Source: an uncultured Opitutia bacterium (GTDB lineage: Bacteria; Verrucomicrobiota; Verrucomicrobiia; Opitutales; Opitutaceae). From it: DNA of 64,000 nt. Positions 1 to 64,000 of this stretch are shown piece by piece. The notes below the pieces were generated by a model. That model saw only the letters and a list, made by a program, of their open reading frames with translations. It searched no databases and had not been told where the DNA came from. Positions within the stretch are counted from its first letter, which is position 1; each line of letters starts with the position of its first letter. The position numbers were made by a program, and so were the translations under genes. The stretch covers positions 248,001-312,000 of the forward strand of contig CAIPAH010000023.1 of assembly GCA_903862955.1 (NCBI GenBank), read 5' to 3'.

Positions 1-3000
1 CGGGTGACCTCGAGGACGGTGGCCTCGTCGTCGACCACGAGCACCAGCTCACCCTGACTCTTGGTGAAGGGATGGGCGCTCCTGGACGCCGCCTCGGCGG
101 TCGGCTCGGGCACGGCGGGGAAATAAACCTGGAACTCAGTGCCGTGGCCCAGTTCGCTACGGACCTTGATGAAGCCGCCCGAACTGCGGACGATGCCTTG
201 AACGGTGGACAGGCCCAGGCCGGTGCCCTGGCCGCGGGGTTTCGTCGTGAAGAACGGGTCGAAGATCTTCTTGATGTTTTCCGGTGCGATGCCCGTGCCC
301 GTGTCGGATACCGCGATGACCACGAAATTACCCGGCGCCACGCCCAGGTTCTCCTTGGCTTCGGTTTCGTTCACAGCGCGCTGGCTCAATGTGAACGTGA
401 GCTTCCCGCCCTGCGGCATCGCGTCACGGGCATTGACCGCGAGGTTGAGCAACACCTGGTGCAGCTGGGTCGAATCGACGCAGATGAAATCATCGTCGGT
501 GGTGAGGTCGTAGGAGAGGGCGATGTTCCGGGGCAGCGTTTCGGACAGCAGGCGCACCATCTCCTTGACGAGGCGCCCGACCTTGACCAGCGCTGGCCGG
601 CCATCAGCCCCGCGAGCGAAGGTGAGCACCTGGCGCACAATGTGGGCGCCGCGCTGGGCGCACTGCTCGGTCACCTCCAGCAGGTGGCTCTCCTTGGGAT
701 ACTTCATCTTCAGCAAGCTCATCGCGAGAGTGATGGGCGCCAGGATGTTGTTGAGATCGTGGGCGATGCCGCTGGCGAGCAGGCCGATGCTCTCGAGGCG
801 CTGCGTCTCATGCAGTTGCTTCTGCAGCGACAACTTTTCCGAGATGTCCTGCTTCACCGCCACAAAGTGCGCGATGTCGCCGCTCCGGTCGCGCACGGGT
901 GTGACCGTGACTTCCTCGGTGTAAAGGGCGCCGTCCTTGCGGACGTTCACAAACTCGCCGGACCAGCTCCGGCCCGCCATGATGGTCTTCCACATCTCGG
1001 CATAGTAGGCTTCCGATTGGTGCCCGGATTTCAGGATGCGCGGATTCCGCCCGAGTGCTTCCTCGGCCGTGTAGCCGGTGGATTTGGTGAAGGCCGGGTT
1101 CACCCACTCGATGTTGCCCTTCAGGTCGGTGATCACGACCGTGTTGGTCGTGGCGTTCAGCGCCGCGGATTGGAGGTGAATCGCGGCCTGGATCCGGTTC
1201 CGGGTGGCTTCGCGTTCAAGATTGTCCAGCGCGTAGCTGATGTTGCCCGCCAGCCGGATGATGAGGGTGGAGACGGCGTCATCGAAGGCGCCAAGTTCGC
1301 TCGAATAGAGTGTGAAGCTGCCCACCACCTTGCCACCCCGGGTCAGCGGCACGCAGGCCGAGGAGCGGAGACCATACTCCGCGGCGGCCCGGTGCCACGG
1401 TTCGGTCGTCGGATCCTGTTGGAAATCCTGGCTGAAAATCGGCCGATTCTCGCGGATCGCGCGTCCCGTCGGGCCGCCGCCGTGGGGATCGTTCGGCGAA
1501 ACGGAGATGTCGGCCTTATCCAGATAGCTGCGGCCGGTTCCGAACACCGCGGTGGGTTTGACCCGGTCGCTGCCGGCTTCAATCAATCCCACCCAGGCCA
1601 GAGCCAAACCGCCAATCTCCACGGCCCCCCGGCAGCTTTCCTCAAACAAGGTCTTCTCGTCCGGGCTGCGCACGATCGCCTCATTGCAGTAGCTCAAGGC
1701 GGCATAGAGTTGCGACATCTGGTGGAGCTTTTTCTCGTTCAACTTTTGCGCCGTAACATTTTGGGCGATGCCGTGCGCGCTGACTATCCGGCCGGAGGCG
1801 TCCCGGTCGGCTTCGACGCGGACCGCCAGGAATTGTAAGTTCCCCTTGGGCGCCGCCACTTCCAATTCCATTTCGGCCGGTTGCCCCAGTTCGAGTGCGT
1901 TGCGCACGGCGAGGGACATGATCTGCCAACTTGCCGGCGTGAGGAGATCTTCCTGTTGATCGAGGTCTGGCGCCGGCTCGCTGGGGTCGAGTCCGAACAT
2001 CCGATAGAGTGGTTCCGTCCAAGTCACCTTTTTCGTCGCGGCATCCAAACTCCAGCTGCCCGAGTCGCCCATGCGCTGGGCCTCCAGGAGGTCCAGCGCC
2101 TTTTGGAGCAGTTGCCGGGCGAGGCGGCGCCTAACCCTGGCCACCCGGTGCTGCCAGCCAAACGCGGCGACTACCAGCAGGACGCCGAGCGCGATCTGCC
2201 AGCGGTAGAGTCTCAACTGGCTGGCTTCAATCGGGCGCGGTTCGATCGGCCCGATCCACTTGGCGTAAATCCGATCGAAAGCGTCGCTGCGCATGGTGCG
2301 GGCGAGGCCCTCGTTGATGTGCGCCAGCCTGGCCGCATCACCGCGGTGCACCACGACGTGAAACGGCACCGTGAAATCCTCCACGAATTCACGGTGCAGC
2401 CCCCAACCCAATTCGGCAGTGGTCGTCTGCGTCGGCTGCACGAGGAAGACGAAGTCACAGGCTCCGTCGTTGACCGCGCGGAGGGCCGCCAGCTTGGAGG
2501 GGTAGCCGATCACGTGGGCGCCCCAGGCCTGGTGTTCCTGGATGCTTTTTTCAGCGGCGCTGCCCGTAATGAGACCCATCTTCCGGCCAGCCATATCGGC
2601 GGTGCGGCGGACGGCGGGCCGGTCGGGGCGGGTATACGTGATCGCGTGGACCGTGGCGTGGCCCAGGGAAAACTCCATGGTGGCAGCCCGCTCGGTGGTG
2701 TACACCACGTTGGCCAGCGCGTCGAGACGACCGGCTTGGAACTCCTGCAGGATGTAGCCCCACTCATTCGGCACGAGCTGAAATTCAATTTCTCCCTCCC
2801 GGCCCACCTCGCGCAGGAGTTCGGCCGTGAAACCATCCGGAGCCCCGTGGGGATTCACGAACGACAGCGGCGGGGTATTGTATTCAATGCCAATGCGGAT
2901 CTTGACCGGCTCGGCGGCGAGGTTGCCCAAGGCCAGCCCGAGCCCGGCCAGCAGCAGTCCCGCGCCGCGCAGGATCCGAGCCTGGCGGCACCCAGAATTA

Positions 3001-3062
3001 ACGAGTTGCCGACGACGGCCCAGCTCTCCGAAGACAAGCGTTTTTACGGCCAGGATTTTCAT
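1..3062 (-). CDS. Hybrid sensor histidine kinase with periplasmic solute-binding sensor (3' end cut by window)
   Basis: Inner-membrane sensor kinase that autophosphorylates on His in response to a periplasmic ligand. Reading the minus strand from ATG at 3062 gives, in order: a signal-like hydrophobic stretch (about residues 28-50); an SBP_bac_3-type binding domain (about 52-275, starting [16 protein letters not shown]); one membrane helix (about 283-300); a PAS domain; a GAF-like domain; a second PAS; an H-box ([16 protein letters not shown], near residue 767); an N-box ([10 protein letters not shown]); and G boxes ([20 protein letters not shown]). The last visible residues ([17 protein letters not shown]) open a receiver domain, so this is a hybrid kinase whose receiver lies outside the window. 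At least 1,020 codons are visible. The start has no clear Shine-Dalgarno site. The ligand is unknown; the sensor fold suggests an amino acid or similar small solute. Confidence 0.93.
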
Positions 3063-3413
3063 TGGAGGAAGGGGCACCGCAGGCTCGGGGCTGTGCTCCT
3101 TTTGGGGTGAAACGAGCTTAACCCGCGGCGCCGGTTCCGGCTGTGCACATTGGGCCCAATGCTGTGCATATCTTGCCAGCTCCGTCCCGCGACCGATCGG
3201 AGGCGACAGGCCAATCCCCAAATTGGCAGGGTTCGGCCGCCGCACTCCGGGCGACGGGATCGCCGTCGACCGGGTGTCGCGCGGCGTATTTCCGTAGCCG
3301 TGATCGCGTAGGTTACCGGATGTTTCCGTTTAGGGAAGTATGTCACTCTGTGGAGGCGGGAAGACCGGCTGCGAGGTCCCCGCCCAGCGACACGAGACCA
3401 ACCCCCGCCCGTC
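3063..3413. other. Divergent intergenic region between two sensor kinase genes
   Basis: This 351-base spacer separates two divergently transcribed kinase genes and must hold both promoters. No convincing ORF fits it. It holds a palindrome between direct repeats near 3140-3168, a short inverted repeat (GCCAAT/ATTGGC) near 3212-3229, and a GGCGGG/CCCGCC hairpin at 3355-3384 just upstream of the plus-strand kinase. I recognise no known riboswitch or small RNA. Confidence 0.6.
3140..3168. promoter_or_regulatory. Candidate operator: 14-bp perfect palindrome between direct repeats
   Basis: CATTGGGCCCAATG at 3148-3161 is a perfect palindrome. The 8-mer GCTGTGCA occurs on each side, at 3140-3147 and 3161-3168. 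It lies between two divergent kinase genes, a usual place for a dimeric regulator to bind. The role is inferred; no regulator is identified. Confidence 0.35.
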
Positions 3414-4553
3414 ATGAATGCTGCGTCCCCCCAGACATTATTGCCCACGTGTTTTGCGCCCGCCGAGATCAGGTCCGGAGCGGAGCTCAGGGAACAGATC
3501 CGGGAGCTTGATCGCAGCGGCCGGCTGCGGTCGCTGATTGATTCCATCCCCGGGCTGGTCGCGGTTTTGAACGGCGAGCGCCAGATCCTGCTGGCAAACA
3601 CGGCTTGGGAGGAGATGGCCCGGCAGTTGGGCAAGCAAGAGTTTGTCGGGCTGCGTCCGGGCGAATTTCTCTCCTGTCGATGGGCCGTATCCGCCCTTCA
3701 TGGCTGCGGGACATCGGAAGCCTGCCGCGAATGCGGGGTCGTGCAATCCATCCTGTGCGCCCAGGGGGGCGAACGCGCGGCCAAGGAATGCCGCATCACG
3801 AGCGTCTATCGGGAGGCCTTCGATTTTCGGGTCACGGCCAGCCCGCTGGAATGGCAGGGCCAGGACTACGTGCTGACCGTCTTCAGCGACATCAGCGACG
3901 AGAAGCGCCGCCAGGCGCTGGAGAAAATCTTCTTCCATGACGTGCTCAATACCGCCGGCGGAATCTCAGGCATCGCCGCCCTCATCGCCGATGAGCCCGA
4001 ACTCAGCTATGAGCTGAAGGACGACCTGCTCCTTTCGGCCGAGATGCTGGTGAGCGAGATCAAGAGCCACCGGATGCTCCTCGCCGCCGAGAACAACCAT
4101 TTGTCGGTGGAGACCACGGCGGTCAACGCCCGGGTGGCGCTCGAGAGCGCGCGGAAACTCTACGGCAATCACCCGGCGGCCACCGGCCGGAAGATCGAGA
4201 TCGACCTGGGCGGGACCGGGTTCGAGGTCAGGACCGATCCGACGATCCTGCAGCGCATCCTCGGGAACATGCTGAAGAACGCGCTCGAGGCCACCCCGTG
4301 CGGCGGAAGGGTGTGGCTGGGCGCCGACGCCAGTCCCGAGGCCTTCACCTTTTGGTGCCAGAACGGCGGGGAAATTCCGCAGGCCCAGGCCTTGCAGGTA
4401 TTCCAGCGCAGCTATTCGACCAAGGGCAGCGGCCGCGGGCTGGGCACCTACAGCATGAAACTGCTGGGCGAAAAATTCCTTCGCGGCGCGGTGAGCTTCT
4501 CCACCTCGGCCGAGGAAGGCACGCGCTTCCAGATCAGCCTGCCCCGGACGTAG
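3414..4553 (+). CDS. PAS-domain sensor histidine kinase with Cys cluster
   Basis: Probably soluble two-component kinase of 379 aa. A PAS-like sensor domain covers about residues 37-165 and contains HGCGTSEACRECG, with Cys98, Cys104 and Cys107 spaced like a metal or iron-sulfur site. The phosphoacceptor region reads FFHDVLNTAGG (His175), a variant H-box. The C-terminal ATPase domain has an N-box (NMLKNALEA) and a glycine-rich lid (GSGRGLGTYS). No membrane helix or signal peptide is visible, so the signal is probably cytoplasmic, perhaps redox or metal. It is divergent from the hybrid kinase. The nearest receiver protein is at 4903, just past a tRNA gene, and is a possible partner, though this is not shown. 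Confidence 0.88.
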   Translation: MNAASPQTLLPTCFAPAEIRSGAELREQIRELDRSGRLRSLIDSIPGLVAVLNGERQILLANTAWEEMARQLGKQEFVGLRPGEFLSCRWAVSALHGCGTSEACRECGVVQSILCAQGGERAAKECRITSVYREAFDFRVTASPLEWQGQDYVLTVFSDISDEKRRQALEKIFFHDVLNTAGGISGIAALIADEPELSYELKDDLLLSAEMLVSEIKSHRMLLAAENNHLSVETTAVNARVALESARKLYGNHPAATGRKIEIDLGGTGFEVRTDPTILQRILGNMLKNALEATPCGGRVWLGADASPEAFTFWCQNGGEIPQAQALQVFQRSYSTKGSGRGLGTYSMKLLGEKFLRGAVSFSTSAEEGTRFQISLPRT

Positions 4554-4689
4554 GCCTCCCCCGGACGCGGTGCGCCTCCCCATGGCCAGATTGCCTACCA
4601 CCTTGGGGTCGCGGAGAACTCCGGGTAGTGAACTGAGACATTTCGGCCGGTCGCTCGGCACAGCTCCCGGCGCGTGGCACCGGAAAAAT

Positions 4690-4764
4690 TGGAGGCGCGG
4701 GCCGGAATTGAACCGGCGCATAGAGGTTTTGCAGACCTCGGCCTTACCACTTGGCTACCGCGCC
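4690..4764 (-). tRNA. tRNA-Cys (GCA)
   Basis: The minus strand folds as a full cloverleaf. The acceptor stem GGCGCGG pairs with CCGCGCC. The anticodon loop CTGCAAA gives anticodon GCA (Cys). The T arm is CCGGTTCAATTCCGG. The discriminator base is U, typical for tRNA-Cys, and the 3' CCA is encoded at 4692-4690. Confidence 0.97.
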
Positions 4765-4902
4765 TTGACTGACAAGGGGGCGCACGTTGCAGCAAAAAAA
4801 ATGCCGCCGCAAGGATTGAAATCGCCTCGACCGGAACGTCCTTGGCGGGGCCCTCCGTCCGGGGCCCTTCCACAGTTGCCAATCCTGTCGGAGGTGGCTT
4901 GA

Positions 4903-5295
4903 TTGCGCCCCACTTCGATGGCGCGCGTGCTGGTAATTGATGATGATGAAATCCTGCGGGGAACGCTGGTCCAGACGCTCGCCTCGGCCGGGCACGTGGC
5001 GGTGTCTGCGTCGGACGGCTTCGAAGGCGCGACCCTGTTCCGCAAGGACCCCACCGACCTCATCCTGATCGACCTCAACATGCCCTATGGTGGGCTGCAG
5101 ACGATCCGCGTGCTGCGGGCTGAATTTCCCAAACTCGCGATTATCGCCATGTCGGGCAACCAGTCCCAGCTCAGCATGGCAGGGGCGATCGGCGCCAACC
5201 GCATCCTGCCCAAACCCTTCACCTTTCCCCAGTTGGACGAGACCATGATTGCGGTGCTGGGCCCAACGGGCGGCGCAGCGCCGGTGAAGCCTTGA
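4903..5295 (+). CDS. Single-domain response regulator (CheY-like receiver)
   Basis: A stand-alone receiver domain of about 130 aa with no output domain. The acidic pair is in VIDDDEI, the phosphoacceptor Asp57 is in LILIDLNM, the conserved Ser is in IIAMSGN, and the Lys is in ILPKPFTF. Start choice: TTG at 4903 has GGAGG at 4890-4894 with an 8-nt spacer, while the in-frame ATG at 4918 (MARVLVIDDD) fits the family N-terminus but has no ribosome binding site. Both are possible and differ by five residues. It may take phosphate from one of the kinases upstream or act as a phosphate sink. Confidence 0.9.
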   Translation: MRPTSMARVLVIDDDEILRGTLVQTLASAGHVAVSASDGFEGATLFRKDPTDLILIDLNMPYGGLQTIRVLRAEFPKLAIIAMSGNQSQLSMAGAIGANRILPKPFTFPQLDETMIAVLGPTGGAAPVKP

Positions 5296-5320
5296 GCCAG
5301 CCCAACGGCTCGGCTGCGGC

Positions 5321-6487
5321 TCAATACGCGCCGCATTCCTCGACCAGCTCGGCGACCCGGAGGAGGCGGCTTTCGAGCCCGTCCGGCGGGACCTGGTCGG
5401 CCACCCCGAGCGCGTAGCGTGGCTCGGTGCGCATCACGGCGAGGGTGGCCCGCACGTGACGCTCGAATTCCGCATCGCTCACCGTCGGCGAAAAATAAGC
5501 GCCGGGGATTCCGCCCCAGAACTTGGTCGGCGTGGGCCCGCAGAAGTTCGCCCAGTCCTCCACGGCCAAATCGCCGACGGGGGACGGCGTGAGGCTTTCG
5601 ATGAAGTCGAAGCCCACGGTGCACTCCTGGCGCAGCAGGCCGCGCAGCGTGCCGTCGAGGTGCATGCAGGAAAACTTGCCCGCGGCCCGGATCCGCGCGG
5701 TCCATTTTTCCTGGTAAGGTCGCATGTAGCGCTCGAACAACTTGGGCCCCACGCTTTCAGAGGAGAGATTTTCCGGGATCATCAGCAGTTCCGCGGGACT
5801 TTCCACCGCGATGGCCGCGGCGGCGTCGTGCGAGCGTTGGACGACCTGCAAGGTCTCGGCAAACAGCGCGGGCGCGTCGTCCAACATGTCGACCACCGCA
5901 ATGATGCCGGCATCCAGCGCGACCATCTGCATGAAGGGGCTTTTCGGCAGATAGGCGAGGTGCAGGCCGATCTCCCCGATCTGCGGTCCGCGCGTCTGGC
6001 CGAAGGTGTAGTCCGGCGTGTAGCGGGTGTGGGCGTGGAGATATTGGTAAGCCGGCAGATCGTCCGCGCTCTTGAGGAAATGCTCGATGGGTCCCTCCGT
6101 GAACGACTCCGGCAGCCAGGTCCACCGCTCCTGCAGCGTCCCATGGGGCGTCTCGATGCGGCGAATGCGGGTGGGCCCTTCGCGATGTTCGGTCACGCGG
6201 CAGCCGTCGATGATGGTTTGGAATGGGAAGTAACCCTGGAGGTAGAAGCCCAGCCGCAGCTCGCGGTGCCAGTCGAGGTAGGCCGCGCTTTGCTTGAAGT
6301 CGGCGGGACGCTGCCCGCGGCCGATTTGTGCGGTCGCGAGGTAATCGAGGTCGCCGAACCACGGCACGCAGTCGGCCCGCTGTCCGCGGAGGAACGCGAG
6401 GGCGCGCTGGCGGGGAGACCAGGGCAAAGCGGACCGCGCACCACTGACGGGCGTGTCGGGAGCGGGCGGGGGAGGCGGTTTATTCAT
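5321..6487 (-). CDS. Uroporphyrinogen decarboxylase (URO-D) superfamily protein
   Basis: A 388-aa TIM-barrel protein of the URO-D/cobalamin-dependent methyltransferase superfamily, recognised by its N-terminal layout (SPRQRALAFLRGQRADCVPWFGDLDYLA) and a paralog at 6966-8051. It is probably not a haem enzyme: it is not near hem genes and lacks the usual HemE N-terminus. Where the MtaA/CmuA group and its paralog here carry the zinc motif His-x-Cys (HSCG), this protein reads HLDG, with Asp in place of Cys. In Verrucomicrobia such proteins often sit beside sugar oxidoreductases, as here. The substrate is unknown. It is divergent from the small gene at 6573. Confidence 0.85.
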   Translation of the reverse strand: MNKPPPPPAPDTPVSGARSALPWSPRQRALAFLRGQRADCVPWFGDLDYLATAQIGRGQRPADFKQSAAYLDWHRELRLGFYLQGYFPFQTIIDGCRVTEHREGPTRIRRIETPHGTLQERWTWLPESFTEGPIEHFLKSADDLPAYQYLHAHTRYTPDYTFGQTRGPQIGEIGLHLAYLPKSPFMQMVALDAGIIAVVDMLDDAPALFAETLQVVQRSHDAAAAIAVESPAELLMIPENLSSESVGPKLFERYMRPYQEKWTARIRAAGKFSCMHLDGTLRGLLRQECTVGFDFIESLTPSPVGDLAVEDWANFCGPTPTKFWGGIPGAYFSPTVSDAEFERHVRATLAVMRTEPRYALGVADQVPPDGLESRLLRVAELVEECGAY

Positions 6488-6572
6488 GAGCAGAATTTCG
6501 CAAGAACTGCGGAGCTAATTTCCCGCCGCTGCATTAGGATGTCGCCACAGCCCGAGGAGGAGCGCGAAACCC

Positions 6573-6830
6573 ATGACGACCAAAATCGAACTTCACGAGG
6601 TGGACGCAGCAGCGGAAGCCTGGCTGCCGGAAACGGTGGACGTAAAAATCGAGGACGACTTCGCGCCGGAATTTGCCCGCGTGAAAGGAGCGATCCGCAA
6701 GACCCCCGCGGCCGTGGTGCTGGAGCGGGATCGCCGGCTCTTCGCGAACTATCTCCCGTTCTGGGACGACCTGCCCGACGGGATGAGCCCTCCCGACAGC
6801 AAGCCAGGCGAGGGCCAGTATTCCATTTAG
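6573..6830 (+). CDS. Small conserved-looking hypothetical protein (85 aa)
   Basis: Not recognised. The 85-aa product is acidic and soluble, with no signal peptide or membrane helix (MTTKIELHEVDAAAEAWLP...). It looks real rather than a shadow: a GAGGAGGAG ribosome binding site lies about 10 nt upstream of the ATG, composition is balanced, and nothing better occupies the locus. It lies between two URO-D-like genes, divergent from the first and convergent with the second, so a link to them is possible but unproven. Confidence 0.65.
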   Translation: MTTKIELHEVDAAAEAWLPETVDVKIEDDFAPEFARVKGAIRKTPAAVVLERDRRLFANYLPFWDDLPDGMSPPDSKPGEGQYSI

Positions 6831-6965
6831 CGACCGCCGGACTCGCGCACGTTCTCGCATCGCCTCTGGCCGGCGGGGACGATTGCGCGACCGGCAGTCG
6901 CAAAATTTTGGCCGGGCTGGCGGAGGAGACGCCCGGGAAGCGGCGCGAAATGCAGACGGTCCGGG

Positions 6966-8051
6966 TCAAGGCCGGAACCCCGGTTGCGCCAGGGTCTCCT
7001 CGATGAAGGCCAGCAGGTTCTCCAGCGGCACGTCGCCCTCCACCGCGTGCGCGGGAGCCAGGATGTAGCCTCCCTCGCGGCCGAGTTCGATCAGCCGCCG
7101 CGTCTCCGCGCGCACATCGTCCGTCGAGCCGTAGGGCAGGGTGCGCTGGGTGGAAAGCCCGCCGAAGAACGTGATTTTCTTGCGATAGCGACGCACGAGG
7201 TCGTGGACGTCCATGACTTCGGGTTGGAAGGGATTGAAGCAGTTCACGCCGTCCGCAATCAGGTCGTCGAACAGCTCGTCGACGTCGCCGCAGGAGTGGA
7301 TGAACACCTTCTTGCCACCGGCGTGCACGGCTGCGTACATGCGCTTGAGCTCGGGCTCGATGAATTCATGCCACAGGTCGGGTCCCATCTGCAGTCCATG
7401 CTGCTGGCCCCAATCATCGCCGAAGCAGACGGCGTCGATCTCGTAGTCGAGCGCGTGCTGGACCTGCGCGAGGTTGAAATCCGCGATCGCGTGCAGCAGT
7501 TCGCGCACGAAGCCGGGGTTCTCGATGAAGTCCATCATCAGGTTTTCCATGCCGCGCAGGGTCCACGCGCGTTCGTAGAGCGAGAAGCCCAGGGGAAACA
7601 CCCGGAAGCAGTCAGGCCGACGGGCCAGCATCTCCGGAATATCATCGAAGAAAACGCCGTCGCGCGGATTAGGGAAGCGATAGGCGCCCATGCGGGCCTC
7701 GGGCAATTGCAGATTGGCGACCATCCCGATGTCGGCGTCGATGTGCCGGTCCCAGACAACGCCAAACGGGTCGCGATAGAAATCCCCGCCGAGATTGGTG
7801 AAGGCACCGGCCGGGTCGCCGGCCCAGACGAGATGAGCGTGCAGCAGGCGGTCGAGGTCGAGGTGGCCGAAGTGATCCTCGAGTTTTTCGCGGGCTTCGA
7901 GGGTGAAGCCGAAGGACCACGGGACGTAAGGCGGCCGTTCGTGGGCGAGCACGCGGTGGATCACTTCGCGCTTGGTCAGCGCTACATCCCGGCGTGGCGC
8001 CACGGTCGGCTCCGGGCGGGCGGCCATGGGCGGTCGTCCCGGGGGGCTCAT
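6966..8051 (-). CDS. URO-D superfamily protein with MtaA-type zinc motif
   Basis: A 361-aa URO-D-family TIM barrel starting at ATG 8051 (MSPPGRPPMAARPEP). This start overlaps the upstream gene's stop as ATGA, with an AGAGG site in front, so translation is probably coupled; a longer frame to 8135 exists but would overlap that gene more. FIHSCGDVDELF holds His-x-Cys, the zinc ligands of corrinoid methyltransferases such as MtaA/CmuA. This points to methyl transfer rather than porphyrin decarboxylation, but no corrinoid protein gene is visible nearby. It is a paralog of 5321-6487, which lacks the Cys. Confidence 0.85.
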   Translation of the reverse strand: MSPPGRPPMAARPEPTVAPRRDVALTKREVIHRVLAHERPPYVPWSFGFTLEAREKLEDHFGHLDLDRLLHAHLVWAGDPAGAFTNLGGDFYRDPFGVVWDRHIDADIGMVANLQLPEARMGAYRFPNPRDGVFFDDIPEMLARRPDCFRVFPLGFSLYERAWTLRGMENLMMDFIENPGFVRELLHAIADFNLAQVQHALDYEIDAVCFGDDWGQQHGLQMGPDLWHEFIEPELKRMYAAVHAGGKKVFIHSCGDVDELFDDLIADGVNCFNPFQPEVMDVHDLVRRYRKKITFFGGLSTQRTLPYGSTDDVRAETRRLIELGREGGYILAPAHAVEGDVPLENLLAFIEETLAQPGFRP

Positions 8052-8491
8052 CTGCGCCTCTTTCGCGCCGGCGGCTGGCAGATTTGGTCGAGGGTCTCGA
8101 TTTCCCGTCGAGCGATGCGGCGCAGCGTGGAGCAAAGATGGGTGGCGGCGGCGGCGCGCTCGGCGACGATGGCCGCGTGCTGGCCGTGTTCCGGCTTGGC
8201 CAGGCTGATCTGGGCGTTGATCAGTGCCTCAAGCATCGCCTGCTCCAGCGCCGTGAAATAAATCCGCATCGGATTCTGGGCGGAACGCGGGACGGGCCGG
8301 GGGCCGGGGTGGAGAGGCTGGTGACGGGGCAGCTCGTTCATCACGACGTCCAGCGTGCGGTCGAACATGAACACGAGGGTGTCGGGATTGGCCAGCGGGG
8401 TGTGCAGCCGCTCGATGCGGAGCAGTTCCTCCCAGCGCCGGCGGATTTGCGGGCGCAGCGCCTGAAGTTTCTGGATCAAGTCCGGCTTCAT
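8048..8491 (-). CDS. Hypothetical helical protein coupled to URO-D-like gene
   Basis: A 147-aa protein from ATG 8491 (MKPDLIQKLQALRPQIRRRWEELL). It is rich in Arg, Leu and Ala, with predicted long helices and no membrane segment; the C-terminus is very basic (PPARKRRR). I do not recognise the family. Its TGA overlaps the ATG of the URO-D-like gene by 4 nt, a strong sign of co-expression. The longer frame to 8659 adds a low-complexity Pro/Arg leader and is less likely. A regulatory or partner role for the URO-D-like protein is inference. Confidence 0.7.
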   Translation of the reverse strand: MKPDLIQKLQALRPQIRRRWEELLRIERLHTPLANPDTLVFMFDRTLDVVMNELPRHQPLHPGPRPVPRSAQNPMRIYFTALEQAMLEALINAQISLAKPEHGQHAAIVAERAAAATHLCSTLRRIARREIETLDQICQPPARKRRR

Positions 8492-8953
8492 GGCCGAAAG
8501 GCGGGAGACCGGCGTGTGGCCCAAAGACCTGCGGAGGCCATGGGACGAACCCTTGGGTGGGGGGACCGGGCGCGTTTCACGATGCTGGGGTGGTACGGGC
8601 CGGGGAGGCCTGGCTATGAGGGGAGTGGACACAATGTCCTCAGCTTCATCATGCGCCAAAACGCCGGGACGGACTACGCAAGCGTTGGCGGAATCCGCGC
8701 ATTAATTGCCCAACCCGGGCCCGACACGCCGTCGTAAGCGAAAACAGGCGGGCGCAAAGCGCGGGTGGAGTCGCTGTAGCCCCTGCCGGATTTTCGCCGG
8801 ACCGCCCGGGAAACGAGAACGAGGAGTGGCGTGGACCGGCCATGACACACGTGCGCCGGGTCGCCGCGCGATTAGCTTTGATGCCGGTGCGGTGCATCCC
8901 TAGGTCAAAGAATTCCGCCGTCACGTCGGCGGCGCCCGCTGAGGAATTTATCC
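8492..8953. other. 462-bp divergent intergenic region
   Basis: This region separates the minus-strand URO-D pair from the plus-strand oxidoreductase. Frames across it (for example minus 8649-8963) have shadow-like composition, so I call no gene. A hairpin CCGCCG-TCACGT-CGGCGG at 8915-8932 lies in the probable 5' UTR of the oxidoreductase, just upstream of its GAGGAA ribosome binding site. I recognise no known riboswitch. Confidence 0.5.
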
Positions 8954-9988
8954 ATGAAACCACGCTTCAAGCAGTCCAAGGAAATCAAGGTAGGTGTCGT
9001 CGGCTATGGCGGCGCCTTTAACATGGGCCGCGCCCACCTGCAGGACATGCAGCGCGCGGGCATGACGCCCCGGGCGGTGGCGGAGCCCGACGCCGCGCGG
9101 CTGGCCGTGGCGGCGAAGGATTTTCCGGGCATCCAGACTTTTTCCAGCGTCACCGAAATGCTGGCGGGATCCGATGTTAACCTGATCGTGCTCATCACGC
9201 CCCACAACACCCACGCGCCGCTGGCTTTACAGTGCCTGCGCGCCGGTCGCCACGTGGTTTGCGAGAAGCCGTTTGCCATCACCACCGCCGAGTGCGACGC
9301 GATGATCGCGGCCGCCAAGAAATCCGGCGTGATGCTTTCCACTTATCACAACCGCCACTGGGACGGATCGATCCTGAAGGCGCTCGAGGTCGTCAAGTCC
9401 GGCGTCATCGGAGACGTCGTCCGCGTCGAGTGCCACATGGGCGGTTGGGGCAAACCCGGCGACTGGTGGCGCTCCAGCAAGTCAATTTCCGGGGGCATCC
9501 TCTACGACTGGGGGGTCCACGTGCTCGAATACACGCTGCAGCTCGTCGGCTCGGAGGTCACCGAGGTCACGGGCTTTGCCAAGCGCGGCTTTTGGGCGGC
9601 GCAGTCGAAGTGGGGCAAGGACACGATCGAGGACGAGGGTTTTGCCGTCGTGCGTTTCAAGAGCAGCGCGTGGGCGACGCTCTGCATCTCGCAGATCGAT
9701 GCGAACATGAAGCGCGGCATGGTCGAGGTCACCGGCACCAAGGGCACGTTCCTCTGGGAATACGACACGCACGAGATCATTGTCCGCGACGGCGACCTCA
9801 CCCGCGTGACGAAGGGCCGGAATCCCCCGACGCAGTGGGAGAAATATTACGACAACATCGCGGCTCACCTGACCAAGGGTGTGCCGCTGGTCATCACGCC
9901 CGAGTGGGCGCGCCGGCCGATCCACATCCTCGACCTTGCCGACCGCAGCGCCAGTGAAGGGCGGACGCTGAAGGCGAAATACGGTTGA
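8954..9988 (+). CDS. Gfo/Idh/MocA family oxidoreductase
   Basis: A 344-aa NAD(P)-dependent sugar or cyclitol dehydrogenase-type protein. The Rossmann fold starts at VGVVGYGGAFNMGRAHL, followed by the family signature HVVCEKPFA with the conserved EKP. The C-terminal alpha/beta domain contains GGILYDWGVHVLEY, which holds the usual active-site Asp and His. No signal peptide, so cytoplasmic. GAGGAA lies about 7 nt upstream of the ATG. With the nearby isomerase (11100) and dehydrogenase (12087) it probably acts on a sugar-derived substrate, which cannot be named from sequence. Confidence 0.92.
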   Translation: MKPRFKQSKEIKVGVVGYGGAFNMGRAHLQDMQRAGMTPRAVAEPDAARLAVAAKDFPGIQTFSSVTEMLAGSDVNLIVLITPHNTHAPLALQCLRAGRHVVCEKPFAITTAECDAMIAAAKKSGVMLSTYHNRHWDGSILKALEVVKSGVIGDVVRVECHMGGWGKPGDWWRSSKSISGGILYDWGVHVLEYTLQLVGSEVTEVTGFAKRGFWAAQSKWGKDTIEDEGFAVVRFKSSAWATLCISQIDANMKRGMVEVTGTKGTFLWEYDTHEIIVRDGDLTRVTKGRNPPTQWEKYYDNIAAHLTKGVPLVITPEWARRPIHILDLADRSASEGRTLKAKYG

Positions 9989-10065
9989 GGCGCGTGACGC
10001 GCCTCAGCGGGGCAGAGGTCCTGGGCGAGGGGTGATGGGCCCGATGTCGGGCCACCCCTGCCTCT
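9987..10065. terminator. Hairpin cluster between convergent genes (putative bidirectional terminator)
   Basis: GAGGCGCG-TGA-CGCGCCTC (9987-10005) is a perfect 8-bp stem overlapping the oxidoreductase stop codon. GGCCCGA-TG-TCGGGCC (10038-10053) is a second perfect stem, extended by GGGGTG/CACCCC. They fill the gap between two convergent genes. There is no U-tract, so intrinsic termination is not assured. Confidence 0.45.
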
Positions 10066-10074
10066 TGCGGTGCC

Positions 10075-11058
10075 CTAGCGCCGCGGGAGGTGGCGGTATT
10101 CCTCGCTCGCGCGGATGGACTCGCGCACGCGGTTTTCGTCCCAGCCACGCTCGAGCATCTGCTTGGTGTAATACGCCAGCCCCGAGGGATCGGGGTCGCG
10201 GCGGAGGAGGTCGCGGTAGGCCCGCGTGATGCTTTCGCGGGCGGCCTTGGACACGAACTCGGCGCTGTGCCGCAGATCGGCGCGGAATTCGGCCTCGGTC
10301 ATGCCGTTGCGCACGGCGCGGAGGTAGCTGTCGTGGCCTGAGGGATCCGGATCGCGGCCGAGCACCTCGCGGTAAACCTTGCGGATGATCGCCTGCAGGT
10401 CGCGCGAGCGAAATTCCGGGCTCAGCCGGAGATTGTCGCGCAGCTGGGTTTCGTTCCAGCCGCGCTCCATCAGGCGGTCGCGGTAGTCCCGCAGGCCCCG
10501 CTCATCGGGGTCGCGGCCGAGGATATCGCGATAGGCGGCGCGGACGGCGCGCTCGGCCTCACGCCGCTCCCAGCGGTAGAAATTCGGCGCAACCGGCTGG
10601 ATGAATTCGAGGCGGAGCGAGGAAATGCGGTTGTTCCAGGTCGCGCCGCGATGATCACCGAGCGAGAGGGCGCTGAGATCGGCGGCGTCGCGGGTGAGGG
10701 TGGCCTGGGCGCCGCGAAATTCGGCGTCCTCGAACACCACCAGGATGACCGGCCCCTCGAGGCGCACGGACGAAATCCGGTCGTTCCACGTCCGGCCGCC
10801 GCTGTTGCGCAGGAATTCCAAGTTCTCGATGACCGTGCCGGCGTCGACCACCAGCGGATCGCCGCGGAAGTTGGGTTCCGGAAACAGCAACGCCCGGCCC
10901 CGCGGCGGCAGGGGTTGCGCGTGGACGGGAGTTGCGCCGACTCCCGCCAGCAGCGCGCCGAGGGCGAGCAAAACGGCAAGCCCCCGCACTGCGCAGGAGG
11001 CGGAGAACCAAAGGCGGAGAGTCGGATGCCGGGACGGGGTCGGCGTCGTGGTCAGCAT
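10075..11058 (-). CDS. Exported beta/gamma-crystallin-like protein with three DUF4214 repeats
   Basis: A 327-aa secreted or periplasmic protein. The N-terminus has a long hydrophobic signal (about residues 22-47, ending VHAQ). Residues 53-152 form a two-motif beta/gamma-crystallin-like domain. NDRISS (92-97) and NNRISS (142-147) match the microbial calcium-binding signature N/D-N/D-x-x-S/T-S. Residues 170-325 hold three DUF4214-type repeats, each with a core like YRDILGRDPDERGLRDY followed by a helix ending in SPEF, SAEF or SEEY. A Ca2+-binding surface or matrix role is plausible; the pairing of these domains is unusual to me. Confidence 0.85.
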   Translation of the reverse strand: MLTTTPTPSRHPTLRLWFSASCAVRGLAVLLALGALLAGVGATPVHAQPLPPRGRALLFPEPNFRGDPLVVDAGTVIENLEFLRNSGGRTWNDRISSVRLEGPVILVVFEDAEFRGAQATLTRDAADLSALSLGDHRGATWNNRISSLRLEFIQPVAPNFYRWERREAERAVRAAYRDILGRDPDERGLRDYRDRLMERGWNETQLRDNLRLSPEFRSRDLQAIIRKVYREVLGRDPDPSGHDSYLRAVRNGMTEAEFRADLRHSAEFVSKAARESITRAYRDLLRRDPDPSGLAYYTKQMLERGWDENRVRESIRASEEYRHLPRR

Positions 11059-11099
11059 GGGTTTCAGCTTTCGACTCTCACGAACCTACTCCGGCTGGC

Positions 11100-11945
11100 T
11101 CAGGCGCGCTTCCAGGCCTTGTCCAACTCGCGGCGCAGAATGACCGCGTCGGGCCACGCCGGGGGGAGTCCGCTGATATTGTAGCCGGCGCCGCCCTCGT
11201 GGTAGGGCCCCATTTCCGGGCAGACGAAGAGCGTGCGGTTCTTGTTTTTCGGTGCGGCCTTCCAGCACTTGAAGAGCGCGACGCAGAAATCGAGGTAGCT
11301 CTTGGCCTCGTCGCTGAGCTTGCCCTTGTAAGTGACGGGAACCTGGCAGTGATGGCCGTTGAAGGGACGGCAATGGGACTGCTCGCCATTCTGCACGAGG
11401 GCGGGGTGGTCGAGCAGGCGGTCGGCGTAATTGCCGGGCCCGAGGTGCTTGACGACGGAGAAGTGCGAGAAGTCGAAGTTGATTTTGATCATCTTGCCCG
11501 TGGCCTTTTTGTAGAGGCGGGCGATCTCGTAGGTCTTCTCGGGGGTTTCCGTGCAGCAGTCGCGGTGGACCTCGAGGGAGAGGACGACGCCGCCGATCTT
11601 CGCGGCTTCCTTTTCCATCGCGATCCAGTGCTTGGTCGCGAGGGCGGGCGGGGTGTCGTGGTCGTCGAGCTGGACGTTGATCTGCACGGCGCCGGCGTCC
11701 TTTTGGGACTGGATGCGCTTGGCGAAGTCCTTCGGATCGCCCGAGGACGTGGACACGAAACCGAGCAGGTGCTTCAGGCCGTATTTCTTGGCGAGGACGA
11801 GGTGCTCGGGCGTAAGGCCGGTGGTGAAACCATCAAAGCCGGCGGCTTTGACGGCCTTGATCTTCTTATCGAGCGACCACTGCGTGGCGGCCGTGGGGTG
11901 GTTGACGAGGGACCAGAGGTTGGCGATGTGGGCGATGTTGGGCAT
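11100..11945 (-). CDS. Sugar phosphate isomerase/epimerase-type TIM barrel
   Basis: A 281-aa xylose-isomerase-like TIM-barrel protein (MPNIAHIANLWSLVNHPT). Candidate metal ligands include Glu in VLSLEVHRDC, Asp in INFDFSHFS and Glu in VCPEMGPYHEGG. Cytoplasmic. It is followed upstream by a beta-hydroxyacid dehydrogenase gene and an MBL hydrolase, all on the minus strand, suggesting a small catabolic operon interrupted by an inverted repeat at 11957-12078. The substrate is unknown. Confidence 0.8.
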   Translation of the reverse strand: MPNIAHIANLWSLVNHPTAATQWSLDKKIKAVKAAGFDGFTTGLTPEHLVLAKKYGLKHLLGFVSTSSGDPKDFAKRIQSQKDAGAVQINVQLDDHDTPPALATKHWIAMEKEAAKIGGVVLSLEVHRDCCTETPEKTYEIARLYKKATGKMIKINFDFSHFSVVKHLGPGNYADRLLDHPALVQNGEQSHCRPFNGHHCQVPVTYKGKLSDEAKSYLDFCVALFKCWKAAPKNKNRTLFVCPEMGPYHEGGAGYNISGLPPAWPDAVILRRELDKAWKRA

Positions 11946-11956
11946 CGGAGGAAGGA

Positions 11957-12078
11957 GTGTTAGGTGTTAGGTTTTAAGTGTTACGTGAACCAGATGCGGA
12001 CGAAGGTGGTTCGCTCCAAGTGAGAGGGTAGGCGATTCGGATTCCGAAACGTAAAACCTCACACCTAAAACGTAACAC
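11957..12078. repeat. Intergenic inverted repeat, GTGTTAGG class
   Basis: The 30-nt arms at 11957-11986 and 12049-12078 are imperfect inverted copies (24 of 30 positions match by hand). The left arm begins GTGTTAGGTGTTAGG and both arms are built of TTAGGTG/TTTAAGTG-like units. The arms bracket 62 bp in the spacer between two co-directional genes. Confidence 0.75.
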
Positions 12079-12086
12079 CCACGCGT

Positions 12087-12971
12087 TTACGCGTGCCGTC
12101 CCTTGAAGGTGAGTTCGGCGACGCCGGACTTGTCGAGGCCGCCGAGGCCGAGGGCCACCATCTTGTCGAACTGGGCCTTGGTGGCGTTGGCGAGCGGGAG
12201 ATTGAGGCCGACATCCTTGCCGAGCTGGGCGGCGATGCCGCTGTCCTTCGCAGCGTGGGCGCCGGAGAAGAAGCAGGAGTGGTCGCGGTTCTGCATGTCC
12301 TCGCCGTCGGTCTTCAGGACCTGCGAGTTGGCGCCGGTTTGGAGGAAGACCTCGCGGAGCATGTTGAGGTCGAGCCCGAGGGCGGCGCCGAGGCCGAGGC
12401 CCTCGGCGAGGCCGGCGGTGTTGATGTTCATGACCATGTTGACGAGCGCCTTGACCTGCGCGGCCTGGCCCGTGGGGCCAATGTAGCGGAGGGCGGTGCT
12501 GAGCTTCTCCAGGATGGGCTTGATCTGGTCGAAAGTGGCCTTGTCGCCGCCGCACATGAGATAGAGCGTGCCGTTGCGGGCCTGCGGGATGGACGAGGCC
12601 ATGCAACCCTCGAGGGTGACGGCGCCGGCTTTCTTGGCGCGCTTCTCGACCTCGACGTGGGTCTTCGGCGTGATGGTGGCGCAGTTCACGAAGACCTTGC
12701 CCTTGGCGCCGGTGAGGAGGGAATCGCCGCTCTCGGCGAAGACGCCGAGCTGGGCGGCGTCATCGGTGACGACGGTGAAAATGACATCGGCGGCCGCGGT
12801 GACGTCGGCGAGCTTGGTGGCGTGCTTGGCGCCAATTTCCTTGGCGAGTTCCGCGGCGGCGGGTGCGTGGGTGTCGTAGACGGCGGTGACAGTGTAACCG
12901 GTATCCTTGAGGCGGCGGGCCATGTTGCCGCCCATGCGGCCAACTCCGACGAAGGCGATTTTTTGGGACAT
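12087..12971 (-). CDS. NAD(P)-dependent beta-hydroxyacid dehydrogenase (3-hydroxyisobutyrate dehydrogenase family)
   Basis: A 294-aa protein from ATG 12971. The N-terminal Rossmann motif is IAFVGVGRMGGNMA (residues 5-18). The catalytic Lys174 sits in QVKALVNMVMN, the expected position for this family. A helical C-terminal dimerisation domain follows. Family members oxidise beta-hydroxyacids such as 3-hydroxyisobutyrate, tartronate semialdehyde or 4-hydroxybutyrate; the substrate here is open. It lies 26 nt downstream of the MBL gene on the same strand. The longer frame reaching 13520 only continues into the neighbouring gene in another reading frame. Confidence 0.92.
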   Translation of the reverse strand: MSQKIAFVGVGRMGGNMARRLKDTGYTVTAVYDTHAPAAAELAKEIGAKHATKLADVTAAADVIFTVVTDDAAQLGVFAESGDSLLTGAKGKVFVNCATITPKTHVEVEKRAKKAGAVTLEGCMASSIPQARNGTLYLMCGGDKATFDQIKPILEKLSTALRYIGPTGQAAQVKALVNMVMNINTAGLAEGLGLGAALGLDLNMLREVFLQTGANSQVLKTDGEDMQNRDHSCFFSGAHAAKDSGIAAQLGKDVGLNLPLANATKAQFDKMVALGLGGLDKSGVAELTFKGRHA

Positions 12972-12997
12972 GATGTGAAGGAGGGAGGGGTTAGGGT

Positions 12998-13825
12998 TTA
13001 GCGGGTCGTGAAAAAAGGATTGTGGCGCTTTTCCTGGCCGAGGGTGGTGAGCGGGCCGTGGCCGCAGGCGAGGACGGTGTCGTTCGGCAAGGGCATGATC
13101 TTCTCCTTGTTGTTCCGATACTGGTCGGCGAAATTTGTGGGGCTGCCGCCCATCGAGCTGGAGAAGATGGAGTCGCCGACGATCGCGAGCGGCCAGCTGA
13201 GGCCGGTGATGTAGAACGTCGTCATGCCGGGCGAGTGGCCCCAGGTGAAGAGCGTCTTGATCGCGAGGGGACCGAGGTGGAAATGCGCGTTTTCCTTGAA
13301 GGTCTTGGCGCCGGGGTAATCGACCGGCTCGAGCTCGCTCGCCCAGACGTCGGCCTTGGTGGCGGTGGCGAGCTTCTTGAGGTCGGCGATGTGGTCGACG
13401 TGGGTGTGCGTGAGGAAGATGTATTCGACCTTCAGCTTCTCGGCATGAATCGTGTCGATCATGGCGTCGGCGTTGGCGCCCGTGTCGAAGGCGGCGGCGA
13501 GCTTGGTGCGCGAGTCCCACACGAGGTAGCTGTTGACGGTCATGTCCTCGAACGCCGAGTTGAATGCCGCGAACCCCGTGGGAAAGTTCGGCTGCTCGGG
13601 ATACCAGGACTTGGCGGTCAGGACCTCGAGGGCGTCGGGCCCGAGATGGAGGTGCCGGGCGACGCGGCGGATGACGGCGACGAGGGGCTTGCCGCCCTTG
13701 ACCGCGGCCAAGTCGGCGAGGCTGACCTCGGCGCGCTTGGCCAGGTCCTCGTCGCTGATCTTGAGCCCGCGCTGGGTCTTGTTGATGACGTCGTTGAAGT
13801 TATCCTCGAGGGGAATGCGAGCCAT
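12998..13825 (-). CDS. MBL-fold metallo-hydrolase with N-terminal HTH-like segment
   Basis: A 275-aa protein from ATG 13825. Residues about 10-70 resemble a small helical XRE-like DNA-binding domain (DEDLAKRAEVSLADLAAVKGG). Residues 80-275 form a metallo-beta-lactamase fold: HTHVDH (140-145), the WGHSPG His, the GDSIF Asp, and a last His in CGHGPLTT. This matches glyoxalase II-type hydrolases. Upstream frame up to 13969 is a low-complexity leader and is rejected. It likely forms an operon with the dehydrogenase downstream. Confidence 0.87.
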   Translation of the reverse strand: MARIPLEDNFNDVINKTQRGLKISDEDLAKRAEVSLADLAAVKGGKPLVAVIRRVARHLHLGPDALEVLTAKSWYPEQPNFPTGFAAFNSAFEDMTVNSYLVWDSRTKLAAAFDTGANADAMIDTIHAEKLKVEYIFLTHTHVDHIADLKKLATATKADVWASELEPVDYPGAKTFKENAHFHLGPLAIKTLFTWGHSPGMTTFYITGLSWPLAIVGDSIFSSSMGGSPTNFADQYRNNKEKIMPLPNDTVLACGHGPLTTLGQEKRHNPFFTTR

Positions 13826-13913
13826 GCCCGGGCAGTAAAGCGAGGGGCGCAAGCGGCGCGCAAGCCGTAATCGTGGCAAAAATGGCGCGAGGGGCGCACC
13901 CGCGCGGGTGAAG

Positions 13914-13973
13914 GGCGATAGGCAATGGGCTATGGGCCCATCATCGTCCACCCATGGCCAATCACCCATCGCC
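13914..13973. repeat. Imperfect inverted repeat, GGCGATGGG class
   Basis: The left arm GGCGATAGGCAATGGGC (from 13914) and a right arm ending at 13973, which reads GGCGATGGGTGATTGGCC on the opposite strand, pair over about 24 nt with several transition mismatches. Both arms are built of a GATGGG-like unit. It lies between the ends of two minus-strand genes. Confidence 0.6.
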
Positions 13974-14002
13974 TCGAGCCCGCCGCGGCCGGAGGACGCG
14001 GT

Positions 14003-15478
14003 TTACATCGGCTTCGGCGAGCGCGGGGGGCAGGTGTCGGCGTTGGCCAGGGGCTTGACGCGGCGGATGCGCGAAAGCAGGTCGCAGTAGAAATCGTAGC
14101 GCGGGTCGCCGGGCGTGCGCGGGAGGACCGGCGCGAGCGCGAGCACCTGGTCGTCGTTGCGCTTCTGGTATTCGGCGCGCACGGCGGCGCCCCGCTCGCG
14201 GTAGTTGGAGTTGTCCACGCCACAGACCTCGCCCAGCAGCGGCAGCCACTTGTGGGCGTATTGGACGTGCGCGGTCTCGTCGATGATGTCGAAGAGCATC
14301 ATTTCGGCGGACTCCAGGTCCTTGCCCTCGCGGAAGTCGCCATAGGCCTCCTGCTTCACGATGAAGTGGCCGGTCTCTGCGACCAAGCCGATCATGAACA
14401 CGTGCTCATACATCTGCGTGCGGCTGATGTGCGTCTCCATGCGGAGCGGGTGCAGATACTTGGCGTAGTCTCGAAACGCTTCGTCGAGGGTGATTTTATG
14501 CTCCTTGGCCGCGGCCTCGAGGACCTTGATGCGCTCGGCTTGGTCGTAGCCGGGGAAGCCAACGTCGTCGAAATCGATGCCGAAGTCGCGCAGCCGGGAG
14601 TAACCCGAGTCGCCGTGGCGGGACTCGTCCCAGAGATGGCGCGAGATGTCGTGGTGCCACTCCCACGGCAGGTAATGGCCGTCGTAAATCCACAGCAGCT
14701 GGTCGTCGGGGAGGTTTTTCTCCATCAGGTAGCCCCAGCCCCAGAAGAGACGGCGGGCCTCGACGCTCGTGGCGAAATCGACGCGGAGGTAGTCGCCAAA
14801 GTCATGCTTGTTGCGGATGGGCACGTCGCGCGCGCTGAAGCGGGCGTATTTGAAGTTGGTGTTGGCCCCCGCCGGCGCGGCCCCGGTGTCACCGGCGGCG
14901 AGCGGCAGGGCCGTGTGAAATCCGCCGCACTCGGCGATGGCGCGCTCCACGGCGTCGCGATACGCGCGGTTCGTGGTGTGGGGATGACGGCGGCGGAAGT
15001 CGCGATACCAGAGGAACTCCGAGCTCTTGATCTGGTTGATCTCGTGCAGCAGCGCCACGGTGGGCGCATCGTGCACGGGATGGGCCTGGCGCGAGTAATC
15101 GCCGTAAGCCGTGACGAGCGCCTTGAGCAGCAGCTCATAGATGCCATCGAGCGCGTCCTGGTAGGTCGGCGCGAGCAGGACGGTGTTCGCCAGGCGCTCC
15201 AGCCGGCTGGAGACGGGGGCGTCGGGCTTGCCGCCGGGAAATTGCGCGACGCGCTCGCGCAGGCGGCGGACGCATTCGGCCTGGTCCCAGACGTGGCGGT
15301 GGATGGCGCTCTTGTCGAACCACGGGGCGATGTCGCGGCCCCAGCCGCAGATCAAGCGGTGCGTCGCCTTTTCGAGATATTGCCAGTCATTGAGCAGGTC
15401 GACGATGAGGGGCTTTTGCTTGGACTCGGCGGAGACGACCAAACGACGGGGCGCAGGGGCGGCGACAGGAGGGCTCAT
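14003..15478 (-). CDS. Large ferritin-like domain protein (putative di-metal)
   Basis: A 491-aa cytoplasmic protein from ATG 15478; in-frame ATGs at 15499 and 15508 are possible but crowd the divergent gene. The C-terminal half has helices with Glu/His pairs typical of ferritin-like di-metal proteins: WEWHHDISRHLWDESRHGD, METHISRTQMYEHV and DIIDETAHVQYAHKW, giving DExxH and DETxH motifs. I do not recognise a named family; it may relate to DUF455-like ferritin proteins. It is divergent from an AraC regulator with a 36-bp spacer, suggesting control by that regulator. Confidence 0.72.
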   Translation of the reverse strand: MSPPVAAPAPRRLVVSAESKQKPLIVDLLNDWQYLEKATHRLICGWGRDIAPWFDKSAIHRHVWDQAECVRRLRERVAQFPGGKPDAPVSSRLERLANTVLLAPTYQDALDGIYELLLKALVTAYGDYSRQAHPVHDAPTVALLHEINQIKSSEFLWYRDFRRRHPHTTNRAYRDAVERAIAECGGFHTALPLAAGDTGAAPAGANTNFKYARFSARDVPIRNKHDFGDYLRVDFATSVEARRLFWGWGYLMEKNLPDDQLLWIYDGHYLPWEWHHDISRHLWDESRHGDSGYSRLRDFGIDFDDVGFPGYDQAERIKVLEAAAKEHKITLDEAFRDYAKYLHPLRMETHISRTQMYEHVFMIGLVAETGHFIVKQEAYGDFREGKDLESAEMMLFDIIDETAHVQYAHKWLPLLGEVCGVDNSNYRERGAAVRAEYQKRNDDQVLALAPVLPRTPGDPRYDFYCDLLSRIRRVKPLANADTCPPRSPKPM

Positions 15479-15514
15479 AGTGCAAAAGGTAGCATTCATC
15501 CTTGCCATCTGGCA

Positions 15515-16360
15515 ATGTCTGCAACGGCATTATTTGTGCCTAAAATTGACTATCACCGCTGGCATGACCCGCTGACCGCGCACGGGATGAAGCCGTCGGC
15601 GGAGGCGGCGGGGGACAATTTCCAGATCCACGAGTGCGGCCAGCTCCGGCTCAACGCGAGTTGGAATTATCAGGGCGTGTGCAGTCCGTTTTGGCGGCTG
15701 TATTACAACCGGACGCCGGGGGCGTGGATCGAGTCGGGTGGCCGGCGACTGGCCCTGACCCCGGAGCGGTTTGCATTGGTGCCGGACGGGGTGGCCTTCG
15801 ATTGCGGCAGCCGGCCGGGCACGGCGCACTTGTGGGTGCATTTCTCGTTGTATCCATCCCTGACTCGGGCGCACTCCGCGATCGTGGAGGTGAGGGCGAC
15901 GCGCCCGGCGCGGGCGCTGGCGGCGGAGTTGGAGCGCCGGATCGTGGCGCAGGCGGCCCAGCCGGCGGTCCATACCGGCGCGGCGCTGTTGCACCTGATC
16001 TTCGCGGAGTTGGGGCCGGATTGGTCCGCCGCCATCCCGCCGCGACTCGGGAAATTGTTCAGCTGGATCGAGCACGCGATGGGCGGCGAGATCTCCAACC
16101 GCCTGCTGGCGGCACAGGCGGGTTTGAGCGTGGAGGGATTCATCCGGTGGTTCAAAGCCACGACGGGCCGGACGCCCGCGGCGTTTGTGGCGGAGCGGCG
16201 CATCCGGGAGGCGTGCCGGAGGTTGGCGTTCACGGACGACACGATCGACCAGGTGGCGGAGGGCGTGGGCTTTGCGAACCGCCATCACTTCAGCCGCGTC
16301 TTCAAGCGCTATGCCGGTTGCGGGCCGGCCCAGTTTCGCCGGGGGCGGGCCCGCGCCTAG
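15515..16360 (+). CDS. AraC family transcriptional regulator
   Basis: A 281-aa protein with an N-terminal sensing domain (about 1-165, cupin-like, WNYQGVCSPFWRLYYN) and a C-terminal double-HTH domain of AraC/XylS type (about 180-278): ISNRLLAAQAGLSVEGFIRWF, then IDQVAEGVGFANRHHFSRVFKRYAG. Cytoplasmic DNA-binding protein, probably responding to a sugar or other small ligand. It is divergent from the ferritin-like gene. The longer plus-strand frame upstream is antisense to that gene and is not coding. Confidence 0.93.
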   Translation: MSATALFVPKIDYHRWHDPLTAHGMKPSAEAAGDNFQIHECGQLRLNASWNYQGVCSPFWRLYYNRTPGAWIESGGRRLALTPERFALVPDGVAFDCGSRPGTAHLWVHFSLYPSLTRAHSAIVEVRATRPARALAAELERRIVAQAAQPAVHTGAALLHLIFAELGPDWSAAIPPRLGKLFSWIEHAMGGEISNRLLAAQAGLSVEGFIRWFKATTGRTPAAFVAERRIREACRRLAFTDDTIDQVAEGVGFANRHHFSRVFKRYAGCGPAQFRRGRARA

Positions 16361-16393
16361 GGTCCGCCGGCGGGATGTTGTTTTATATTATCC

Positions 16394-16405
16394 CGGTGAT
16401 CACCG
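16394..16405. promoter_or_regulatory. Candidate operator/promoter region of the small HTH gene
   Basis: CGGTGATCACCG is a perfect 12-bp palindrome inside an AT-rich block (about 16375-16470) that stands out from the GC-rich surroundings. TTCACC (16416-16421) and TTATAG (from 16440) could be -35 and -10 boxes with about 18 nt between them. Autoregulation by the downstream HTH protein is a guess. Confidence 0.35.
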
Positions 16406-16470
16406 ATATAGATAATTCACCAAGACGGAACGTGACATGTTATAGCGGGTCATTTGTATGTTTAAATCCT

Positions 16471-16836
16471 ATGGTCATCAATAAACTCAGACTCCTCGAA
16501 ACAACCAAAGCCAAGGTCGCCAAGCTGGAGCAGGCGATCCGGTCCGAGATGGCGCGCGAACTTGCGTCCCTGCCGCGCAAATACGGCTTCAGCAGCACCC
16601 AGGCATTTCTCAAGGCCGTGCGCAGCGTCGCCGGCAATTCCATGGTCAAGGCCGGCAAGAAGCTCGCCGGCAAGCGCCGCAAGCGCGCCGTGATCACCGC
16701 CGCCACCAAGGCGAAGGTGAAGGAGCTCGTGACGGCCGGGAAGACGGGCAGCGAGATCGCGAAGGCGGTCGGCATTTCCCTCCCCAGCGTCCAGAACATC
16801 AAGAAGGAGCTGGGCCTCGTCAAAGCGCGCCGCTGA
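16471..16836 (+). CDS. Small basic HTH DNA-binding protein
   Basis: A 121-aa Lys/Arg-rich protein. The N-terminal part is helical (KLRLLETTKAKVAKLEQAI). The C-terminal 50 residues form a homeodomain/resolvase-like HTH: TKAKVKELVTAGKTGSEIAK, then AVGISLPSVQNIKKELG. Cytoplasmic, nucleoid- or promoter-binding. It is followed by a strong intrinsic terminator, so it is transcribed alone, and has its own AT-rich promoter region with a palindrome. The target genes are unknown. Confidence 0.8.
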   Translation: MVINKLRLLETTKAKVAKLEQAIRSEMARELASLPRKYGFSSTQAFLKAVRSVAGNSMVKAGKKLAGKRRKRAVITAATKAKVKELVTAGKTGSEIAKAVGISLPSVQNIKKELGLVKARR

Positions 16837-16860
16837 GCCTAACGCTCCCCGGCTGTTTCC

Positions 16861-16888
16861 GCCCTCGCGTCACCCGCGGGGGCTTTTT
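16861..16888 (+). terminator. Rho-independent terminator
   Basis: GCCCTCGCG (16861-16869), loop TCACC, then CGCGGGGGC (16875-16883) form a 9-bp stem with one G-U pair, followed by TTTTT. It lies 24 nt after the HTH gene stop codon. Confidence 0.88.
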
Positions 16889-16931
16889 ATTTGGCTGGTC
16901 GCGGCCCGTCGGTTGGCTGAACACTGGCGCC

Positions 16932-17852
16932 ATGTCGGAGAATTACATCCAAGCCTGCTCCGGTGGCCGGCTGCATGACGCCCGCGAAGCGTCGATCTCC
17001 CCGCTGAACCGCGGCTTCCTTTATGGCGACGCCATTTACGAGGTGTGGCGGACGTATCACGGGGTGATCTTTGCCTGGGAAGAGCACTGGCGCCGGTTGG
17101 AGTGGTCGGCGGCGGCGCTGCATTTTGCGCTGCCCACGGGCCCGGGGCCGATGCTCACGGAAATCCAGCGTACCGTGGCGGCTTACCGGCAGGCGGGCGG
17201 CACGGGTGACGATCTCTACATTCGCTTGCAGATCACGCGCGGCGGCGGGCCGATCGGCTTGGACGTCGCACTGGCGGACCACGCCGATTACGTGGTGCTG
17301 GTGCAGGCCAACAAGGCGCATCCGCCCGCGAGACTCCGCGACGGCTTGAAACTTTCGCTGGCGACGTCGCTGCGGCGCAACCCGATCGAGAGCCTCAATC
17401 CCGCGTGGAAGACGGGAAATTACCTGAACAACATCCTCGGGTTGCGCGAAGCCCGCGCGCGCGGGGCCGATGAAGTGGTGATGCTCAACCACGTGGGCGA
17501 AGTGACGGAGGCGGCGGTTTCCAACCTGGCTTTCGTCCGCGGGGGAAAGGTTATCACGCCGCCGCTCTCGGCGGGCATCCTGGGCGGAATCACGCGCGAA
17601 CTCCTGCTCACCGAGGTGGCCCGCATGGCCGGGATCACGGCGGAGGAGGGCACGGTGCGGCCGGAGGATCTTTCGCGGATGGACGAGTGTTTTTTACTTT
17701 CGACCACCAAGGATCTCACGCCGGTTGGCGCGATTGACGGACATCGCTACCCGGTCCGCGAGGACTCGGTCACGGCCAAACTGAAGGCGGCGTTTGGCGA
17801 TTACACGCGGGCCTATGCGGCGCGGCATCCCGAGCTGCGCGTGTTGCCCTGA
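16932..17852 (+). CDS. Class IV PLP-dependent aminotransferase
   Basis: A 306-aa fold-type IV PLP enzyme (branched-chain aminotransferase, D-amino acid aminotransferase or aminodeoxychorismate lyase group). The catalytic Lys160 is in NPAWKTGNYLNN. The cofactor Glu lies in GEVTEAAVSNLAFV, and the N-terminal signature is LNRGFLYGDAIYEVWR. Cytoplasmic. The substrate cannot be fixed from sequence: the YEVWRTY segment resembles both BCAT and D-aminotransferase. A GH29 gene follows after 29 nt and may be co-transcribed. Confidence 0.87.
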   Translation: MSENYIQACSGGRLHDAREASISPLNRGFLYGDAIYEVWRTYHGVIFAWEEHWRRLEWSAAALHFALPTGPGPMLTEIQRTVAAYRQAGGTGDDLYIRLQITRGGGPIGLDVALADHADYVVLVQANKAHPPARLRDGLKLSLATSLRRNPIESLNPAWKTGNYLNNILGLREARARGADEVVMLNHVGEVTEAAVSNLAFVRGGKVITPPLSAGILGGITRELLLTEVARMAGITAEEGTVRPEDLSRMDECFLLSTTKDLTPVGAIDGHRYPVREDSVTAKLKAAFGDYTRAYAARHPELRVLP

Positions 17853-17881
17853 GGGAACTGCACCCGAACCGAGCTTTGGCC

Positions 17882-19189
17882 ATGAGCGACGCAGACGACC
17901 CGGCATTCGAACAGTTTTGGGCGGACGCGCAGCAGCCGAAGTGGGCGGACAAGTCCGAGCGCTCGCAGCTCCGGCTGGACTGGTGGCGCGATGCGAAATT
18001 TGGGATGTTCGTGCACTGGGATCCATCGAGCGTGGCGGCGAGCGAGATCAGCTGGAGCAAGCAATTTTACGACGACACGGGTGAGCAGCTGCGCGACAAC
18101 CCGCGGCCCAGTCCCGACCTCTACGACATCAAGGAGCATCGGTTCTGGCTCGACTGGTTCAAGCCGGCGGTGCCGCGCGAGGTGTACGACAACCTGTATA
18201 AATCGTTTTATCCGGGGATGTTCGACGCCGACCGGTTCGTCGCGACGGCGCAGCAGGCGGGGATGAAGTATCTCATCCAGGTCACGAAGCATCACAACGG
18301 ATTCTGCATGTGGGACACGCGGTTCACGGATTTCACCATCATGGCCACGCCGTTCCGTCGCGACATTGTGGTTGAGCTGGCACAGGCCTGCGCGCGGGCG
18401 GGGATGAAGTTCGGCATCTACTACTCGCAGCGCGACTGGCACCATCCGGACTACGGCCCGGAGCGGATGGCGAAGTATAACGAATACATGTTTAACCAGA
18501 TCGAGGAACTGCTCGTGAAGTGTCCCAATATCGCGGCGATCTTCTTTGATACGGAGCAATATTACCCGTGGCAGCTCTGGGACGGGAAGAAACTCTTCCG
18601 CATGATCCACCGGTTGCGGCCGGAGATCATCATCAACGACCGCTGTGGCGTGCCCGCGGATTGCACGACGCCGGAGCAGAGCATCGGGGAATACAACCTC
18701 GAGCGGGACTGGGAGTCGTGCATGACGTTCACGGGCTTTTGGTCATGGCATGGATTTCAGGCCCCGGTGATTTCCTTTGAGGAGTGCCTGCGACATCTCG
18801 TCCGGTGCGCGGGCGGGGGCGGCAACCTGCTCATGAACGTGGGCCCGCTGCCGACCGGGCAGATCGATCCGCGGGAAGCCGACCGGCTGCAGCGCGTGGG
18901 AGCATGGTTGGGAAAATTCGGCGAGAGCATCTACGGGACGCGGGGCGGGCCGTTTCCTCCGGGCGATTATGGCGTGTCCACCCGCAAGGGTCGCACGGTT
19001 TATGTGCACGTGCTCCAGTGGCCGGAAGGCGATCTGCTGCTGCCGGCGCTGGCGGGACAGGTGAAGTCGGCTCGAGTACTGACCGGCGGGAAAGTGAGCG
19101 TGCTGCAGAGCGCTGGGAGCCTTCGGATTTCCGTTGCGCCGGCGGGTCGCACGACGCCGGATACGGTGGTGGTTTTGGAGTTGGCCTGA
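17882..19189 (+). CDS. GH29-type alpha-L-fucosidase
   Basis: A 435-aa glycoside hydrolase of family GH29, which removes alpha-L-fucose from glycans. Family features seen: WWRDAKFGMFVHWDPSSVAA, KYLIQVTKHHNGFCMWDTRF, GMKFGIYYSQRDWHHPDY, the probable nucleophile Asp in IAAIFFDTEQYY, and GGGGNLLMNVGPLPTGQI. There is no signal peptide, so it probably acts on imported oligosaccharides. ATG 17882 is preferred over TTG 17876. It is followed by an inverted repeat that may end transcription. Confidence 0.92.
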   Translation: MSDADDPAFEQFWADAQQPKWADKSERSQLRLDWWRDAKFGMFVHWDPSSVAASEISWSKQFYDDTGEQLRDNPRPSPDLYDIKEHRFWLDWFKPAVPREVYDNLYKSFYPGMFDADRFVATAQQAGMKYLIQVTKHHNGFCMWDTRFTDFTIMATPFRRDIVVELAQACARAGMKFGIYYSQRDWHHPDYGPERMAKYNEYMFNQIEELLVKCPNIAAIFFDTEQYYPWQLWDGKKLFRMIHRLRPEIIINDRCGVPADCTTPEQSIGEYNLERDWESCMTFTGFWSWHGFQAPVISFEECLRHLVRCAGGGGNLLMNVGPLPTGQIDPREADRLQRVGAWLGKFGESIYGTRGGPFPPGDYGVSTRKGRTVYVHVLQWPEGDLLLPALAGQVKSARVLTGGKVSVLQSAGSLRISVAPAGRTTPDTVVVLELA

Positions 19190-19221
19190 TGTAGGGCGGG
19201 GTCACCGGACCCCACTGCCGG

Positions 19222-19298
19222 GCGTGGCATGGGTCTCTGGCCCATGATTTCGCGATGGCTTAGCGATCAGAATCACGGGCCGGAGACCCGTGCCACGC
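19222..19298. repeat. Intergenic inverted repeat, GCGTGGCAYGGGTCT class
   Basis: The 28-nt arms at 19222-19249 and 19271-19298 match in inverted orientation at 25 of 28 positions, with a 21-bp loop. The arm begins GCGTGGCATGGGTCTCTGG. It fills the gap between a plus-strand gene end and the convergent rhodanese gene, and could act as a terminator. Confidence 0.85.
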
Positions 19299-19299
19299 A

Positions 19300-19638
19300 T
19301 CAATACTGCGCCAGCGTCGAATCGACTTCCTCGGCCCAGGCGGCGATGCCGCCGGCGATGTTGGTGACGGCCGGGAAGCCGTGGGAGCGGAGATACTGCG
19401 TTACCGCCCGGCTGCGCTGGCCGTGGTGGCAGATGATCAGCAGCTGGCGGTTCCGCGGCAATTCGTGCAGCCGACCGGAAATCTGCCGCATGGGAATCGG
19501 CTGTGCGCCCTCGACATGGCAGATGGCCAATTCATCTGGCTCACGCACGTCGATGATCAGCACTTGGTTGGGCTGGGCCTGCGCAAGGGCGTGGGCTTCG
19601 GTGGCGGTTATCTCGAGGGGAACGGCCGGCTGGTCCAT
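19300..19638 (-). CDS. Rhodanese-like domain protein
   Basis: A 112-aa single-domain rhodanese, likely a sulfur carrier or sulfurtransferase. The active loop is ICHHGQRSR with catalytic Cys70, and the fold has the usual VLIIDVREPDELAICHVEGA and GFPAVTNIAGGIAAW. The start is taken at ATG 19638 (MDQPAVPLEI); the longer frame to 19674 adds an unlikely leader. Cytoplasmic. It is divergent from ruvX. Confidence 0.9.
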   Translation of the reverse strand: MDQPAVPLEITATEAHALAQAQPNQVLIIDVREPDELAICHVEGAQPIPMRQISGRLHELPRNRQLLIICHHGQRSRAVTQYLRSHGFPAVTNIAGGIAAWAEEVDSTLAQY

Positions 19639-19715
19639 GGGCCGCACACAGAGGCTCCGCGGCGGGCGGTGCAAATGAAATTGCGCCCCGGCGGCCGTGC
19701 CGCCGAAATCCTGGC

Positions 19716-20156
19716 ATGCGTTGCCTCGGCATCGATTACGGCACCCGGCGCATCGGGCTCAGTTACGGCGATGATCTCGGCGTGGCGACGCCTCTGCCCG
19801 CGATTGTGGATGCCGCGCCTGAGCAGCGCTGGGCGGCGTTACTGGCCGTCGTGAAGCAGCGCGACGCGACTGACCTCGTGCTGGGTTATCCGTTGAACAT
19901 GGACGACACCGCCGGGCCGAAGGCGAAGGAGGCTGAGGCGCTCGCGGGTCGGCTGCGCGCGGAACTCAGCCTGCCGGTGCACCTCGTGGACGAGCGGCTG
20001 ACGAGCTACGAGGCAGAGGCCACGATTGCGAAGTCGAAGCGCCGCGAGGTGCGGGCGAGCGGGTTGATCGACTCGCGGGCGGCGACACTCATCCTGCAGG
20101 ATTTCCTCGACCAGAAATCGCCGCCACCGGCGGTGCCGGATGCGGATTCGGACTAA
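19716..20156 (+). CDS. ruvX: RuvX/YqgF-family Holliday junction resolvase-like nuclease
   Basis: A 146-aa RNase H-fold protein of the YqgF family, linked to pre-16S rRNA processing and proposed as a Holliday junction resolvase. Motifs: LGIDYGTRRIGLS (first catalytic Asp), LVLGYPLNMDDTAG, VHLVDERLTSYEAE (second acidic site) and GLIDSRAATLILQDFL (third Asp). Usual length. The stop codon lies at the very edge of the inverted repeat that starts at 20156. Confidence 0.93.
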   Translation: MRCLGIDYGTRRIGLSYGDDLGVATPLPAIVDAAPEQRWAALLAVVKQRDATDLVLGYPLNMDDTAGPKAKEAEALAGRLRAELSLPVHLVDERLTSYEAEATIAKSKRREVRASGLIDSRAATLILQDFLDQKSPPPAVPDADSD

Positions 20157-20359
20157 TCGCGGAAACGCGGAGGGGCGGAAATACCGGAAATCGGTTCATA
20201 CTTGGATGGTCATTCTGAACGAAGTGAAGAATCCAGTTGGACGCTATCGAGACTCGCGGCGTAGTTTTACTGGATGTCAAACCAGCCCCAAGCGGCCAGA
20301 CTTCGCTGCGCGCAGAATGACAACTCCCGGCCGTTTCCGCTCTTCCGCGTTTCCGCGAT
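20156..20359. repeat. Composite nested inverted repeat (204 bp), ATCGCGGAAACGCGG class, copy 1
   Basis: The outer 26-nt arms at 20156-20181 and 20334-20359 match at 24 of 26 positions. Inside are a second pair (GTCATTCTG at 20209-20217, CAGAATGAC at 20313-20321) and a third (TCCAGT/ACTGGA). The inner CATTCTGAACGAAGTGAAG text resembles an interspersed repeat seen in many bacterial genomes. The outer arm is the same as in the element at 21176-21301. Confidence 0.85.
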
Positions 20360-20386
20360 AACGTATTCATTCTGAGTCTCCTCCCC

Positions 20387-21145
20387 ATGCCCGCCTCCAA
20401 AACCCAGCGTTGGAAATGCATCTGCGCCTACGACGGCACGGGCTTTGCCGGCTGGCAGAGCCAGGCGCGGTCCAACGCCGTGCAGGACGTGATCGAGGCG
20501 CGGCTTGCGCAAATATTTCACGCGCCCATTCGCATCCACGGCAGCGGCCGAACGGATTCCGGCGTGCATGCGCGAGCCCAGGTTTTTCACTTCGACGCTG
20601 AATGGCGGCATGGCGTCGACAAGCTGCTGGCGGCCTTCCGCGTCGGCCTCCCGTCCACGATCCAGGTGAAATCTGTGCGGGCGGTGCGCGCGGATTTCCA
20701 CGCGCGGTTCGATGCGAAGGCGAAACGCTACGAGTATCACCTGCAGCGGGGCGATGCGGATCCCTTCACGCGGCCGTATTGCTGGACGGTGTTTCGGGAA
20801 CTGGACTTTGCCGCGATGGAGGCGGCTGCGGCGGTGTTGCGGGGGCGGCACGATTTCCGGGCGTTCACCGCGCTGAACGGACAGGGCGAGTCGCAGGAAA
20901 ACACCGACCGAAACCTGCGCCGCCTGGACCTGGTGCGGAAGGGCCGGAGCATCCGGATCGTGGCCGAGGCGGAGGGATTTTTATACAAGATGATGCGCAG
21001 CATCGTCGGGCTGCTGGTGAGCGTCGGGGAAGGAAAGCTCTCGCTGGCGGACGTGCGCGCCATCCTCGCGTCGAAGGAACGCACCCACCGCGTGCTGACG
21101 GCGCCGCCGCAGGGGCTGTTTTTGGTGAAGGTGTTTTATTCCTGA
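20387..21145 (+). CDS. truA: tRNA pseudouridine synthase A
   Basis: A 252-aa enzyme that makes pseudouridine at positions 38-40 of tRNA anticodon arms. Motifs: GTGFAGWQSQ, the catalytic GRTDSGVHA (54-62) with Asp57, RFDAKAKRYEYHL, and the C-terminal FLYKMMRSIVGLLVSVGEG. Length and order are standard. The gene is bracketed by two copies of the same inverted-repeat class. Confidence 0.96.
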   Translation: MPASKTQRWKCICAYDGTGFAGWQSQARSNAVQDVIEARLAQIFHAPIRIHGSGRTDSGVHARAQVFHFDAEWRHGVDKLLAAFRVGLPSTIQVKSVRAVRADFHARFDAKAKRYEYHLQRGDADPFTRPYCWTVFRELDFAAMEAAAAVLRGRHDFRAFTALNGQGESQENTDRNLRRLDLVRKGRSIRIVAEAEGFLYKMMRSIVGLLVSVGEGKLSLADVRAILASKERTHRVLTAPPQGLFLVKVFYS

Positions 21146-21175
21146 CCGCGGCCACGGGGCATAGGCATACGGAAA

Positions 21176-21301
21176 TATCGCGGAAACGCGGAGGAGCGGA
21201 AGTGGGGAATAAGGCAGAGTCGGCTTGGCGCGTTTTCCCAGGCTCGACGGGATCGGAATTACAATTTCCCTGATTTTCCGCTCCTCCGCGTTTCCGCGAT
21301 A
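21176..21301. repeat. Inverted repeat, ATCGCGGAAACGCGG class, copy 2
   Basis: The 26-nt arms at 21176-21201 and 21276-21301 are perfect inverted copies (TATCGCGGAAACGCGGAGGA plus six more bases) enclosing 74 bp. The arms are almost identical to those of the element at 20156-20359 on the other side of truA; the inner sequence differs. Confidence 0.9.
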
Positions 21302-21337
21302 AATCCGCTCCGCCTCATTGTGACCAAGGTGAATGCG

Positions 21338-22099
21338 ATGCTCAGCCAACTCGCGCGCGGGGTGGGCGAGGTCGTCTTTCCGCCGGTGTGTGTGCAATGC
21401 GGCGGCTTGGTGGATAATGGGACCACGGACGACGGGACTACGGACAACCGGACCGCCGGATTCTGGCATGTGTGCGGCCGCTGTGTGAAGCAGATGGATT
21501 ACGTGTCGCCGCCGCATTGCTCGACCTGCGGGCATCCGTTTTACGGCGAAATGGAGGGGGAGCGGATGTGCCCGCATTGCGAGGGACTGGCGCCGGCGTT
21601 TCGCGAGGGCCGGACGGCCGTGTTGTCGAAAGGACCGGCGCGGGCGCTCGTGCACGAGCTGAAGTATCACCAGGGACTTTTCGTGCTGTCGGACATGGAG
21701 GAGGTATTCCGGCGGTCACCGCACGTCCTGGAACTTGCGCGCGGGGCGGTGCTCGTGCCCGTGCCATTGCATCCACGGAAGGAGCGGGAGCGCGGCTTTA
21801 ACCAAAGCAGGTTGCTGGCCGAAGCGCTGGCCCGCGCGGCGGGCGGGGGGACGCGCGTGGAATCGCCGCTCCGCCGCGCCGTGGATACGGTTTCGCAAAC
21901 GCATCACGATAGACGCCAGCGACAAGCGAACCTGAAAAATGCCTTTGCACTCGCCCCGGGCGCGGCCTTGAATCCGGGCCTGCACCACGTCTTGGTTGAT
22001 GATGTTTTCACCACCGGTTCCACCCTTAACAGCTGCGCGCTCGTGTTGCGACGCGCCGGCTGCCTGAACCTCGACGTCGTCACCTTCGGCCACGGCTGA
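21338..22099 (+). CDS. ComF family phosphoribosyltransferase-like protein
   Basis: A 253-aa ComF-type protein linked to DNA uptake and transformation. The N-terminal zinc-ribbon cysteines are CVQC (18, 21), CGRC (46, 49), CSTC (61, 64) and CPHC (78, 81). The C-terminal phosphoribosyltransferase domain has VLVPVPLHPRKERERGFNQS and the PRPP loop VLVDDVFTTGSTLNSC. Residues 26-40, between the first two Cys pairs, are a repetitive VDNGTTDDGTTDNRT insertion coded by a 15-nt tandem repeat. ATG 21338 is chosen because AAGG precedes it; GTG 21320 is an alternative. Confidence 0.9.
   Translation: MLSQLARGVGEVVFPPVCVQCGGLVDNGTTDDGTTDNRTAGFWHVCGRCVKQMDYVSPPHCSTCGHPFYGEMEGERMCPHCEGLAPAFREGRTAVLSKGPARALVHELKYHQGLFVLSDMEEVFRRSPHVLELARGAVLVPVPLHPRKERERGFNQSRLLAEALARAAGGGTRVESPLRRAVDTVSQTHHDRRQRQANLKNAFALAPGAALNPGLHHVLVDDVFTTGSTLNSCALVLRRAGCLNLDVVTFGHG
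21419..21454 (+). repeat. In-frame 15-nt tandem repeat inside comF
   Basis: GGGACCACGGACGAC, GGGACTACGGACAAC and a partial CGGACC follow each other directly. The 15-nt unit equals five codons, so the frame is kept. It lies in a variable loop of the zinc-binding region and looks like low-complexity intergenic repeat text. Confidence 0.75.
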
Positions 22100-22107
22100 T
22101 CCCTCTC

Positions 22108-22986
22108 ATGGTCCACTTCGACAAACCCACCTACACGGTCCGCCGCACGCGGAAAAAGGAGATCCCGCACGGGCTCTACACCAAGGATCCCGTAACCGGG
22201 GAGTCAGTGTTTACCAAGGAGTTGGAAGACAACCAGATGGTGGTCCCGAAGAGCGGGCATCATTTTCCCATCGGCGCCCGGCAGAGGATTGCGAAGCTGG
22301 TGGACGAGGGGACTTTTTCCGAAACGGACGCCGGCGTGCGTTCGGCGGACCCACTGGGGTTTGTCGACTCGGCGCCGTATCCGACCCGCATCAAAAAATA
22401 CGAGAAGGAAAGCGGCCTGCCTGAGGCGGTGATTTGCGGCACGGGCAAGATTCACGGGATCCCGGTTTCGCTGGCGGTGATGGATTTTCGGTTTTGCGGC
22501 GGCACCCTCGGGTCCGCAGCGGGCGAGAAAATTACGCGCGCAATCGAGCTCGCGGTGGCAGACAAGTGCCCCTGCATCATCTTCAGCACCTCCGGCGGCG
22601 CGCGCATGCAGGAAGGCATCCTTTCGTTGATGCAGATGGCCAAGACCAGCGCGGCGCTGGGCCGGCTCGCGGCGGCCGGGTTGCCCTACATCTCGGTGCT
22701 GACCCACCCGACGACGGGCGGCGTTTCGGCCAGCTATGCGACGCTGGGTGACGTGATCCTGGCAGAACCGGGTGCGCTGATCGGCTTTGCGGGTCCGCGG
22801 GTGATCAAGGACACGACGAAGCAGACGCTGCCCGCAGGGTTTCAGACCTCGGAATTTTTGCTGAAACACGGCTTGGTGGACCAGATTGTAAGCCGACTTG
22901 AGCTGCGCGATCGCATCGGCGAGCTGCTGCTGGCCCTGCACGTGAAGAAGAAGGCCGCGCCGCCGACCACGGTGGTCAACACCTGA
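22108..22986 (+). CDS. accD: Acetyl-CoA carboxylase carboxyltransferase subunit beta, zinc ribbon cysteines lost
   Basis: A 292-aa beta subunit that, with AccA, transfers CO2 from carboxybiotin to acetyl-CoA in fatty acid synthesis. Crotonase-fold signatures are intact: VMDFRFCGGTLGSAAGEKI, IIFSTSGGARMQEG, THPTTGGVSASYA and EPGALIGFAGPRVI. The N-terminal zinc ribbon is degenerate: the usual WxKCPxC is YTKDPVT and the usual VCPKCGHHF is VVPKSGHHF, so all four zinc Cys are replaced although the fold text aligns. It starts 9 nt after comF and is followed by folC after 20 nt, as in many genomes where accD-folC are linked. Confidence 0.95.
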   Translation: MVHFDKPTYTVRRTRKKEIPHGLYTKDPVTGESVFTKELEDNQMVVPKSGHHFPIGARQRIAKLVDEGTFSETDAGVRSADPLGFVDSAPYPTRIKKYEKESGLPEAVICGTGKIHGIPVSLAVMDFRFCGGTLGSAAGEKITRAIELAVADKCPCIIFSTSGGARMQEGILSLMQMAKTSAALGRLAAAGLPYISVLTHPTTGGVSASYATLGDVILAEPGALIGFAGPRVIKDTTKQTLPAGFQTSEFLLKHGLVDQIVSRLELRDRIGELLLALHVKKKAAPPTTVVNT

Positions 22987-23006
22987 CGCGGGTCCAGCCG
23001 CCCGCC

Positions 23007-24311
23007 ATGCCCGCCAGCGACCCGACCGATTACGCGGCGGTGACCGCGTATCTCTTCAGCCTGAAGGCGAAGGGCGTGAAGTTCGGCATCGACCGGATGC
23101 GGCCGTTCGCGGCCGCGCTGGGCCATCCCGAGCAGGCGGTCCCGTGCGTCCACATCGCCGGCACGAACGGCAAAGGGTCCGTCGCCGCCATGCTCGACGC
23201 GATCTTCCACGTGGCCGGATGGAAGACCGGCCTCTACACGTCGCCGCACCTGGTGAAACTCGGCGAGCGCGTGCAGGTGGACCGGCAGATTCTCAGTGAG
23301 GCGGAAATCATCGCCTACACCCGCGAGCTGCGCGTCGTGGTGGAGAAGCTGGCCGAGCCCGACCCGGACAACCACCCGAGCTTTTTTGAGTTCATGACGG
23401 CGATGGCGTTCCTGCAGTTCGCGCGGAGAAAGTGCGACCTGAGCGTGATCGAGGTCGGCATGGGCGGACGGCTCGACGCGACGAACATCGTCAACCCGGA
23501 GGTGAGCGTCATCACCTCGATCAGCCTGGACCACGGCGAATTCTTGGGACGCGAAATCGAAAAGATCGCCGCGGAAAAAGCGGGCATCATCAAGCCCGGC
23601 CGCCCGGTCATCATGGGCCGCGTGCCGACGGCCGCGGAGCGGGTTATCCGGGAAATCGCCCGGGAGCGCGGGGCGCCGTTGACGTCGGTCGCAGAGGAGT
23701 ATGGGGACGACCTGGCCGGCTATCCGCCGACGAACCTGGAGGGCGACTACCAGCGCTGGAATGCGGCGACGGCCACGCTGGTGGCGCAGACGCTGGGGCT
23801 GAAGTGGCGGCTGACGGACAAGGTGATTGCGAGCGGGCTGCGTCACGTGGACTGGCCCGGCCGCTGGCAGCGCGTGCACGTGGGCGGCCGGCTGGCGATC
23901 CTGGATGCGTCGCACAATCCCGAGGGCGCGCAAATGCTCGACGGCAACCTCACGCACCTCGTCGCCGAAACCGGCCGGGCGCCGGTGGTGATCACGGGGG
24001 TGCTCGGCGCGGAGCGCGCGGGCCCGCTGCTGGAAGTGATTGCACGGCACGCGAAGGAGATTCACCTCGCCGTGCCGCAGCAGACCCGTGCCTGCAGCCA
24101 TGCCGAGTTGGAGGCGTTGATCCCGAAGGATTTCAAGGGCCGCGTCGTCCGGGCGACCGTGGACGGGCTGTTCCCGAGTGCCAATCAGTGCACGGCCGGC
24201 GGACCTGATGACGTCCTGGTCGTGACCGGATCGATTTACCTGCTCGGCGAAGTGATGGCCCGCCTCGAACCCCAGCGCGGGGCGGGCGAGGGGCGACTGC
24301 AGGATTTTTGA
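23007..24311 (+). CDS. folC: Bifunctional folylpolyglutamate/dihydrofolate synthase
   Basis: A 434-aa Mur-ligase-fold enzyme adding glutamate to dihydropteroate or folates. Motifs: GTNGKGSVAAML (P-loop), TGLYTSPHLVKLGER, SVIEVGMGGRLDATN, SISLDHGEFLG, and C-terminal DASHNPEGAQ. Cytoplasmic. It directly follows accD, consistent with the common accD-folC order. Confidence 0.95.
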   Translation: MPASDPTDYAAVTAYLFSLKAKGVKFGIDRMRPFAAALGHPEQAVPCVHIAGTNGKGSVAAMLDAIFHVAGWKTGLYTSPHLVKLGERVQVDRQILSEAEIIAYTRELRVVVEKLAEPDPDNHPSFFEFMTAMAFLQFARRKCDLSVIEVGMGGRLDATNIVNPEVSVITSISLDHGEFLGREIEKIAAEKAGIIKPGRPVIMGRVPTAAERVIREIARERGAPLTSVAEEYGDDLAGYPPTNLEGDYQRWNAATATLVAQTLGLKWRLTDKVIASGLRHVDWPGRWQRVHVGGRLAILDASHNPEGAQMLDGNLTHLVAETGRAPVVITGVLGAERAGPLLEVIARHAKEIHLAVPQQTRACSHAELEALIPKDFKGRVVRATVDGLFPSANQCTAGGPDDVLVVTGSIYLLGEVMARLEPQRGAGEGRLQDF

Positions 24312-24348
24312 GGGTGACCAGATCCGGCGTCGCGCACGAGTGTCCAGC

Positions 24349-25893
24349 TTACGCCAGTTTCACTAACTCAACCGTCGGCGGCACGTCCTTGATGATCTGC
24401 GAGGGGTCGGGGCCGACGCCGAGGTAGCGGAGGTTCGGGAGCTTTTCGGCCTTGGGCCAGGACTCGCCGGCGTAGGCGGCGTTGAGCGTGGCCTTCATCA
24501 TCGCGGCGACGTAGCGGCGCGCGTTGAGCGGGAGGTCGGCGAACCTGCGGACAGTGGAGATGTCCTCGGTCCAACCAGCGTGTTTGCTGTAAACGGGCTT
24601 GAGCGTCTTGCGCACGGCCTCGTTGCGGGGGACGTGGACGTAGCGCTTGCCGGCGGCGTCCTCATAGGCGGTGCAGATCTGCAAGTCGCCGTGCCAGTCG
24701 CCGGAGTAGGTGAGGGCATCGGCCTTGTTGATCATCAGGTCCTGGAAGCCGCCGTAGCGGAGGACGTCGCCCTTCTCCACCGCATCGAACCAGCCGACCA
24801 TGCGCTGGCGGCCGGTGCTGGTGCCGAACTCGAGGCGCTTTAGCTTCGTCGTGAGCGGGTGGGCGTCGTCCATCTGCGTGATGAACGTGTGCGTGCCGAC
24901 CTTGGTGTCGTAGGCCTTGGCGACGCCGAAGGTGTGGATGCGCTGCACGGGGATGCCGGCGCTTTCGAAGAACTCGGGCGTGAACGTGTGCGACGCCGTG
25001 ACGTTGGGCGAGTAGCCGTGGCGCTTGTCGAGCCAGTAGGCCTGGCCGAACTCGCCGATGATGGTGCGCCCGGCGCGAAGTTCGCGGAGGATGAGCTCGC
25101 GGACCTCGCCGATGTTCTTCGCGAGGGCGGTGCCGGCTTTCCAATAGACGTCGGTCAGCAGGTCGAGGTTGAGGGTGAACGGTGTGGCTCCGCGGAAGCG
25201 TTTGAAATCAAACTCCTCCTCGCCGAACACCCCGAGTTCGATCCCCTCGGCGTTGGCGCGGAGTTCCGCGGTGGTGAGCTTGTCGAAGAAGCCGGCGAAG
25301 GTTTCCGGGCTGACGCGGCAGACGTGCTGGATGGTGCGGAGGGCGCGGTCGGCGCGCTGGGCGAGCTTGCGCGCGAAGTAGTTCGGGCCGGCGAGGAAGT
25401 CCGCGAAGGTGATCTGCCACTGGCCGACCTCGTCGAGGTAGGCCGGGGTGATGCCGCGCCCGGTGGAGCCGCGGGGTTCCTCGGCGAGGATGTTGGCGCG
25501 ATAGTCCTCCCACGCGAGGTCGAGCAGGCGGTGCGTGAGGTCGGAGACCATGGTGCGCTCGTCGATGACGAGGCGCGAGAGAATGGCGTAGCCTTTTTTC
25601 TCGAGGGGTTTCATTTCCCAGCCGATCTTGCGCGGGTCGGCGACGACGCCGCTGCCGATGCAGAGATGCGCGGCGCCCTGGACGACGACCCCGGCGGGCA
25701 GGAGGTTGAGCTTGATGCCGCCGGCGGTGTGGCCGGAGTTGGCGCCGCCGTTGACCTTGAGCACGACCGAGACGGGTGAGGAGGTATCGCGGAGTTCGTT
25801 GGCGATCTCGGGGATCAACCGGCCTTTGCCCTCGTCACCGAGGGAAATGCCCACATCGGCGATGAGCTGGCTGCGGAAAGGAGTAAGCGACAT
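24349..25893 (-). CDS. purA: Divergent adenylosuccinate synthetase
   Basis: A 514-aa protein that would join IMP and aspartate with GTP in AMP synthesis. It is longer than the usual 425-460 aa and its motifs are altered but recognisable: ISLGDEGKG for the usual [54 protein letters not shown] for GAQGxxLDxxxGTYPxVT; and [14 protein letters not shown] with MINKADAL at the GTP/base site. ATG 25893 is used; the upstream frame to 26403 runs through an inverted repeat and is not coding. Confidence 0.88.
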
Positions 25894-26011
25894 GCTGGGG
25901 AAGGCAGCCAGAGAGAATCCCCAGTTGCCGGAAAGTGAAAACCTGACCGCCCGCCCTGCGGCAAGACTAAAGCAGCCGGATGACGCAGTGCAGCGGCGTG
26001 GCATTGGGATT

Positions 26012-26075
26012 AAAGTAGCGCAGGCGTCCCGCCTGCATTCCATCTCCGTGCAGGCGGGGACGCCTGCGCTACTTT
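26012..26075. repeat. Strong intergenic hairpin repeat, AAAGTAGCGCAGGCGTCCC class
   Basis: Arms at 26012-26037 and 26049-26075 are inverted copies differing by a single inserted base, with an 11-nt loop. They lie between divergent genes (purA and the gene at 26140), so it is not a simple terminator. The arm text resembles interspersed repeats in other Verrucomicrobia and Planctomycetes genomes, from memory. Confidence 0.88.
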
Positions 26076-26139
26076 GGACCCGCGCCGCGCGCGGGCTTGC
26101 GCTGGGACGCGGAAAACATTCGCTCATCGCCCGGCGCCC

Positions 26140-26520
26140 ATGGCTGACGTCCCCCATTTCAAGATTCCGCTGAACCTCCCGCACGCCGGCCGCGTGGCGG
26201 AGCGAATTCTCACCATGCTCGATCGCGAGGGCCTGCCCGGACCCGAGGCTGAGCGGATCGCGCACCGGCTGGCTGCTTTGCTGGAGCCGTATCTCAGCTC
26301 GGGTGAGAATCCCCGGCCCGACCTGGCGATCCGCGCGCGGGACGAGGCGGCCGGTTTGGCGCGTCAACTCGTGGACCACATCGAGCGGAACCAGTTGGGC
26401 CACGACCGGCTCGGGCAGTGCGTGCGCAACCTGTTTGAGTGCCTCGAACTCGGGCCCGAGGGCACGGTGATTTCGCTGCGCGCCGGCGAGGATCCGAAAT
26501 CGTTCCAGCGGCCGACCTGA
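26140..26520 (+). CDS. Hypothetical protein (126 aa)
   Basis: A 126-aa soluble protein starting [22 protein letters not shown]. It is mostly helical and charged, with [40 protein letters not shown] near the C-terminus. No signal peptide or membrane helix. I do not recognise the family. Start chosen at ATG 26140; the frame extends to 26074 through a low-complexity leader next to a repeat. It is divergent from purA and convergent with the first rhombosortase gene. Confidence 0.7.
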
Positions 26521-26565
26521 GCGTTTCTGCTCCGGGCCGTCGCGCGCGCGTTGCGCTAGGCGCGG

Positions 26566-27198
26566 TTACGAGGAGGCCTCGGTTGGCGCGGGCGCCGGGC
26601 GGGTGATGGCCCAGGCGACGAGGCCGCAGACCGAGCCGCTGATGTGGGCGAGGGGCACGACGCGGAAGCCGGCGAAGTCATGCACCAGCAGCGGCGCACC
26701 GGTCACGGTTTCCAAGGCGATCTTGACCATGACGAGGCCGGACACGGCCACCCAGAACCAGGTGGGCTCGGCGTTGTTTTCGCTCAGCTGCACGAAGGCC
26801 AGAAAGACCAGGACACCGGTGGCGACGCCGGAGAGGCCGGCGTAACGCTCGAGGTCAGGCTCGCCGACCAGCAGGCACGCGGAGATGATGGGCGGACATG
26901 CGAGGTAGAACCACCGGGCGGACCGCGGCCGGATGTATTCCAGCCAGCAACCCGCCGCGAGGAAGATGACGAGGTTCCAGATGAGATGGCTGGAGCTGAA
27001 ATGGACGATGTGGCCGGTCCAGGCGCGCCAGATTTGGCCGTGCAGGAGGAGGTTGCGATTGTAGAGCAGCCAGCTGTTGAGGACCGGAAAACAAAAAACC
27101 AACGCCGACACTGCGGCGATGGCGAGCGTGGCCCCCGGCAAGGCGGGCGGAGGCGGAGGAAGTTTTTGGTCTTCTTTCGTCGGCACCGAAGCCACCAC
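26566..27198 (-). CDS. Rhombosortase-like rhomboid intramembrane protease (copy 1)
   Basis: A 210-aa polytopic membrane protein of the rhombosortase branch of rhomboid serine proteases, which cleave GlyGly-CTERM C-terminal sorting signals. Features: WRAWTGHIVHFSSSHLIWNLVIF (the early His/Asn region), ERYAGLSGVATG with nucleophile Ser123, and VPLAHISGSVCG with His185, giving the Ser-His dyad. About five to six hydrophobic helices are visible. The start is GTG 27198; the ATG beside it is out of frame. It lies 80 nt downstream of a second rhombosortase gene and two candidate substrates. Confidence 0.87.
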   Translation of the reverse strand: MVASVPTKEDQKLPPPPPALPGATLAIAAVSALVFCFPVLNSWLLYNRNLLLHGQIWRAWTGHIVHFSSSHLIWNLVIFLAAGCWLEYIRPRSARWFYLACPPIISACLLVGEPDLERYAGLSGVATGVLVFLAFVQLSENNAEPTWFWVAVSGLVMVKIALETVTGAPLLVHDFAGFRVVPLAHISGSVCGLVAWAITRPAPAPTEASS

Positions 27199-27278
27199 AT
27201 TAGGGCAAGCGCGCCGGAAAACCAGCCCGCAAATGGCGGGGTTTTGCCGCCATTACCCGTGAGCGGCAAACGATGCTT

Positions 27279-27878
27279 TCAGGGCGAAGCTTTCCGGCCC
27301 AATCCACCGACCAGCATGAGTCCGGCGCAAACCGCGGCGGCGATGTGGGCCGACGTGGCGACGTGAACCTCGGGATCGTCAAACTGGATCATGCCGCCAC
27401 CCCGGCCGTGACCGACGGTGGATTCGAGGACGATTTCGCCCACGTAAATGGCGAGCACGGCGGGCCAGAACCAGTCCTTCCAGTTGCGCTGCCAGCCCTG
27501 GCCGGCAACGAAAAGCAACAGCGCGAGATCCACCGCGCTCAGTCCGCCGTAACGGGTCAGGCTTGGTGCAAAGAAATACACGGCGGCGGAAATGACGGCC
27601 GGGAGGAGGAAAAGGACCAGCGCAAACAGCCGGGCCGGCCTGACACCGACCATGTAGCCGAGGATGACGAACAACCCCGTGTCCGCGATAAAGTGCGGCC
27701 AGCCAAAGTGGACCAAGTGCCCGGTCCACACCCGCCACCATTCGCCGCGGCTAATCGCCGCCCGGTCGTAGAGCAGGACCGGTCGCCACGCAGGTTGAGA
27801 CTGGATGACGAGCGCCGCCAATGCAGTGGCGAGGAACACCCAAGCCAGCCTACATTTCAGCCAGCTCCGGACGTTCAT
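27279..27878 (-). CDS. Rhombosortase-like rhomboid intramembrane protease (copy 2, divergent active site)
   Basis: A 199-aa polytopic membrane protein. WRVWTGHLVHFGWPHFIADTG parallels copy 1. The Ser114 region is RYGGLSAVDLA, where copy 1 has GLSG, and His178 lies in TSAHIAAAVCAG. The Ser and His are kept but the flanking Gly is replaced by Ala. Its ATG overlaps the stop of the upstream metalloprotease gene as ATGA, so enzyme and probable substrate are translationally coupled. Confidence 0.85.
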   Translation of the reverse strand: MNVRSWLKCRLAWVFLATALAALVIQSQPAWRPVLLYDRAAISRGEWWRVWTGHLVHFGWPHFIADTGLFVILGYMVGVRPARLFALVLFLLPAVISAAVYFFAPSLTRYGGLSAVDLALLLFVAGQGWQRNWKDWFWPAVLAIYVGEIVLESTVGHGRGGGMIQFDDPEVHVATSAHIAAAVCAGLMLVGGLGRKASP

Positions 27879-29092
27879 CCTCTTTTAGCCCGGAGGCGTC
27901 GCATGCAGGCCAGCAGGCCCAGAGCGCCGAGGAACCAGCCGCTGGGCGCACCGCCGCCACCACCGCCACCGCCGGATGACGTGGGTGGAATGGTGGAGGA
28001 GGTGGAAGTGCTTCCGGAGCTGGCGAACGAAAGATTGAGCGTGACCGCAGCGCAGTCGGCACCATGACCGTCACTGGCGTTGAAGCCGTCGACGCCGAAA
28101 TAATACGTGACGCCCGAAGTTGCGCTGAAAGTGACCGAGCTGTATTGGACGACTCCGGGCTGGACGTCATCGCTGAAAGTAATCGTGGTCAGCGAACCGA
28201 CGGAAGAACCGGTATAAACCCCGAGGGTCGTGTCAAAAAGGCTGCCTTGGGTCGTCAGGGTGGCGGTGCCGGTGCTGGGGGCCGTCCATTTCCACCAGAC
28301 GGAACGGCCGCCGGAGTTGCCGGCGTGGTTGGGCTCGCCTGCCTCCTTGGTGGCATTGGTGTTGTAGCCCGTGACCGTGGCGGAGGTGCCGCTCAACGTG
28401 ATGGCGGTGGCGGAAGCAAAGTTGTCGTTGGCCGGCACACCGGGCGGGCCGTAAAGGCTTTGTGCCCCGTTGATGTCGTCGGCCTGGAGCGAGTCGATGC
28501 TGCTCTCATGGCTGTTCATGATGGCGGTGACCGTCTGCCCATTCTCGTCGGGATGGTCCAGGCCCAGGGTGTGGCCGAATTCGTGCAGGGCCACCCGCTG
28601 GATGTCCTCCTTGCCGGCCATGGCGCCGGCATGGAGCGGGCCGCGATAGGAGTCCCAGGTGAACGCGGTGTTGAAGATCGTGTCCGCCTCGACGCGGTCG
28701 TTCCCGTTATACCAGGCGGTGGTGATGGCGAGCGTGTTGCTGTCCCACGTTGTGCCGTAGGGAGAAGCCGAGAAGAAGACCTCGTTAATGCTGTTGCCAT
28801 CGGAGCCGTTGCCCGGGGCGACGATGGTCGAGGTGAACTGGGCGTCGCCGAGATTGGGATTCCAGCCGCGGGTGGCGCCTTGCAACGCCGCCTGCAGGGT
28901 GGTGGCGCGGGTGTTGCCGTCGCTGAGCACGATCGAGTTATCCACCATGAGCTTCATCGCGATGTTGCCCGGTGCCCACTTGAGCGGGAGGTGGGTAGTG
29001 TCATTCGTGATAAACACAAAACCGCTGGCCAGTGCGAGCAACGCTCCTCCCGCCGCGACCAGAACCAGGAAATGCGGGCGCTTAGTTCGCAT
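27875..29092 (-). CDS. Secreted matrixin-type metalloprotease with GlyGly-CTERM-like tail
   Basis: A 405-aa exported protease. Signal or anchor helix about residues 8-28. Metzincin catalytic domain about 35-215, with the zinc motif HEFGHTLGLDH (170-180) and Met-turn IMNS. Residues about 221-355 resemble a bacterial pre-peptidase C-terminal beta domain (NDNFASATAITL...). The C-terminus has a Ser/Thr linker, eight Gly, APSGWFLGALGLLACM, then RRLRAKRG: a Gly-rich stretch, helix and basic end as in GlyGly-CTERM. It overlaps the companion gene by 11 nt and the rhombosortase gene by 4 nt. Confidence 0.88.
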   Translation of the reverse strand: MRTKRPHFLVLVAAGGALLALASGFVFITNDTTHLPLKWAPGNIAMKLMVDNSIVLSDGNTRATTLQAALQGATRGWNPNLGDAQFTSTIVAPGNGSDGNSINEVFFSASPYGTTWDSNTLAITTAWYNGNDRVEADTIFNTAFTWDSYRGPLHAGAMAGKEDIQRVALHEFGHTLGLDHPDENGQTVTAIMNSHESSIDSLQADDINGAQSLYGPPGVPANDNFASATAITLSGTSATVTGYNTNATKEAGEPNHAGNSGGRSVWWKWTAPSTGTATLTTQGSLFDTTLGVYTGSSVGSLTTITFSDDVQPGVVQYSSVTFSATSGVTYYFGVDGFNASDGHGADCAAVTLNLSFASSGSTSTSSTIPPTSSGGGGGGGGAPSGWFLGALGLLACMRRLRAKRG

Positions 29093-29738
29093 TGGTCGGG
29101 GTGGAGTTGGCGTGGCGGGCGAGCGACTGGCGAACCTGGATGGAAAACTCGGTCATGGTCAGCGGGCGCGGGCCGGCGCTGGCCACGGCAGTGGCCGGCG
29201 TCATGGGTTGGACCACGTCCTTCACGTCGTAAAGCGCGCTGCCATTGCTCCGATGCACCACGTCCTGTCCCGTCGAGGGATCGTGCTGGACGAGGAACTG
29301 GCCATACATGATGGCCACGAGCGGGATGAACTGCCGGCCGTTGCCGCGGATGAACAGGATGTCGTCATCGCCGACCAGAAACGCAGGTGCGCCCTCCACG
29401 ACCATGCGGGTCTGACCGATGGTGCCACCGAGCACTTGCAGCACGAGCGGCGACGGGGGCAGGCCCTTGATGACCTCGGTCACCTGGATGGTCACCATGG
29501 TGATGATGTGCCGGCCCCCGCTGTCGGTGCGCCACTCGGACGTCGCGGATTTCACCACGCCGCGCACGACGTAGTCGGCCTGGCTGACGAGCGAATCGAA
29601 ATCGGGGGCCACCACGCTGGTGGCCCGGGCACGGAGCGGGAGCAGCCCCACGGCCAGCGCTACGACCGCACTGGACCAGAATCGGAAGCGTTTCACACGG
29701 GGTGTGACGACGGGAAGACGGGTCGGGTTCCTCAACAT
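29082..29738 (-). CDS. Secreted companion protein of metalloprotease cassette 1 (unknown family)
   Basis: A 218-aa exported protein (signal FWSSAVVALAVGLLPLRARA) from ATG 29738, with GAGGAG upstream; the frame to 29828 is a leader artefact. No known domain recognised. It is clearly paralogous to 32381-32989: both share FDSLVSQADYVVR, a beta-rich core with EVIKG-PPS-LVL, GDxDILFI-GNG, PLVxxMYG, RSNGxxLYD and QPMTP. It ends Asn-Ala-Asn and its stop overlaps the metalloprotease start by 11 nt. Inhibitor, chaperone or trans-acting propeptide roles are possible guesses. Confidence 0.8.
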   Translation of the reverse strand: MLRNPTRLPVVTPRVKRFRFWSSAVVALAVGLLPLRARATSVVAPDFDSLVSQADYVVRGVVKSATSEWRTDSGGRHIITMVTIQVTEVIKGLPPSPLVLQVLGGTIGQTRMVVEGAPAFLVGDDDILFIRGNGRQFIPLVAIMYGQFLVQHDPSTGQDVVHRSNGSALYDVKDVVQPMTPATAVASAGPRPLTMTEFSIQVRQSLARHANSTPTNAN

Positions 29739-29928
29739 TGAAGATTTTCTCCTCAAATAAAGCCGGTCGGCGATTGCGGACGTAACTAGGTGTCGCCGGA
29801 TGACTGCGCGAGGCAAAACATCAGGCACGGGCCGCCAACCCTTCAGGGTGCGCTTAGGCAGAAAGGCCAGCGACCGGGGCGAGCCCGGGCTGATCTCGTC
29901 TCACAGTAGGCGCCTGCTGCGCAATCCA

Positions 29929-32391
29929 TTATCTTCTCTTGGCAAACAATCTGCGCGCAAGGCCCAGCAGACCCAGGGCACCGAAGAACCACGTGCTGGG
30001 CGCGCCGCCCCCGCCGCCGCTGCTGCTGGAACTGGACGATCCATTGGTGGGCGGGATGGTGCTCGTGGTGCTCGAGGTGGTAGTGGCCGCAACGAGGGGC
30101 AGGGTCGTGACGACACCCGCAGGCGTGATGAGGCGGATCGAGGCGTTGCCAGTGTCGGCGACAAACACGTTGCCGGTGCCGTCCACGGTGAGCGCTTTGG
30201 GTTGATTAAACCATGCATCGCTGCCGGTGCCGTCCTTGAATCCCGCGACGCCTGGCAGGCCTGCCAGAGTCGTGACAAGCCCGGCTGGGGTGACCTTCCG
30301 GATGCTGGAGTTGCCCGTGTCGGCGAGATAGACGTTCCCGGAGCCATCCACCGCGAGACCGCCGGGCGTATTGAACAACGCATTGCTGCCGACGCCGTCA
30401 CTGGAGCCCACCACCCCGACCACGCCGGCAACCGTGGTGACGACCCCGGCCGGGGTGATTTTGCGCAGGAGGTTGTTCGTGGTGTCGGCGACGTAGATAT
30501 TGCCGCTACTGTCCAGGGCGATGCCGGTCGGGTTGTTGAATCTTGCCGCACTCGTGGTGCCGTCGGCGTAGCCCGCGATGCCCGCACTGCCGGCAACAGT
30601 GGTGACCACGCCGGCGGAAGTGACCTTGCGGATCGTGTGGTTCGTGGAGTCGGCGACATAGAGTGTGCCGGCGGTGTCGCGGGCGATACCGATGGGCATG
30701 GAGAAGGTCGCGGCCGACCCGGTGGCGTCGACGTTCCCGCGGACGGTGGGACTGCCCGCGAGCGTGGTAACCGTGCCGTCGGGTTGAATCACGCGGATGG
30801 TGGCATTGGCGGTATCCGAAACGCCGAGGATGCCATCCGCCGTGGAGCTCAAGCCGGTGGGTTGGTTAAAGCGCGCGACGCTGCCGGATCCGTCCTTGGA
30901 GCCAATGCCGTCGTTGGTACCGGCCGTGCTGGTGGCTCCGGCGAGCGTTGAGACCGAAGTGGAGGATGTGATTTTCTGGATGGTTAAGAACGAGGTGTCG
31001 CTCACGTAGAGATTGCCCGAGGCATCGATCGTGATGCCCGCGGGAAAAGCAAAAAAGGCTTGGATGACGATAAGCGTGCCATACCCGGTGGTGGTAACGA
31101 CGCCATTGGCGTCCGTGATCACGGCGCGGTAGCGCAGGCCGGACATGCCGGCGCCGACGGTCGCGATGGTGAGATTGGCGGTGCTCGATCCGCTATAGGT
31201 GGAGCCATCCGTAGTATTGGACCAACTATTCCCGTTATTCGTGGAAACCTGCCATTGGACGGTTCCTGCACCGGCATTGACCGAGAACGTGACACCGTGC
31301 CCGTTGGTGACCGTCGCACTCTTCACGGGGTAAGTGTCCGTGTAGGAAAGATTGAGCACGATGCCGCCGCAATCGGCGCCATTCCCGTCGTTCTTGTTGG
31401 ATCCGTCGACGGCGATGTAATAGGTGGTGCCGGAAGCGGCCGAGAACGTCACCGAACTGGTGCGGACGGCACCCGGTTGCGCATCGTCATTCGTTGCGAC
31501 GGTGGTGAGAGTCGTTACGTCCGAGCCGGTGTAAACACCTAGGGTGGTGTCGAAGGCACTGCCGGCGGTGGTGATGGTGACCTGGGAGGTCGAAGCAGCG
31601 GTCCATTGCCACCAGACCGAACGGCCGCCGACGTTGTTGCCGTGATTGGGTTCGCCGGCTTCCTTGGTGGCATTGGTGTTGTAGCCGGTTACGGTGATTG
31701 AGTTGCTTTGGAGGTTGATGGTGTTGGCGGAGGCAAAGTTGTCGTTATAGGTAGGGACCGGCGGGCCATAAAGAAACTGGGCGGCGAGGACATCATAGAC
31801 TTGGATCTGATCCGCGTCGACCGCGTCACTGTTCATGACGGAGGGGACGGTCAGGCCGGCGGTATCCGGGTGATCGAGACCGAGCGCATGACCCAATTCG
31901 TGCAACGCCACCCGCTGGAGGTCGACCGGGCTGGACTTGGCCGCACCGCGATAGGAATCCCAGGTCACCGCCGAGTTGAAAATGATGTCGGACTCCACGC
32001 GCTTGTCGCCCACATACCACGAGGTGGTCAGCGCGAGGGTGTTCGCTTCCCAATTCCGGTTGTAGGGCGTGCTGGCAAAGAAGACCTGGTTGATGTGGTC
32101 GCCGTCCGCGCCGTTGCCGGCGGGCAGGATTTGCGGGACGAACTGCACCGCACCCAGACGCAGATTCCACGCCTGCATGGCGGCCTGGATGCTGGTCGCC
32201 CGGGTCGTCCCGTCGGTCAGCACGGTCGTATTGTCGGCCATGATCCGCATTGGGATCGGGCCCGGGGCCCACCTCAGGGGGAAGCCGGTGGTGTCGCTCG
32301 TGAAATAGGCGTAATTAAAGCCGCAGGTTAGGAAGACCGCTGCCAAGCCGGCGAGGGCGCGGATCAGCAATTGGGGGGGATTAATTCGCAT
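29929..32391 (-). CDS. Secreted metalloprotease with NHL-type beta-propeller and GlyGly-CTERM-like tail
   Basis: An 820-aa exported protein from ATG 32391. Signal about residues 8-28; metzincin domain about 30-205 with HELGHALGLDH (164-174) and Met-turn VMNS; a beta domain like that of the shorter paralog (about 210-350); an Ig-like segment (about 355-440); then about six NHL-type repeats with units such as PTGIALDSSGNIYVADTTNN and VTTVAG (about 450-765). The tail has STIPPT, a Ser-rich run, five Gly, APSTWFFGALGLLGL and ARRLFAKRR. It is probably processed by the rhombosortases downstream. Confidence 0.88.
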   Translation of the reverse strand: MRINPPQLLIRALAGLAAVFLTCGFNYAYFTSDTTGFPLRWAPGPIPMRIMADNTTVLTDGTTRATSIQAAMQAWNLRLGAVQFVPQILPAGNGADGDHINQVFFASTPYNRNWEANTLALTTSWYVGDKRVESDIIFNSAVTWDSYRGAAKSSPVDLQRVALHELGHALGLDHPDTAGLTVPSVMNSDAVDADQIQVYDVLAAQFLYGPPVPTYNDNFASANTINLQSNSITVTGYNTNATKEAGEPNHGNNVGGRSVWWQWTAASTSQVTITTAGSAFDTTLGVYTGSDVTTLTTVATNDDAQPGAVRTSSVTFSAASGTTYYIAVDGSNKNDGNGADCGGIVLNLSYTDTYPVKSATVTNGHGVTFSVNAGAGTVQWQVSTNNGNSWSNTTDGSTYSGSSTANLTIATVGAGMSGLRYRAVITDANGVVTTTGYGTLIVIQAFFAFPAGITIDASGNLYVSDTSFLTIQKITSSTSVSTLAGATSTAGTNDGIGSKDGSGSVARFNQPTGLSSTADGILGVSDTANATIRVIQPDGTVTTLAGSPTVRGNVDATGSAATFSMPIGIARDTAGTLYVADSTNHTIRKVTSAGVVTTVAGSAGIAGYADGTTSAARFNNPTGIALDSSGNIYVADTTNNLLRKITPAGVVTTVAGVVGVVGSSDGVGSNALFNTPGGLAVDGSGNVYLADTGNSSIRKVTPAGLVTTLAGLPGVAGFKDGTGSDAWFNQPKALTVDGTGNVFVADTGNASIRLITPAGVVTTLPLVAATTTSSTTSTIPPTNGSSSSSSSGGGGGAPSTWFFGALGLLGLARRLFAKRR

Positions 32392-32989
32392 TGGCCGAAG
32401 GCTGGGATGCATGTTGGGAAGCTGAGGCGCGGATCTTGTCCGCAAAGGCGGAGACGGTGAGCGGGCGCGCGGCAATTTGGGCCGCGTTGGGCGTCATGGG
32501 CTGAGACACTTCGTTTGTGTCGTACAGCGGGATGCCATTGCTGCGGAGGACAATCTCCTCACCCGAGACGGAATCGCGCACGATCGGGTAGCGGCCATAC
32601 ATCAGGCCCACCAGCGGGGAGAATTGCTGCCCGTTGCCATGGATGAAAAGTATGTCCTCGTCCCCGACTTTGAATTTGGGCACGCCATCCACGGCCATGG
32701 TGATTTCGCCCATGGTCCCGCCGAGCATCTCCAACACGAGGGAGGAGGGCGGGTCGCCCTTGATGACCTCACGAACCGTCAGCTCCACCTTGGTGACAAT
32801 GGATCGATTGGCGCCTTCCACTTGCCACTCCGAGTTCACCGACTTGACGACCGTGCGGACCACATAATCGGCCTGGCTGACCAAGGAATCGAAGGCGGGC
32901 GCGGTTACGGTCGTGGCGAAGGCGGCCGGGGACGCCATGCCAAGAGAAAGCGCGAATAGGGCACACGCGCGAAGCTGGGATCGTTTCAC
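32381..32989 (-). CDS. Secreted companion protein of metalloprotease cassette 2 (unknown family)
   Basis: A 202-aa exported protein (signal ACALFALSLGMASPAAFA), paralog of 29082-29738. Shared blocks: FDSLVSQADYVVR, VxxSEW, EVIKGDPPSSLVL, GDEDILFIHGNGQQF, PLVGLMYG, RSNGIPLYD and QPMTP. It ends SANAN. The last codons overlap the next gene as AATGCGAATTAA, the same arrangement as cassette 1. No cysteine-rich or membrane C-terminus, so it is probably soluble periplasmic or secreted. This is the first gene of the apparent operon. Confidence 0.8.
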   Translation of the reverse strand: MKRSQLRACALFALSLGMASPAAFATTVTAPAFDSLVSQADYVVRTVVKSVNSEWQVEGANRSIVTKVELTVREVIKGDPPSSLVLEMLGGTMGEITMAVDGVPKFKVGDEDILFIHGNGQQFSPLVGLMYGRYPIVRDSVSGEEIVLRSNGIPLYDTNEVSQPMTPNAAQIAARPLTVSAFADKIRASASQHASQPSANAN

Positions 32990-33076
32990 GAGGATGAGAC
33001 GGCAGGGAAAGAGATAAGTTTCAAGAATTTCCCGACTTTCAACCAGACAAAGGACGAGGGCAAGCGTCCCGCGACC

Positions 33077-34696
33077 CTAGCCCTTGCGCGTTGCGACCTC
33101 GATCACGTCATGCGGGGCGGCTTCCTTCTGGCCGGCGGCGCTGACCTGGACGTAGCGGGCCTTGGCCCGCAGTTCGGGGAGATTCGCGGCGCCGAGGTAG
33201 CCCATGCCGGACTGGACGCCTCCAATCAGCGTGGCCAGCACGTCGTCAACCGAACCGGAAACTTCCTTGAGCGCCTCGATGCCTTCGGCGGCGGCCTTGC
33301 GGGTATGGTCGGCCTTGTCGTGGCCGTAGCGGCTGGCTGAGCCGGCTTTCATGGCGGCGTGGCTGCCCATGCCGCGATACTGTTTGTAGACCTTGCCGCT
33401 GATCTCGATGATTTCGCCCGGCGCCTCGCGGCAGCCGGCGAGCAATCCGCCGCAGATGACGGCGTCGGCGAGCGTGAGCGCCTTGACGATGTCGCCGGAC
33501 TTGGTGATGCCGCCGTCGGCAATCAGGCGGACGCCCTTCTTTTTCGCCGCAATGCTGGCGACGTAGAGCGCGGTAAGCTGGGGAATGCCGACGCCGGCGA
33601 CGATGCGCGTGGTGCAGATGGACCCGGGGCCCTGGCCGACCTTGATGGCGTTGGCGCCGCAGTCGGCGAGGAAGGAGACGCCCGCGGCGCTGGTGACGTT
33701 GCCGGCGATCAGGGTGAGAGCGGGAAAGGCGGCGCGGACCATCTTCACGACCTCGCCCATGCTGGTGGTGTGGCCATGCGCGGAGGAAACGGCGATCGCG
33801 TCGATGTGCTCGTCGACCAGGTGTCCGACGTGGGTGAGTATCTGGTCGCGGTCGAGCGTGCCGTCGGGCTTGCGGAGCGGCGAGAGCGCGGCGCCGACGA
33901 CGAGGCGGAACTGGGCGTCGCGGGCGGGCTTGTGGCGGGCCTTGGCCTCACCGGTGATCTTCTCGACGTCGGAAATCGTGACGAGGCCGCGCAGGTGGCC
34001 GGCGGGGTCCACGACGAGCATCTTGTTGAGGCCGACGTGGGAGGAAAAGAAGTGGTCCGCGGCCTTGATCGGGTCCTTCGCGACATCGCGCTCAAGCACG
34101 GTGATGAGCTGGGCGCGGGGCGTCATCACGGCGGAGACCTGCTTGGTCTTGTAGCGCTCCTTGACGACGTTGCCCGACAGGAGGCCGGCCAGCTTGCCGG
34201 CGCCGTCGACGACGGGGAAGGTCGAGAAAGCGAAGCGCTTGGCCTCGATCATGGCGATGACATCGCCAATGAGCTGACCGGGTGTGACGGTGATCGGATC
34301 CTGGATGAGGCCGTGGATGTGGCGTTTGACGCGCGCGACTTCCTTCACCTGCTCCTTCGCCGGCATGTTGTAATGAATGAGGCCGAGGCCGCCGTTGAGC
34401 GCCATGGCGATGGCCATGCGGGACTCGGTGACGGTGTCCATGTCCGACGAAATGACCGGGATCTGCAGTCGCAGCACGTCGGACAGCGCAGTCGCGGTGT
34501 TTGCGTCCTTGGGCAGGATCTCCGAATAGAGCGTCGCGAGCGAAACGTCGTCGAAGGTTAGCGCCGTCGGGAGACTGGCGCGGAAAAACGCGTCGGCCGG
34601 CAGGTAAAATTCCGCATCATCCTTTGCCGCAGGAACTGCGGCCAACTTGGCAGACGCGGGACGGGGGGACGTGGCAACCTTTGTCATGGTTGCCAT
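33077..34696 (-). CDS. guaB: Inosine-5'-monophosphate dehydrogenase
   Basis: A 539-aa enzyme oxidising IMP to XMP, the first step to GMP. N-terminal LTFDDVSL; tandem CBS domains at about 134-250 ([30 protein letters not shown]); catalytic loop [15 protein letters not shown] with Cys361; phosphate site [17 protein letters not shown]; flap [16 protein letters not shown] 34696 is used, with ATG 34687 possible. The extra N-terminal 30 residues (Ala/Lys/Pro-rich) are longer than usual. Confidence 0.96.
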
Positions 34697-34827
34697 GAAC
34701 GAAGTAGGGCCCTGCGCGCGGAGAGCAAATAGAAATTCGGGTTTAGGGTTATGCGGGCGGAATTTTCCACGGTCGTAGCCGAGTCGTCTTCCTTTTCCCG
34801 TGTCATCCGGCCTCAATTGGGTTTTCC

Positions 34828-35889
34828 ATGGGAGCGACAAATTTGCCTCCGATGCAGTATCGACTCCAATTCCGCCGTTACCGGCTGCCGTTTCGGTCCG
34901 CGATGCGGACGGCGCACGGGCCGTGGACGGAGCGTGAAGGCCTCCTGGTGCGGCTGGAGGATGCGGCGGGCGGGGTGGGTTATGGCGAGGCGGCGCCGAT
35001 CCCCTGGTTCGGGAGCGAAACCGTCGACTCCGCCGGGTCCGCCTGCCGGGAGCTGGGCGAAGCCGTTGATGACGAGCGTCTCGGCGCGCTGCCGCGCGAA
35101 CTGGGCTGTCTCAGGAACGCGTTGGCCGCTGCTCGTCCGCGCGAGAAAGCTTTCGCGCCCGTTCACCCGCATCTCGCGGTGGCGGCGCTGCTGCCGGCGG
35201 GCCGGGCAGTACTGGGGCTGATTGCGGCGAAGGCCGAGGCGGGGTTTCGGGTCTTCAAATGGAAGGTGGGCGTCGGCGACCCGGCCGATGAACTTGCCTT
35301 GCTGGACGACGTCTGTGCGGCGCTGCCCAGTGGCGCGAAGCTGCGGCTCGACGCCAACGGCGCCTGGGACCGGCGGCAGGCGGAGCGCTGGCTGGCGCGG
35401 TGTGCGGACCGCCCGGTGGAGTTCGTGGAGCAACCTGCCTTCGCCGGGCCTACGGCGGGCAGGCCCTCTGCGACAGAAATGCGAAAGGTTGATGATTTGT
35501 TGCGGGGGTTGGCGGGGGATTTTCCGACGCCGATTGCGTTGGACGAGTCGGTGGCGAGCGATGCCGACGTCGAGCGCTGGCTGGCGATGGACTGGCAGGG
35601 CGTGTGGGTCATCAAGCCGTCGCTGCTCGGCGATGTGGCGACGACGCTGGCCGGCCTCGCCAAGGCTCGGGCGACAGTGGTCTTTTCGTCCGCGTTGGAA
35701 ACCCGCCTCGGCGCGCAGGCGGCGTTGCGGGTGGCGTTTGGTTGGCAGGGCGAGCCGCGCGCGCTGGGCTTTGGCGTGTGGCCGCTGTTTGCAGACGGGC
35801 GATTTGACGGACCCTACGCGGGGCCGTTTTTGCATTGGGAAGATGTGAATCGGATCAACCCGGAGGCCGTATGGAACGCGCTGAGCTGA
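34828..35889 (+). CDS. menC: o-Succinylbenzoate synthase
   Basis: A 353-aa enolase-superfamily enzyme dehydrating SHCHC to o-succinylbenzoate in menaquinone synthesis. Motifs: [27 protein letters not shown] (Lys-x-Lys base), metal ligands in [17 protein letters not shown] and [10 protein letters not shown], and the second base in [11 protein letters not shown]. The start may be ATG 34852 ([14 protein letters not shown]) rather than 34828. The menE start overlaps the end of this gene by 19 nt. Confidence 0.88.
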
Positions 35890-37016
35890 GCAAGCTGCTT
35901 CGTTCCACCGGCTGCGCGGAAGTGAGGGACGGCTTCACCTTCCTGTGCGATCCGGCGTGGGGCGCCAGCGAGCGCACCGCCGTGGCGTCGCTGCAGAAGT
36001 CGAAAATCGAAATTCAAAATTCTAGAATTGAGTCCGGCTGGCTCTGCGTGTCCACGGGCGGCACGAGTGGCGGGGTGCGGTTTGCGCGGCACGACGAACG
36101 CACGCTGACGGCGGCCGTGGAGGGATTCCGCGTCCATTTCGGCCTGGAGCGCGTGAATGCGGTGGGCGTGCTGCCGGCGCATCATGTCAGCGGCCTGATG
36201 GCGCGGGTGCGCTGCGCGGCGACGGGAGGGGAATACCTCGCCGCGGATTGGAAATCGCTCGAGGCGGGCCGGCGGCCGGTGCTGACCAAGGTGGGTTGGG
36301 TGATTTCGCTGGTGCCCACTCAGCTGCAACGGCTGATGCAATCGCCGGACACGGTTACCTGGTTGCGGGGATTCAAGGTGATTTTCGTCGGGGGCGGGCC
36401 GGTTTGGTCGGAGCTGGCGGATGCCGCCGCGGCGGCCGGCCTGCCGGTGTCGCTGAGCTACGGCATGACGGAGACCGCGGCGATGGTGACGGCGCTGCGG
36501 CCGGAGGACTTTTTGGCGGGTGACCGCAGCTCGGGGTCGGCGCTGCCGCACGCGCGCGTGGCCCTGGATGGCGAGGGCGTGGTCACGATCACCGGGGAGT
36601 CTGTGTTTCGCGGCTATTTCCCGGGAGACGACGCCACCCGCGAGTTTGTGACGGAGGACCTGGGGCGGATCGACGAGCGCGGACACCTGCACGTGCTCGG
36701 CCGCCGCGATGCGGTGATCATCACGGGTGGGAAAAAAGTGCAGCCGGCGGAAGTCGAGGCGGCGCTGCGGGCGAGCGGGGAATTTTCCGACGTGGCGGTG
36801 GTGGGTGTGTTGGACCCGGAATGGGGCCAGGAAGTGGTGGCCTGCTATCCGGCGGCCGGGAAGGAGCCGGATCCGGCGCGAGTGGCGGCGGCGGTGGAGG
36901 GCCTGTCCGCCTTCAAGCGGCCCAAGCGTTTCCTGGCGGTCGCGGACTGGTCGCGCAACGCGCAGGGGAAGCTGAATCGGGCGGCGCTGCTGGCGGCGGC
37001 GCAGGCGACGCGCTAG
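35871..37016 (+). CDS. menE: o-Succinylbenzoate-CoA ligase, short form
   Basis: A 381-aa AMP-forming acyl-CoA ligase-type protein, shorter than the usual 450-490 aa, mainly at the N-terminus. Motifs: phosphate loop VSTGGTSGGVRF, SYGMTETAAMVTAL, VTEDLGRIDERGHLHVLGRRDAVIITGGKKV, and the C-terminal Lys in SRNAQGKLNRAAL. Activates o-succinylbenzoate with CoA for DHNA-CoA formation. Residues 43-55 (LQKSKIEIQNSRI) are coded by an AT-rich low-complexity insertion. The overlap with menC indicates an operon. Confidence 0.85.
   Translation: MERAELSKLLRSTGCAEVRDGFTFLCDPAWGASERTAVASLQKSKIEIQNSRIESGWLCVSTGGTSGGVRFARHDERTLTAAVEGFRVHFGLERVNAVGVLPAHHVSGLMARVRCAATGGEYLAADWKSLEAGRRPVLTKVGWVISLVPTQLQRLMQSPDTVTWLRGFKVIFVGGGPVWSELADAAAAAGLPVSLSYGMTETAAMVTALRPEDFLAGDRSSGSALPHARVALDGEGVVTITGESVFRGYFPGDDATREFVTEDLGRIDERGHLHVLGRRDAVIITGGKKVQPAEVEAALRASGEFSDVAVVGVLDPEWGQEVVACYPAAGKEPDPARVAAAVEGLSAFKRPKRFLAVADWSRNAQGKLNRAALLAAAQATR
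36000..36032 (+). repeat. AT-rich low-complexity block inside menE
   Basis: TCGAAAATCGAAATTCAAAA and following bases form an AT-rich run in otherwise GC-rich coding sequence and end in the 12-bp palindrome AATTCTAGAATT (36018-36029). It keeps the frame. It resembles dispersed intergenic repeat text more than coding sequence. Confidence 0.6.
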
Positions 37017-37037
37017 GGCGACGCGGCCCGGGATTTC

Positions 37038-37445
37038 TCAGCCGGCTTTTATCCAGGCGAGCAGCACGGGCGGGAGAGGGGCGCGCTCGCGCTTCTGGCG
37101 GGAGATGCAGACGTGCTCGGTGCGGACGCGGGCGGCGACCTTGTTACCGCCGCCGAGCCGGATGACCTCGTAGCGGATGGCGAAGGAGTTCTCGGACAAC
37201 AGCGCCGGCGAGACGGTGATCTTGAGTTTGTCGCCGCAGGCGAGGGGCCGGAGGTATTCCGCCTCGCTCTTTGAAACGGGGATGACCACGCCGGTTTCGG
37301 AAAAAAACGCCTTCAGCTCGATGCCGGCGGCTTGCAGGGCTTCCTCGTAGGCCTCGTGGCAAATGGAAAGGAAGTTGGCGAAGTAGACCACCCCCGCGGC
37401 GTCGGTGTCGGGGAAATGGACCGTGCGGTGGTAGGCGAAGGGCAT
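37038..37445 (-). CDS. Hotdog-fold acyl-CoA thioesterase, probably DHNA-CoA hydrolase
   Basis: A 135-aa 4-hydroxybenzoyl-CoA thioesterase-type hotdog protein. The signature VHFPDTDAAGVVYFANFL contains the catalytic Asp. It ends next to menE in convergent orientation; with menC and menE nearby, hydrolysis of 1,4-dihydroxy-2-naphthoyl-CoA in menaquinone synthesis is the likely role, but this is inferred from position. Cytoplasmic. Its upstream region holds an inverted repeat. Confidence 0.85.
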   Translation of the reverse strand: MPFAYHRTVHFPDTDAAGVVYFANFLSICHEAYEEALQAAGIELKAFFSETGVVIPVSKSEAEYLRPLACGDKLKITVSPALLSENSFAIRYEVIRLGGGNKVAARVRTEHVCISRQKRERAPLPPVLLAWIKAG

Positions 37446-37454
37446 CGGAAGGCA

Positions 37455-37548
37455 GTAAGCTGTAAGCGATAAGCGATAAGCTCCAGAGAGAATTTGGTGG
37501 GCTAGTGTTTCGCCGACTTGCGCTTAGCGCTTACCGCTTAAAGCTTAG
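37455..37548. repeat. Inverted repeat, AGCTGTAAGCG class, copy 1
   Basis: The 28-nt arms at 37455-37482 and 37521-37548 match in inverted orientation at 23 of 28 positions. The left arm is made of GTAAGC/GATAAGC units. It occupies almost the whole spacer between the divergent thioesterase and polX genes. A related element lies at 53401-53475. Confidence 0.8.
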
Positions 37549-37557
37549 GGCTTCCCC

Positions 37558-39327
37558 ATGACCAAAAACGAGATCGCCGACGTGCTGGACGAGATCGGCA
37601 CGCTGTTGGAATTGAAGGGCGAGAACCCGTTCAAGATCCGCGCCTACCAGACGGGCGCGCGGGCGCTGGAGGCGATCGAGGAGGCGGAACTGACGCGTCT
37701 CATCCAGGCGGAGGAACTCAAGACGGTGAAGGGCATTGGCGATGCCCTGTCGCAGAAGATCACCGAGCTGCACACCACGGGAAAATTGGAATTCTACCAA
37801 AAGCTGAAGGCCACGGTTGAGCCGGGGCTGCTCGAGATGGTGGAGATCCCGGGCCTGGGGCCGAAGAAGATCCGGGCGCTGCGGGACAAGCTCGGGATCA
37901 CGAGCATCGCGGCGCTCACGCAGGCGTGCAACGAGGGCAAGGTAGCCGCGCTGGACGGGTTTGGCGAAAAGACGCAGGAAAAGATTTTGGCTGGCATCAA
38001 GAACCGCGAGGCCTACGGGCGGCGTCACCTGTGGTGGGACGCCTGGGAAATCGCGACGCCCATCGTGGCGGGGCTGCGGAAGCTGCCGCAGGTGAAGCAG
38101 GCCGAGGCAGCGGGCAGCCTGCGGCGTGGCATGGAAACGGTCGGTGACTTGGACTTTCTCGTGGCGGGGAACGAGGTGGCGCCCGTCGTGGCTTGGTTCA
38201 CGCAGCTGCCAGCGGTGAAGGAAGTAACGGCCTCGGGTGAGACGAAGGCCAGCGTGCGGTTCGAGAGCGGGCTGCAGGCGGACCTGCGGATCGTGCCGGA
38301 GGACCAGTTCGTCTTTGCATTGCACCATTTCACCGGCTCGAAGGACCACAACGTCCAGATGCGGTCCCGCGCGCAGTCCCGCGGGCTGAGTTTGAGCGAG
38401 TGGGGCTTGGTGCCGGCTGAAGGCGAAGGCACGGCGAAGGAGAAGGCGGAGGCGGCGCGGGCCAAAAAGGGCAAGGTTGCGAACAAGATTACCAACGAGA
38501 CCGAGCTGTTCAAAGCGCTTGGGCTGTATTTCATCCCGCCGGAACTGCGCGAGGGTCTGGGCGAAATCGAGGCGGCGGAACAGGGTGAGCTGCCGCGGTT
38601 GGTCGAGCTGAAGGACCTGCACGGGGCATTTCACAATCACACTACCGCGTCCGACGGCCGCAACACCCTCGCGGAGATGACCGCCGCGGCGGAGGCGCTG
38701 GGCTGGGAATACCTCGGCATCGCCGATCACTCGAAATCCAGCTATCAGGCCAACGGATTGAGCGAGGAGCGGCTGTTGAAGCAGGTGGCGGAAATCCGTG
38801 CGCTCAACGCGTCCAGGAGATTCAAGACCCACGTCTTCGCGGGCGTCGAGTGCGACATCCTGCCGGACGGCCGGCTGGACTACGACGACGCCGTGCTGGC
38901 GAAACTCGATTACCTGGTCGCGTCGGTGCACAATGTGTTCACCCAGGACGAAGCGACGATGACCGCGCGCATCATTCGCGCCATCGAGCACCCGCGCACC
39001 ACGATGCTGGGACACCTGACCGGCCGCCTGCTGCTGCGCCGCGAGGGCTATCGCGTCGAAGTGGGCAAGATCATCGACGCCGCGATTGCGAATCACGTGG
39101 TGATCGAGATGAATGCGAGTCCCTGGCGGCTGGACATGGACTGGCGTCACTGGCGCAAGGCAGCCGAGCGCGGCTTGGTGTGTTCGGTGAACCCCGACGC
39201 CCACGAGACGGCGGGGCTCCAACATGTTCGCGCCGGCATCAACGCCGCGCGAAAGGGCTGGCTGACGAAGGAGAACGTCCTCAACACGCTCGACCTAGCC
39301 GCGGTGAAAAAGCGTTTGGCCCGCTAG
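37558..39327 (+). CDS. polX: DNA polymerase X family protein with PHP exonuclease domain
   Basis: A 589-aa repair polymerase. Residues about 1-330 form the family X polymerase: helix-hairpin-helix elements ([18 protein letters not shown]), [18 protein letters not shown] (palm Asp pair) and [11 protein letters not shown]. Residues about 345-585 form the PHP domain with 3'-5' exonuclease metal ligands: [41 protein letters not shown] and NPDAHE. Acts in base-excision repair and gap filling. The ATG follows the repeat at 37455-37548 by 9 nt. Confidence 0.95.
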
Positions 39328-39340
39328 TGGGAGCTGGGGC

Positions 39341-39367
39341 GAGGCGATCCCGAGGTGGGATCACCTC
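39341..39367. terminator. Hairpin between convergent genes
   Basis: GAGG-C-GATCCC, loop GAGGT, GGGATC-A-CCTC forms a 10-bp stem with one mismatch between polX and the convergent membrane-protein gene. There is no U-tract, so it is only a possible terminator. Confidence 0.4.
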
Positions 39368-40901
39368 AGTGCAACTGTGCGACGTCGCGGGCGGGGATGA
39401 GCTTCGGCACCCACTTGATGACGTGGTAGGGCGACTGGCCGTGGTGCATCCGGTCCCAGTAGGGTGCGGCGTAGGGATAGACCACAATGTCGCTGGCGGG
39501 TTGGTAGCGGGTGAAGAGACTCTTGCGGATGTGGCTCTGGTCGTAGCCCCACGTCGCGCCCGCACCCAGGTCCACGTAGACGATGTAAACGGCGGCGAAT
39601 TCCTGCGCGCGGATGCGGGCGTTGAGGTTTTCCCGGATCTGCTGGAGGTCGCGCTGGACGCTGATGTAGGCGGCGGGAACGTCCGCGCCCATGTGGTCCA
39701 TGGCTTGGACAATGCTCACCGTGTGGCCGTGCGTCAGGAGCGTGACGTCAGAGTGGGTGTGGACGAAGGGCTCGAGCAACGGATCGGCGAGGATGGGTCC
39801 GCGGACGTCGCCGACGCTGGCTTCGAGATTTTCCCAATGGTCACGTCCGGGCAGCGGCGGAATCAGGAAGCCGAGCACGACGACGTTGGCCCAAAGCAGC
39901 GCGCGCCCGGCGCGTGGCCACGCCGCGAGTCGCCGGAGCGCGACCACGACGAGCGGTGCGAGCAGCAGGTGATAGAAATACACCAGGTAATTGCCGGCGT
40001 GCCAGCCGAGCATGCCCAGCAGGGCGATCGCAGAGAGGACGGCGGCCCAGTTCCACAGGTCGACGGCGGGACTGATCCAAGGCCGGTCCAGCGTTGCGGA
40101 AAATTGGCGCCGGACGGGTCGGTCCAGGCAGGCGAGGATCAGCACGCCGCCGGTCAGCACGACGAACGCGAGCGTTTGGCCCAGCAGGATATCGAGATGG
40201 CGTCCGGCGACGGTGCGGTGAAAGACCACGGTCGAGAGATAGTAAAACGGCGCGACGGCGTTCAGCACGGCGGCCACGAGCGCGGCCAGCGCGGCGGACA
40301 GCCCGAGGTACGCGAAAGCCCGGCGCGGCGGGCCGAACAGGAACAGATGCGACACCACGATGCCCCAGCCGAGGGCGAAGTAGGGTTTCGTCAGCGCGGC
40401 CAGCGTCGCCAGGACAAGGCCGGCGAGGAGCGCGGGCCAGGTGCCGCGCCGGCTGACGGCGAGGGTGGCGACGAAGAGCGCGGTGCCCAGCAGGTCGGCG
40501 TTGGCGGACAGGGAATGGCTGCTGACGTTGAGGATGTAGACGATGGCGAGCCCGGCGGCGGTTTCGATTCCGCCCACGCTTTCGCTGCGGAGCACCCAGG
40601 CGAGAAGGCCAAGCAGGGCGAACAGCGCGCAGCTGCTGGCCCAGCGATGGGCGACGTAGGCGTTGGGGATCAGCGCGGTGAACGGCCGGGCCCAGAGCGC
40701 ATAGCCGGGGCCATAGACGTTGGCGCAGGTCGTGACGCCCGTCTCGGTGTAGGCGTTGCCACCGGCGGTGATCTCGACGAAGCCGGGCTCGTCCTGGGTG
40801 ATGGGATGCCCGATCTGCAGCACCTCGTAATGCAGCAGGCCGTAATACGACGTGACGGCGAGCAAGGACAGCAGGAGGCCGAAGCGGAGGGGGTTGATCA
40901 T
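39366..40901 (-). CDS. Polytopic membrane protein, glycosyltransferase-like (GT39/ArnT-like layout)
   Basis: A 511-aa inner-membrane protein from ATG 40901, with about 10 hydrophobic helices in residues 1-375 and a soluble C-terminal domain. The first periplasmic loop HPITQDEPGFVEITAGGNAYTETG has an acidic pair where ArnT/PMT-like lipid-linked sugar transferases place their catalytic Asp/Glu; this is the only functional clue. The substrate is unknown. It lies just downstream of a lipoprotein and an exopolysaccharide sugar-transferase gene on the same strand, suggesting cell-surface glycan work. Confidence 0.75.
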   Translation of the reverse strand: MINPLRFGLLLSLLAVTSYYGLLHYEVLQIGHPITQDEPGFVEITAGGNAYTETGVTTCANVYGPGYALWARPFTALIPNAYVAHRWASSCALFALLGLLAWVLRSESVGGIETAAGLAIVYILNVSSHSLSANADLLGTALFVATLAVSRRGTWPALLAGLVLATLAALTKPYFALGWGIVVSHLFLFGPPRRAFAYLGLSAALAALVAAVLNAVAPFYYLSTVVFHRTVAGRHLDILLGQTLAFVVLTGGVLILACLDRPVRRQFSATLDRPWISPAVDLWNWAAVLSAIALLGMLGWHAGNYLVYFYHLLLAPLVVVALRRLAAWPRAGRALLWANVVVLGFLIPPLPGRDHWENLEASVGDVRGPILADPLLEPFVHTHSDVTLLTHGHTVSIVQAMDHMGADVPAAYISVQRDLQQIRENLNARIRAQEFAAVYIVYVDLGAGATWGYDQSHIRKSLFTRYQPASDIVVYPYAAPYWDRMHHGQSPYHVIKWVPKLIPARDVAQLH

Positions 40902-40956
40902 GCCCGTGACATCACTGGCCACTTCCCGCCGCGGAGCGCAAGCCGGGAGCGGGCGG

Positions 40957-41355
40957 CTATTTCGCCAAAGCCACGAGCACAGACTCGAAGCCGAGCAGAT
41001 CGAAGATTTTCGCCACCTGCTGGGCGCGCGAAAATGCCTGAATGCTCTGGTCCCGATCGGTGATGCCCTTGGGCACCTCGATGTGGATGACCGTCTTCCG
41101 GTCGATGGCGTTGTTGGCCAGCAGGTCGAGCACCCGGTCCCGGGCGACCGCCTGGCCGTCCGCGGACCGAGCCACACCGCCGGCATCGAACGTGATCACA
41201 TACACGGGATACAGCTTGTACCCGCCGACGATCATCGGCGCCGGCGCGGCGGGCTGGGGTGCCGGCTTGGTTGCGGGCTTCGGCGCGGGGCCGGCGCAGG
41301 CGCACAGCAATAGCGTGGCAACCGCGGAAGCGAGACGGGCGGAAATTCGGTTCAT
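40957..41355 (-). CDS. Putative lipoprotein
   Basis: A 132-aa protein with a short signal and lipobox ATLLLCAC (lipid-modified Cys18), then a Pro/Ala-rich linker and a domain starting MIVGGYKLYPVYVITFDAGG. The later part (QAVARDRVLDLLANNAIDRK...) is mixed alpha/beta and not recognised. It would be anchored to the inner or outer membrane. It starts 12 nt after the sugar-transferase gene, so it is probably part of that operon. Confidence 0.8.
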   Translation of the reverse strand: MNRISARLASAVATLLLCACAGPAPKPATKPAPQPAAPAPMIVGGYKLYPVYVITFDAGGVARSADGQAVARDRVLDLLANNAIDRKTVIHIEVPKGITDRDQSIQAFSRAQQVAKIFDLLGFESVLVALAK

Positions 41356-41367
41356 GGCGCGAAAAAT

Positions 41368-42753
41368 TTATCGTCCCCCGCGACCGAAGAGGGCGACGGG
41401 AATCGTGGCGAGGAGGATCTTGAAATCGAGCCACAGCGACCACTGGTCGATGTAGGCGAGGTCGAGGCGGACCCAGTCGGTGAAGTCGGCGATGTCATTG
41501 CGGCCGCTGATCTGCCAGAGGCAGGTGAGGCCGGGCTTCACGCTCAACCGGCGGCGGTGGGTGTCGTTGTCGAAGCGCTGGACCTCCGCGACGGGCAGCG
41601 GACGCGGTCCCACGAGGCTCATCTCGCCGCGGAGCACGTTCCACAGTTGGGGCAGTTCGTCGAGGCTGTGCCGGCGCAGGAAGCGCCCGAGCGGCGTGAC
41701 GCGCGGGTCGTTGCTCACCTTGAAAACGGGGCCGCGCATTTCGTTCTGGCTCGCGAGCCCGGCCTGCTCGTCCTCCGCGCCACGCCGCATGGAACGGAAT
41801 TTCAGCATACGGAAGGCGCGGCCGTTGATGCCGGCGCGCTCCTGCCGGTAGAGCGCGGGGCCGGGGGAAGTCAGCCGGATGGCGAGGGTGATCACCAGCA
41901 GCAGGGGCGAGAGCAACACGAGGAGGATGCCGGCCGCGACGTAGTCGAAGATCTGCTTGATCAACAGGTCGCCGAGCGAGGCGGATTGGGCGCGATAGTA
42001 GAACACCGCCTCGCCGCCGAACTGGTCGACGGTGACGCGGGGCCACGGCACGGCGGACCAGCCCTGCCGCACGAGCACCTCGACGCCCTCGCGGCCGCAC
42101 GCGCGCAGAACGGCCGAGGCTTGGTCGCGGGCGACGCCGGCGAGGTTGAGGATGACGACGTTGATGGACTGGTCGTGGAGCCGGCGGACGAATTCCTCGG
42201 GTGACTGCACGGCCGGGTCGAAATCGCCGGCGTCCTCCAGCGTGGCGCTTTCCGCCCGCGTGAGTGCCTCGCGCAGTTGGCGGTTTTCCTCCGGCTGCCC
42301 CACCCAGAGCGCGCGGCGCTGCCGCTGGCCGGAGGCGAATTTCCGCGCATCAAGCCAGGCGGCAAACTCGTAGCGGGCATACACGAGCACGCCGCCGATG
42401 GCGCCGACGAGCATGATGACCGAGCGCGCGAGCTGCTCGCGCAGGACGAACAAAAACAGAATCAGCCCGATGACGGTGAACGCGCAGCTGCGCAGCACGA
42501 CGAAGAGCGCACGCAGCCGCTGGCTGGCGCGCGGCGCCTCATAAAAACCCTGCCCGGCCAACACGAGCGGCCCCAGCACCACCACGGCAGGCAACAGCCA
42601 CAGGTAGGCTGCGATGGGCTCGAGTGCGTGCCAGTGAAACCACCGGCTGCCGGCCTCGCGCAGGATGTAGCCGGCCAGCAGGCCGATCGCGAAGAGACAC
42701 CCGTCAGCCACCTGGAGGATGCGCGTGCGCGTCTGCTGGAAGTGCGAAAGCAT
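41368..42753 (-). CDS. Exopolysaccharide polyprenyl-phosphate sugar transferase (WcaJ/WbaP type)
   Basis: A 461-aa inner-membrane enzyme that starts repeat-unit synthesis by moving a sugar-1-phosphate to undecaprenyl phosphate. N-terminal region has four to five helices; a CoA-binding-like Rossmann region is at about 145-245; a membrane segment follows (IKQIFDYVAAGILLVLLSPLLLVI); the catalytic domain has RLTSPGPALYRQERAG, MLKFRSMR, RRHSLDELPQLWNVLRGEMS, VGPRP and KPGLTCLWQISGRN. All family motifs are present. Downstream genes are a lipoprotein and a large membrane protein. Confidence 0.94.
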   Translation of the reverse strand: MLSHFQQTRTRILQVADGCLFAIGLLAGYILREAGSRWFHWHALEPIAAYLWLLPAVVVLGPLVLAGQGFYEAPRASQRLRALFVVLRSCAFTVIGLILFLFVLREQLARSVIMLVGAIGGVLVYARYEFAAWLDARKFASGQRQRRALWVGQPEENRQLREALTRAESATLEDAGDFDPAVQSPEEFVRRLHDQSINVVILNLAGVARDQASAVLRACGREGVEVLVRQGWSAVPWPRVTVDQFGGEAVFYYRAQSASLGDLLIKQIFDYVAAGILLVLLSPLLLVITLAIRLTSPGPALYRQERAGINGRAFRMLKFRSMRRGAEDEQAGLASQNEMRGPVFKVSNDPRVTPLGRFLRRHSLDELPQLWNVLRGEMSLVGPRPLPVAEVQRFDNDTHRRRLSVKPGLTCLWQISGRNDIADFTDWVRLDLAYIDQWSLWLDFKILLATIPVALFGRGGR

Positions 42754-42828
42754 GGGGCAGGATGCAGAATCAGGGAGTGGGCCGGAGGCTGCAATACCGG
42801 GCCGGGCGGCGCAGGCCGGCCGGACGGG

Positions 42829-43536
42829 TCAGAAATTCTTCACGTAGGTTGCGCCGCTGGCATCCGCGAAGGTCAGGCTGTCGGCCGCGATCTTGACGAG
42901 GCGCAAGCCCAGCGCGCGGTTCACGACGTCGTTGGCGCGATAGACCTTGTCGTTCATGAGGACCTTGCTGCCCGACTCCGAGGTGCGGATGCCCGTCACC
43001 CGAAGCTTGTCGACGTAATCGTTAATCCGGTCAGCCAGCGATCCCTCGGGCACGGGCTCCTTCGCAACGGTCGCAGGCGCTTCCGCGGCGGGGGCCGGGG
43101 CCGTAGTGACCGGCGCGGCCGAGGCGGCAGCGGGAGCGGGCGCCGGGGTGTTGTCGGCGACGGGGCGCGGGGCGGGCGGGGTTTCCACCGGCGGGGCGAC
43201 GGGCAGGGGGATCTTGATGGTCACGGGCGCAATGACCACGGGACTGGGCGCGGGCGTGAGCGGAGCGGCAGCCTTCGGCTCGACGGCCACGGGAACCGGA
43301 ACAGCCGGGGCGAAGGCGACGACCTTTGGGGCCGGGGTGCGGTTGACGAACATCACGGTGGCCACGACGGAAATCACGATGACGACGCACGCGCCGGCGC
43401 CGATCATCACCAGCAGGCCCTTGGGCATGCCACTGCCACCGCGGGGGCCCATGGATCCGCCGGGCATGGGCGGGGCATCGCTGGGACCGGTCCGCTGGTG
43501 CTGGGCCTTCTTGAGGGCTTCGTTGATCAGGCTCAT
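42829..43536 (-). CDS. GspB-like membrane protein
   Basis: A 235-aa protein starting MSLINEALKKAQHQR, the typical N-terminus of GspB/ExeB-like proteins that partner the ExeA/GspA ATPase. One membrane helix (about residues 39-64), a long Pro/Ala-rich periplasmic linker (about 68-165) and a C-terminal domain (about 167-235, RVTGIRTSESGSKVLMNDKVYRANDVV) similar to GspB/PilP-type domains. It starts 16 nt after the ATPase gene. It likely helps assemble secretin or pilus complexes through peptidoglycan. Confidence 0.83.
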   Translation of the reverse strand: MSLINEALKKAQHQRTGPSDAPPMPGGSMGPRGGSGMPKGLLVMIGAGACVVIVISVVATVMFVNRTPAPKVVAFAPAVPVPVAVEPKAAAPLTPAPSPVVIAPVTIKIPLPVAPPVETPPAPRPVADNTPAPAPAAASAAPVTTAPAPAAEAPATVAKEPVPEGSLADRINDYVDKLRVTGIRTSESGSKVLMNDKVYRANDVVNRALGLRLVKIAADSLTFADASGATYVKNF

Positions 43537-43552
43537 CGGGACAACGGGGCGT

Positions 43553-44374
43553 TCAAGAGGGCGAAGTGAGGTTGCGCATGTCCTTGATCGCGCGGCGGAC
43601 GTCCCAGTAGTTCACCTCGTCGGACCCGCGGATGAAGGCGGAGAGGATGGATTTGTCGCAGAGATTGTTGACGATGCGTGGAATGCCCTTGCTGCCGCGG
43701 TGGATGGCGCGGAGGGCCCACTTGGTGAAGTTGGGCCGGCCCATGCTGCCGGCGAGCGTGAGGCGGTGCTGGATGTAGTGGGCGACGTCGTTGAGGGACA
43801 GCGGGTGCAACTCGTAGTGGACGAGGATGCGCTGGCGCAACTGGCGGAGCTCGTCGCGGGCCAGGACCTCCTTCAACTCGGGCTGGCCCATGAGGACGAT
43901 CTGGAGGAGCTTCTGCTTGTCGGTTTCCAGGTTGGACAGCAGGCGGATTTGCTCGAGGACGGGGAAGGAAAGATTCTGCGCCTCGTCGATGATGAGCACA
44001 ATGTCGCGGCCGGCCTCGATGCGCGCGAGGAGTACGCGGTTCATCTGGGCGACGAGGTCGACCTGGCTGCGCGCGAGCTTGGTCTCACCGAGATCGGTGA
44101 GGATGGCCTTCAGCATCTGCGTCTCGGTGACGCGCGGGTTGAGGATCAGGGCGGTGTCGAAGTGCGACGGGTCGAGTTCGTTGAGGAAGCAGCGGCAGAG
44201 CGTGGTCTTGCCGCACCCGACCTCGCCGACGAGGACGATGAAGCCCTTCTTTTCCCGCACGCCGTATTTGAGGTGCTGGAGGGCTTCCTGGTGGGTCGGA
44301 CTGAGGTAAAGAAAGCGGGGGTCCGGGGTGATGTTGAACGGCATCTCCTTAAACCCGTAATAGCTCTGATACAT
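43553..44374 (-). CDS. ExeA/GspA-family AAA ATPase
   Basis: A 273-aa AAA ATPase starting MYQSYYGFKEMPFNITPDPRFLYLS, a family hallmark. Walker A GEVGCGKTT (50-58), Walker B VLIIDEAQN (about 126-134), sensor region GQPELKEVL and RQRILVHYELHPLS. In Aeromonas, ExeA works with ExeB to place the type II secretin. It is coupled to the GspB-like gene. Start ATG 44374; the frame to 44455 adds an unlikely leader. The presence of a secretin at 59841 fits a shared role. Confidence 0.92.
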   Translation of the reverse strand: MYQSYYGFKEMPFNITPDPRFLYLSPTHQEALQHLKYGVREKKGFIVLVGEVGCGKTTLCRCFLNELDPSHFDTALILNPRVTETQMLKAILTDLGETKLARSQVDLVAQMNRVLLARIEAGRDIVLIIDEAQNLSFPVLEQIRLLSNLETDKQKLLQIVLMGQPELKEVLARDELRQLRQRILVHYELHPLSLNDVAHYIQHRLTLAGSMGRPNFTKWALRAIHRGSKGIPRIVNNLCDKSILSAFIRGSDEVNYWDVRRAIKDMRNLTSPS

Positions 44375-44511
44375 GCGGGCTTGAGGTAGGGGCGCGGCCG
44401 GGAAAACGCACGCCAAATTCGCGGAGGCGCCGGGGGTTTGACGAGTTTCAAACAACCTGCCGGGGACGGTCCGGAAAAAGCATTGCGTGGGCCGGACGAG
44501 GCGCGGTTCAC

Positions 44512-44808
44512 TTGGGAAAATTCATCGTGAACGTGCGGCGCCTCATTGTCGGGTTCTACTTCGTGCTCTTTCTGGGCGTGGGGCTGACGTCCGGCGTCTT
44601 TTTCCTGCAGGCCCGGGCCGAATACGACCAGCTCAAGCAGCAGGAGGCGGCGAGCCGCCGGCGGCTGGAGGATGCCACCGCCAAACTGCGCGAACAGGAA
44701 AAGATCATCGAACGCCTGCGCAACGATCCCGTGTTTGTCGAGCAAGTGATCCGCCGCCGGCTCAATTACGCCAAACCTGACGAATTCATCTTCCGCTTCG
44801 AGGACTGA
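44512..44808 (+). CDS. FtsB/DivIC-like septum formation initiator protein
   Basis: A 98-aa single-pass membrane protein: short cytoplasmic N-terminus, one helix (about residues 11-32, IVGFYFVLFLGVGLTSGVFF), then a coiled coil (EYDQLKQQEAASRRRLEDAT) and a C-terminal motif VIRRRLNYAKPDEFIFRFED, like the family's ending. It would link division proteins in the septal complex. The start is TTG 44512; GTG 44527 is an alternative. It is followed after 11 nt by the pyrophosphorylase gene. Confidence 0.85.
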   Translation: MGKFIVNVRRLIVGFYFVLFLGVGLTSGVFFLQARAEYDQLKQQEAASRRRLEDATAKLREQEKIIERLRNDPVFVEQVIRRRLNYAKPDEFIFRFED

Positions 44809-44819
44809 CCCACGCCCGC

Positions 44820-46241
44820 ATGGCCACTGACCCGCTCATTGAGAAATTCCGCACCGCCGGGCAGGGTCAGGTCTTTGCTTTCTTCGACGAGCTGGCGCCG
44901 GACGCCCAGCGTCGGCTGCTCGCGGAGGCTGCGGAGATTGATTTGGCCGAGGTCACGCGGTTGACCCAGACGCTGCTCGCGCCGGGCGCGGTGGCGGGCG
45001 TGAATCTCGGCGGCCTGGAACCGGCGCCCTACGAAGCGCTGCCGGCGAAGGGCGGGGACGCAGCGGCTTGGGCGAAGGCCAAGGCGGCCGGTGAAATTGC
45101 TTTGCGCGCCGGCCGGGTGGCGGCGTTCACGGTGGCGGGCGGGCAGGGGACGCGATTGGGCTACGACGGGCCGAAGGGCACGTTTCCGGTGACGCCGGTG
45201 AAGCACAAGCCGCTCTTCCAGGTTTTCGCGGAAAAGATCCTCGCCGCCGGCCGCCGCTTCGGCCGGCCGCTGCACTGGTTCATCATGACCAGTCACCACA
45301 ACCACGCCGCGACGGAGGCGTTTTTCGGCGAGCATGAGTTCTTCGGCTTGGACAAGGCGCGGGTGCATTTCTTCCCGCAGGGGAGGATGCCGGCGGTGGA
45401 TTTCGCGGGCAAGATCATGCTCGAGGGCAAAGGCGCGATCGCGTTGTCGCCCGACGGGCACGGCGGCTCGTTGCGGGCGCTCGAGCGCAGCGGGGCGCTC
45501 GACCTGATGCAGCGCGAGCACGTGGACACGCTGAGCTATTTCCAAGTGGATAATCCGCTCGTGCGTTGCGTGGACCCGGCTTTCATCGGGTGGCACATCC
45601 TGCGCGGCTCCCAGATGTCGAGCAAGATGGTGACCAAAGCCTACGCCGAGGAAAAGCTCGGGCACTTTTGCGTGCAGGGCGGGCGGCTGGTGGTCGTGGA
45701 ATATTCCGACCTGCCGATGGCGATGCAGCGGGAAACCGCGGCCGACGGCCGCCTGAGGTTTGAAGCCGGCAGCATCGCGATCCACCTGTTGGACCGCGAG
45801 TTTGTCCGCCACGTCGCGCGCGGCGAAGGCGTCGCGCTGCCGTTTCACCGGGCCGACAAGAAAATCCCCACCGTGGATGCCACGGGTCAGCCGGTGCAGC
45901 CGGCCAAGGCCAATGGCGTGAAATTCGAGCTCTTTGTCTTCGACGCGCTGCCCTTTGCCCGGAACCCGCTCGTCATCGAGACGAACCGCAAGGACGACTT
46001 CTCGCCCGTGAAGAACGCGGAGGGGGTGGACTCGCCGCAGACGTGCCGGGACGACCAGCTGCGGCAATTTGGTCGGTGGCTGCGGGCGAGCGGCGCGCCG
46101 CTCGCAACGGACTCCAGCGGGCTGCCGGTCGTGACGCTCGAGGTCTCGCCGCTGTTCGGTTACGACGAGGATTCATTTGCCGACGCGTGGAAAAAACTCT
46201 CGCCCCCGCCGAAGGTCTCCGACGGTCTTTATCTTTCCTGA
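44820..46241 (+). CDS. UDPGP-family UDP-sugar pyrophosphorylase (UAP-like)
   Basis: A 473-aa nucleotidyltransferase of the eukaryote-like UDPGP family: AAFTVAGGQGTRLGYDGPKG is the nucleotide-binding loop, followed by FFPQGRMPAV, LSPDGHGGSLRAL, SYFQVDNPLVRCVDP and VVEYSDLP. It resembles UDP-N-acetylglucosamine/galactosamine pyrophosphorylase more than bacterial GalU or GlmU. It would make a UDP-sugar for cell-wall or exopolysaccharide synthesis. The next gene, a phosphosugar mutase, starts after 4 nt and probably supplies the sugar-1-phosphate. Confidence 0.9.
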   Translation: MATDPLIEKFRTAGQGQVFAFFDELAPDAQRRLLAEAAEIDLAEVTRLTQTLLAPGAVAGVNLGGLEPAPYEALPAKGGDAAAWAKAKAAGEIALRAGRVAAFTVAGGQGTRLGYDGPKGTFPVTPVKHKPLFQVFAEKILAAGRRFGRPLHWFIMTSHHNHAATEAFFGEHEFFGLDKARVHFFPQGRMPAVDFAGKIMLEGKGAIALSPDGHGGSLRALERSGALDLMQREHVDTLSYFQVDNPLVRCVDPAFIGWHILRGSQMSSKMVTKAYAEEKLGHFCVQGGRLVVVEYSDLPMAMQRETAADGRLRFEAGSIAIHLLDREFVRHVARGEGVALPFHRADKKIPTVDATGQPVQPAKANGVKFELFVFDALPFARNPLVIETNRKDDFSPVKNAEGVDSPQTCRDDQLRQFGRWLRASGAPLATDSSGLPVVTLEVSPLFGYDEDSFADAWKKLSPPPKVSDGLYLS

Positions 46242-46245
46242 AGCC

Positions 46246-48195
46246 ATGACGACGCTCGAAAAAATCAAAGCCGCCGGCTCCGCGCAGAAGCTGCTGCCGG
46301 GCGCCGTCGAGAATCTCACGGCGTTCCTCGGCGCCAACCTGCCGGCCTGGGCCGTGACCAGCATTGACGAGCTTGTCGCGAAGGACGCCTGGGGTGAGTT
46401 GAACGACCGGTTTTACCGCTTCCTGGAATTCGGCACCGGCGGCATGCGCGGCCGGACCATCGGCGTCGTGCCCGCGCCGGCGGAGACGGGCAAACTCAGC
46501 CCGATCGGCACGCCGGAGCACGCGGCGATCGGCAGCAACATGCTGAACGACTTCACGCTGATCCGCGCCGTGGTCGGACTGTTTCGCTACACGAAACGCT
46601 ATCTGGGAACGCGCCCGGAGGCGCAGCGGCCCAAGCTCGTGATTGCCCACGACGTGCGGCATTTCTCGCGGCCGTTCTGCGAACTGGCGGCGTCCACGTG
46701 GACGCGGCTCGGCGGCGAGGCCTTCATTTTCGACGGCCCGCGGCCGACGCCGCAGCTCAGCTTCAGCGTCCGCTGGCTGCACGCCCACGCCGGCATCGTG
46801 ATCACGGCGAGCCACAATCCGCCGCACGACAACGGGTTCAAGGCCTACTTCGAGGACGGCGCGCAGGTGGTGCCGCCGCACGACAAGGGCATTGTCGACG
46901 AGGTCAACGCCGTGGCGCTGACGGAGCTTAAGCAGTTTCTGGCGGTGGACCTTACCTGCGTGACAACGCTCAAGGCCGATGCCGACGACGCCTACCGCAA
47001 GGTTGCGCTGACGGCGATGCTGGACCCGACGGTTTTGCGCCGGACGAAGCTCAACGTCGTCTACACCAACATCCACGGCACAGGCGCGTTTCACGTGCTG
47101 CCACTGCTGCAGCAGGCGGGCTGTGCGGTGCAGGCGGTGCCCGAGCAATTGCAGCCGGACCCGCGTTTCCCGACGGTGAAGTCGCCGAACCCGGAGAATC
47201 CCGAGGCCCTGGCGATGGCGATCAAGCTGGCCGACCAGCAGGGCGCTGAGCTGGTGCTGGCGACGGATCCCGACGACGACCGCATGGGCTGCGCCGTGCG
47301 GAATCGCGCCGGGAAAATGGAGCTGCTCACGGGCAACCAGATCGGGTCGCTGCTGGTGGAATACCGGCTGATGAAATACAAGGAGCTGGGCTGGATCCCC
47401 GCGGCGGGGTCGTCGCACGCCTGCATCATCAACACCGTGGTCACGACACAGCTGCAGGCCGCCATCGGCCGCGGTCACGGAGTCAAGGTCATCGAGACGC
47501 TGACCGGCTTCAAGTGGATCGCCGCCAAGATCCGCCGCTACGAGGACGAGTTGCGCGCGAAGATGCCCAAGGGTTTCGACTACGATGCGACGCCGTTCGC
47601 CGAGCGGGCCAAGCTGTTGATGCAGCACAGCACGTTCTACGTCTTCGGCACGGAGGAGAGCTATGGCTACCTGCCGAACGACTGTCTGCGCGACAAGGAC
47701 GGCAATTCCGCCTGCCTGATGTTCGCCGAACTCTGCGCCTGGGTGAAGGGCCGCGGCCTGACGGTGCCGGAGTATCTGGACGAGATTTTCCTGCGCTACG
47801 GCTTCTTCCTCGAGGGCGTGATCAACCTCTACTACGAGGGCGCCAGCGGATCGGAGAAGATCAAGCGCATCATCGAATCGTATCGCGCGAAGCCGCCGGC
47901 GGGGTTTGGCGACGTGCAGGTGGCGAAATTCCAGGACTACGGCCGCGAGAAGATCGTCGATGCCGACGGCGAGGCACTGCCCTCGCAGGATCTTTACTTC
48001 GTCACGCTGTCGAATGGCTACAAGTTTGCCGCGCGTGGCAGCGGGACGGAGCCGAAGATGAAGTTTTACCTGTTCGCCAGTGAAAAGGTCGCCAGCGCGG
48101 CGGAGCTGCCGGCGGTGAAGGCGAAGACGAAGGCGACGCTCGACGGGCTGATCAAGCTGATCGAGGCCGACGCGCGCCAGCGGGCGGAGGGGTGA
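46246..48195 (+). CDS. Phospho-sugar mutase (phosphoglucomutase/phosphomannomutase family)
   Basis: A 649-aa enzyme interconverting hexose-6- and hexose-1-phosphates. Catalytic serine loop VITASHNPPHDNG with Ser189; metal loop ATDPDDDRMG; sugar-binding loop FGTEESYGYL; phosphate-binding loop AARGSGTEPKMK. Its length and N-terminus (LEFGTGGMRGR) match the long PGM/PMM type. Start ATG 46246. Its coupling to the UDPGP gene suggests one route from sugar-6-phosphate to UDP-sugar. Confidence 0.94.
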   Translation: MTTLEKIKAAGSAQKLLPGAVENLTAFLGANLPAWAVTSIDELVAKDAWGELNDRFYRFLEFGTGGMRGRTIGVVPAPAETGKLSPIGTPEHAAIGSNMLNDFTLIRAVVGLFRYTKRYLGTRPEAQRPKLVIAHDVRHFSRPFCELAASTWTRLGGEAFIFDGPRPTPQLSFSVRWLHAHAGIVITASHNPPHDNGFKAYFEDGAQVVPPHDKGIVDEVNAVALTELKQFLAVDLTCVTTLKADADDAYRKVALTAMLDPTVLRRTKLNVVYTNIHGTGAFHVLPLLQQAGCAVQAVPEQLQPDPRFPTVKSPNPENPEALAMAIKLADQQGAELVLATDPDDDRMGCAVRNRAGKMELLTGNQIGSLLVEYRLMKYKELGWIPAAGSSHACIINTVVTTQLQAAIGRGHGVKVIETLTGFKWIAAKIRRYEDELRAKMPKGFDYDATPFAERAKLLMQHSTFYVFGTEESYGYLPNDCLRDKDGNSACLMFAELCAWVKGRGLTVPEYLDEIFLRYGFFLEGVINLYYEGASGSEKIKRIIESYRAKPPAGFGDVQVAKFQDYGREKIVDADGEALPSQDLYFVTLSNGYKFAARGSGTEPKMKFYLFASEKVASAAELPAVKAKTKATLDGLIKLIEADARQRAEG

Positions 48196-48203
48196 AAAGA
48201 GTT

Positions 48204-48289
48204 AACCGCGAATGGACACGAATGAAATTCCCCCGACGCGGTGATCGGTGGTATTTTGAATTCGCGTGAATTTGCGTCCATTCGCGGTT
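48204..48289. repeat. Inverted repeat, AACCGCGAATGGACRC class
   Basis: The 20-nt arms at 48204-48223 and 48270-48289 match at 18 of 20 positions in inverted orientation (AACCGCGAATGGACACGAAT on the left). They span most of the spacer before the oxidoreductase gene at 48300. Confidence 0.8.
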
Positions 48290-48299
48290 CCCAATTTCC

Positions 48300-49577
48300 A
48301 TGAAACCCAAGCGCCTGAAGCTCGCCGCCATCGGTTGCGGCAGCCGGACCTTCATCTATTTCGAATTGGCGGCCAAACAGCCTGACCTCTACGAGATCGT
48401 TGCCGCGGCCGACCACACGGCTGCACGGCGGGAGAAGGCCCGGTTGCTGTCGCAGAACCCGGCTTTCCGCGAGTTTCACGACGACGTGGCGATCCTGGCC
48501 GAGCCGAAGCTGGCCGACCTGATGATCATCGCCACGCAGGACGCGTTTCACTTCGCGCACGCGTCGGCCGCGCTGCGCAAGGGCTATGACCTGCTGCTGG
48601 AGAAGCCGATCTCGACCAACCTGCGCGACGTGCTGGCGCTCGAGAAACTCGCGCGCGAGCTCGGTCGCCGCGTGCTCGTCTGCCATGTGCTCCGCTACAC
48701 GCCATTTTATCGGAAGGTGAAACAAATCGTCACGAGCGGCGCGCTCGGGGCGATTGTCGCGTTCGAGGCGACGGAGGGCGTGGAGCCGTGGCACCAGGGA
48801 CATTCGTTCGTGCGCGGGCATTGGGGCGTAGTGGGGAAGTCCACGCCGATGATCATCTCGAAGTCCTGCCACGACATGGACATCCTGTCCTGGCTGGTGG
48901 ACTCGCCGTGCACGGCGCTGGGCAGCTTCGGCGGCCTCATGCATTTCCGTCCCGAGAGCGCGCCGGCGGGAGCGCCGGTGCGCTGCACGGACGGCTGCCC
49001 GGTGGGCGAGACGTGCCTTTACAACGCGCATCGCTACCTCAGCGATAAGAAGAACTGGCTGGAGATCATCTACGACCGCGCGAAGACCGCGACGGACGCA
49101 GAGATTGTGGATTGGCTGCGGACCAGCCCGTGGGGACGTTGCGTTTACCGCTGTGACAACACGGCGGTGGACCACCAGACGGTGAACCTGAACTTCGCCA
49201 GCGGGGCGACGGGAACGTTCACGATGACGGCCTTCAGCGCGGGCCGTGACCTGGCGATCTTTGGCACGAAGGGCCGCCTGCTGTCGGGCGAGCGGGTGAA
49301 GAAGACGGCGGGCTGCGACATCGTGGTGGAGACGTTTGCGACTGGGGAGTTGGAGCGCATCACGATTGATCACGAATTAGACGGCTGGCACGGCGGCGGC
49401 GACGCGGGGCTGATCCGGACGCTGCACGCGGAGATGAGCAAGGCGAAGGCCGCCGACATGGAGTCGTCGCTGGAAAAGTCTGTGGAGAGCCACGTGATGG
49501 GATTTGCGGCGGAGGAATCGCGTCGCACTGGCCGGACGATGGACCTCGCGGAATTCCGGCGTGCTCACGGCGGGTAG
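48300..49577 (+). CDS. Gfo/Idh/MocA family oxidoreductase
   Basis: A 425-aa NAD(P)-dependent oxidoreductase: N-terminal Rossmann (LKLAAIGCGSRTFIYFELAA), the signature DLLLEKPISTN, then the active-site segment IISKSCHDMDILSWL. A Cys-bearing insertion RCTDGCPVGETCLYNAHRYL is common in one subgroup. Cytoplasmic. With the sialidase-like and esterase genes downstream it probably serves glycan catabolism; the substrate is unknown. Confidence 0.92.
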   Translation: MKPKRLKLAAIGCGSRTFIYFELAAKQPDLYEIVAAADHTAARREKARLLSQNPAFREFHDDVAILAEPKLADLMIIATQDAFHFAHASAALRKGYDLLLEKPISTNLRDVLALEKLARELGRRVLVCHVLRYTPFYRKVKQIVTSGALGAIVAFEATEGVEPWHQGHSFVRGHWGVVGKSTPMIISKSCHDMDILSWLVDSPCTALGSFGGLMHFRPESAPAGAPVRCTDGCPVGETCLYNAHRYLSDKKNWLEIIYDRAKTATDAEIVDWLRTSPWGRCVYRCDNTAVDHQTVNLNFASGATGTFTMTAFSAGRDLAIFGTKGRLLSGERVKKTAGCDIVVETFATGELERITIDHELDGWHGGGDAGLIRTLHAEMSKAKAADMESSLEKSVESHVMGFAAEESRRTGRTMDLAEFRRAHGG

Positions 49578-49651
49578 GCGCTCGGCTGACAGTTAATTCC
49601 GTCGACTTGACAGGGAAAGGCGGCTGGTTTTCTGGCACCCCATTGGAGTGC

Positions 49652-50983
49652 ATGAAATTTCTCCGCTTTTTCGCGATCCTCAGTTTACCCGCCGTGGGTT
49701 TGTTCGCCGAAAGTGCCGCCGACCCCACGAAAGTGGCGCACAGCGAACCGGTGGTCCTGAAGGCCGATCCCCGGGTGCGACTGCACATCGGCGCGGAGCG
49801 GCTGGTGATGGCGAACGGGCTCCAGCCGTCGATGCTCTGCACGGCGAAAGGCACGCTGGTGGTCCAGGCGCAGCGCACCGACAAGCCGGAGCCGTCCAAG
49901 CGCCTTTCCTATCCGTGCGAAATCGGGACGGTGGTGTCGCGGGATGGCGGGAACACCTGGACCGAGTTTCCGCGCAAGAAGGGCGAGAATGGGCTGAATT
50001 TTGAGGGCGGCGTCATCCAGTTGCGCAACGGCCGGATCCTGGCGCTGGACACCTACATCACGCCGGGCCAGTCGGACGACACGGGCGACGGGCAAGTCTA
50101 CTACTCGGATGATGACTGGCACACGCTGCAGGGGCCGGTGGACAATTCGTTCAGCATCCCGGGCGTCAATTTCTACGGCTCGACCGACGACTACGGCCGG
50201 CCGCACGCGGCGGCGCGGCTGCACCGGCGGATGCTGGAGCTGCCCAATGGCGACCTGCTGACGACGGTTTATTGCTGGTTCAAAGGCGACCGGTCGCCGG
50301 TCTATTACATGCCCACGCTGTGGAAGGGCCGCACGGTGCTGCTGCGCTCGCACGACCAAGGCCGGAACTGGCGGCTGGTTTCTGTCGTAGCCGTGAGTTC
50401 GACCCTGACACCTGAGGGATTCGGCGAACCGGCGTTGACGCGCGTTTCGAAGGGCCCGCACGCCGGAAGGCTGCGGATCTACATGCGAACCGGGCGCGAT
50501 TTGTATGAGACGTGGTCCGACGACAAAGGCGCGACGTGGGTGGCCCCGCGCCCGGTAATTTTGGGCGTGGTGGACATCCACCGGACGCAGGACTGGGCGG
50601 AGATGTTTCGCGGCGTGACGGACAAAGACGGCAAGCCCATCGACCTCGAGGGTGCTTTCGTTGACCCGGACGTGATTGAGTTGCGCAGCGGAGCGTTGGT
50701 GCTCGCGGTCGGCGCGCGTATCCCGGCTCGCGCCTGCTGGCCCCGCGCGGGTTTTGCCCGCAACGGCGACTACCTCGCGGTCAGCCTCGATCACGGCGAA
50801 ACGTGGAGCCATCTCGTACAACTCGTCTCGGGAGTGCTCACGACCCACTACATGGCGATCGAGGAGACACCCACGGACAACGAGCTTTTCGTGACTTACG
50901 ACTTGGGCGACTGGAGCAGTGGGAAGGGTCGCAGCATTTTTGGCCGTCCGCTGCAGTTGGAAGTCGCGGCCGCAGTGAAATGA
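49652..50983 (+). CDS. Exported sialidase-fold (BNR/Asp-box) protein
   Basis: A 443-aa protein with signal peptide (FLRFFAILSLPAVGLFAES) and a six-bladed sialidase-like propeller. Asp-box motifs are SRDGGNTWTEF, SHDQGRNWRL, SDDKGATWVAP and SLDHGETWSHL. The start ATG 49652 has GGAG upstream. The fold is that of sialidases and exo-glycosidases, but the sialidase Arg triad is not confirmed, so the substrate is open. The stop overlaps the esterase start as ATGA: one operon for extracellular polysaccharide. Confidence 0.85.
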   Translation: MKFLRFFAILSLPAVGLFAESAADPTKVAHSEPVVLKADPRVRLHIGAERLVMANGLQPSMLCTAKGTLVVQAQRTDKPEPSKRLSYPCEIGTVVSRDGGNTWTEFPRKKGENGLNFEGGVIQLRNGRILALDTYITPGQSDDTGDGQVYYSDDDWHTLQGPVDNSFSIPGVNFYGSTDDYGRPHAAARLHRRMLELPNGDLLTTVYCWFKGDRSPVYYMPTLWKGRTVLLRSHDQGRNWRLVSVVAVSSTLTPEGFGEPALTRVSKGPHAGRLRIYMRTGRDLYETWSDDKGATWVAPRPVILGVVDIHRTQDWAEMFRGVTDKDGKPIDLEGAFVDPDVIELRSGALVLAVGARIPARACWPRAGFARNGDYLAVSLDHGETWSHLVQLVSGVLTTHYMAIEETPTDNELFVTYDLGDWSSGKGRSIFGRPLQLEVAAAVK

Positions 50984-51921
50984 AGCCTGCGTCCCGACTG
51001 AAATCGTTCGCGCTACTGGCGCTCGGGTTGGGGCTGGCCGGCGCGCTCCCGGCGCAGGAGTTGCACGCGTTCTGGCAGCAGACGCTGGCGAAACTGGCGA
51101 AAGAGCCGATGGAAGCGCAGGTCGAGCAGTTGAAGGATCCCGTGCCGTATCGCACATTCCGCATCACGCTGCGCGGCTTGGGCGGAGTTCATTTCCGCGC
51201 GTTGCTGGCCCTGCCGGTGCAGGGCGAATCCAAGGCTGGGCCGTTGCCGGCGATTGTCACGATTCCCGGCTATGGCGGGACGCAGCAGGGCGTGATGCTG
51301 GGCGAATGCATGCGGGGCTACGCCGTGCTGCAGGTCTTTCCGCGCTCGCAGGGCGAGTCAGAAGCGCTCTGGAAGATCGATGGGCCGGACAAGCTCACCT
51401 GGCACACCGCGCAACCGGAGGGCGCGTATTACCAGGGCGCGTATGCGGACGTCATCCGCGGCATCGATTATCTCGTGACGCGCCCGGAGATCGACCCGAC
51501 GCGGCTGGCGCTTGTGGGCACGAGCCAGGGCGGCGGCATGGCGCTGTCGGTGACGGCACTCGACGCGCGCGTGAAGGTGGTGGTGGCCCACGTGCCGTTC
51601 CTGTGCGACTTCCGGGCCGCGGCGCGAACGCCGAATTCCTTGGTGAAAGTCCTGCTCGATCGGGCCGACCTGAACCACGAGGCGACGCTGCGCACGCTGG
51701 ACTATTTTGACCCGCTGCTGCTCGCGCCTGACCTGCGCGTGCCGGCGTTGATCAGCGCGGGCGGCCGGGACGAGACCTGCCCGGTGGCGACGATCCGGGC
51801 GGTGTTCAACCGGCTCCCCGGCACGAAGTCATTGATGGTCTACCCGGAGCTGCCGCACACCTCGTGCGCGGCGTTCTACGAGATGACGTGGCCGTGGTTG
51901 GATTTCTACCTCCGGCGGTGA
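50980..51921 (+). CDS. Exported acetyl xylan esterase/cephalosporin-C deacetylase family protein
   Basis: A 313-aa alpha/beta hydrolase with signal peptide (SFALLALGLGLAGALPAQ). Catalytic set: Ser182 in LVGTSQGGGMAL, Asp in SAGGRDETCP and His in ELPHTSC. Family signature IPGYGGTQQGVM and YYQGAYADVIRGIDYL. It would remove acetyl groups from polysaccharides such as xylan. Its ATG overlaps the upstream gene's TGA by 4 nt. Confidence 0.92.
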   Translation: MKPASRLKSFALLALGLGLAGALPAQELHAFWQQTLAKLAKEPMEAQVEQLKDPVPYRTFRITLRGLGGVHFRALLALPVQGESKAGPLPAIVTIPGYGGTQQGVMLGECMRGYAVLQVFPRSQGESEALWKIDGPDKLTWHTAQPEGAYYQGAYADVIRGIDYLVTRPEIDPTRLALVGTSQGGGMALSVTALDARVKVVVAHVPFLCDFRAAARTPNSLVKVLLDRADLNHEATLRTLDYFDPLLLAPDLRVPALISAGGRDETCPVATIRAVFNRLPGTKSLMVYPELPHTSCAAFYEMTWPWLDFYLRR

Positions 51922-51929
51922 ACTCCGAG

Positions 51930-52028
51930 GGTAGGGCGAGTTATCCTTAACGAGTCGTTAGTCGTGGCTTGCGGAGGCAATTGTCGCAGCGGAATCAAAC
52001 CGGCGCGTTAAGGACAACGCGCCCTACC
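51930..52028. repeat. Inverted repeat, GGTAGGGCGMGTTRTCC class
   Basis: The 23-nt arms at 51930-51952 and 52006-52028 match in inverted orientation at 21 of 23 positions, enclosing 53 bp. The element lies between the convergent esterase and E2 genes and ends beside the E2 stop codon, so it may help termination. Confidence 0.85.
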
Positions 52029-52030
52029 TC

Positions 52031-53383
52031 CTACAACAGCAGCAGCGACGGGTTCTCGAGGTGGTCGCGGATGGCGTTGAGGAATTTCGCGCCGAGGGCG
52101 CCGTCGACCACGCGGTGATCGCAAGAGAGGGTCAGAGCCATGCGCTCGCCGATCACGATGGCGCCGTCCTTCACGACCGGCAGCTGCTGGGTCGTGCCAA
52201 CGGCGAGGATGGCGGAGTTGGGCGGGTTGATGATGGCCGAGAAACGGGCGATGCCCATCATGCCGAGATTCGAGACGCAGAATGTGCCGCCGGTGTATTC
52301 GGCGGGCGCGAGTTTCTTTTCCTTGGCGCGCTTGCCCAGGTCCTTGGCCTCGGCGCTGATCTGCATGACGGATTTCTTGTCGGTGTCCTTGATCACCGGC
52401 GTGATCAGGCCGTCGTCGATCGCGACCGCGAAGGACACGTGCGCGGCGCCGTGGGCCTTGATGCCAGCGACGTCCCAGGAGCTGTTGACGGCGGGCACGG
52501 CGCGCAAGGCGGCGGCGCAGGCTTTCAGGATGAAATCGTTCACCGACAGGCGGACGCCGTCCTTGGCCAGGCCGGCATTGAGGTTGTTGCGCAGCGTGCT
52601 GAGCGGCGCAGCATCGACGTCGATCTCGAGGTAGAAGTGCGGGATCGTGCTCTTCGACTCGACGAGCCGGCGCGCGATGACGCTGCGCATGTTGGAAAGG
52701 GGGACGGTGGCCTCGGCCTGAACGGGGCCCTTGTCGAGGACGGAGCGCCACGGCCACGCATCGGCCTTGGGTGCGGGGGACTTGGCGGCAGCCGGCGCGG
52801 CGGCGGGAGCGGGCGGGTTCTTGGCGGCGGCGAGGATGTCAGCGCGGACGATGCGCCCGCCCGGGCCGCTGCCGGCGACGCGGGAGTAATCGATGCCTTT
52901 TTCCTCGGCGAGTTTGCGGGCGAGAGGGGAGATGCGGACGCGGCCCTCCTTCGTTTCGCTGGGCGGGACTACGGAGGGTGCGACTGCCGTCGCAGTGGGA
53001 GTAGCGGCAGGAGCCACAGGAGCGGGGGCTTTCACTGCGGCGGCGGCAGGCGCGGCGGCGGGAGCAGCCGGAGCCGCAGGTTTGGCGGCAGGGGCGGGCG
53101 CGGCCGGAGGAGTTGCGGGCGCGGCGGGAACGTCGACTTTCTCACCGGGCTTGCCGATGGCGGCGAGCGGGGCGCCGATGGCGACTTGGGAACCGGCGGG
53201 GACGAACTGCTTGAGCAGGGTGCCGTCAAAAAAGGACTCGAGCTCCATCGTGGCCTTGTCCGTCTCGACCTCGGCCAGCATGTCGCCGGTCTTCACGCTG
53301 TCGCCTTCCTTCTTCAGCCACTTGACCAGCGTGCCAACGGTCATGGTATCGCTGAGCTTGGGCATGTCGATGATTTGGGCCAT
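52031..53383 (-). CDS. Pyruvate dehydrogenase E2 (dihydrolipoamide acetyltransferase)
   Basis: A 450-aa E2 core enzyme passing acetyl from lipoyl to CoA. Lipoyl domain residues 1-80 with Lys43 in ETDKATMELES; a long Ala/Pro linker (about 85-140); E3-binding domain (RISPLARKLAEEKGIDYSRV, GSGPGGRIVRADIL); catalytic domain about 215-450 with LSCDHRVVDGALGAKF (catalytic His). It lies downstream of the E1 genes. A lipoamide dehydrogenase (E3) gene is not in the window. Confidence 0.95.
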   Translation of the reverse strand: MAQIIDMPKLSDTMTVGTLVKWLKKEGDSVKTGDMLAEVETDKATMELESFFDGTLLKQFVPAGSQVAIGAPLAAIGKPGEKVDVPAAPATPPAAPAPAAKPAAPAAPAAAPAAAAVKAPAPVAPAATPTATAVAPSVVPPSETKEGRVRISPLARKLAEEKGIDYSRVAGSGPGGRIVRADILAAAKNPPAPAAAPAAAKSPAPKADAWPWRSVLDKGPVQAEATVPLSNMRSVIARRLVESKSTIPHFYLEIDVDAAPLSTLRNNLNAGLAKDGVRLSVNDFILKACAAALRAVPAVNSSWDVAGIKAHGAAHVSFAVAIDDGLITPVIKDTDKKSVMQISAEAKDLGKRAKEKKLAPAEYTGGTFCVSNLGMMGIARFSAIINPPNSAILAVGTTQQLPVVKDGAIVIGERMALTLSCDHRVVDGALGAKFLNAIRDHLENPSLLLL

Positions 53384-53400
53384 GGGAGGAGAAGCTGTAA

Positions 53401-53475
53401 GCGTTAAGCGGTGAGCTTTAGGCTGGAAGGTGAAGGTTGAAGGAGTCGGGTTGTTTGCAGCTTGGCGCTTAACGC
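53401..53475. repeat. Inverted repeat, AGCTGTAAGCG class, copy 2
   Basis: Arms at 53401-53418 (GCGTTAAGCGGTGAGCTT) and 53458-53475 match at about 14 of 18 positions in inverted orientation. Together with the AGCTGTAA just before it, the left arm matches the element at 37455-37548. It lies between the E2 and E1beta genes of one operon. The middle holds a GGAAGGTGAAGGTTGAAGG run. Confidence 0.7.
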
Positions 53476-53482
53476 GGCCGCC

Positions 53483-54460
53483 TTATTCGAGGGCGGCCAA
53501 CGCGGCTTTGAGGACGCGCTGCGGGTTCGGGAGCTGCTCGGACTCGACGGGCGGGCTGTAGATGGCGGGGGCGTCGACGGTGGCGAGCCGGTGGATGGGG
53601 CCGTCGAGTTCGTCGAAGGCCTCGCGCTGGATCATGTAAGCCAGTTGGGAGCCGACGCTGGCGAAGGGCTTTTGCTCCTCGACGATAAGGACGCGATGCG
53701 TCCGGGCGACGGAGGCGAGCACGGTGTCGATGTCGAGCGGGCGGATCGTGCGCAGGTCGACGACTTCGACGGAAACGTCATGTTCCTTTTGCAGCAGCTC
53801 GGCGGCGGCGAGCGAGTGCAGCACGCTGCGGCCGTAGGTGACGATGGTGAGATCCGTGCCCGCGCGCTTCACGTCGGCCTGGCCGAGTGGGATGAGATAC
53901 TCCTCGGCAGGGACCTCGCCCTTTTCGCCGTAGAGGATCGTGTTCTCGAGGAAGAAGACCGGGTCGTTGTCGCGGATGGCGGACTTGAGCAGGCCCTTGG
54001 CGTCGTAGGCGGTGGCGGGAACGACAACCTTCACGCCGGGGTGATTGGCGAGGACGTTTTCCGGCGTGTGCGAATGGGTGGCGCCGACGTTGGTGCCGCC
54101 GTTGGCGGGGCCGCGGATGACGATCGGGCAGTTGATCAGGCCGCCGGACATGTAGCGGACGTTCGCGGCGTTGTTGAGGATCTGGTCAAACGCCACGGAG
54201 TAGAAGCTCCAGAACATCAGCTCCATGACGGGACGGATGCCGAGCATGGAGGCGCCGACGCCCATGCCGATGAAGCCCGCCTCGGAGATGGGCGTGTCGA
54301 CGATGCGCTTGGGTCCGAATTTGGCGAGGAGGCCCTCGGTGACCTTGTAGGCGCCGTTGAACTGGGCGACTTCCTCGCCGAGAACGACGACATTGGCATC
54401 GCGCTCCAGCTCCTCGGCAAGGGCGTGGCGGATGGCTTCGCGGTAGGTGATGACGGGCAC
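53483..54460 (-). CDS. Pyruvate dehydrogenase E1 beta subunit
   Basis: A 325-aa beta chain of the thiamine-dependent E1. Motifs: ITYREAIRHALAEELERDA, GEEVAQFNGAYKVTEGL, DTPISEAGFIGMGVGASM, RGPANGGTNVGATHSHTPE, VEVVDLRTIRPLDIDTV and VEEQKPFASVGSQLA. The start is GTG 54460 (MPVITYREA); no ATG is usable. Directly upstream is a purine-rich repeat block, not a good Shine-Dalgarno site. Follows E1alpha after 43 nt. Confidence 0.95.
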   Translation of the reverse strand: MPVITYREAIRHALAEELERDANVVVLGEEVAQFNGAYKVTEGLLAKFGPKRIVDTPISEAGFIGMGVGASMLGIRPVMELMFWSFYSVAFDQILNNAANVRYMSGGLINCPIVIRGPANGGTNVGATHSHTPENVLANHPGVKVVVPATAYDAKGLLKSAIRDNDPVFFLENTILYGEKGEVPAEEYLIPLGQADVKRAGTDLTIVTYGRSVLHSLAAAELLQKEHDVSVEVVDLRTIRPLDIDTVLASVARTHRVLIVEEQKPFASVGSQLAYMIQREAFDELDGPIHRLATVDAPAIYSPPVESEQLPNPQRVLKAALAALE

Positions 54461-54497
54461 GGGTGAAAAGTTGAAAGATGAAAGTTGAAAGGTGAGC
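54461..54497. repeat. Low-complexity GAAAGTTGAAAG block upstream of E1beta
   Basis: The spacer between the E1alpha and E1beta genes is mostly TGAAAAGTTGAAAGATGAAA and GTTGAAAGG, a unit repeated about three times. No inverted partner lies nearby. A related but weaker run is in the middle of the element at 53401-53475. Confidence 0.6.
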
Positions 54498-54503
54498 GTC
54501 CGC

Positions 54504-55598
54504 TTAGTCGAAGAACAGCCGGCCCTGGGATTTGCGCTCGGCGGGATTGTCGGCTTCCCAGTAAACATCCTTCTGGATGTCGTCCGGCGTGGGGAACGGG
54601 CTGGCCTCGGCGAACTCCGCGGCGGCGTCCGCCTCGGCGCGGGCGGCCTGGTCGATCTGCTCGACCACCGCGTCGGTGAGCACGCCCTCGGCGAGGAGCG
54701 ATTTTTGGTAAACCTGAATCGGATCCTTGGTGCGGCGGTATTCCTCGACCTCGGCCTTGGCCCGGTAGGTGTTGTCCGGATCGGCGACCGAGTGGCCACG
54801 GTAGCGGTAGGTATCGAGCTCCACGACGGACGGCTTCGATTCCTCGCGGGCGCGGTGGAGAAATTCGTCCATGGTCGCGCGGACCTGGTAGATGTCGTGG
54901 GCCTCGCACTGGCCCCAGAGCATATCGTAGCCCTCGGCGCGCTTGGACAGCGCGCCGGCGGAGGAGCGCGACTGGCTGGTGCCCATCGAATAGCCGTTGT
55001 TCTCGATGACGAATACCACGGGCAGCTGCCAGAGGGCGGCGAGATTGTAGGCCTCGTGCACCGCGCCCTGGTTGACGGCGCCGTCGCCCATGAACGCCAT
55101 CGCCGCGCCCTTGAGGCCTTGGTATTTCAGGGCGTAGGCGAGACCGGTGCCGAGGGGAATCTGGCCGCCGACGATGCCGTGGCCGCCCCAGTAATTGCGG
55201 TCGGGGGCGAAGAAATGCATGGAGCCGCCCTTGCCCTTGGAGCAGCCGGTGGCCTTGCCGTAGAGCTCGGCCATCTGCTCGTTCAAGCCCATGCCGACGG
55301 AAATCGCGTGGCCGTGGTCGCGGTAGGCGGTGATGACGTGGTCGTTCTTGCCCATCAGGGAGCAGCAGCCGACGGCGACCGCCTCCTGGCCGATGTAAAG
55401 ATGGAGGAACCCGCCGATTTTCTTGGCCTGGTAGGCGCGCAGGGCGCGCTCCTCGAAGCGGCGGATGCGCACCATCGTGCGGAACAGGCCGATCTTGTCG
55501 TCCGCGCTCAGCCGCAGGTTGATCGGGGCGTTGCGGGCCGGGCTCGCGGCTTTGGTGTCGATGGCGGCAGCTGGTTTCTTGTTCGCGTCGGAAGGCAT
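54504..55598 (-). CDS. pdhA: Pyruvate dehydrogenase E1 alpha subunit
   Basis: A 364-aa alpha chain of the thiamine-diphosphate-dependent pyruvate dehydrogenase. Motifs: RRFEERALRAYQAKKIGGFL, TAYRDHGHAISVG, KGKGGSMHFFAPDRNYWGG, the TPP-binding GDGAVNQGAVHEAYN ending VIENNGYSMGTS, and the phospho-loop-like YRYRGHSVADPDNTYR. N-terminus has an extra Ala/Lys-rich 25 residues. First gene of the E1alpha-E1beta-E2 operon. Confidence 0.95.
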   Translation of the reverse strand: MPSDANKKPAAAIDTKAASPARNAPINLRLSADDKIGLFRTMVRIRRFEERALRAYQAKKIGGFLHLYIGQEAVAVGCCSLMGKNDHVITAYRDHGHAISVGMGLNEQMAELYGKATGCSKGKGGSMHFFAPDRNYWGGHGIVGGQIPLGTGLAYALKYQGLKGAAMAFMGDGAVNQGAVHEAYNLAALWQLPVVFVIENNGYSMGTSQSRSSAGALSKRAEGYDMLWGQCEAHDIYQVRATMDEFLHRAREESKPSVVELDTYRYRGHSVADPDNTYRAKAEVEEYRRTKDPIQVYQKSLLAEGVLTDAVVEQIDQAARAEADAAAEFAEASPFPTPDDIQKDVYWEADNPAERKSQGRLFFD

Positions 55599-55649
55599 TG
55601 GTTTGGACTAAACGAAAAGTCTTTGGCGGCAGTCTTAGAAATCAAGTGT

Positions 55650-56162
55650 TTAGTCCCGCGGTGACGGGATGATTTCCTCGATGATTACCTGCACCGGCTG
55701 GCCGGGCGCGCAATCCGCCCGCAGCGCCACGAACTGGTCGCGGTAACGGTCATAAATGGGCCAGAGCGCGTTGCGGTCGGTCTCGGGCACGGCGAGCTGG
55801 CGCACGGCGTCGCGGGAAAAGAACCCGAAGCGACCCTCCGCGATGTCGGGCGGCAGCGCGGCGATGGGTTTCCGGCAGCGGAAGAGGAACATGAGCCAGT
55901 GGGATTCGCCTTCGTAGGCCTGCTCGGCGATCATGGCGAAAAGATGCAGGTCGGCGGTGGTGATGACGTGGCCAGTTTCCTCGCGGGTCTCGCGGACCGC
56001 GCACTCGAAGGGCGACTCGCCCACGCTGGTCTCGAGCTTGCCACCGATGGGACTCCACACGCCGAGATTCGGCGGCCTGGCGCGCAGCAGGAGCAGATGC
56101 TCGCCGGCGGCGTTCTCGAGAAACACGAGGACGGCGAGTTTGTGGGAGAGCTGTGAAGTCAT
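55650..56162 (-). CDS. NUDIX hydrolase
   Basis: A 170-aa NUDIX-fold pyrophosphohydrolase from ATG 56162. The Nudix box region reads GGKLETSVGESPFECAVR followed by ETREETGHV, giving the REx2EE metal-binding Glu set. The substrate (nucleotide or nucleotide-sugar diphosphate) is not clear. Cytoplasmic. It lies just upstream of the pyruvate dehydrogenase operon on the same strand, with a 51-nt gap, and is divergent from the pilus operon. Confidence 0.9.
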   Translation of the reverse strand: MTSQLSHKLAVLVFLENAAGEHLLLLRARPPNLGVWSPIGGKLETSVGESPFECAVRETREETGHVITTADLHLFAMIAEQAYEGESHWLMFLFRCRKPIAALPPDIAEGRFGFFSRDAVRQLAVPETDRNALWPIYDRYRDQFVALRADCAPGQPVQVIIEEIIPSPRD

Positions 56163-56355
56163 GCGCGAGGCTGGTGCAGTCACCGGACAGTGGAGCGTGT
56201 CGGCGCGCGGAGGTGGGACAATATTTTTCCCCGTCACCGCGGCGTCGGCCGGGCAGGGCTTACGCTTAAATTACGCGGGGTTCATTGGAGAAAAGTGCCG
56301 CGATCGGATGTTCGTCGCGTCCGCCGTCTGCCTCGAATCGCCCTGAATTTCACCG

Positions 56356-58038
56356 ATGCGCCTCTCACCCCAACTCGTGATCGATGCCGGCGCCGGCCAT
56401 GTGGCCTTGGCGATCTTTGCCCCGGGTGCCGGTGGGCGGCTCGTCTTGGAGGATTTTGCGCGGGAGACGACGTCGTCCGATCCGTCCCTCGATGCTGGCT
56501 GGGTCGCACGCATGGCCGGGTCGCTGGCGAAGTTTTCTGCTGGGTGGAAGTTCCGCGGCCCGGCTGTCCTGGCGGTGCCGGGGCATATCACGATGACGAA
56601 GTTCATCCGGACGCTGGCGGTGATGCCGTCCCTGCGTGAACGGGTCATCCGGTTTGAGGCGGCGCAGAGCCTGCCCTTGCCTCTCGAAACCGTGGTGTGG
56701 GATCACCTGGTCGTGGCGGACGGGGAGGAGAACACCGAGATCATGCTCTCAGCGGTGAAGCTCGACGTGATGGAAAATCTCTGCGCTGCAGTCGAGGCAG
56801 CGGGCTTTCCGGCCAAGCGCGCCGTCTCGTCGTGTCGCGCGCTGGTTCAGGCATTTCGCTTCAATTACCCGGACGCCACCGGGCCGGTGCTGGTCGTGGA
56901 CGTGGGGGCGCGTGCCACAAATGTCCTCGTGATCGGGCCGGCGGGACGGTTTTTCGCCCGGACGCTGCTGCTGGGCGGCAACGCAATCACTGCGGCCGTG
57001 GCGGAGGAGTTGCAGGTCGATTACGCCGCTGCGGAGAAGCTCAAGATTGAGGCAGTTCAGCATCGACCCGACCGCCATTTCGATTCGCCGGCAAGGGCGA
57101 CGGTCGAACGGTCGGCGGCGGATTTCGCGGGGCGGTTGCAGCAGGAAATCGTGCGCACGGTGGGGAGTTTTGGTTGGCGGACGGGAACGCCACCGCCGGT
57201 TGCCCTGTATCTCACGGGCGGCGGTGCGAACTTGCCGGGCCTCGAATCGGCGCTCGCGGAGAGTTTGAAAATGCCGGTGCGACGCTACGACGCGCTGCGG
57301 AATATTGAACTGTCCGGGAAGGCTCGGTCCGCCGGCGCCGCCGAGGCGGGACACCTTTTGGCCAATTTGGTGGGCCTCGCGGCGTCCCGGCCCCGCGAGG
57401 TGGGTTCGGCGAGCGGCTTGCTGCCGCCGGGAATTCGGGCGGCTCGGACGTTCCGGCGGAGACAGCGCGCGTTGCTTTGCGCGGGGGCGCTGCTCGTTTT
57501 CGCCCTGCTGGCCCCGATCTGGCACTTCCGCCGCTTGGCCGAAGCGGAGCGCGCGCGGGTCGCCGACCTCCGTGCGCAACTGCCGTCCGTGCAGGCCATC
57601 GCGCAGCAAAATGACGCGAACCTGGGGCGGTTGGCGGTGACGAGCCGGCAGATCGATGCGACGCGGCGGGTCCTCGAAGCCCGGTCGAGTTGGATCGAAT
57701 TCCTGGGCGACCTCGAATCCCGGCTGGCGAGTGCGGGGGACGTTTGGCTCGACCGACTCGCCGTGATATCGCCGCCGCCCACGCGAGTGGAAGCGAGGGG
57801 CCGGACGGCGTTGCCGCCGCCGGTTGGTCAACTGCGAGTGGGTGGGCGGCTGTTTGACGCAGGAAACCCCTTGGGGAAAGTCGGACCGGGGGCGTATGCG
57901 CGATTGCAGACTCTGCTGGCCAGCCTCACGGCGTCGCCGTTCGTTGCGACCATCGCGGACGAGCATTTTGACAACTCCCAGCCCGGGATCCTGCGTTTTG
58001 ACTTCACGCTGACGGTCGACCCTCAGCATCCGCTCTGA
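56356..58038 (+). CDS. PilM-PilN fusion, pilus inner-membrane assembly protein (Amuc_1101-like)
   Basis: A 560-aa fusion. Residues about 1-350 form a PilM actin-like ATPase: LVIDAGAGHVALAIF, VLVVDVGARATNVLVI and LTGGGANLPGLESALAE. A membrane helix follows (about 373-395, LLCAGALLVFALLAPIW). Residues about 395-560 form a PilN-like coiled coil and domain (RVADLRAQLPSVQAIAQ ... SWIEFLGDLESRLASAGDVW). In Akkermansia Amuc_1101 is the PilM-like member of the same locus. First gene of a four-gene operon; 5 nt separate it from the next. Confidence 0.88.
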   Translation: MRLSPQLVIDAGAGHVALAIFAPGAGGRLVLEDFARETTSSDPSLDAGWVARMAGSLAKFSAGWKFRGPAVLAVPGHITMTKFIRTLAVMPSLRERVIRFEAAQSLPLPLETVVWDHLVVADGEENTEIMLSAVKLDVMENLCAAVEAAGFPAKRAVSSCRALVQAFRFNYPDATGPVLVVDVGARATNVLVIGPAGRFFARTLLLGGNAITAAVAEELQVDYAAAEKLKIEAVQHRPDRHFDSPARATVERSAADFAGRLQQEIVRTVGSFGWRTGTPPPVALYLTGGGANLPGLESALAESLKMPVRRYDALRNIELSGKARSAGAAEAGHLLANLVGLAASRPREVGSASGLLPPGIRAARTFRRRQRALLCAGALLVFALLAPIWHFRRLAEAERARVADLRAQLPSVQAIAQQNDANLGRLAVTSRQIDATRRVLEARSSWIEFLGDLESRLASAGDVWLDRLAVISPPPTRVEARGRTALPPPVGQLRVGGRLFDAGNPLGKVGPGAYARLQTLLASLTASPFVATIADEHFDNSQPGILRFDFTLTVDPQHPL

Positions 58039-58043
58039 TCGCG

Positions 58044-58967
58044 ATGCCCTGGCTGCGCAAATACCCCGGCTTTGCCGTCGCTTGGTTGGTTCTCGGTCTC
58101 GTCGTGCTGGGCGAAGGGGCGGCCTTGGGCGTCGAAGTGAAAGCTGCGCGCAGCGCGGCCAAGTCCGCCAGCCAGCTCAGCCGCGAACTCCACGCGCTGG
58201 TGTCGCGCAATCCAGCTCCCACGCCAGACACGAAGGAGCAAATTGAGGCTGACCTCCAACGGGCGAACGAGGCGCTCGCCGAATTGCGGGCGGCCTTGGT
58301 TGCCCACGGGCCGATGGCGGAGCGCGGCCTGAGCGCGGTGGCTCCCGTTCGTCGCGCGGAAGCGTTCTTCGACCTGGCGGCTTTCATCGAGGCGATGCGG
58401 CTCCGCGCACGGCAGTCGGGGATCGTCGTGAAGGCGGACGAATGCTTCGGGTTCGCCGCGTATGCCCATGAGGCGCCGGAAGCGGGGCGCATCGGCGCCG
58501 TCTTCCGCGAGCGGATGGAGGCGCAATATCTCGTGGAGACGTTGCTGGATGCCCAGCCCGTGGAGCTGCTGGCAGTGCAGCGGGAGGCGCCGCTGCCGGA
58601 AGCGGCCCAGTCGAGTTCGTCCACGCCGCGAGTGTTCCCCGTGGCCAAGTTGCCGAACAAGGCGACGCCGGACGGTTTCGAAATGGACCGGGCGCTGAGT
58701 TTGCGAACCCCGGGGAGTGTCGACACGACGGCGTTTCGGCTCGCGTTCACGGGCAGAACCGAGGTCCTGCGGGCGCTCCTGAACCGGTTCGCAGAGTATG
58801 AACTGCCGGTGGTGGTCCGCTCGGTGGAGGTCAGTCCGTTTGAGGAAAGGGTGAAAAACGTGAATCGTGCTTCCGCGGAAACGCCTCCGCTCATTGCGCC
58901 GGGGCTGACCCGTTTTTGCGTCACCGTTGAATTTGTTGCCGTGCCGCCGGCAACGCCCGCTGCCTGA
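58044..58967 (+). CDS. Amuc_1100-family pilus-like protein (PilO-like)
   Basis: A 307-aa protein with one N-terminal membrane helix (about residues 9-31) and a helical linker (SASQLSRELHALVSRNP), then an alpha/beta periplasmic domain. Its place after PilM/PilN and before the Amuc_1099-like and secretin genes matches Amuc_1100 of Akkermansia, a PilO-like protein. The family assignment rests mainly on order and layout. It starts 5 nt after the PilM/PilN gene and is followed after 2 nt. Confidence 0.82.
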   Translation: MPWLRKYPGFAVAWLVLGLVVLGEGAALGVEVKAARSAAKSASQLSRELHALVSRNPAPTPDTKEQIEADLQRANEALAELRAALVAHGPMAERGLSAVAPVRRAEAFFDLAAFIEAMRLRARQSGIVVKADECFGFAAYAHEAPEAGRIGAVFRERMEAQYLVETLLDAQPVELLAVQREAPLPEAAQSSSSTPRVFPVAKLPNKATPDGFEMDRALSLRTPGSVDTTAFRLAFTGRTEVLRALLNRFAEYELPVVVRSVEVSPFEERVKNVNRASAETPPLIAPGLTRFCVTVEFVAVPPATPAA

Positions 58968-58969
58968 CC

Positions 58970-59833
58970 ATGCGACGCCCCACCTTGGAACACGCGCTCC
59001 TCGTCGCCGGCCTGCTCGCCGTGTTGGGCTCCGCCGTGGTTTTTCTCGGCCGGGACTTTTTTGGAAGGAACCGCCTGCACCGCTCGATGGGCGACGGCTT
59101 GCATCGCGCGGTGAGATATGTCCGGGCGGATCTCGATGAGAGCATTCCCGCGATTCAAAAATGGCTGCCGCCAGTGGCTCAGGCGCGTGGAGCTGGATGG
59201 ATCTACGAGGCCTTCACCCCGCCGGAAGTGACTTACGATGCCCGGAAGCGGGAACTCACGGCAATCCCCTCGTGCCGGGAGCTGGAAGCGCGCCGGCCCG
59301 AGTTCGAGTTGGTGGCCGTGAGGCGGGAGCCGTTCCGGCTGCAGCTTTTGGGCTATTTGGGCGGCGAAGGAAGCTATCGCGGGGTGTTCGAGAACTTGCG
59401 CTCGGGCGAGGTGACGCTCGCTGGCCCGGGACAGGTGGTGCCGGAGCTGGGCCTCGTCATCGCGGATTTTCACGTCACGCGCCGGAGCGTGATGCTCGCG
59501 GACGGGACCAGCTCCGACCAATGGGTGGCGGACGCGATTGTGCGGGATAGCTTCACGGGTCAAAGCACCGCGCTGGCGGCAGGGGAGCGCAGTTTCGCCG
59601 ACGCCCTGAGTGCAGTCGTGGCGGGGAATGAGGATGACGATCAGCCGACGTTCGAGCTGCGGGAGGGCGAGGAGTTCCGGAACTCGGATCTCACTTATCG
59701 CGTCGAGCACGTTCGTCTCGACCCGCCGGCCGTCGAGTTGACGCAACGATCAGCACGCTCCGCCGAGTTCACGCGCTTCACGTTGACGGCGGACAAAGCC
59801 CAAAGTCCCCGCGCATTGAGCGCAGCGAACTGA
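58970..59833 (+). CDS. Amuc_1099-family pilus-like system protein
   Basis: A 287-aa protein with an N-terminal membrane helix (HALLVAGLLAVLGSAVVFLG, about residues 8-27) and a periplasmic beta-rich domain (about 85-270, with LQLLGYLGGEGSYRGVFENL). The position between the Amuc_1100-like and secretin genes matches Amuc_1099 of Akkermansia. No enzyme motif. It probably links the inner-membrane complex to the secretin, like PilP. 2 nt after the previous gene, 7 nt before the secretin gene. Confidence 0.8.
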   Translation: MRRPTLEHALLVAGLLAVLGSAVVFLGRDFFGRNRLHRSMGDGLHRAVRYVRADLDESIPAIQKWLPPVAQARGAGWIYEAFTPPEVTYDARKRELTAIPSCRELEARRPEFELVAVRREPFRLQLLGYLGGEGSYRGVFENLRSGEVTLAGPGQVVPELGLVIADFHVTRRSVMLADGTSSDQWVADAIVRDSFTGQSTALAAGERSFADALSAVVAGNEDDDQPTFELREGEEFRNSDLTYRVEHVRLDPPAVELTQRSARSAEFTRFTLTADKAQSPRALSAAN

Positions 59834-59840
59834 CGATCCT

Positions 59841-61748
59841 ATGAAGTCGCATTTGAAGATGAAGGTCGTGCTGATCCTGCTCGCGGGTGTCACGCTTGGC
59901 GCTGTCCGGTTGCAGGCGGTTGCGGAACCGGTGCACGCCGTTGGGCCGATCGAGCCGCCGCGCGAAGAGACGCGCAAGGTGCTGATCGATGATGTGGCGC
60001 GTAGCTGGAAACCGCCCGAGACGACGGCGACGCATGCGGAGGTTGTATCTCCGGCCGCGGCGGTTGGACCGATTGTCGCGAAGTTGAATGAGATCGTCCT
60101 GCCGACGGTGAGTTTCACGCGCGTCCCCATCGGCCAGGTGGTGGCGGCATTGGGCGCGGCGGCGGAGCAGTTTGACCAGGCGGCCACGCTGCCGAAGGGC
60201 ATCAACCTGGTGTTGCTCGACCCCGAAAACCGGGCGCCGACGGTGACGATCACGTTGCGCAATGCCCCGCTTCGGCGAGTGCTCGACCTGGTTACGGCGT
60301 CCATCGGTTATCAATACGAAGTCCAGGCCGACGCCGTGATGGTCCGGCCGGGTGGTGAGGTAACATCGTTGGAGACGGCGTTTTTTCCCGTTACGCGGGC
60401 GACGGTTTTGCGGCTGGCAGGAACTCCCGAGCACTCCCGGTCCAAGAACACACCTGGCGGTCGCCGCGTGCCGGCTTCGGCTGGAGGCGGGCGGGACTCG
60501 GACGATGCGGCAGCGACCTCGGCCGCACTGGGCAGCGAGGGCTGGGCGATCAGGGCTTTTCTCCAGCAGGCGGGCGTGAATTTCGACGCCATCGCGGGGG
60601 CCAGCCTGGCCTACGATGGCTCGGCGATTATTGTCACGCAGAGTCCGCAGAACCTGGAGCGCATCCGGAACATCCTGGCCCGTTACAAGGAGGTCCGCCA
60701 GGTGGAGATCGAGGCGAAGTTCATGGAGGTGCAGGACGGCGTGTTGGAGGAACTGGGGATAAACTGGAACGTGACGACGAAGGCCAGCCAGCTCAACGCG
60801 GGCGCGCAGGCCGCCTATGTGACCCAGAATCGCTCCCTGGCCGACGCTTTCGTCAACCGCTCGTCGAGCCAGCAGGGCAGCATCATCCGGCCGGAGGGCA
60901 CGATCGTGGCGAGCGACGGCACCACGACCACCACGCCGGGGCTCAACCTGCCGATCGTCAACCATGCGCCGCAGATTCCGGGCACGGCCGATCTGGGCTC
61001 GGCGGCGGGTCCGCTGATCGACATCGCTGGCGTGCTGGGGGAATACGATGTCAACGCAGTCGTGCGCGCACTGTCGCAGCACCAAGGCACTGACCTGCTC
61101 AGCGCGCCCAAGTTGACGGTGTTGTCCGGAAATCCGGCGACGATCACCATCGCGCAGGAGATGCGCTATCCGCAAAGCTACGGGCAGACGCAGAGCCAGG
61201 TCGGGACCGGCAACGCCAACGGGGGAGGGTCCGCGGGCGTGGCGATCACCGCGGGCACGCCGCAGGAGTTCACTTCGCGCAACGTGGGCGTCGAGCTGCG
61301 CGTCACGCCGACGGTCGAGGAGGACAATTTCAGCATCAGCCTCGATCTGAATCCCAAGGTCACGGAATTCGACGGGTTCGTGGAATTCGGCGGTTCGAGC
61401 ATCGCGATCTCGGGCGGCACAACCGTCACGGTGCCCTCGGGATTCTACCAGCCGATCTTCTCCGTGCGGGACATCTCCACGAAGGTTACTATCTGGGACG
61501 GAGCGACGCTGGTGATGGGCGGCTTGACCCGCGAGGAAGTGAAGCAGGTGCACGACAAGGTTCCGATCCTGGGCGATTTGCCCCTGCTGGGTCGGCTGTT
61601 CCGCTCGAAGAGTACGAGCTCGCAGAAGCGCAACCTGCTCATCTTCGTGACGGCGCGGCTCGTGAACCCGGGAGGCGCGCCCATGTCCCGGCCGACCGCG
61701 GCAACGCAGCACCTGGCGTCGGCTGACGGAGGCAAAACCGGCCGCTGA
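59841..61748 (+). CDS. Secretin, Amuc_1098-family type IV pilus outer-membrane protein
   Basis: A 635-aa secretin. Signal peptide (VVLILLAGVTLGAVRLQA), N-terminal and N1-type domains (ITLRNAPLRRVLDLVTASIG, SPQNLERIRNILARYKEVRQVEIEAKFMEV as the N-domain to secretin junction), and the C-terminal gate and barrel (LLSAPKLTVLSGNPATI, VGVELRVTPTVEEDNFSISL, VPILGDLPLLGRLF, RNLLIFVTARLV). It would form the outer-membrane channel for a pilus or secretion system. Last gene of the operon. Confidence 0.93.
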   Translation: MKSHLKMKVVLILLAGVTLGAVRLQAVAEPVHAVGPIEPPREETRKVLIDDVARSWKPPETTATHAEVVSPAAAVGPIVAKLNEIVLPTVSFTRVPIGQVVAALGAAAEQFDQAATLPKGINLVLLDPENRAPTVTITLRNAPLRRVLDLVTASIGYQYEVQADAVMVRPGGEVTSLETAFFPVTRATVLRLAGTPEHSRSKNTPGGRRVPASAGGGRDSDDAAATSAALGSEGWAIRAFLQQAGVNFDAIAGASLAYDGSAIIVTQSPQNLERIRNILARYKEVRQVEIEAKFMEVQDGVLEELGINWNVTTKASQLNAGAQAAYVTQNRSLADAFVNRSSSQQGSIIRPEGTIVASDGTTTTTPGLNLPIVNHAPQIPGTADLGSAAGPLIDIAGVLGEYDVNAVVRALSQHQGTDLLSAPKLTVLSGNPATITIAQEMRYPQSYGQTQSQVGTGNANGGGSAGVAITAGTPQEFTSRNVGVELRVTPTVEEDNFSISLDLNPKVTEFDGFVEFGGSSIAISGGTTVTVPSGFYQPIFSVRDISTKVTIWDGATLVMGGLTREEVKQVHDKVPILGDLPLLGRLFRSKSTSSQKRNLLIFVTARLVNPGGAPMSRPTAATQHLASADGGKTGR

Positions 61749-61806
61749 CGGTCGATTTGCTCCTCGCATCCCTTGACCCGCGCTGTGCGCTGGGCTCTCC
61801 TCGGGC

Positions 61807-62688
61807 ATGGCAAAATGGCTGCTGGTTGACGGCTTCAACTTGGCGTATCGCTGCTTCTATGCGCTGCCGGAGCTCACGCGGGCGGATGGCTTTCCGACGG
61901 GTGCGTTGCATGGCTGGGTGAAGTCGCTGTGGCGACTTTCGGACCAGGAGCAGCCCACCGCCACGCTGGTCTTTTTCGATTTGGGCGGTTCGCAGGAGCG
62001 CGAGGCGCTGCATGCCGAATACAAGGCGAACCGCGCCGAAATGCCCGAGGCGTTGCGCAAGCAGATCGACCCCATCAAGTCTTTCACCCGCGCGATGGGG
62101 CTCGTGGGCATCGAGCAGCACGGCGTGGAATCGGATGACCTGCTTGCATCGCAGGCCGTCGCGCTTGCCCAAGCGGGACACGAAGTGCTGATCGTGAGTG
62201 CCGACAAAGATTTCGCGCAGGTCGTGAACGACCGGATCAAGATTCTCCTACCGCCGCCCACGGCTAACCCCAAGCTCGGCTGGCGTGTGATGGATGCGGC
62301 GGGCGTGAAGGAAAAGTTCGGGGTGCCGCCTTCGGGCATCGCGGACTATCTCGCGCTGGTGGGCGACACCTCGGACAACATTCCCGGCATCAACGGCGTC
62401 GGCCCCAAGACGGCGTCGAAGTGGCTGGCGGAGTTTGGCGACTTGGAAGGCGTGATCGCGCACGCGGGCGAGTTGAAACCGGACCGGTTCCAGGCCGCCG
62501 TGAGCGCGGATGCCGCGCGGCTGCGCAAGAACCGCCAGCTGACGACGCTGAATCTCGCGCTGCCGACGGTGGCCGCCACGCCCACGGCCGTGCAGGCGCC
62601 GGAGTTGTTCCGGCTGCTCGAGGAGATGGAGATGCGGTCGGCGCTCACCGAGGCCCGGGCGCGCTACGAGCAGCGCGAGCTGTTCTGA
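61807..62688 (+). CDS. 5'-3' exonuclease (Pol I N-terminal/FEN family)
   Basis: A 293-aa stand-alone flap or 5'-3' exonuclease. Acidic metal ligands are seen in LLVDGFNLAYR, FFDLGGSQER, EQHGVESDDLLASQAV and LIVSADKDFAQVV, and the helix-hairpin-helix is DNIPGINGVGPKTASKWL. No polymerase domain follows, so it acts as a separate protein for primer removal or repair. 58 nt after the pilus operon. Confidence 0.93.
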   Translation: MAKWLLVDGFNLAYRCFYALPELTRADGFPTGALHGWVKSLWRLSDQEQPTATLVFFDLGGSQEREALHAEYKANRAEMPEALRKQIDPIKSFTRAMGLVGIEQHGVESDDLLASQAVALAQAGHEVLIVSADKDFAQVVNDRIKILLPPPTANPKLGWRVMDAAGVKEKFGVPPSGIADYLALVGDTSDNIPGINGVGPKTASKWLAEFGDLEGVIAHAGELKPDRFQAAVSADAARLRKNRQLTTLNLALPTVAATPTAVQAPELFRLLEEMEMRSALTEARARYEQRELF

Positions 62689-62778
62689 GGAGGCCGCGGG
62701 GCGGGCCGGATGCGTTTAACCTTAACCCGCACTTGCAAATCTGCCGGGAAACCCTGACAAACAGGCACACTATTCGCC

Positions 62779-62988
62779 ATGGATAACAAACAAATGATGA
62801 AGGCCATCACCGACAAAGTCGGGAAGGAAAAGGCGATCGAGATCGTGATGCAGGCCTACAACACCGAGCTGCTCACGACGTGGATCGCCCGCATCGAGGC
62901 CAACAAACCGATTGGCGGACCGCAGCGGCGAGACCACCTGGGTGACGCGCTGGAGCGCGTGGTGGAAGTCTGCGAACTCACGCCGTAA
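62779..62988 (+). CDS. Small hypothetical protein (69 aa)
   Basis: A 69-aa soluble protein (MDNKQMMKAITDKVGKEKAIEIVMQAYNTELLTTWIARIE...). Mostly helical and charged, no membrane segment. Not recognised. It looks real: it has a good start, own upstream region, and an intrinsic terminator begins 18 nt after its stop. A regulatory or partner role cannot be judged. Confidence 0.75.
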   Translation: MDNKQMMKAITDKVGKEKAIEIVMQAYNTELLTTWIARIEANKPIGGPQRRDHLGDALERVVEVCELTP

Positions 62989-63006
62989 GGCGGAGCGTCA
63001 ACGGCA

Positions 63007-63031
63007 AGCGCCCAAAAGGGCACTTTTTTTT
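63007..63031 (+). terminator. Rho-independent terminator
   Basis: AGCGCCC, loop AAAA, GGGCACT forms a 7-bp stem with one mismatch, followed by eight T. It ends the small gene at 62779 and lies just past the end of the convergent response-regulator gene. Confidence 0.85.
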
Positions 63032-63042
63032 GGCCGCGAAAT

Positions 63043-63792
63043 TTAGCGGCCTTCCTGCGACACGCCCTGCGGGTCGAAGATGTAACCGATGCCGTGCACC
63101 GTGCGAAAGTCGTCGAGCATCAGGCCGTGGGCGCTGTAGAGCTCGCGCACCTTGACGATATACTGGTCGAGCGACCGGCTCTTCACGTCGGCGTGGATGC
63201 CCCAGACCGAGTGGATGAGCGCCTGCCGCGTGATGACCGCGCCCTGGTGGGCGTTGAGGTAGGAGAGGATGCCGAGTTCCTTGCGGCCCAGTTTCTGGAC
63301 GGGCTTGCCGGGGAAGGTGATCTCGAGGCGGACGGGATTGACCTGCGCGCCGCAGAAATCGAACGGCTCGTCGCTCAACCGCACGTTCTTCGTGACGTTG
63401 AGGTCATGGTTGGACTCGGTGCGGCGGAGCACGGCGTTGATGCGGGCAACGAGCTCGGCGTAGCTGAACGGCTTGGTGATGTAGTCATCGCCGCCCATGT
63501 TGAGGCCCTTGACCTTGTTGGCCTCGTCGACGTTGCCGGTGAGGAAAATGGCCGGGACCGAGATATCGGCGGCCTTCAGCGCCTCGAGCAGGGAGAAACC
63601 GGATTGGTCGGGCAGGGAGATGTCCAGGAGCAGGAGATTGGCGAAATTCTTCTGCAGGAACTTCAGCGCATGATCCGCGCGGTTGCAGATCTGGGTCTCC
63701 ATGCCGGCCCGCTCCAGATGAATTCCGATCAACTTGGCGAGCTCAGGCTCATCCTCGACGACGACGACGAGGGGTTTGGGTTCTGCGCGCAT
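63043..63792 (-). CDS. OmpR/PhoB-family response regulator
   Basis: A 249-aa regulator from ATG 63792 (MRAEPKPLVVVVEDEPELAK). Receiver domain about 6-125 with acidic pair VVVEDEPE, phosphoacceptor Asp57 in LLLLDISLPDQ, Thr in IFLTGN and Lys in DDYITKPFS. The C-terminal winged helix (about 150-245) has ILSYLNAHQGAVITRQALIHSVWG and VRTVHGIGYIF-like DFRTVHGIGYIF. Partner kinase not adjacent. The frame to 63897 is a leader artefact. Confidence 0.94.
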   Translation of the reverse strand: MRAEPKPLVVVVEDEPELAKLIGIHLERAGMETQICNRADHALKFLQKNFANLLLLDISLPDQSGFSLLEALKAADISVPAIFLTGNVDEANKVKGLNMGGDDYITKPFSYAELVARINAVLRRTESNHDLNVTKNVRLSDEPFDFCGAQVNPVRLEITFPGKPVQKLGRKELGILSYLNAHQGAVITRQALIHSVWGIHADVKSRSLDQYIVKVRELYSAHGLMLDDFRTVHGIGYIFDPQGVSQEGR

Positions 63793-63920
63793 AGGCAATG
63801 GATTGCGGGACAACACTAGGGTTGTAGAATCGACTCCGGGGATGTCAATACGGGCAGGATGGCCCGGCGGGGGCGGCGAATTTACTTGAACGATCAAATC
63901 GCCGAGTGTGCTTTGGCCGC

Positions 63921-64000
63921 GTGTCTGACTCCAAGCCGCTTCTGATGATGGGCCTGCCGAAGGGCAGTCTCGAGGAATCCACGATCAAACTCTTCGCCAA
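63921..64000 (+). CDS. hisG: ATP phosphoribosyltransferase, 5' fragment
   Basis: The window ends inside this gene. From GTG 63921 the product reads VSDSKPLLMMGLPKGSLE then ESTIKLFAK. The LGLPKGSLEE-type start is the hallmark of HisG, the first enzyme of histidine synthesis. ATG 63945 or 63948 could also be the start. Only 26 codons are visible, so the long or short HisG form cannot be told. Confidence 0.85.
   Translation, partial: MSDSKPLLMMGLPKGSLEESTIKLFA

What the first reader, a model, noticed from the sequence alone, without database searches (positions are those of the whole stretch)
26566..32989. Rhombosortase module with co-encoded tagged metalloproteases and companion proteins
Six genes on one strand form a self-contained set: companion protein, metalloprotease with GlyGly-CTERM-like tail, companion protein, metalloprotease with the same tail, rhombosortase, rhombosortase. 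Three of the five junctions overlap (11, 11 and 4 nt). The general rhombosortase system is known as one enzyme serving many scattered substrates; here enzymes and substrates are in one operon with a third, unrecognised partner family. This looks like a dedicated secretion and surface-release module in Verrucomicrobiota.
Basis: partly seen in the sequence, partly recalled or inferred. Interest (0 to 1): 0.85.

Follow-up and report, generated by a model that had tools for sequence, protein, structure and literature searches.

The report
TIMP-like partners of tagged bacterial matrixins
A bacterium encodes tail-tagged cousins of animal matrix metalloproteases side by side with small exported proteins that appear to fold like the animal inhibitors of those enzymes, and the same protease-plus-partner pair occurs in another bacterial phylum with a different tag.

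Summary
The six genes are real, at the stated places. Both rhomboids exceed the rhombosortase cut-off, but rhombosortase beside its substrate is already published, including in Opitutus. The new element is the companion family. It goes with the protease: 69 of 72 named loci found by companion alone have a matrixin next door; the other three companions sit at contig ends. A rhombosortase adjoins 16 of 19 pairs whose matrixin has the Gly-rich tail, 1 of 59 without it. In a second phylum the companion occurs in 205 of 282 genomes, and several partners have MYXO-CTERM-like tails. I noted "TIMP-like inhibitor" before any structure search. The predicted fold then found TIMP/NTR domains at ranks 1-22, first TIMP-2 in complex 1bqq; the protease model finds MT1-MMP of the same crystal at rank 2. 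The nearly invariant mature N-terminus matches TIMP-1/-2 best at identical numbering. Best reading: a protease-inhibitor pair whose tailed proteases are sorted by rhombosortase. Inhibition is inferred; TM-scores are modest (0.28-0.41); no Pfam or profile link to TIMP was found.

The parts
32381..32989 (-). companion 1: exported TIMP/NTR-like protein; signal peptide (read by eye), then mature protein TTVTAPAFDSLVSQADYVVR... (residue 26 onward, DNA 32914-32384)
   Evidence: no Pfam or NCBIfam family at E <= 1
29929..32391 (-). matrixin 1 (M10): 820 aa from the ATG overlapping companion 1 by 11 nt (ORF listing gives a TTG at 32475); catalytic domain with HELGHALGLDH, a following domain shared with matrixin 2, NHL repeats, Gly-rich tail
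   Evidence: Pfam Peptidase_M10 4.1e-11 and NHL 1.2e-39
29932..30045 (-). C-terminal sorting tail of matrixin 1: ...SSSSGGGGGAPSTWFFGALGLLGLARRLFAKRR
   Evidence: tail alignment with 10 other tails; TIGR03501 does not report it
29082..29738 (-). companion 2: TIMP/NTR-like protein, 53% identical to companion 1 (ORF listed from 29828; ATG at 29738 with GAGGAG upstream more likely); mature N-terminus TSVVAPDFDSLVSQADYVVR
27875..29092 (-). matrixin 2 (M10): 405 aa, HEFGHTLGLDH, no room for a pro-domain and no PRCG cysteine switch, Gly-rich tail
   Evidence: Pfam Peptidase_M10 2e-12; no P[RK]CG; model m55608dd4412b finds MMPs
27878..27985 (-). C-terminal sorting tail of matrixin 2: ...SSGGGGGGGGAPSGWFLGALGLLACMRRLRAKRG
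   Evidence: 14.2 bits to TIGR03501, cut-off 15.5; alignment
27279..27878 (-). rhombosortase R2, the usual operon-linked type: Asp at the position of GlpG Asn154 (numbering recalled), GLSA, His kept
   Evidence: TIGR03902 106.1 bits, cut-off 84; tree and residues
26566..27198 (-). rhombosortase R1, a second lineage: Asn, GLSG, His kept
   Evidence: TIGR03902 120.9 bits, cut-off 84; tree and residues

Best explanation
The core is a two-gene protease-partner unit, present twice here: an exported TIMP/NTR-like companion and an MMP-like matrixin with no pro-domain. Most likely the companion is translated first, is exported, and its free mature N-terminus (Thr1-Thr/Ser2-Val3) plugs the matrixin's zinc site, as Cys1 of TIMP does. 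That would keep the enzyme silent in the periplasm while it folds and is sorted. The Gly-rich tail would hold the matrixin in the inner membrane until a rhombosortase (R2, the usual partner; R1, a second lineage) cuts it and, by analogy with Vibrio VesB, passes it on to surface anchoring, where inhibition is relieved or regulated. Shown by computation: gene order, pairing, predicted folds, N-terminal conservation, link between tail and rhombosortase. Inferred: binding, inhibition, tail cleavage, surface location.
For: Pairing: 69 of 72 named loci found by companion alone have a same-strand matrixin within about 560 nt; the other 3 (L100, L118, L125) have their companion within about 650 nt of a contig end. 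The pair is kept in both gene orders. Trees of companion and matrixin agree (Mantel r 0.76 over 84 pairs; 376 of 20000 within-genome re-pairings reach it). Three proteins from one other family of the order carry a companion-like domain at the N-terminus of a metzincin. Fold: AF2 model pLDDT 85.8, pTM 0.82; Foldseek PDB ranks 1-22 all TIMP or NTR/agrin-type, best 1bqq_T, E 9.9e-4, probability 1.00, a hypothesis written down. The matrixin model's ranks 1-2 are MMP-10 in 3v96 and MT1-MMP in 1bqq, both MMP-TIMP complexes. N-terminus: Thr1 89, Thr/Ser2 91, Val3 93, Pro6 91 of 97; in the second phylum Thr 21, Ser 4, Ala 3 of 29 at position 1, Asp16 22 of 29. A gapless profile of residues 1-24 (121 sequences) scores TIMP-1 and TIMP-2 best at offset 0 (rank 1 of 103 and of 104; 0 of 5000 shuffles each; 0 of 1610 24-mers of the other four window proteins; 10 and 18 of 50000 random 24-mers reach them). 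The window matrixins have no PRCG switch, and in matrixin 1 the M10 match starts at profile position 2, about 40 residues from the ATG. Tail and rhombosortase: 16 of 19 against 1 of 59, Fisher p 9e-13.
Against: No sequence family links the companion to TIMP: no Pfam TIMP/NTR match in 64 members, no PDB sequence match to TIMP with three profiles, hhalign against TIMP-2 not significant (E 0.15, though it aligns residues 8-25 with 8-25). Only one Foldseek hit has E below 0.001; TM-scores of ranks 1-22 are 0.28-0.41 by query and 0.28-0.53 by target, and the two best by target (agrin) have rmsd near 13; the OB-fold is common. The mature window companions have no cysteine, so the disulfides that pin the TIMP N-terminus are absent. 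In the second phylum Thr/Ser at position 2 falls to 16 of 29 and Pro6 is lost, so the plug is less constant than in the window's relatives. In the one bacterial metzincin/TIMP-like pair that I found described (Listeria mtz-tim) the protease cleaves the TIMP-like protein and this release is held responsible for the effects seen (PMC8235301, passages). The tails fall below the GlyGly-CTERM cut-off. One pair has a rhombosortase but no tail (L121); three have a tail but no adjacent rhombosortase (L036, L075, L091; L091 has only 885 nt of room). One of 29 second-phylum companions has no metzincin in 10.5 kb (L265).
Confidence: 0.6

Rival explanations
1. The companion is a folding or secretion helper (steric chaperone, pilot) for a matrixin that has no pro-domain, not an inhibitor in the mature state.
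For: As a rule translated before the matrixin in Opitutaceae and often overlapping it; fusion at the metzincin N-terminus, where pro-domains sit; no pro-domain in the window matrixins.
Against: The near-invariant mature N-terminus at a fixed distance from the fold and the TIMP-like register fit an active-site plug better than a general helper. Gene order is reversed in Chthoniobacterales.
Confidence: 0.2
2. As in the Listeria mtz-tim pair, the companion is mainly a substrate or effector: the matrixin cleaves it and the fragment acts elsewhere.
For: Precedent of a metzincin with a TIMP-like lipoprotein (PMC8235301, passages).
Against: No Cys at mature position 1 in 97 companions, so no lipobox-type anchor at that place, and no long N-terminal region to shed; the conserved part is the very N-terminus.
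Confidence: 0.1
3. One reading: a dedicated rhombosortase secretion module in which the companion serves the sortase or the sorting step.
For: Operon with two rhombosortases; companion, matrixin and two rhombosortases recur in four relatives (L059, L060, L061, L104).
Against: 58 of 59 companion-matrixin pairs without a Gly-rich tail have no adjacent rhombosortase. Five of 20 stand-alone relatives from the order carry one. The pair occurs with MYXO-CTERM-like tails in another phylum.
Confidence: 0.05

Closest known systems
Dedicated rhombosortase with adjacent GlyGly-CTERM target (Haft and Varghese 2011; e.g. Opitutus terrae PB90-1, Cupriavidus metallidurans CH34)
   Same: A rhombosortase over the TIGR03902 cut-off next to a protein ending in Gly-rich motif, hydrophobic helix and basic residues.
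   Different: Here two targets, two rhombosortases from different clades, and a TIMP/NTR-like partner for each protease; tails below the GlyGly-CTERM cut-off.
Animal TIMP with matrix metalloproteinases (e.g. MT1-MMP:TIMP-2, 1bqq)
   Same: Predicted NTR/OB fold, free mature N-terminus with Thr/Ser at position 2 (in the window's relatives) and the A/S-D-x-V/I-V/I-R motif at residues 15-20; partner with an MMP-like catalytic fold.
   Different: No cysteines in the mature window companions, no profile match; encoded next to the protease; inhibition untested.
Listeria mtz-tim pair (PMC8235301, passages seen)
   Same: Metzincin gene next to a gene for an exported protein with TIMP-like structure; reported there in pairs in many Gram-positive bacteria.
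   Different: Phage-linked lipoprotein that is cleaved by the metzincin; no sorting tail described; sequence relation to the companion not tested here.
Pseudomonas alkaline protease and its inhibitor (as named in PMC8235301)
   Same: A bacterial metzincin with its own inhibitor, said there to interact with its protease in a TIMP-like manner although unlike TIMP in structure.
   Different: Different fold; that inhibitor is not among the 50 best Foldseek hits of the companion. Type I secretion of the protease is recalled.
MXAN_2677/MXAN_2678 family myxosortase-dependent metalloproteases (NF041905)
   Same: The partner matrixins score weakly to this model (E 5.6e-8 and 1.4e-5; 5.8e-15 for L127).
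   Different: All far below its cut-off of 250 bits; the model's name says nothing of a partner gene, and no paper was found for it.

Membership tests
Rhombosortase (TIGR03902) | HMM score over the curated cut-off of 84 bits | tested here: met
   120.9 bits (R1) and 106.1 bits (R2)
Rhombosortase (TIGR03902) | Rhomboid catalytic Ser (GxSx) and His | tested here: met
   GLSG/His in R1, GLSA/His in R2; the 17 operon-linked first rhombosortases in the tree all have GLSA and Asp at the GlpG Asn154 position
Rhombosortase (TIGR03902) | Cleaves GlyGly-CTERM proteins | not testable with these tools
   association of adjacency with tail only
GlyGly-CTERM (TIGR03501) | HMM score over 15.5 bits | tested here: not met
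   matrixin 2 tail 14.2 bits; matrixin 1 tail not reported at E <= 1; neither
GlyGly-CTERM (TIGR03501) | Gly-rich motif, hydrophobic helix, C-terminal basic cluster | tested here: met
   sequence and 11-tail alignment; hydrophobic stretch judged by eye
Matrixin (M10) | Pfam PF00413 over 24 bits and HExxHxxGxxH | tested here: met
   47.7 and 43.4 bits; HEFGHTLGLDH and HELGHALGLDH
TIMP (as a homologous family) | Sequence profile match (Pfam TIMP/NTR or PDB TIMP sequences) | tested here: not met
   hhalign to TIMP-2 E 0.15. A weaker test, a gapless 24-residue profile, does favour TIMP-1/-2 at offset 0
TIMP (as a homologous family) | Cys1-x-Cys3 N-terminus held by disulfides | tested here: not met
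   Thr1-x-Val3; no Cys in either mature window companion
TIMP (as a homologous family) | NTR/OB-fold | tested here: met
   predicted model only; Foldseek ranks 1-22 TIMP or NTR/agrin-type, probability 0.87-1.00, but TM-scores 0.28-0.41 by query and 0.28-0.53 by target
TIMP (as a homologous family) | Inhibits metzincins through its N-terminal residue at the zinc | not testable with these tools
   needs biochemistry; residue conservation agrees

The most novel reading that the evidence does not exclude
Bacteria have their own TIMP-MMP system: a large unnamed family of TIMP-fold inhibitors, paired with matrixins in at least two phyla, working by N-terminal zinc chelation, and coupled to whichever surface-sorting tag the lineage uses (rhombosortase, myxosortase or none). 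The common N-terminal register would then reflect either true homology with animal TIMPs or close convergence.
Probability: 0.45. Interest if true: 0.9.

Novelty: new variant of a known kind. Interest (0 to 1): 0.74.

Why it matters
A 2022 review describes TIMPs as present in all metazoans; its text has no word beginning 'prokaryot', and 'bacteria' only once, in a reference title (PMC9409782, passages). A widespread bacterial family with a TIMP-like fold, a conserved plug-like N-terminus and an MMP-like neighbour would make the origin of the TIMP-MMP system testable. It would also offer natural, cysteine-free metalloprotease inhibitors matched to their enzymes, and give function to a family found in 205 of 282 genomes of one phylum sample for which I found no Pfam entry (64 members scanned) and no NCBIfam entry (four members scanned). 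It also separates two questions that the operon mixes: what the companion does (protease control) and what the tail does (sorting).

Tried and rejected
Rejected: 'companion is a sortase accessory' (pairs without rhombosortase; MYXO-CTERM-like pairs). Rejected: 'the two rhombosortases are a recent tandem duplication' (separate supported clades). Rejected: 'first description of enzyme and substrate in one operon' (PMC3237569). Considered and not supported: serralysin-inhibitor fold for the companion (no such hit among the 50 best shown).

Led nowhere: hmmsearch of PDB with three companion profiles (one chance hit to topoisomerase, E 0.15; none otherwise); viral structure library (no match at E <= 0.001); paper searches for a bacterial TIMP/matrixin pair beyond Listeria (in one search only 12 of 1,723 papers were listed, none to the point). 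One search used wrong reading frames for four rows and was redone with new stretches.

Rows dropped before counts: one search drops L033, L037 and L041 as the same contigs as L064, L069 and L096 (equal contig lengths). Its 87 remaining loci include 9 whose matrixin is cut by the contig end; these are left out of the 19 and 59. The script paired the window with its upstream matrixin and so printed it as tail without rhombosortase; I recounted it by hand as tail plus rhombosortase. Several no-tail loci have under 1.5 kb downstream, so the 1 of 59 is an estimate. drop the same three and also L052, L054-L056, L089, L122, L125 and L126; one search leaves out L127 and L129 as well. The second-phylum check looked at the 29 loci L235-L263: 23 had an adjacent HExxHxxGxxH protein, 2 more after longer stretches were fetched, 3 are cut by contig ends, 1 (L265) has none in 10.5 kb. 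One of the 29 (L263) is misaligned at the N-terminus and kept in the counts. The random 24-mers come from ORFs that include companions themselves. The rows of the matrixin alignment were cut at profile ends, not at mature N-termini, so it is no control for the companion's N-terminus.
Full report
WHAT IS THERE. Six minus-strand genes at 26566-32989 follow an IMP dehydrogenase gene (33077-34840; best hit TIGR01302, 408 bits, cut-off 481.5). Read in the direction of transcription they are companion 1, matrixin 1, companion 2, matrixin 2, rhombosortase R2, rhombosortase R1. Overlaps of 11, 11 and 4 nt are exact. The two companions are 53% identical, the matrixins 56% over the aligned part, the rhomboids 35%. 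Matrixin 1 has NHL repeats between its shared domain and its tail. Start codons are my choice: ATG 32391 for matrixin 1 and ATG 29738 for companion 2.

RHOMBOSORTASES AND TAILS. Both rhomboids exceed the rhombosortase cut-off. Both matrixins end in a Gly-rich motif, a hydrophobic stretch and basic residues, alike in 11 aligned tails, but the curated GlyGly-CTERM model does not accept them. The better test is genomic. In 87 companion-matrixin loci, 9 of them cut, a rhombosortase lies just downstream in 16 of 19 tailed pairs and in 1 of 59 untailed pairs, p 9e-13. One search adds four tailed pairs with a rhombosortase (L225, L226, L233, L234) and no contrary case. Exceptions: L121 has a rhombosortase but its matrixin stops before any helix; L036, L075 and L091 have tails but no adjacent enzyme. 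The genome of L036 has a rhombosortase of the R2 clade elsewhere (L164).

TWO LINEAGES. A 55-row tree puts R2 with the 16 other operon-linked first rhombosortases in a clade of 20 (support 100/100; it also holds three enzymes without a companion in the 11 kb fetched: L164, L165, L173). R1 sits in another clade of 6 (99/98) with the second enzymes of L059, L060, L061 and L104 and one unlinked enzyme. So R2-R1 is a conserved tandem of two different lineages in five loci, window included, and R2 alone is the more usual partner. In the order sample, rhombosortases occur in 33 of 223 genomes (E <= 1e-15; 24 over the cut-off) and companions in 15 of 223. Of 20 regions fetched around rhombosortases not linked to a companion, 7 show a protein with a loosely matched Gly-rich tail. 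Dedicated pairs thus seem ordinary here, as Haft and Varghese reported for other genomes in 2011 (PMC3237569, first part and passages seen).

THE COMPANION BELONGS TO THE PROTEASE. A pattern scan of the genome collection with an alignment of eight companions alone gave 72 loci, 70 titled as Verrucomicrobiota (Opitutae/Opitutaceae, Chthoniobacterales, Spartobacteria and unplaced) and two as Myxococcales/Deltaproteobacteria. 69 of 72 have a same-strand matrixin within about 560 nt; in the other three the companion lies within about 650 nt of a contig end. As a rule the companion comes first in Opitutaceae and the matrixin first in Chthoniobacterales. At 67 companion-first junctions, 36 overlap by exactly 4 or 11 nt. 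All 20 stand-alone relatives from the order sample have the matrixin, 5 a rhombosortase (at least three of the 20 are contigs that also appear). Three genomes of one other family carry a single protein with a companion-like N-terminal domain and a C-terminal metzincin motif HEIGHALGLAH (L054-L056; one similar case, L221). Companion and matrixin trees agree (Mantel r 0.76); exchanging partners only within genomes reaches this in 376 of 20000 shuffles.

A SECOND PHYLUM. Of 29 fetched loci, 25 have an adjacent HExxHxxGxxH protein, 3 are cut by contig ends, 1 has none in 10.5 kb. Several end in Cys-containing MYXO-CTERM-like tails, judged by eye; L127's matrixin passes the MYXO-CTERM model (21.9 against 20 bits). 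The partner thus stays while the sorting tag changes.

TIMP-LIKE FOLD. From sequence alone I noted the TIMP hypothesis before any fold search. The AF2 model of mature companion 1 (64 sequences; pLDDT 85.8, pTM 0.82) finds TIMP-2 of the MT1-MMP complex 1bqq first (E 9.9e-4, probability 1.00, the only hit below 0.001), and ranks 1-22 are all TIMP or NTR/agrin-type domains; rank 23 is unrelated and other OB-folds follow with higher E-values. TM-scores of ranks 1-22 are modest, 0.28-0.41 by query. The model of matrixin 2 (pLDDT 80.3) finds MMP-10 from a TIMP-1 complex (3v96) and MT1-MMP from 1bqq first, then karilysin and serralysins. Sequence profiles find no TIMP link, and hhalign with TIMP-2 is not significant, though its only alignment puts residues 8-25 on residues 8-25.

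THE N-TERMINUS. Right after a typical AxA-like signal site the mature companion begins Thr1 (89 of 97), Thr/Ser2 (91), Val3 (93), x, Pro/Ala5 (96), Pro6 (91), and keeps Asp/Glu16 (78), Val/Ile18 (96) and Arg20 (62) at the same distance. In the second phylum position 1 is Thr/Ser/Ala in 28 of 29, with Asp16 in 22 and Val23 in all 28 well-aligned rows, but position 2 is Thr/Ser in only 16 of 29 and Pro6 is lost. A gapless 24-residue profile placed on TIMP-1 and TIMP-2 scores best at offset 0 for both (rank 1 of 103 and 104; none of 5000 shuffles reaches it; 10 and 18 of 50000 random 24-mers do). In TIMPs the N-terminal Cys1 coordinates the zinc (PMC9409782, passages). The window companions lack cysteines, so any zinc contact would be through the Thr1 amino and carbonyl groups; this is inference. 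Signal cleavage was read by eye, not predicted by a program.

MECHANISM. The window matrixins start their catalytic domain soon after the signal peptide: the M10 match of matrixin 1 begins about 40 residues from its ATG, matrixin 2 aligns with it there, and neither has a PRCG switch. A separately made inhibitor would fill that gap, as the fused proteins would in cis. For the tail, work on Vibrio reports rhombosortase cleavage, modification and type II secretion to the surface (PMC6219818, PMC11389362, PMC13393428: abstracts). The window's genome has three secretin matches; the one in the window belongs to an Amuc_1098-like pilus locus, so whether a type II system serves these proteases is open.

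VERDICT. The rhombosortase part is a variant of a published arrangement. The companion-matrixin pair is the new thing: a widespread family, not described in anything I found, that looks and is placed like a bacterial TIMP. The nearest precedent found is the Listeria mtz-tim pair, whose authors could find no record of bacterial proteins structurally similar to TIMPs (PMC8235301, passages). That I found no other report rests only on searches of one open-access library.

Noticed in passing
window 56356-61748 (+): Pilus locus like that of Akkermansia: PilM-like (Amuc_1101 family), Amuc_1100-family protein, an unmatched ORF, and an Amuc_1098-family secretin; all scores below the curated cut-offs.
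   Followed up: partly
L052 (own genome, contig C4, about 119356-119724): A third companion copy that is cut short, with no matrixin found in 14.5 kb: a decaying copy.
   Followed up: partly
L054:7863-9767, L055:6126-8174, L056:2793-4670, L221:4600-6408: Companion-like domain fused to the N-terminus of a metzincin, as a pro-domain would be.
   Followed up: partly
L004:1465-2988 (own genome, contig C22): Another protein with a Gly-rich C-terminal tail that passes the GlyGly-CTERM cut-off, far from the rhombosortases; no NCBIfam family at E <= 0.001.
   Followed up: partly
L035:4405-7791 and L046:1888-7506: Companion-paired matrixins whose C-termini look dockerin-like (DxNxDGxLSLSELLRVIELYN) instead of tailed; name recalled, not searched.
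   Followed up: no
many relatives, e.g. L044, L071, L079: Untailed companion-paired matrixins share a different C-terminal ending (like GAYTVQVSG...GVALIEVYELP) that could be another sorting or secretion domain.
   Followed up: no
window 27279-27878 (R2) and 39 other rows of the rhombosortase tree: Asp in place of the GlpG Asn154-type residue (numbering recalled) in 40 of 55 rhombosortase rows; R1 and 14 others keep Asn. Effect on activity or specificity unknown.
   Followed up: partly
L117:959-8911 and L227:4264-9661: Other tandem doublings of the companion-matrixin pair in relatives, without rhombosortase.
   Followed up: no
window 4690-4764 (-): tRNA-Cys (GCA), the only tRNA gene that ARAGORN finds in the window.
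   Followed up: no
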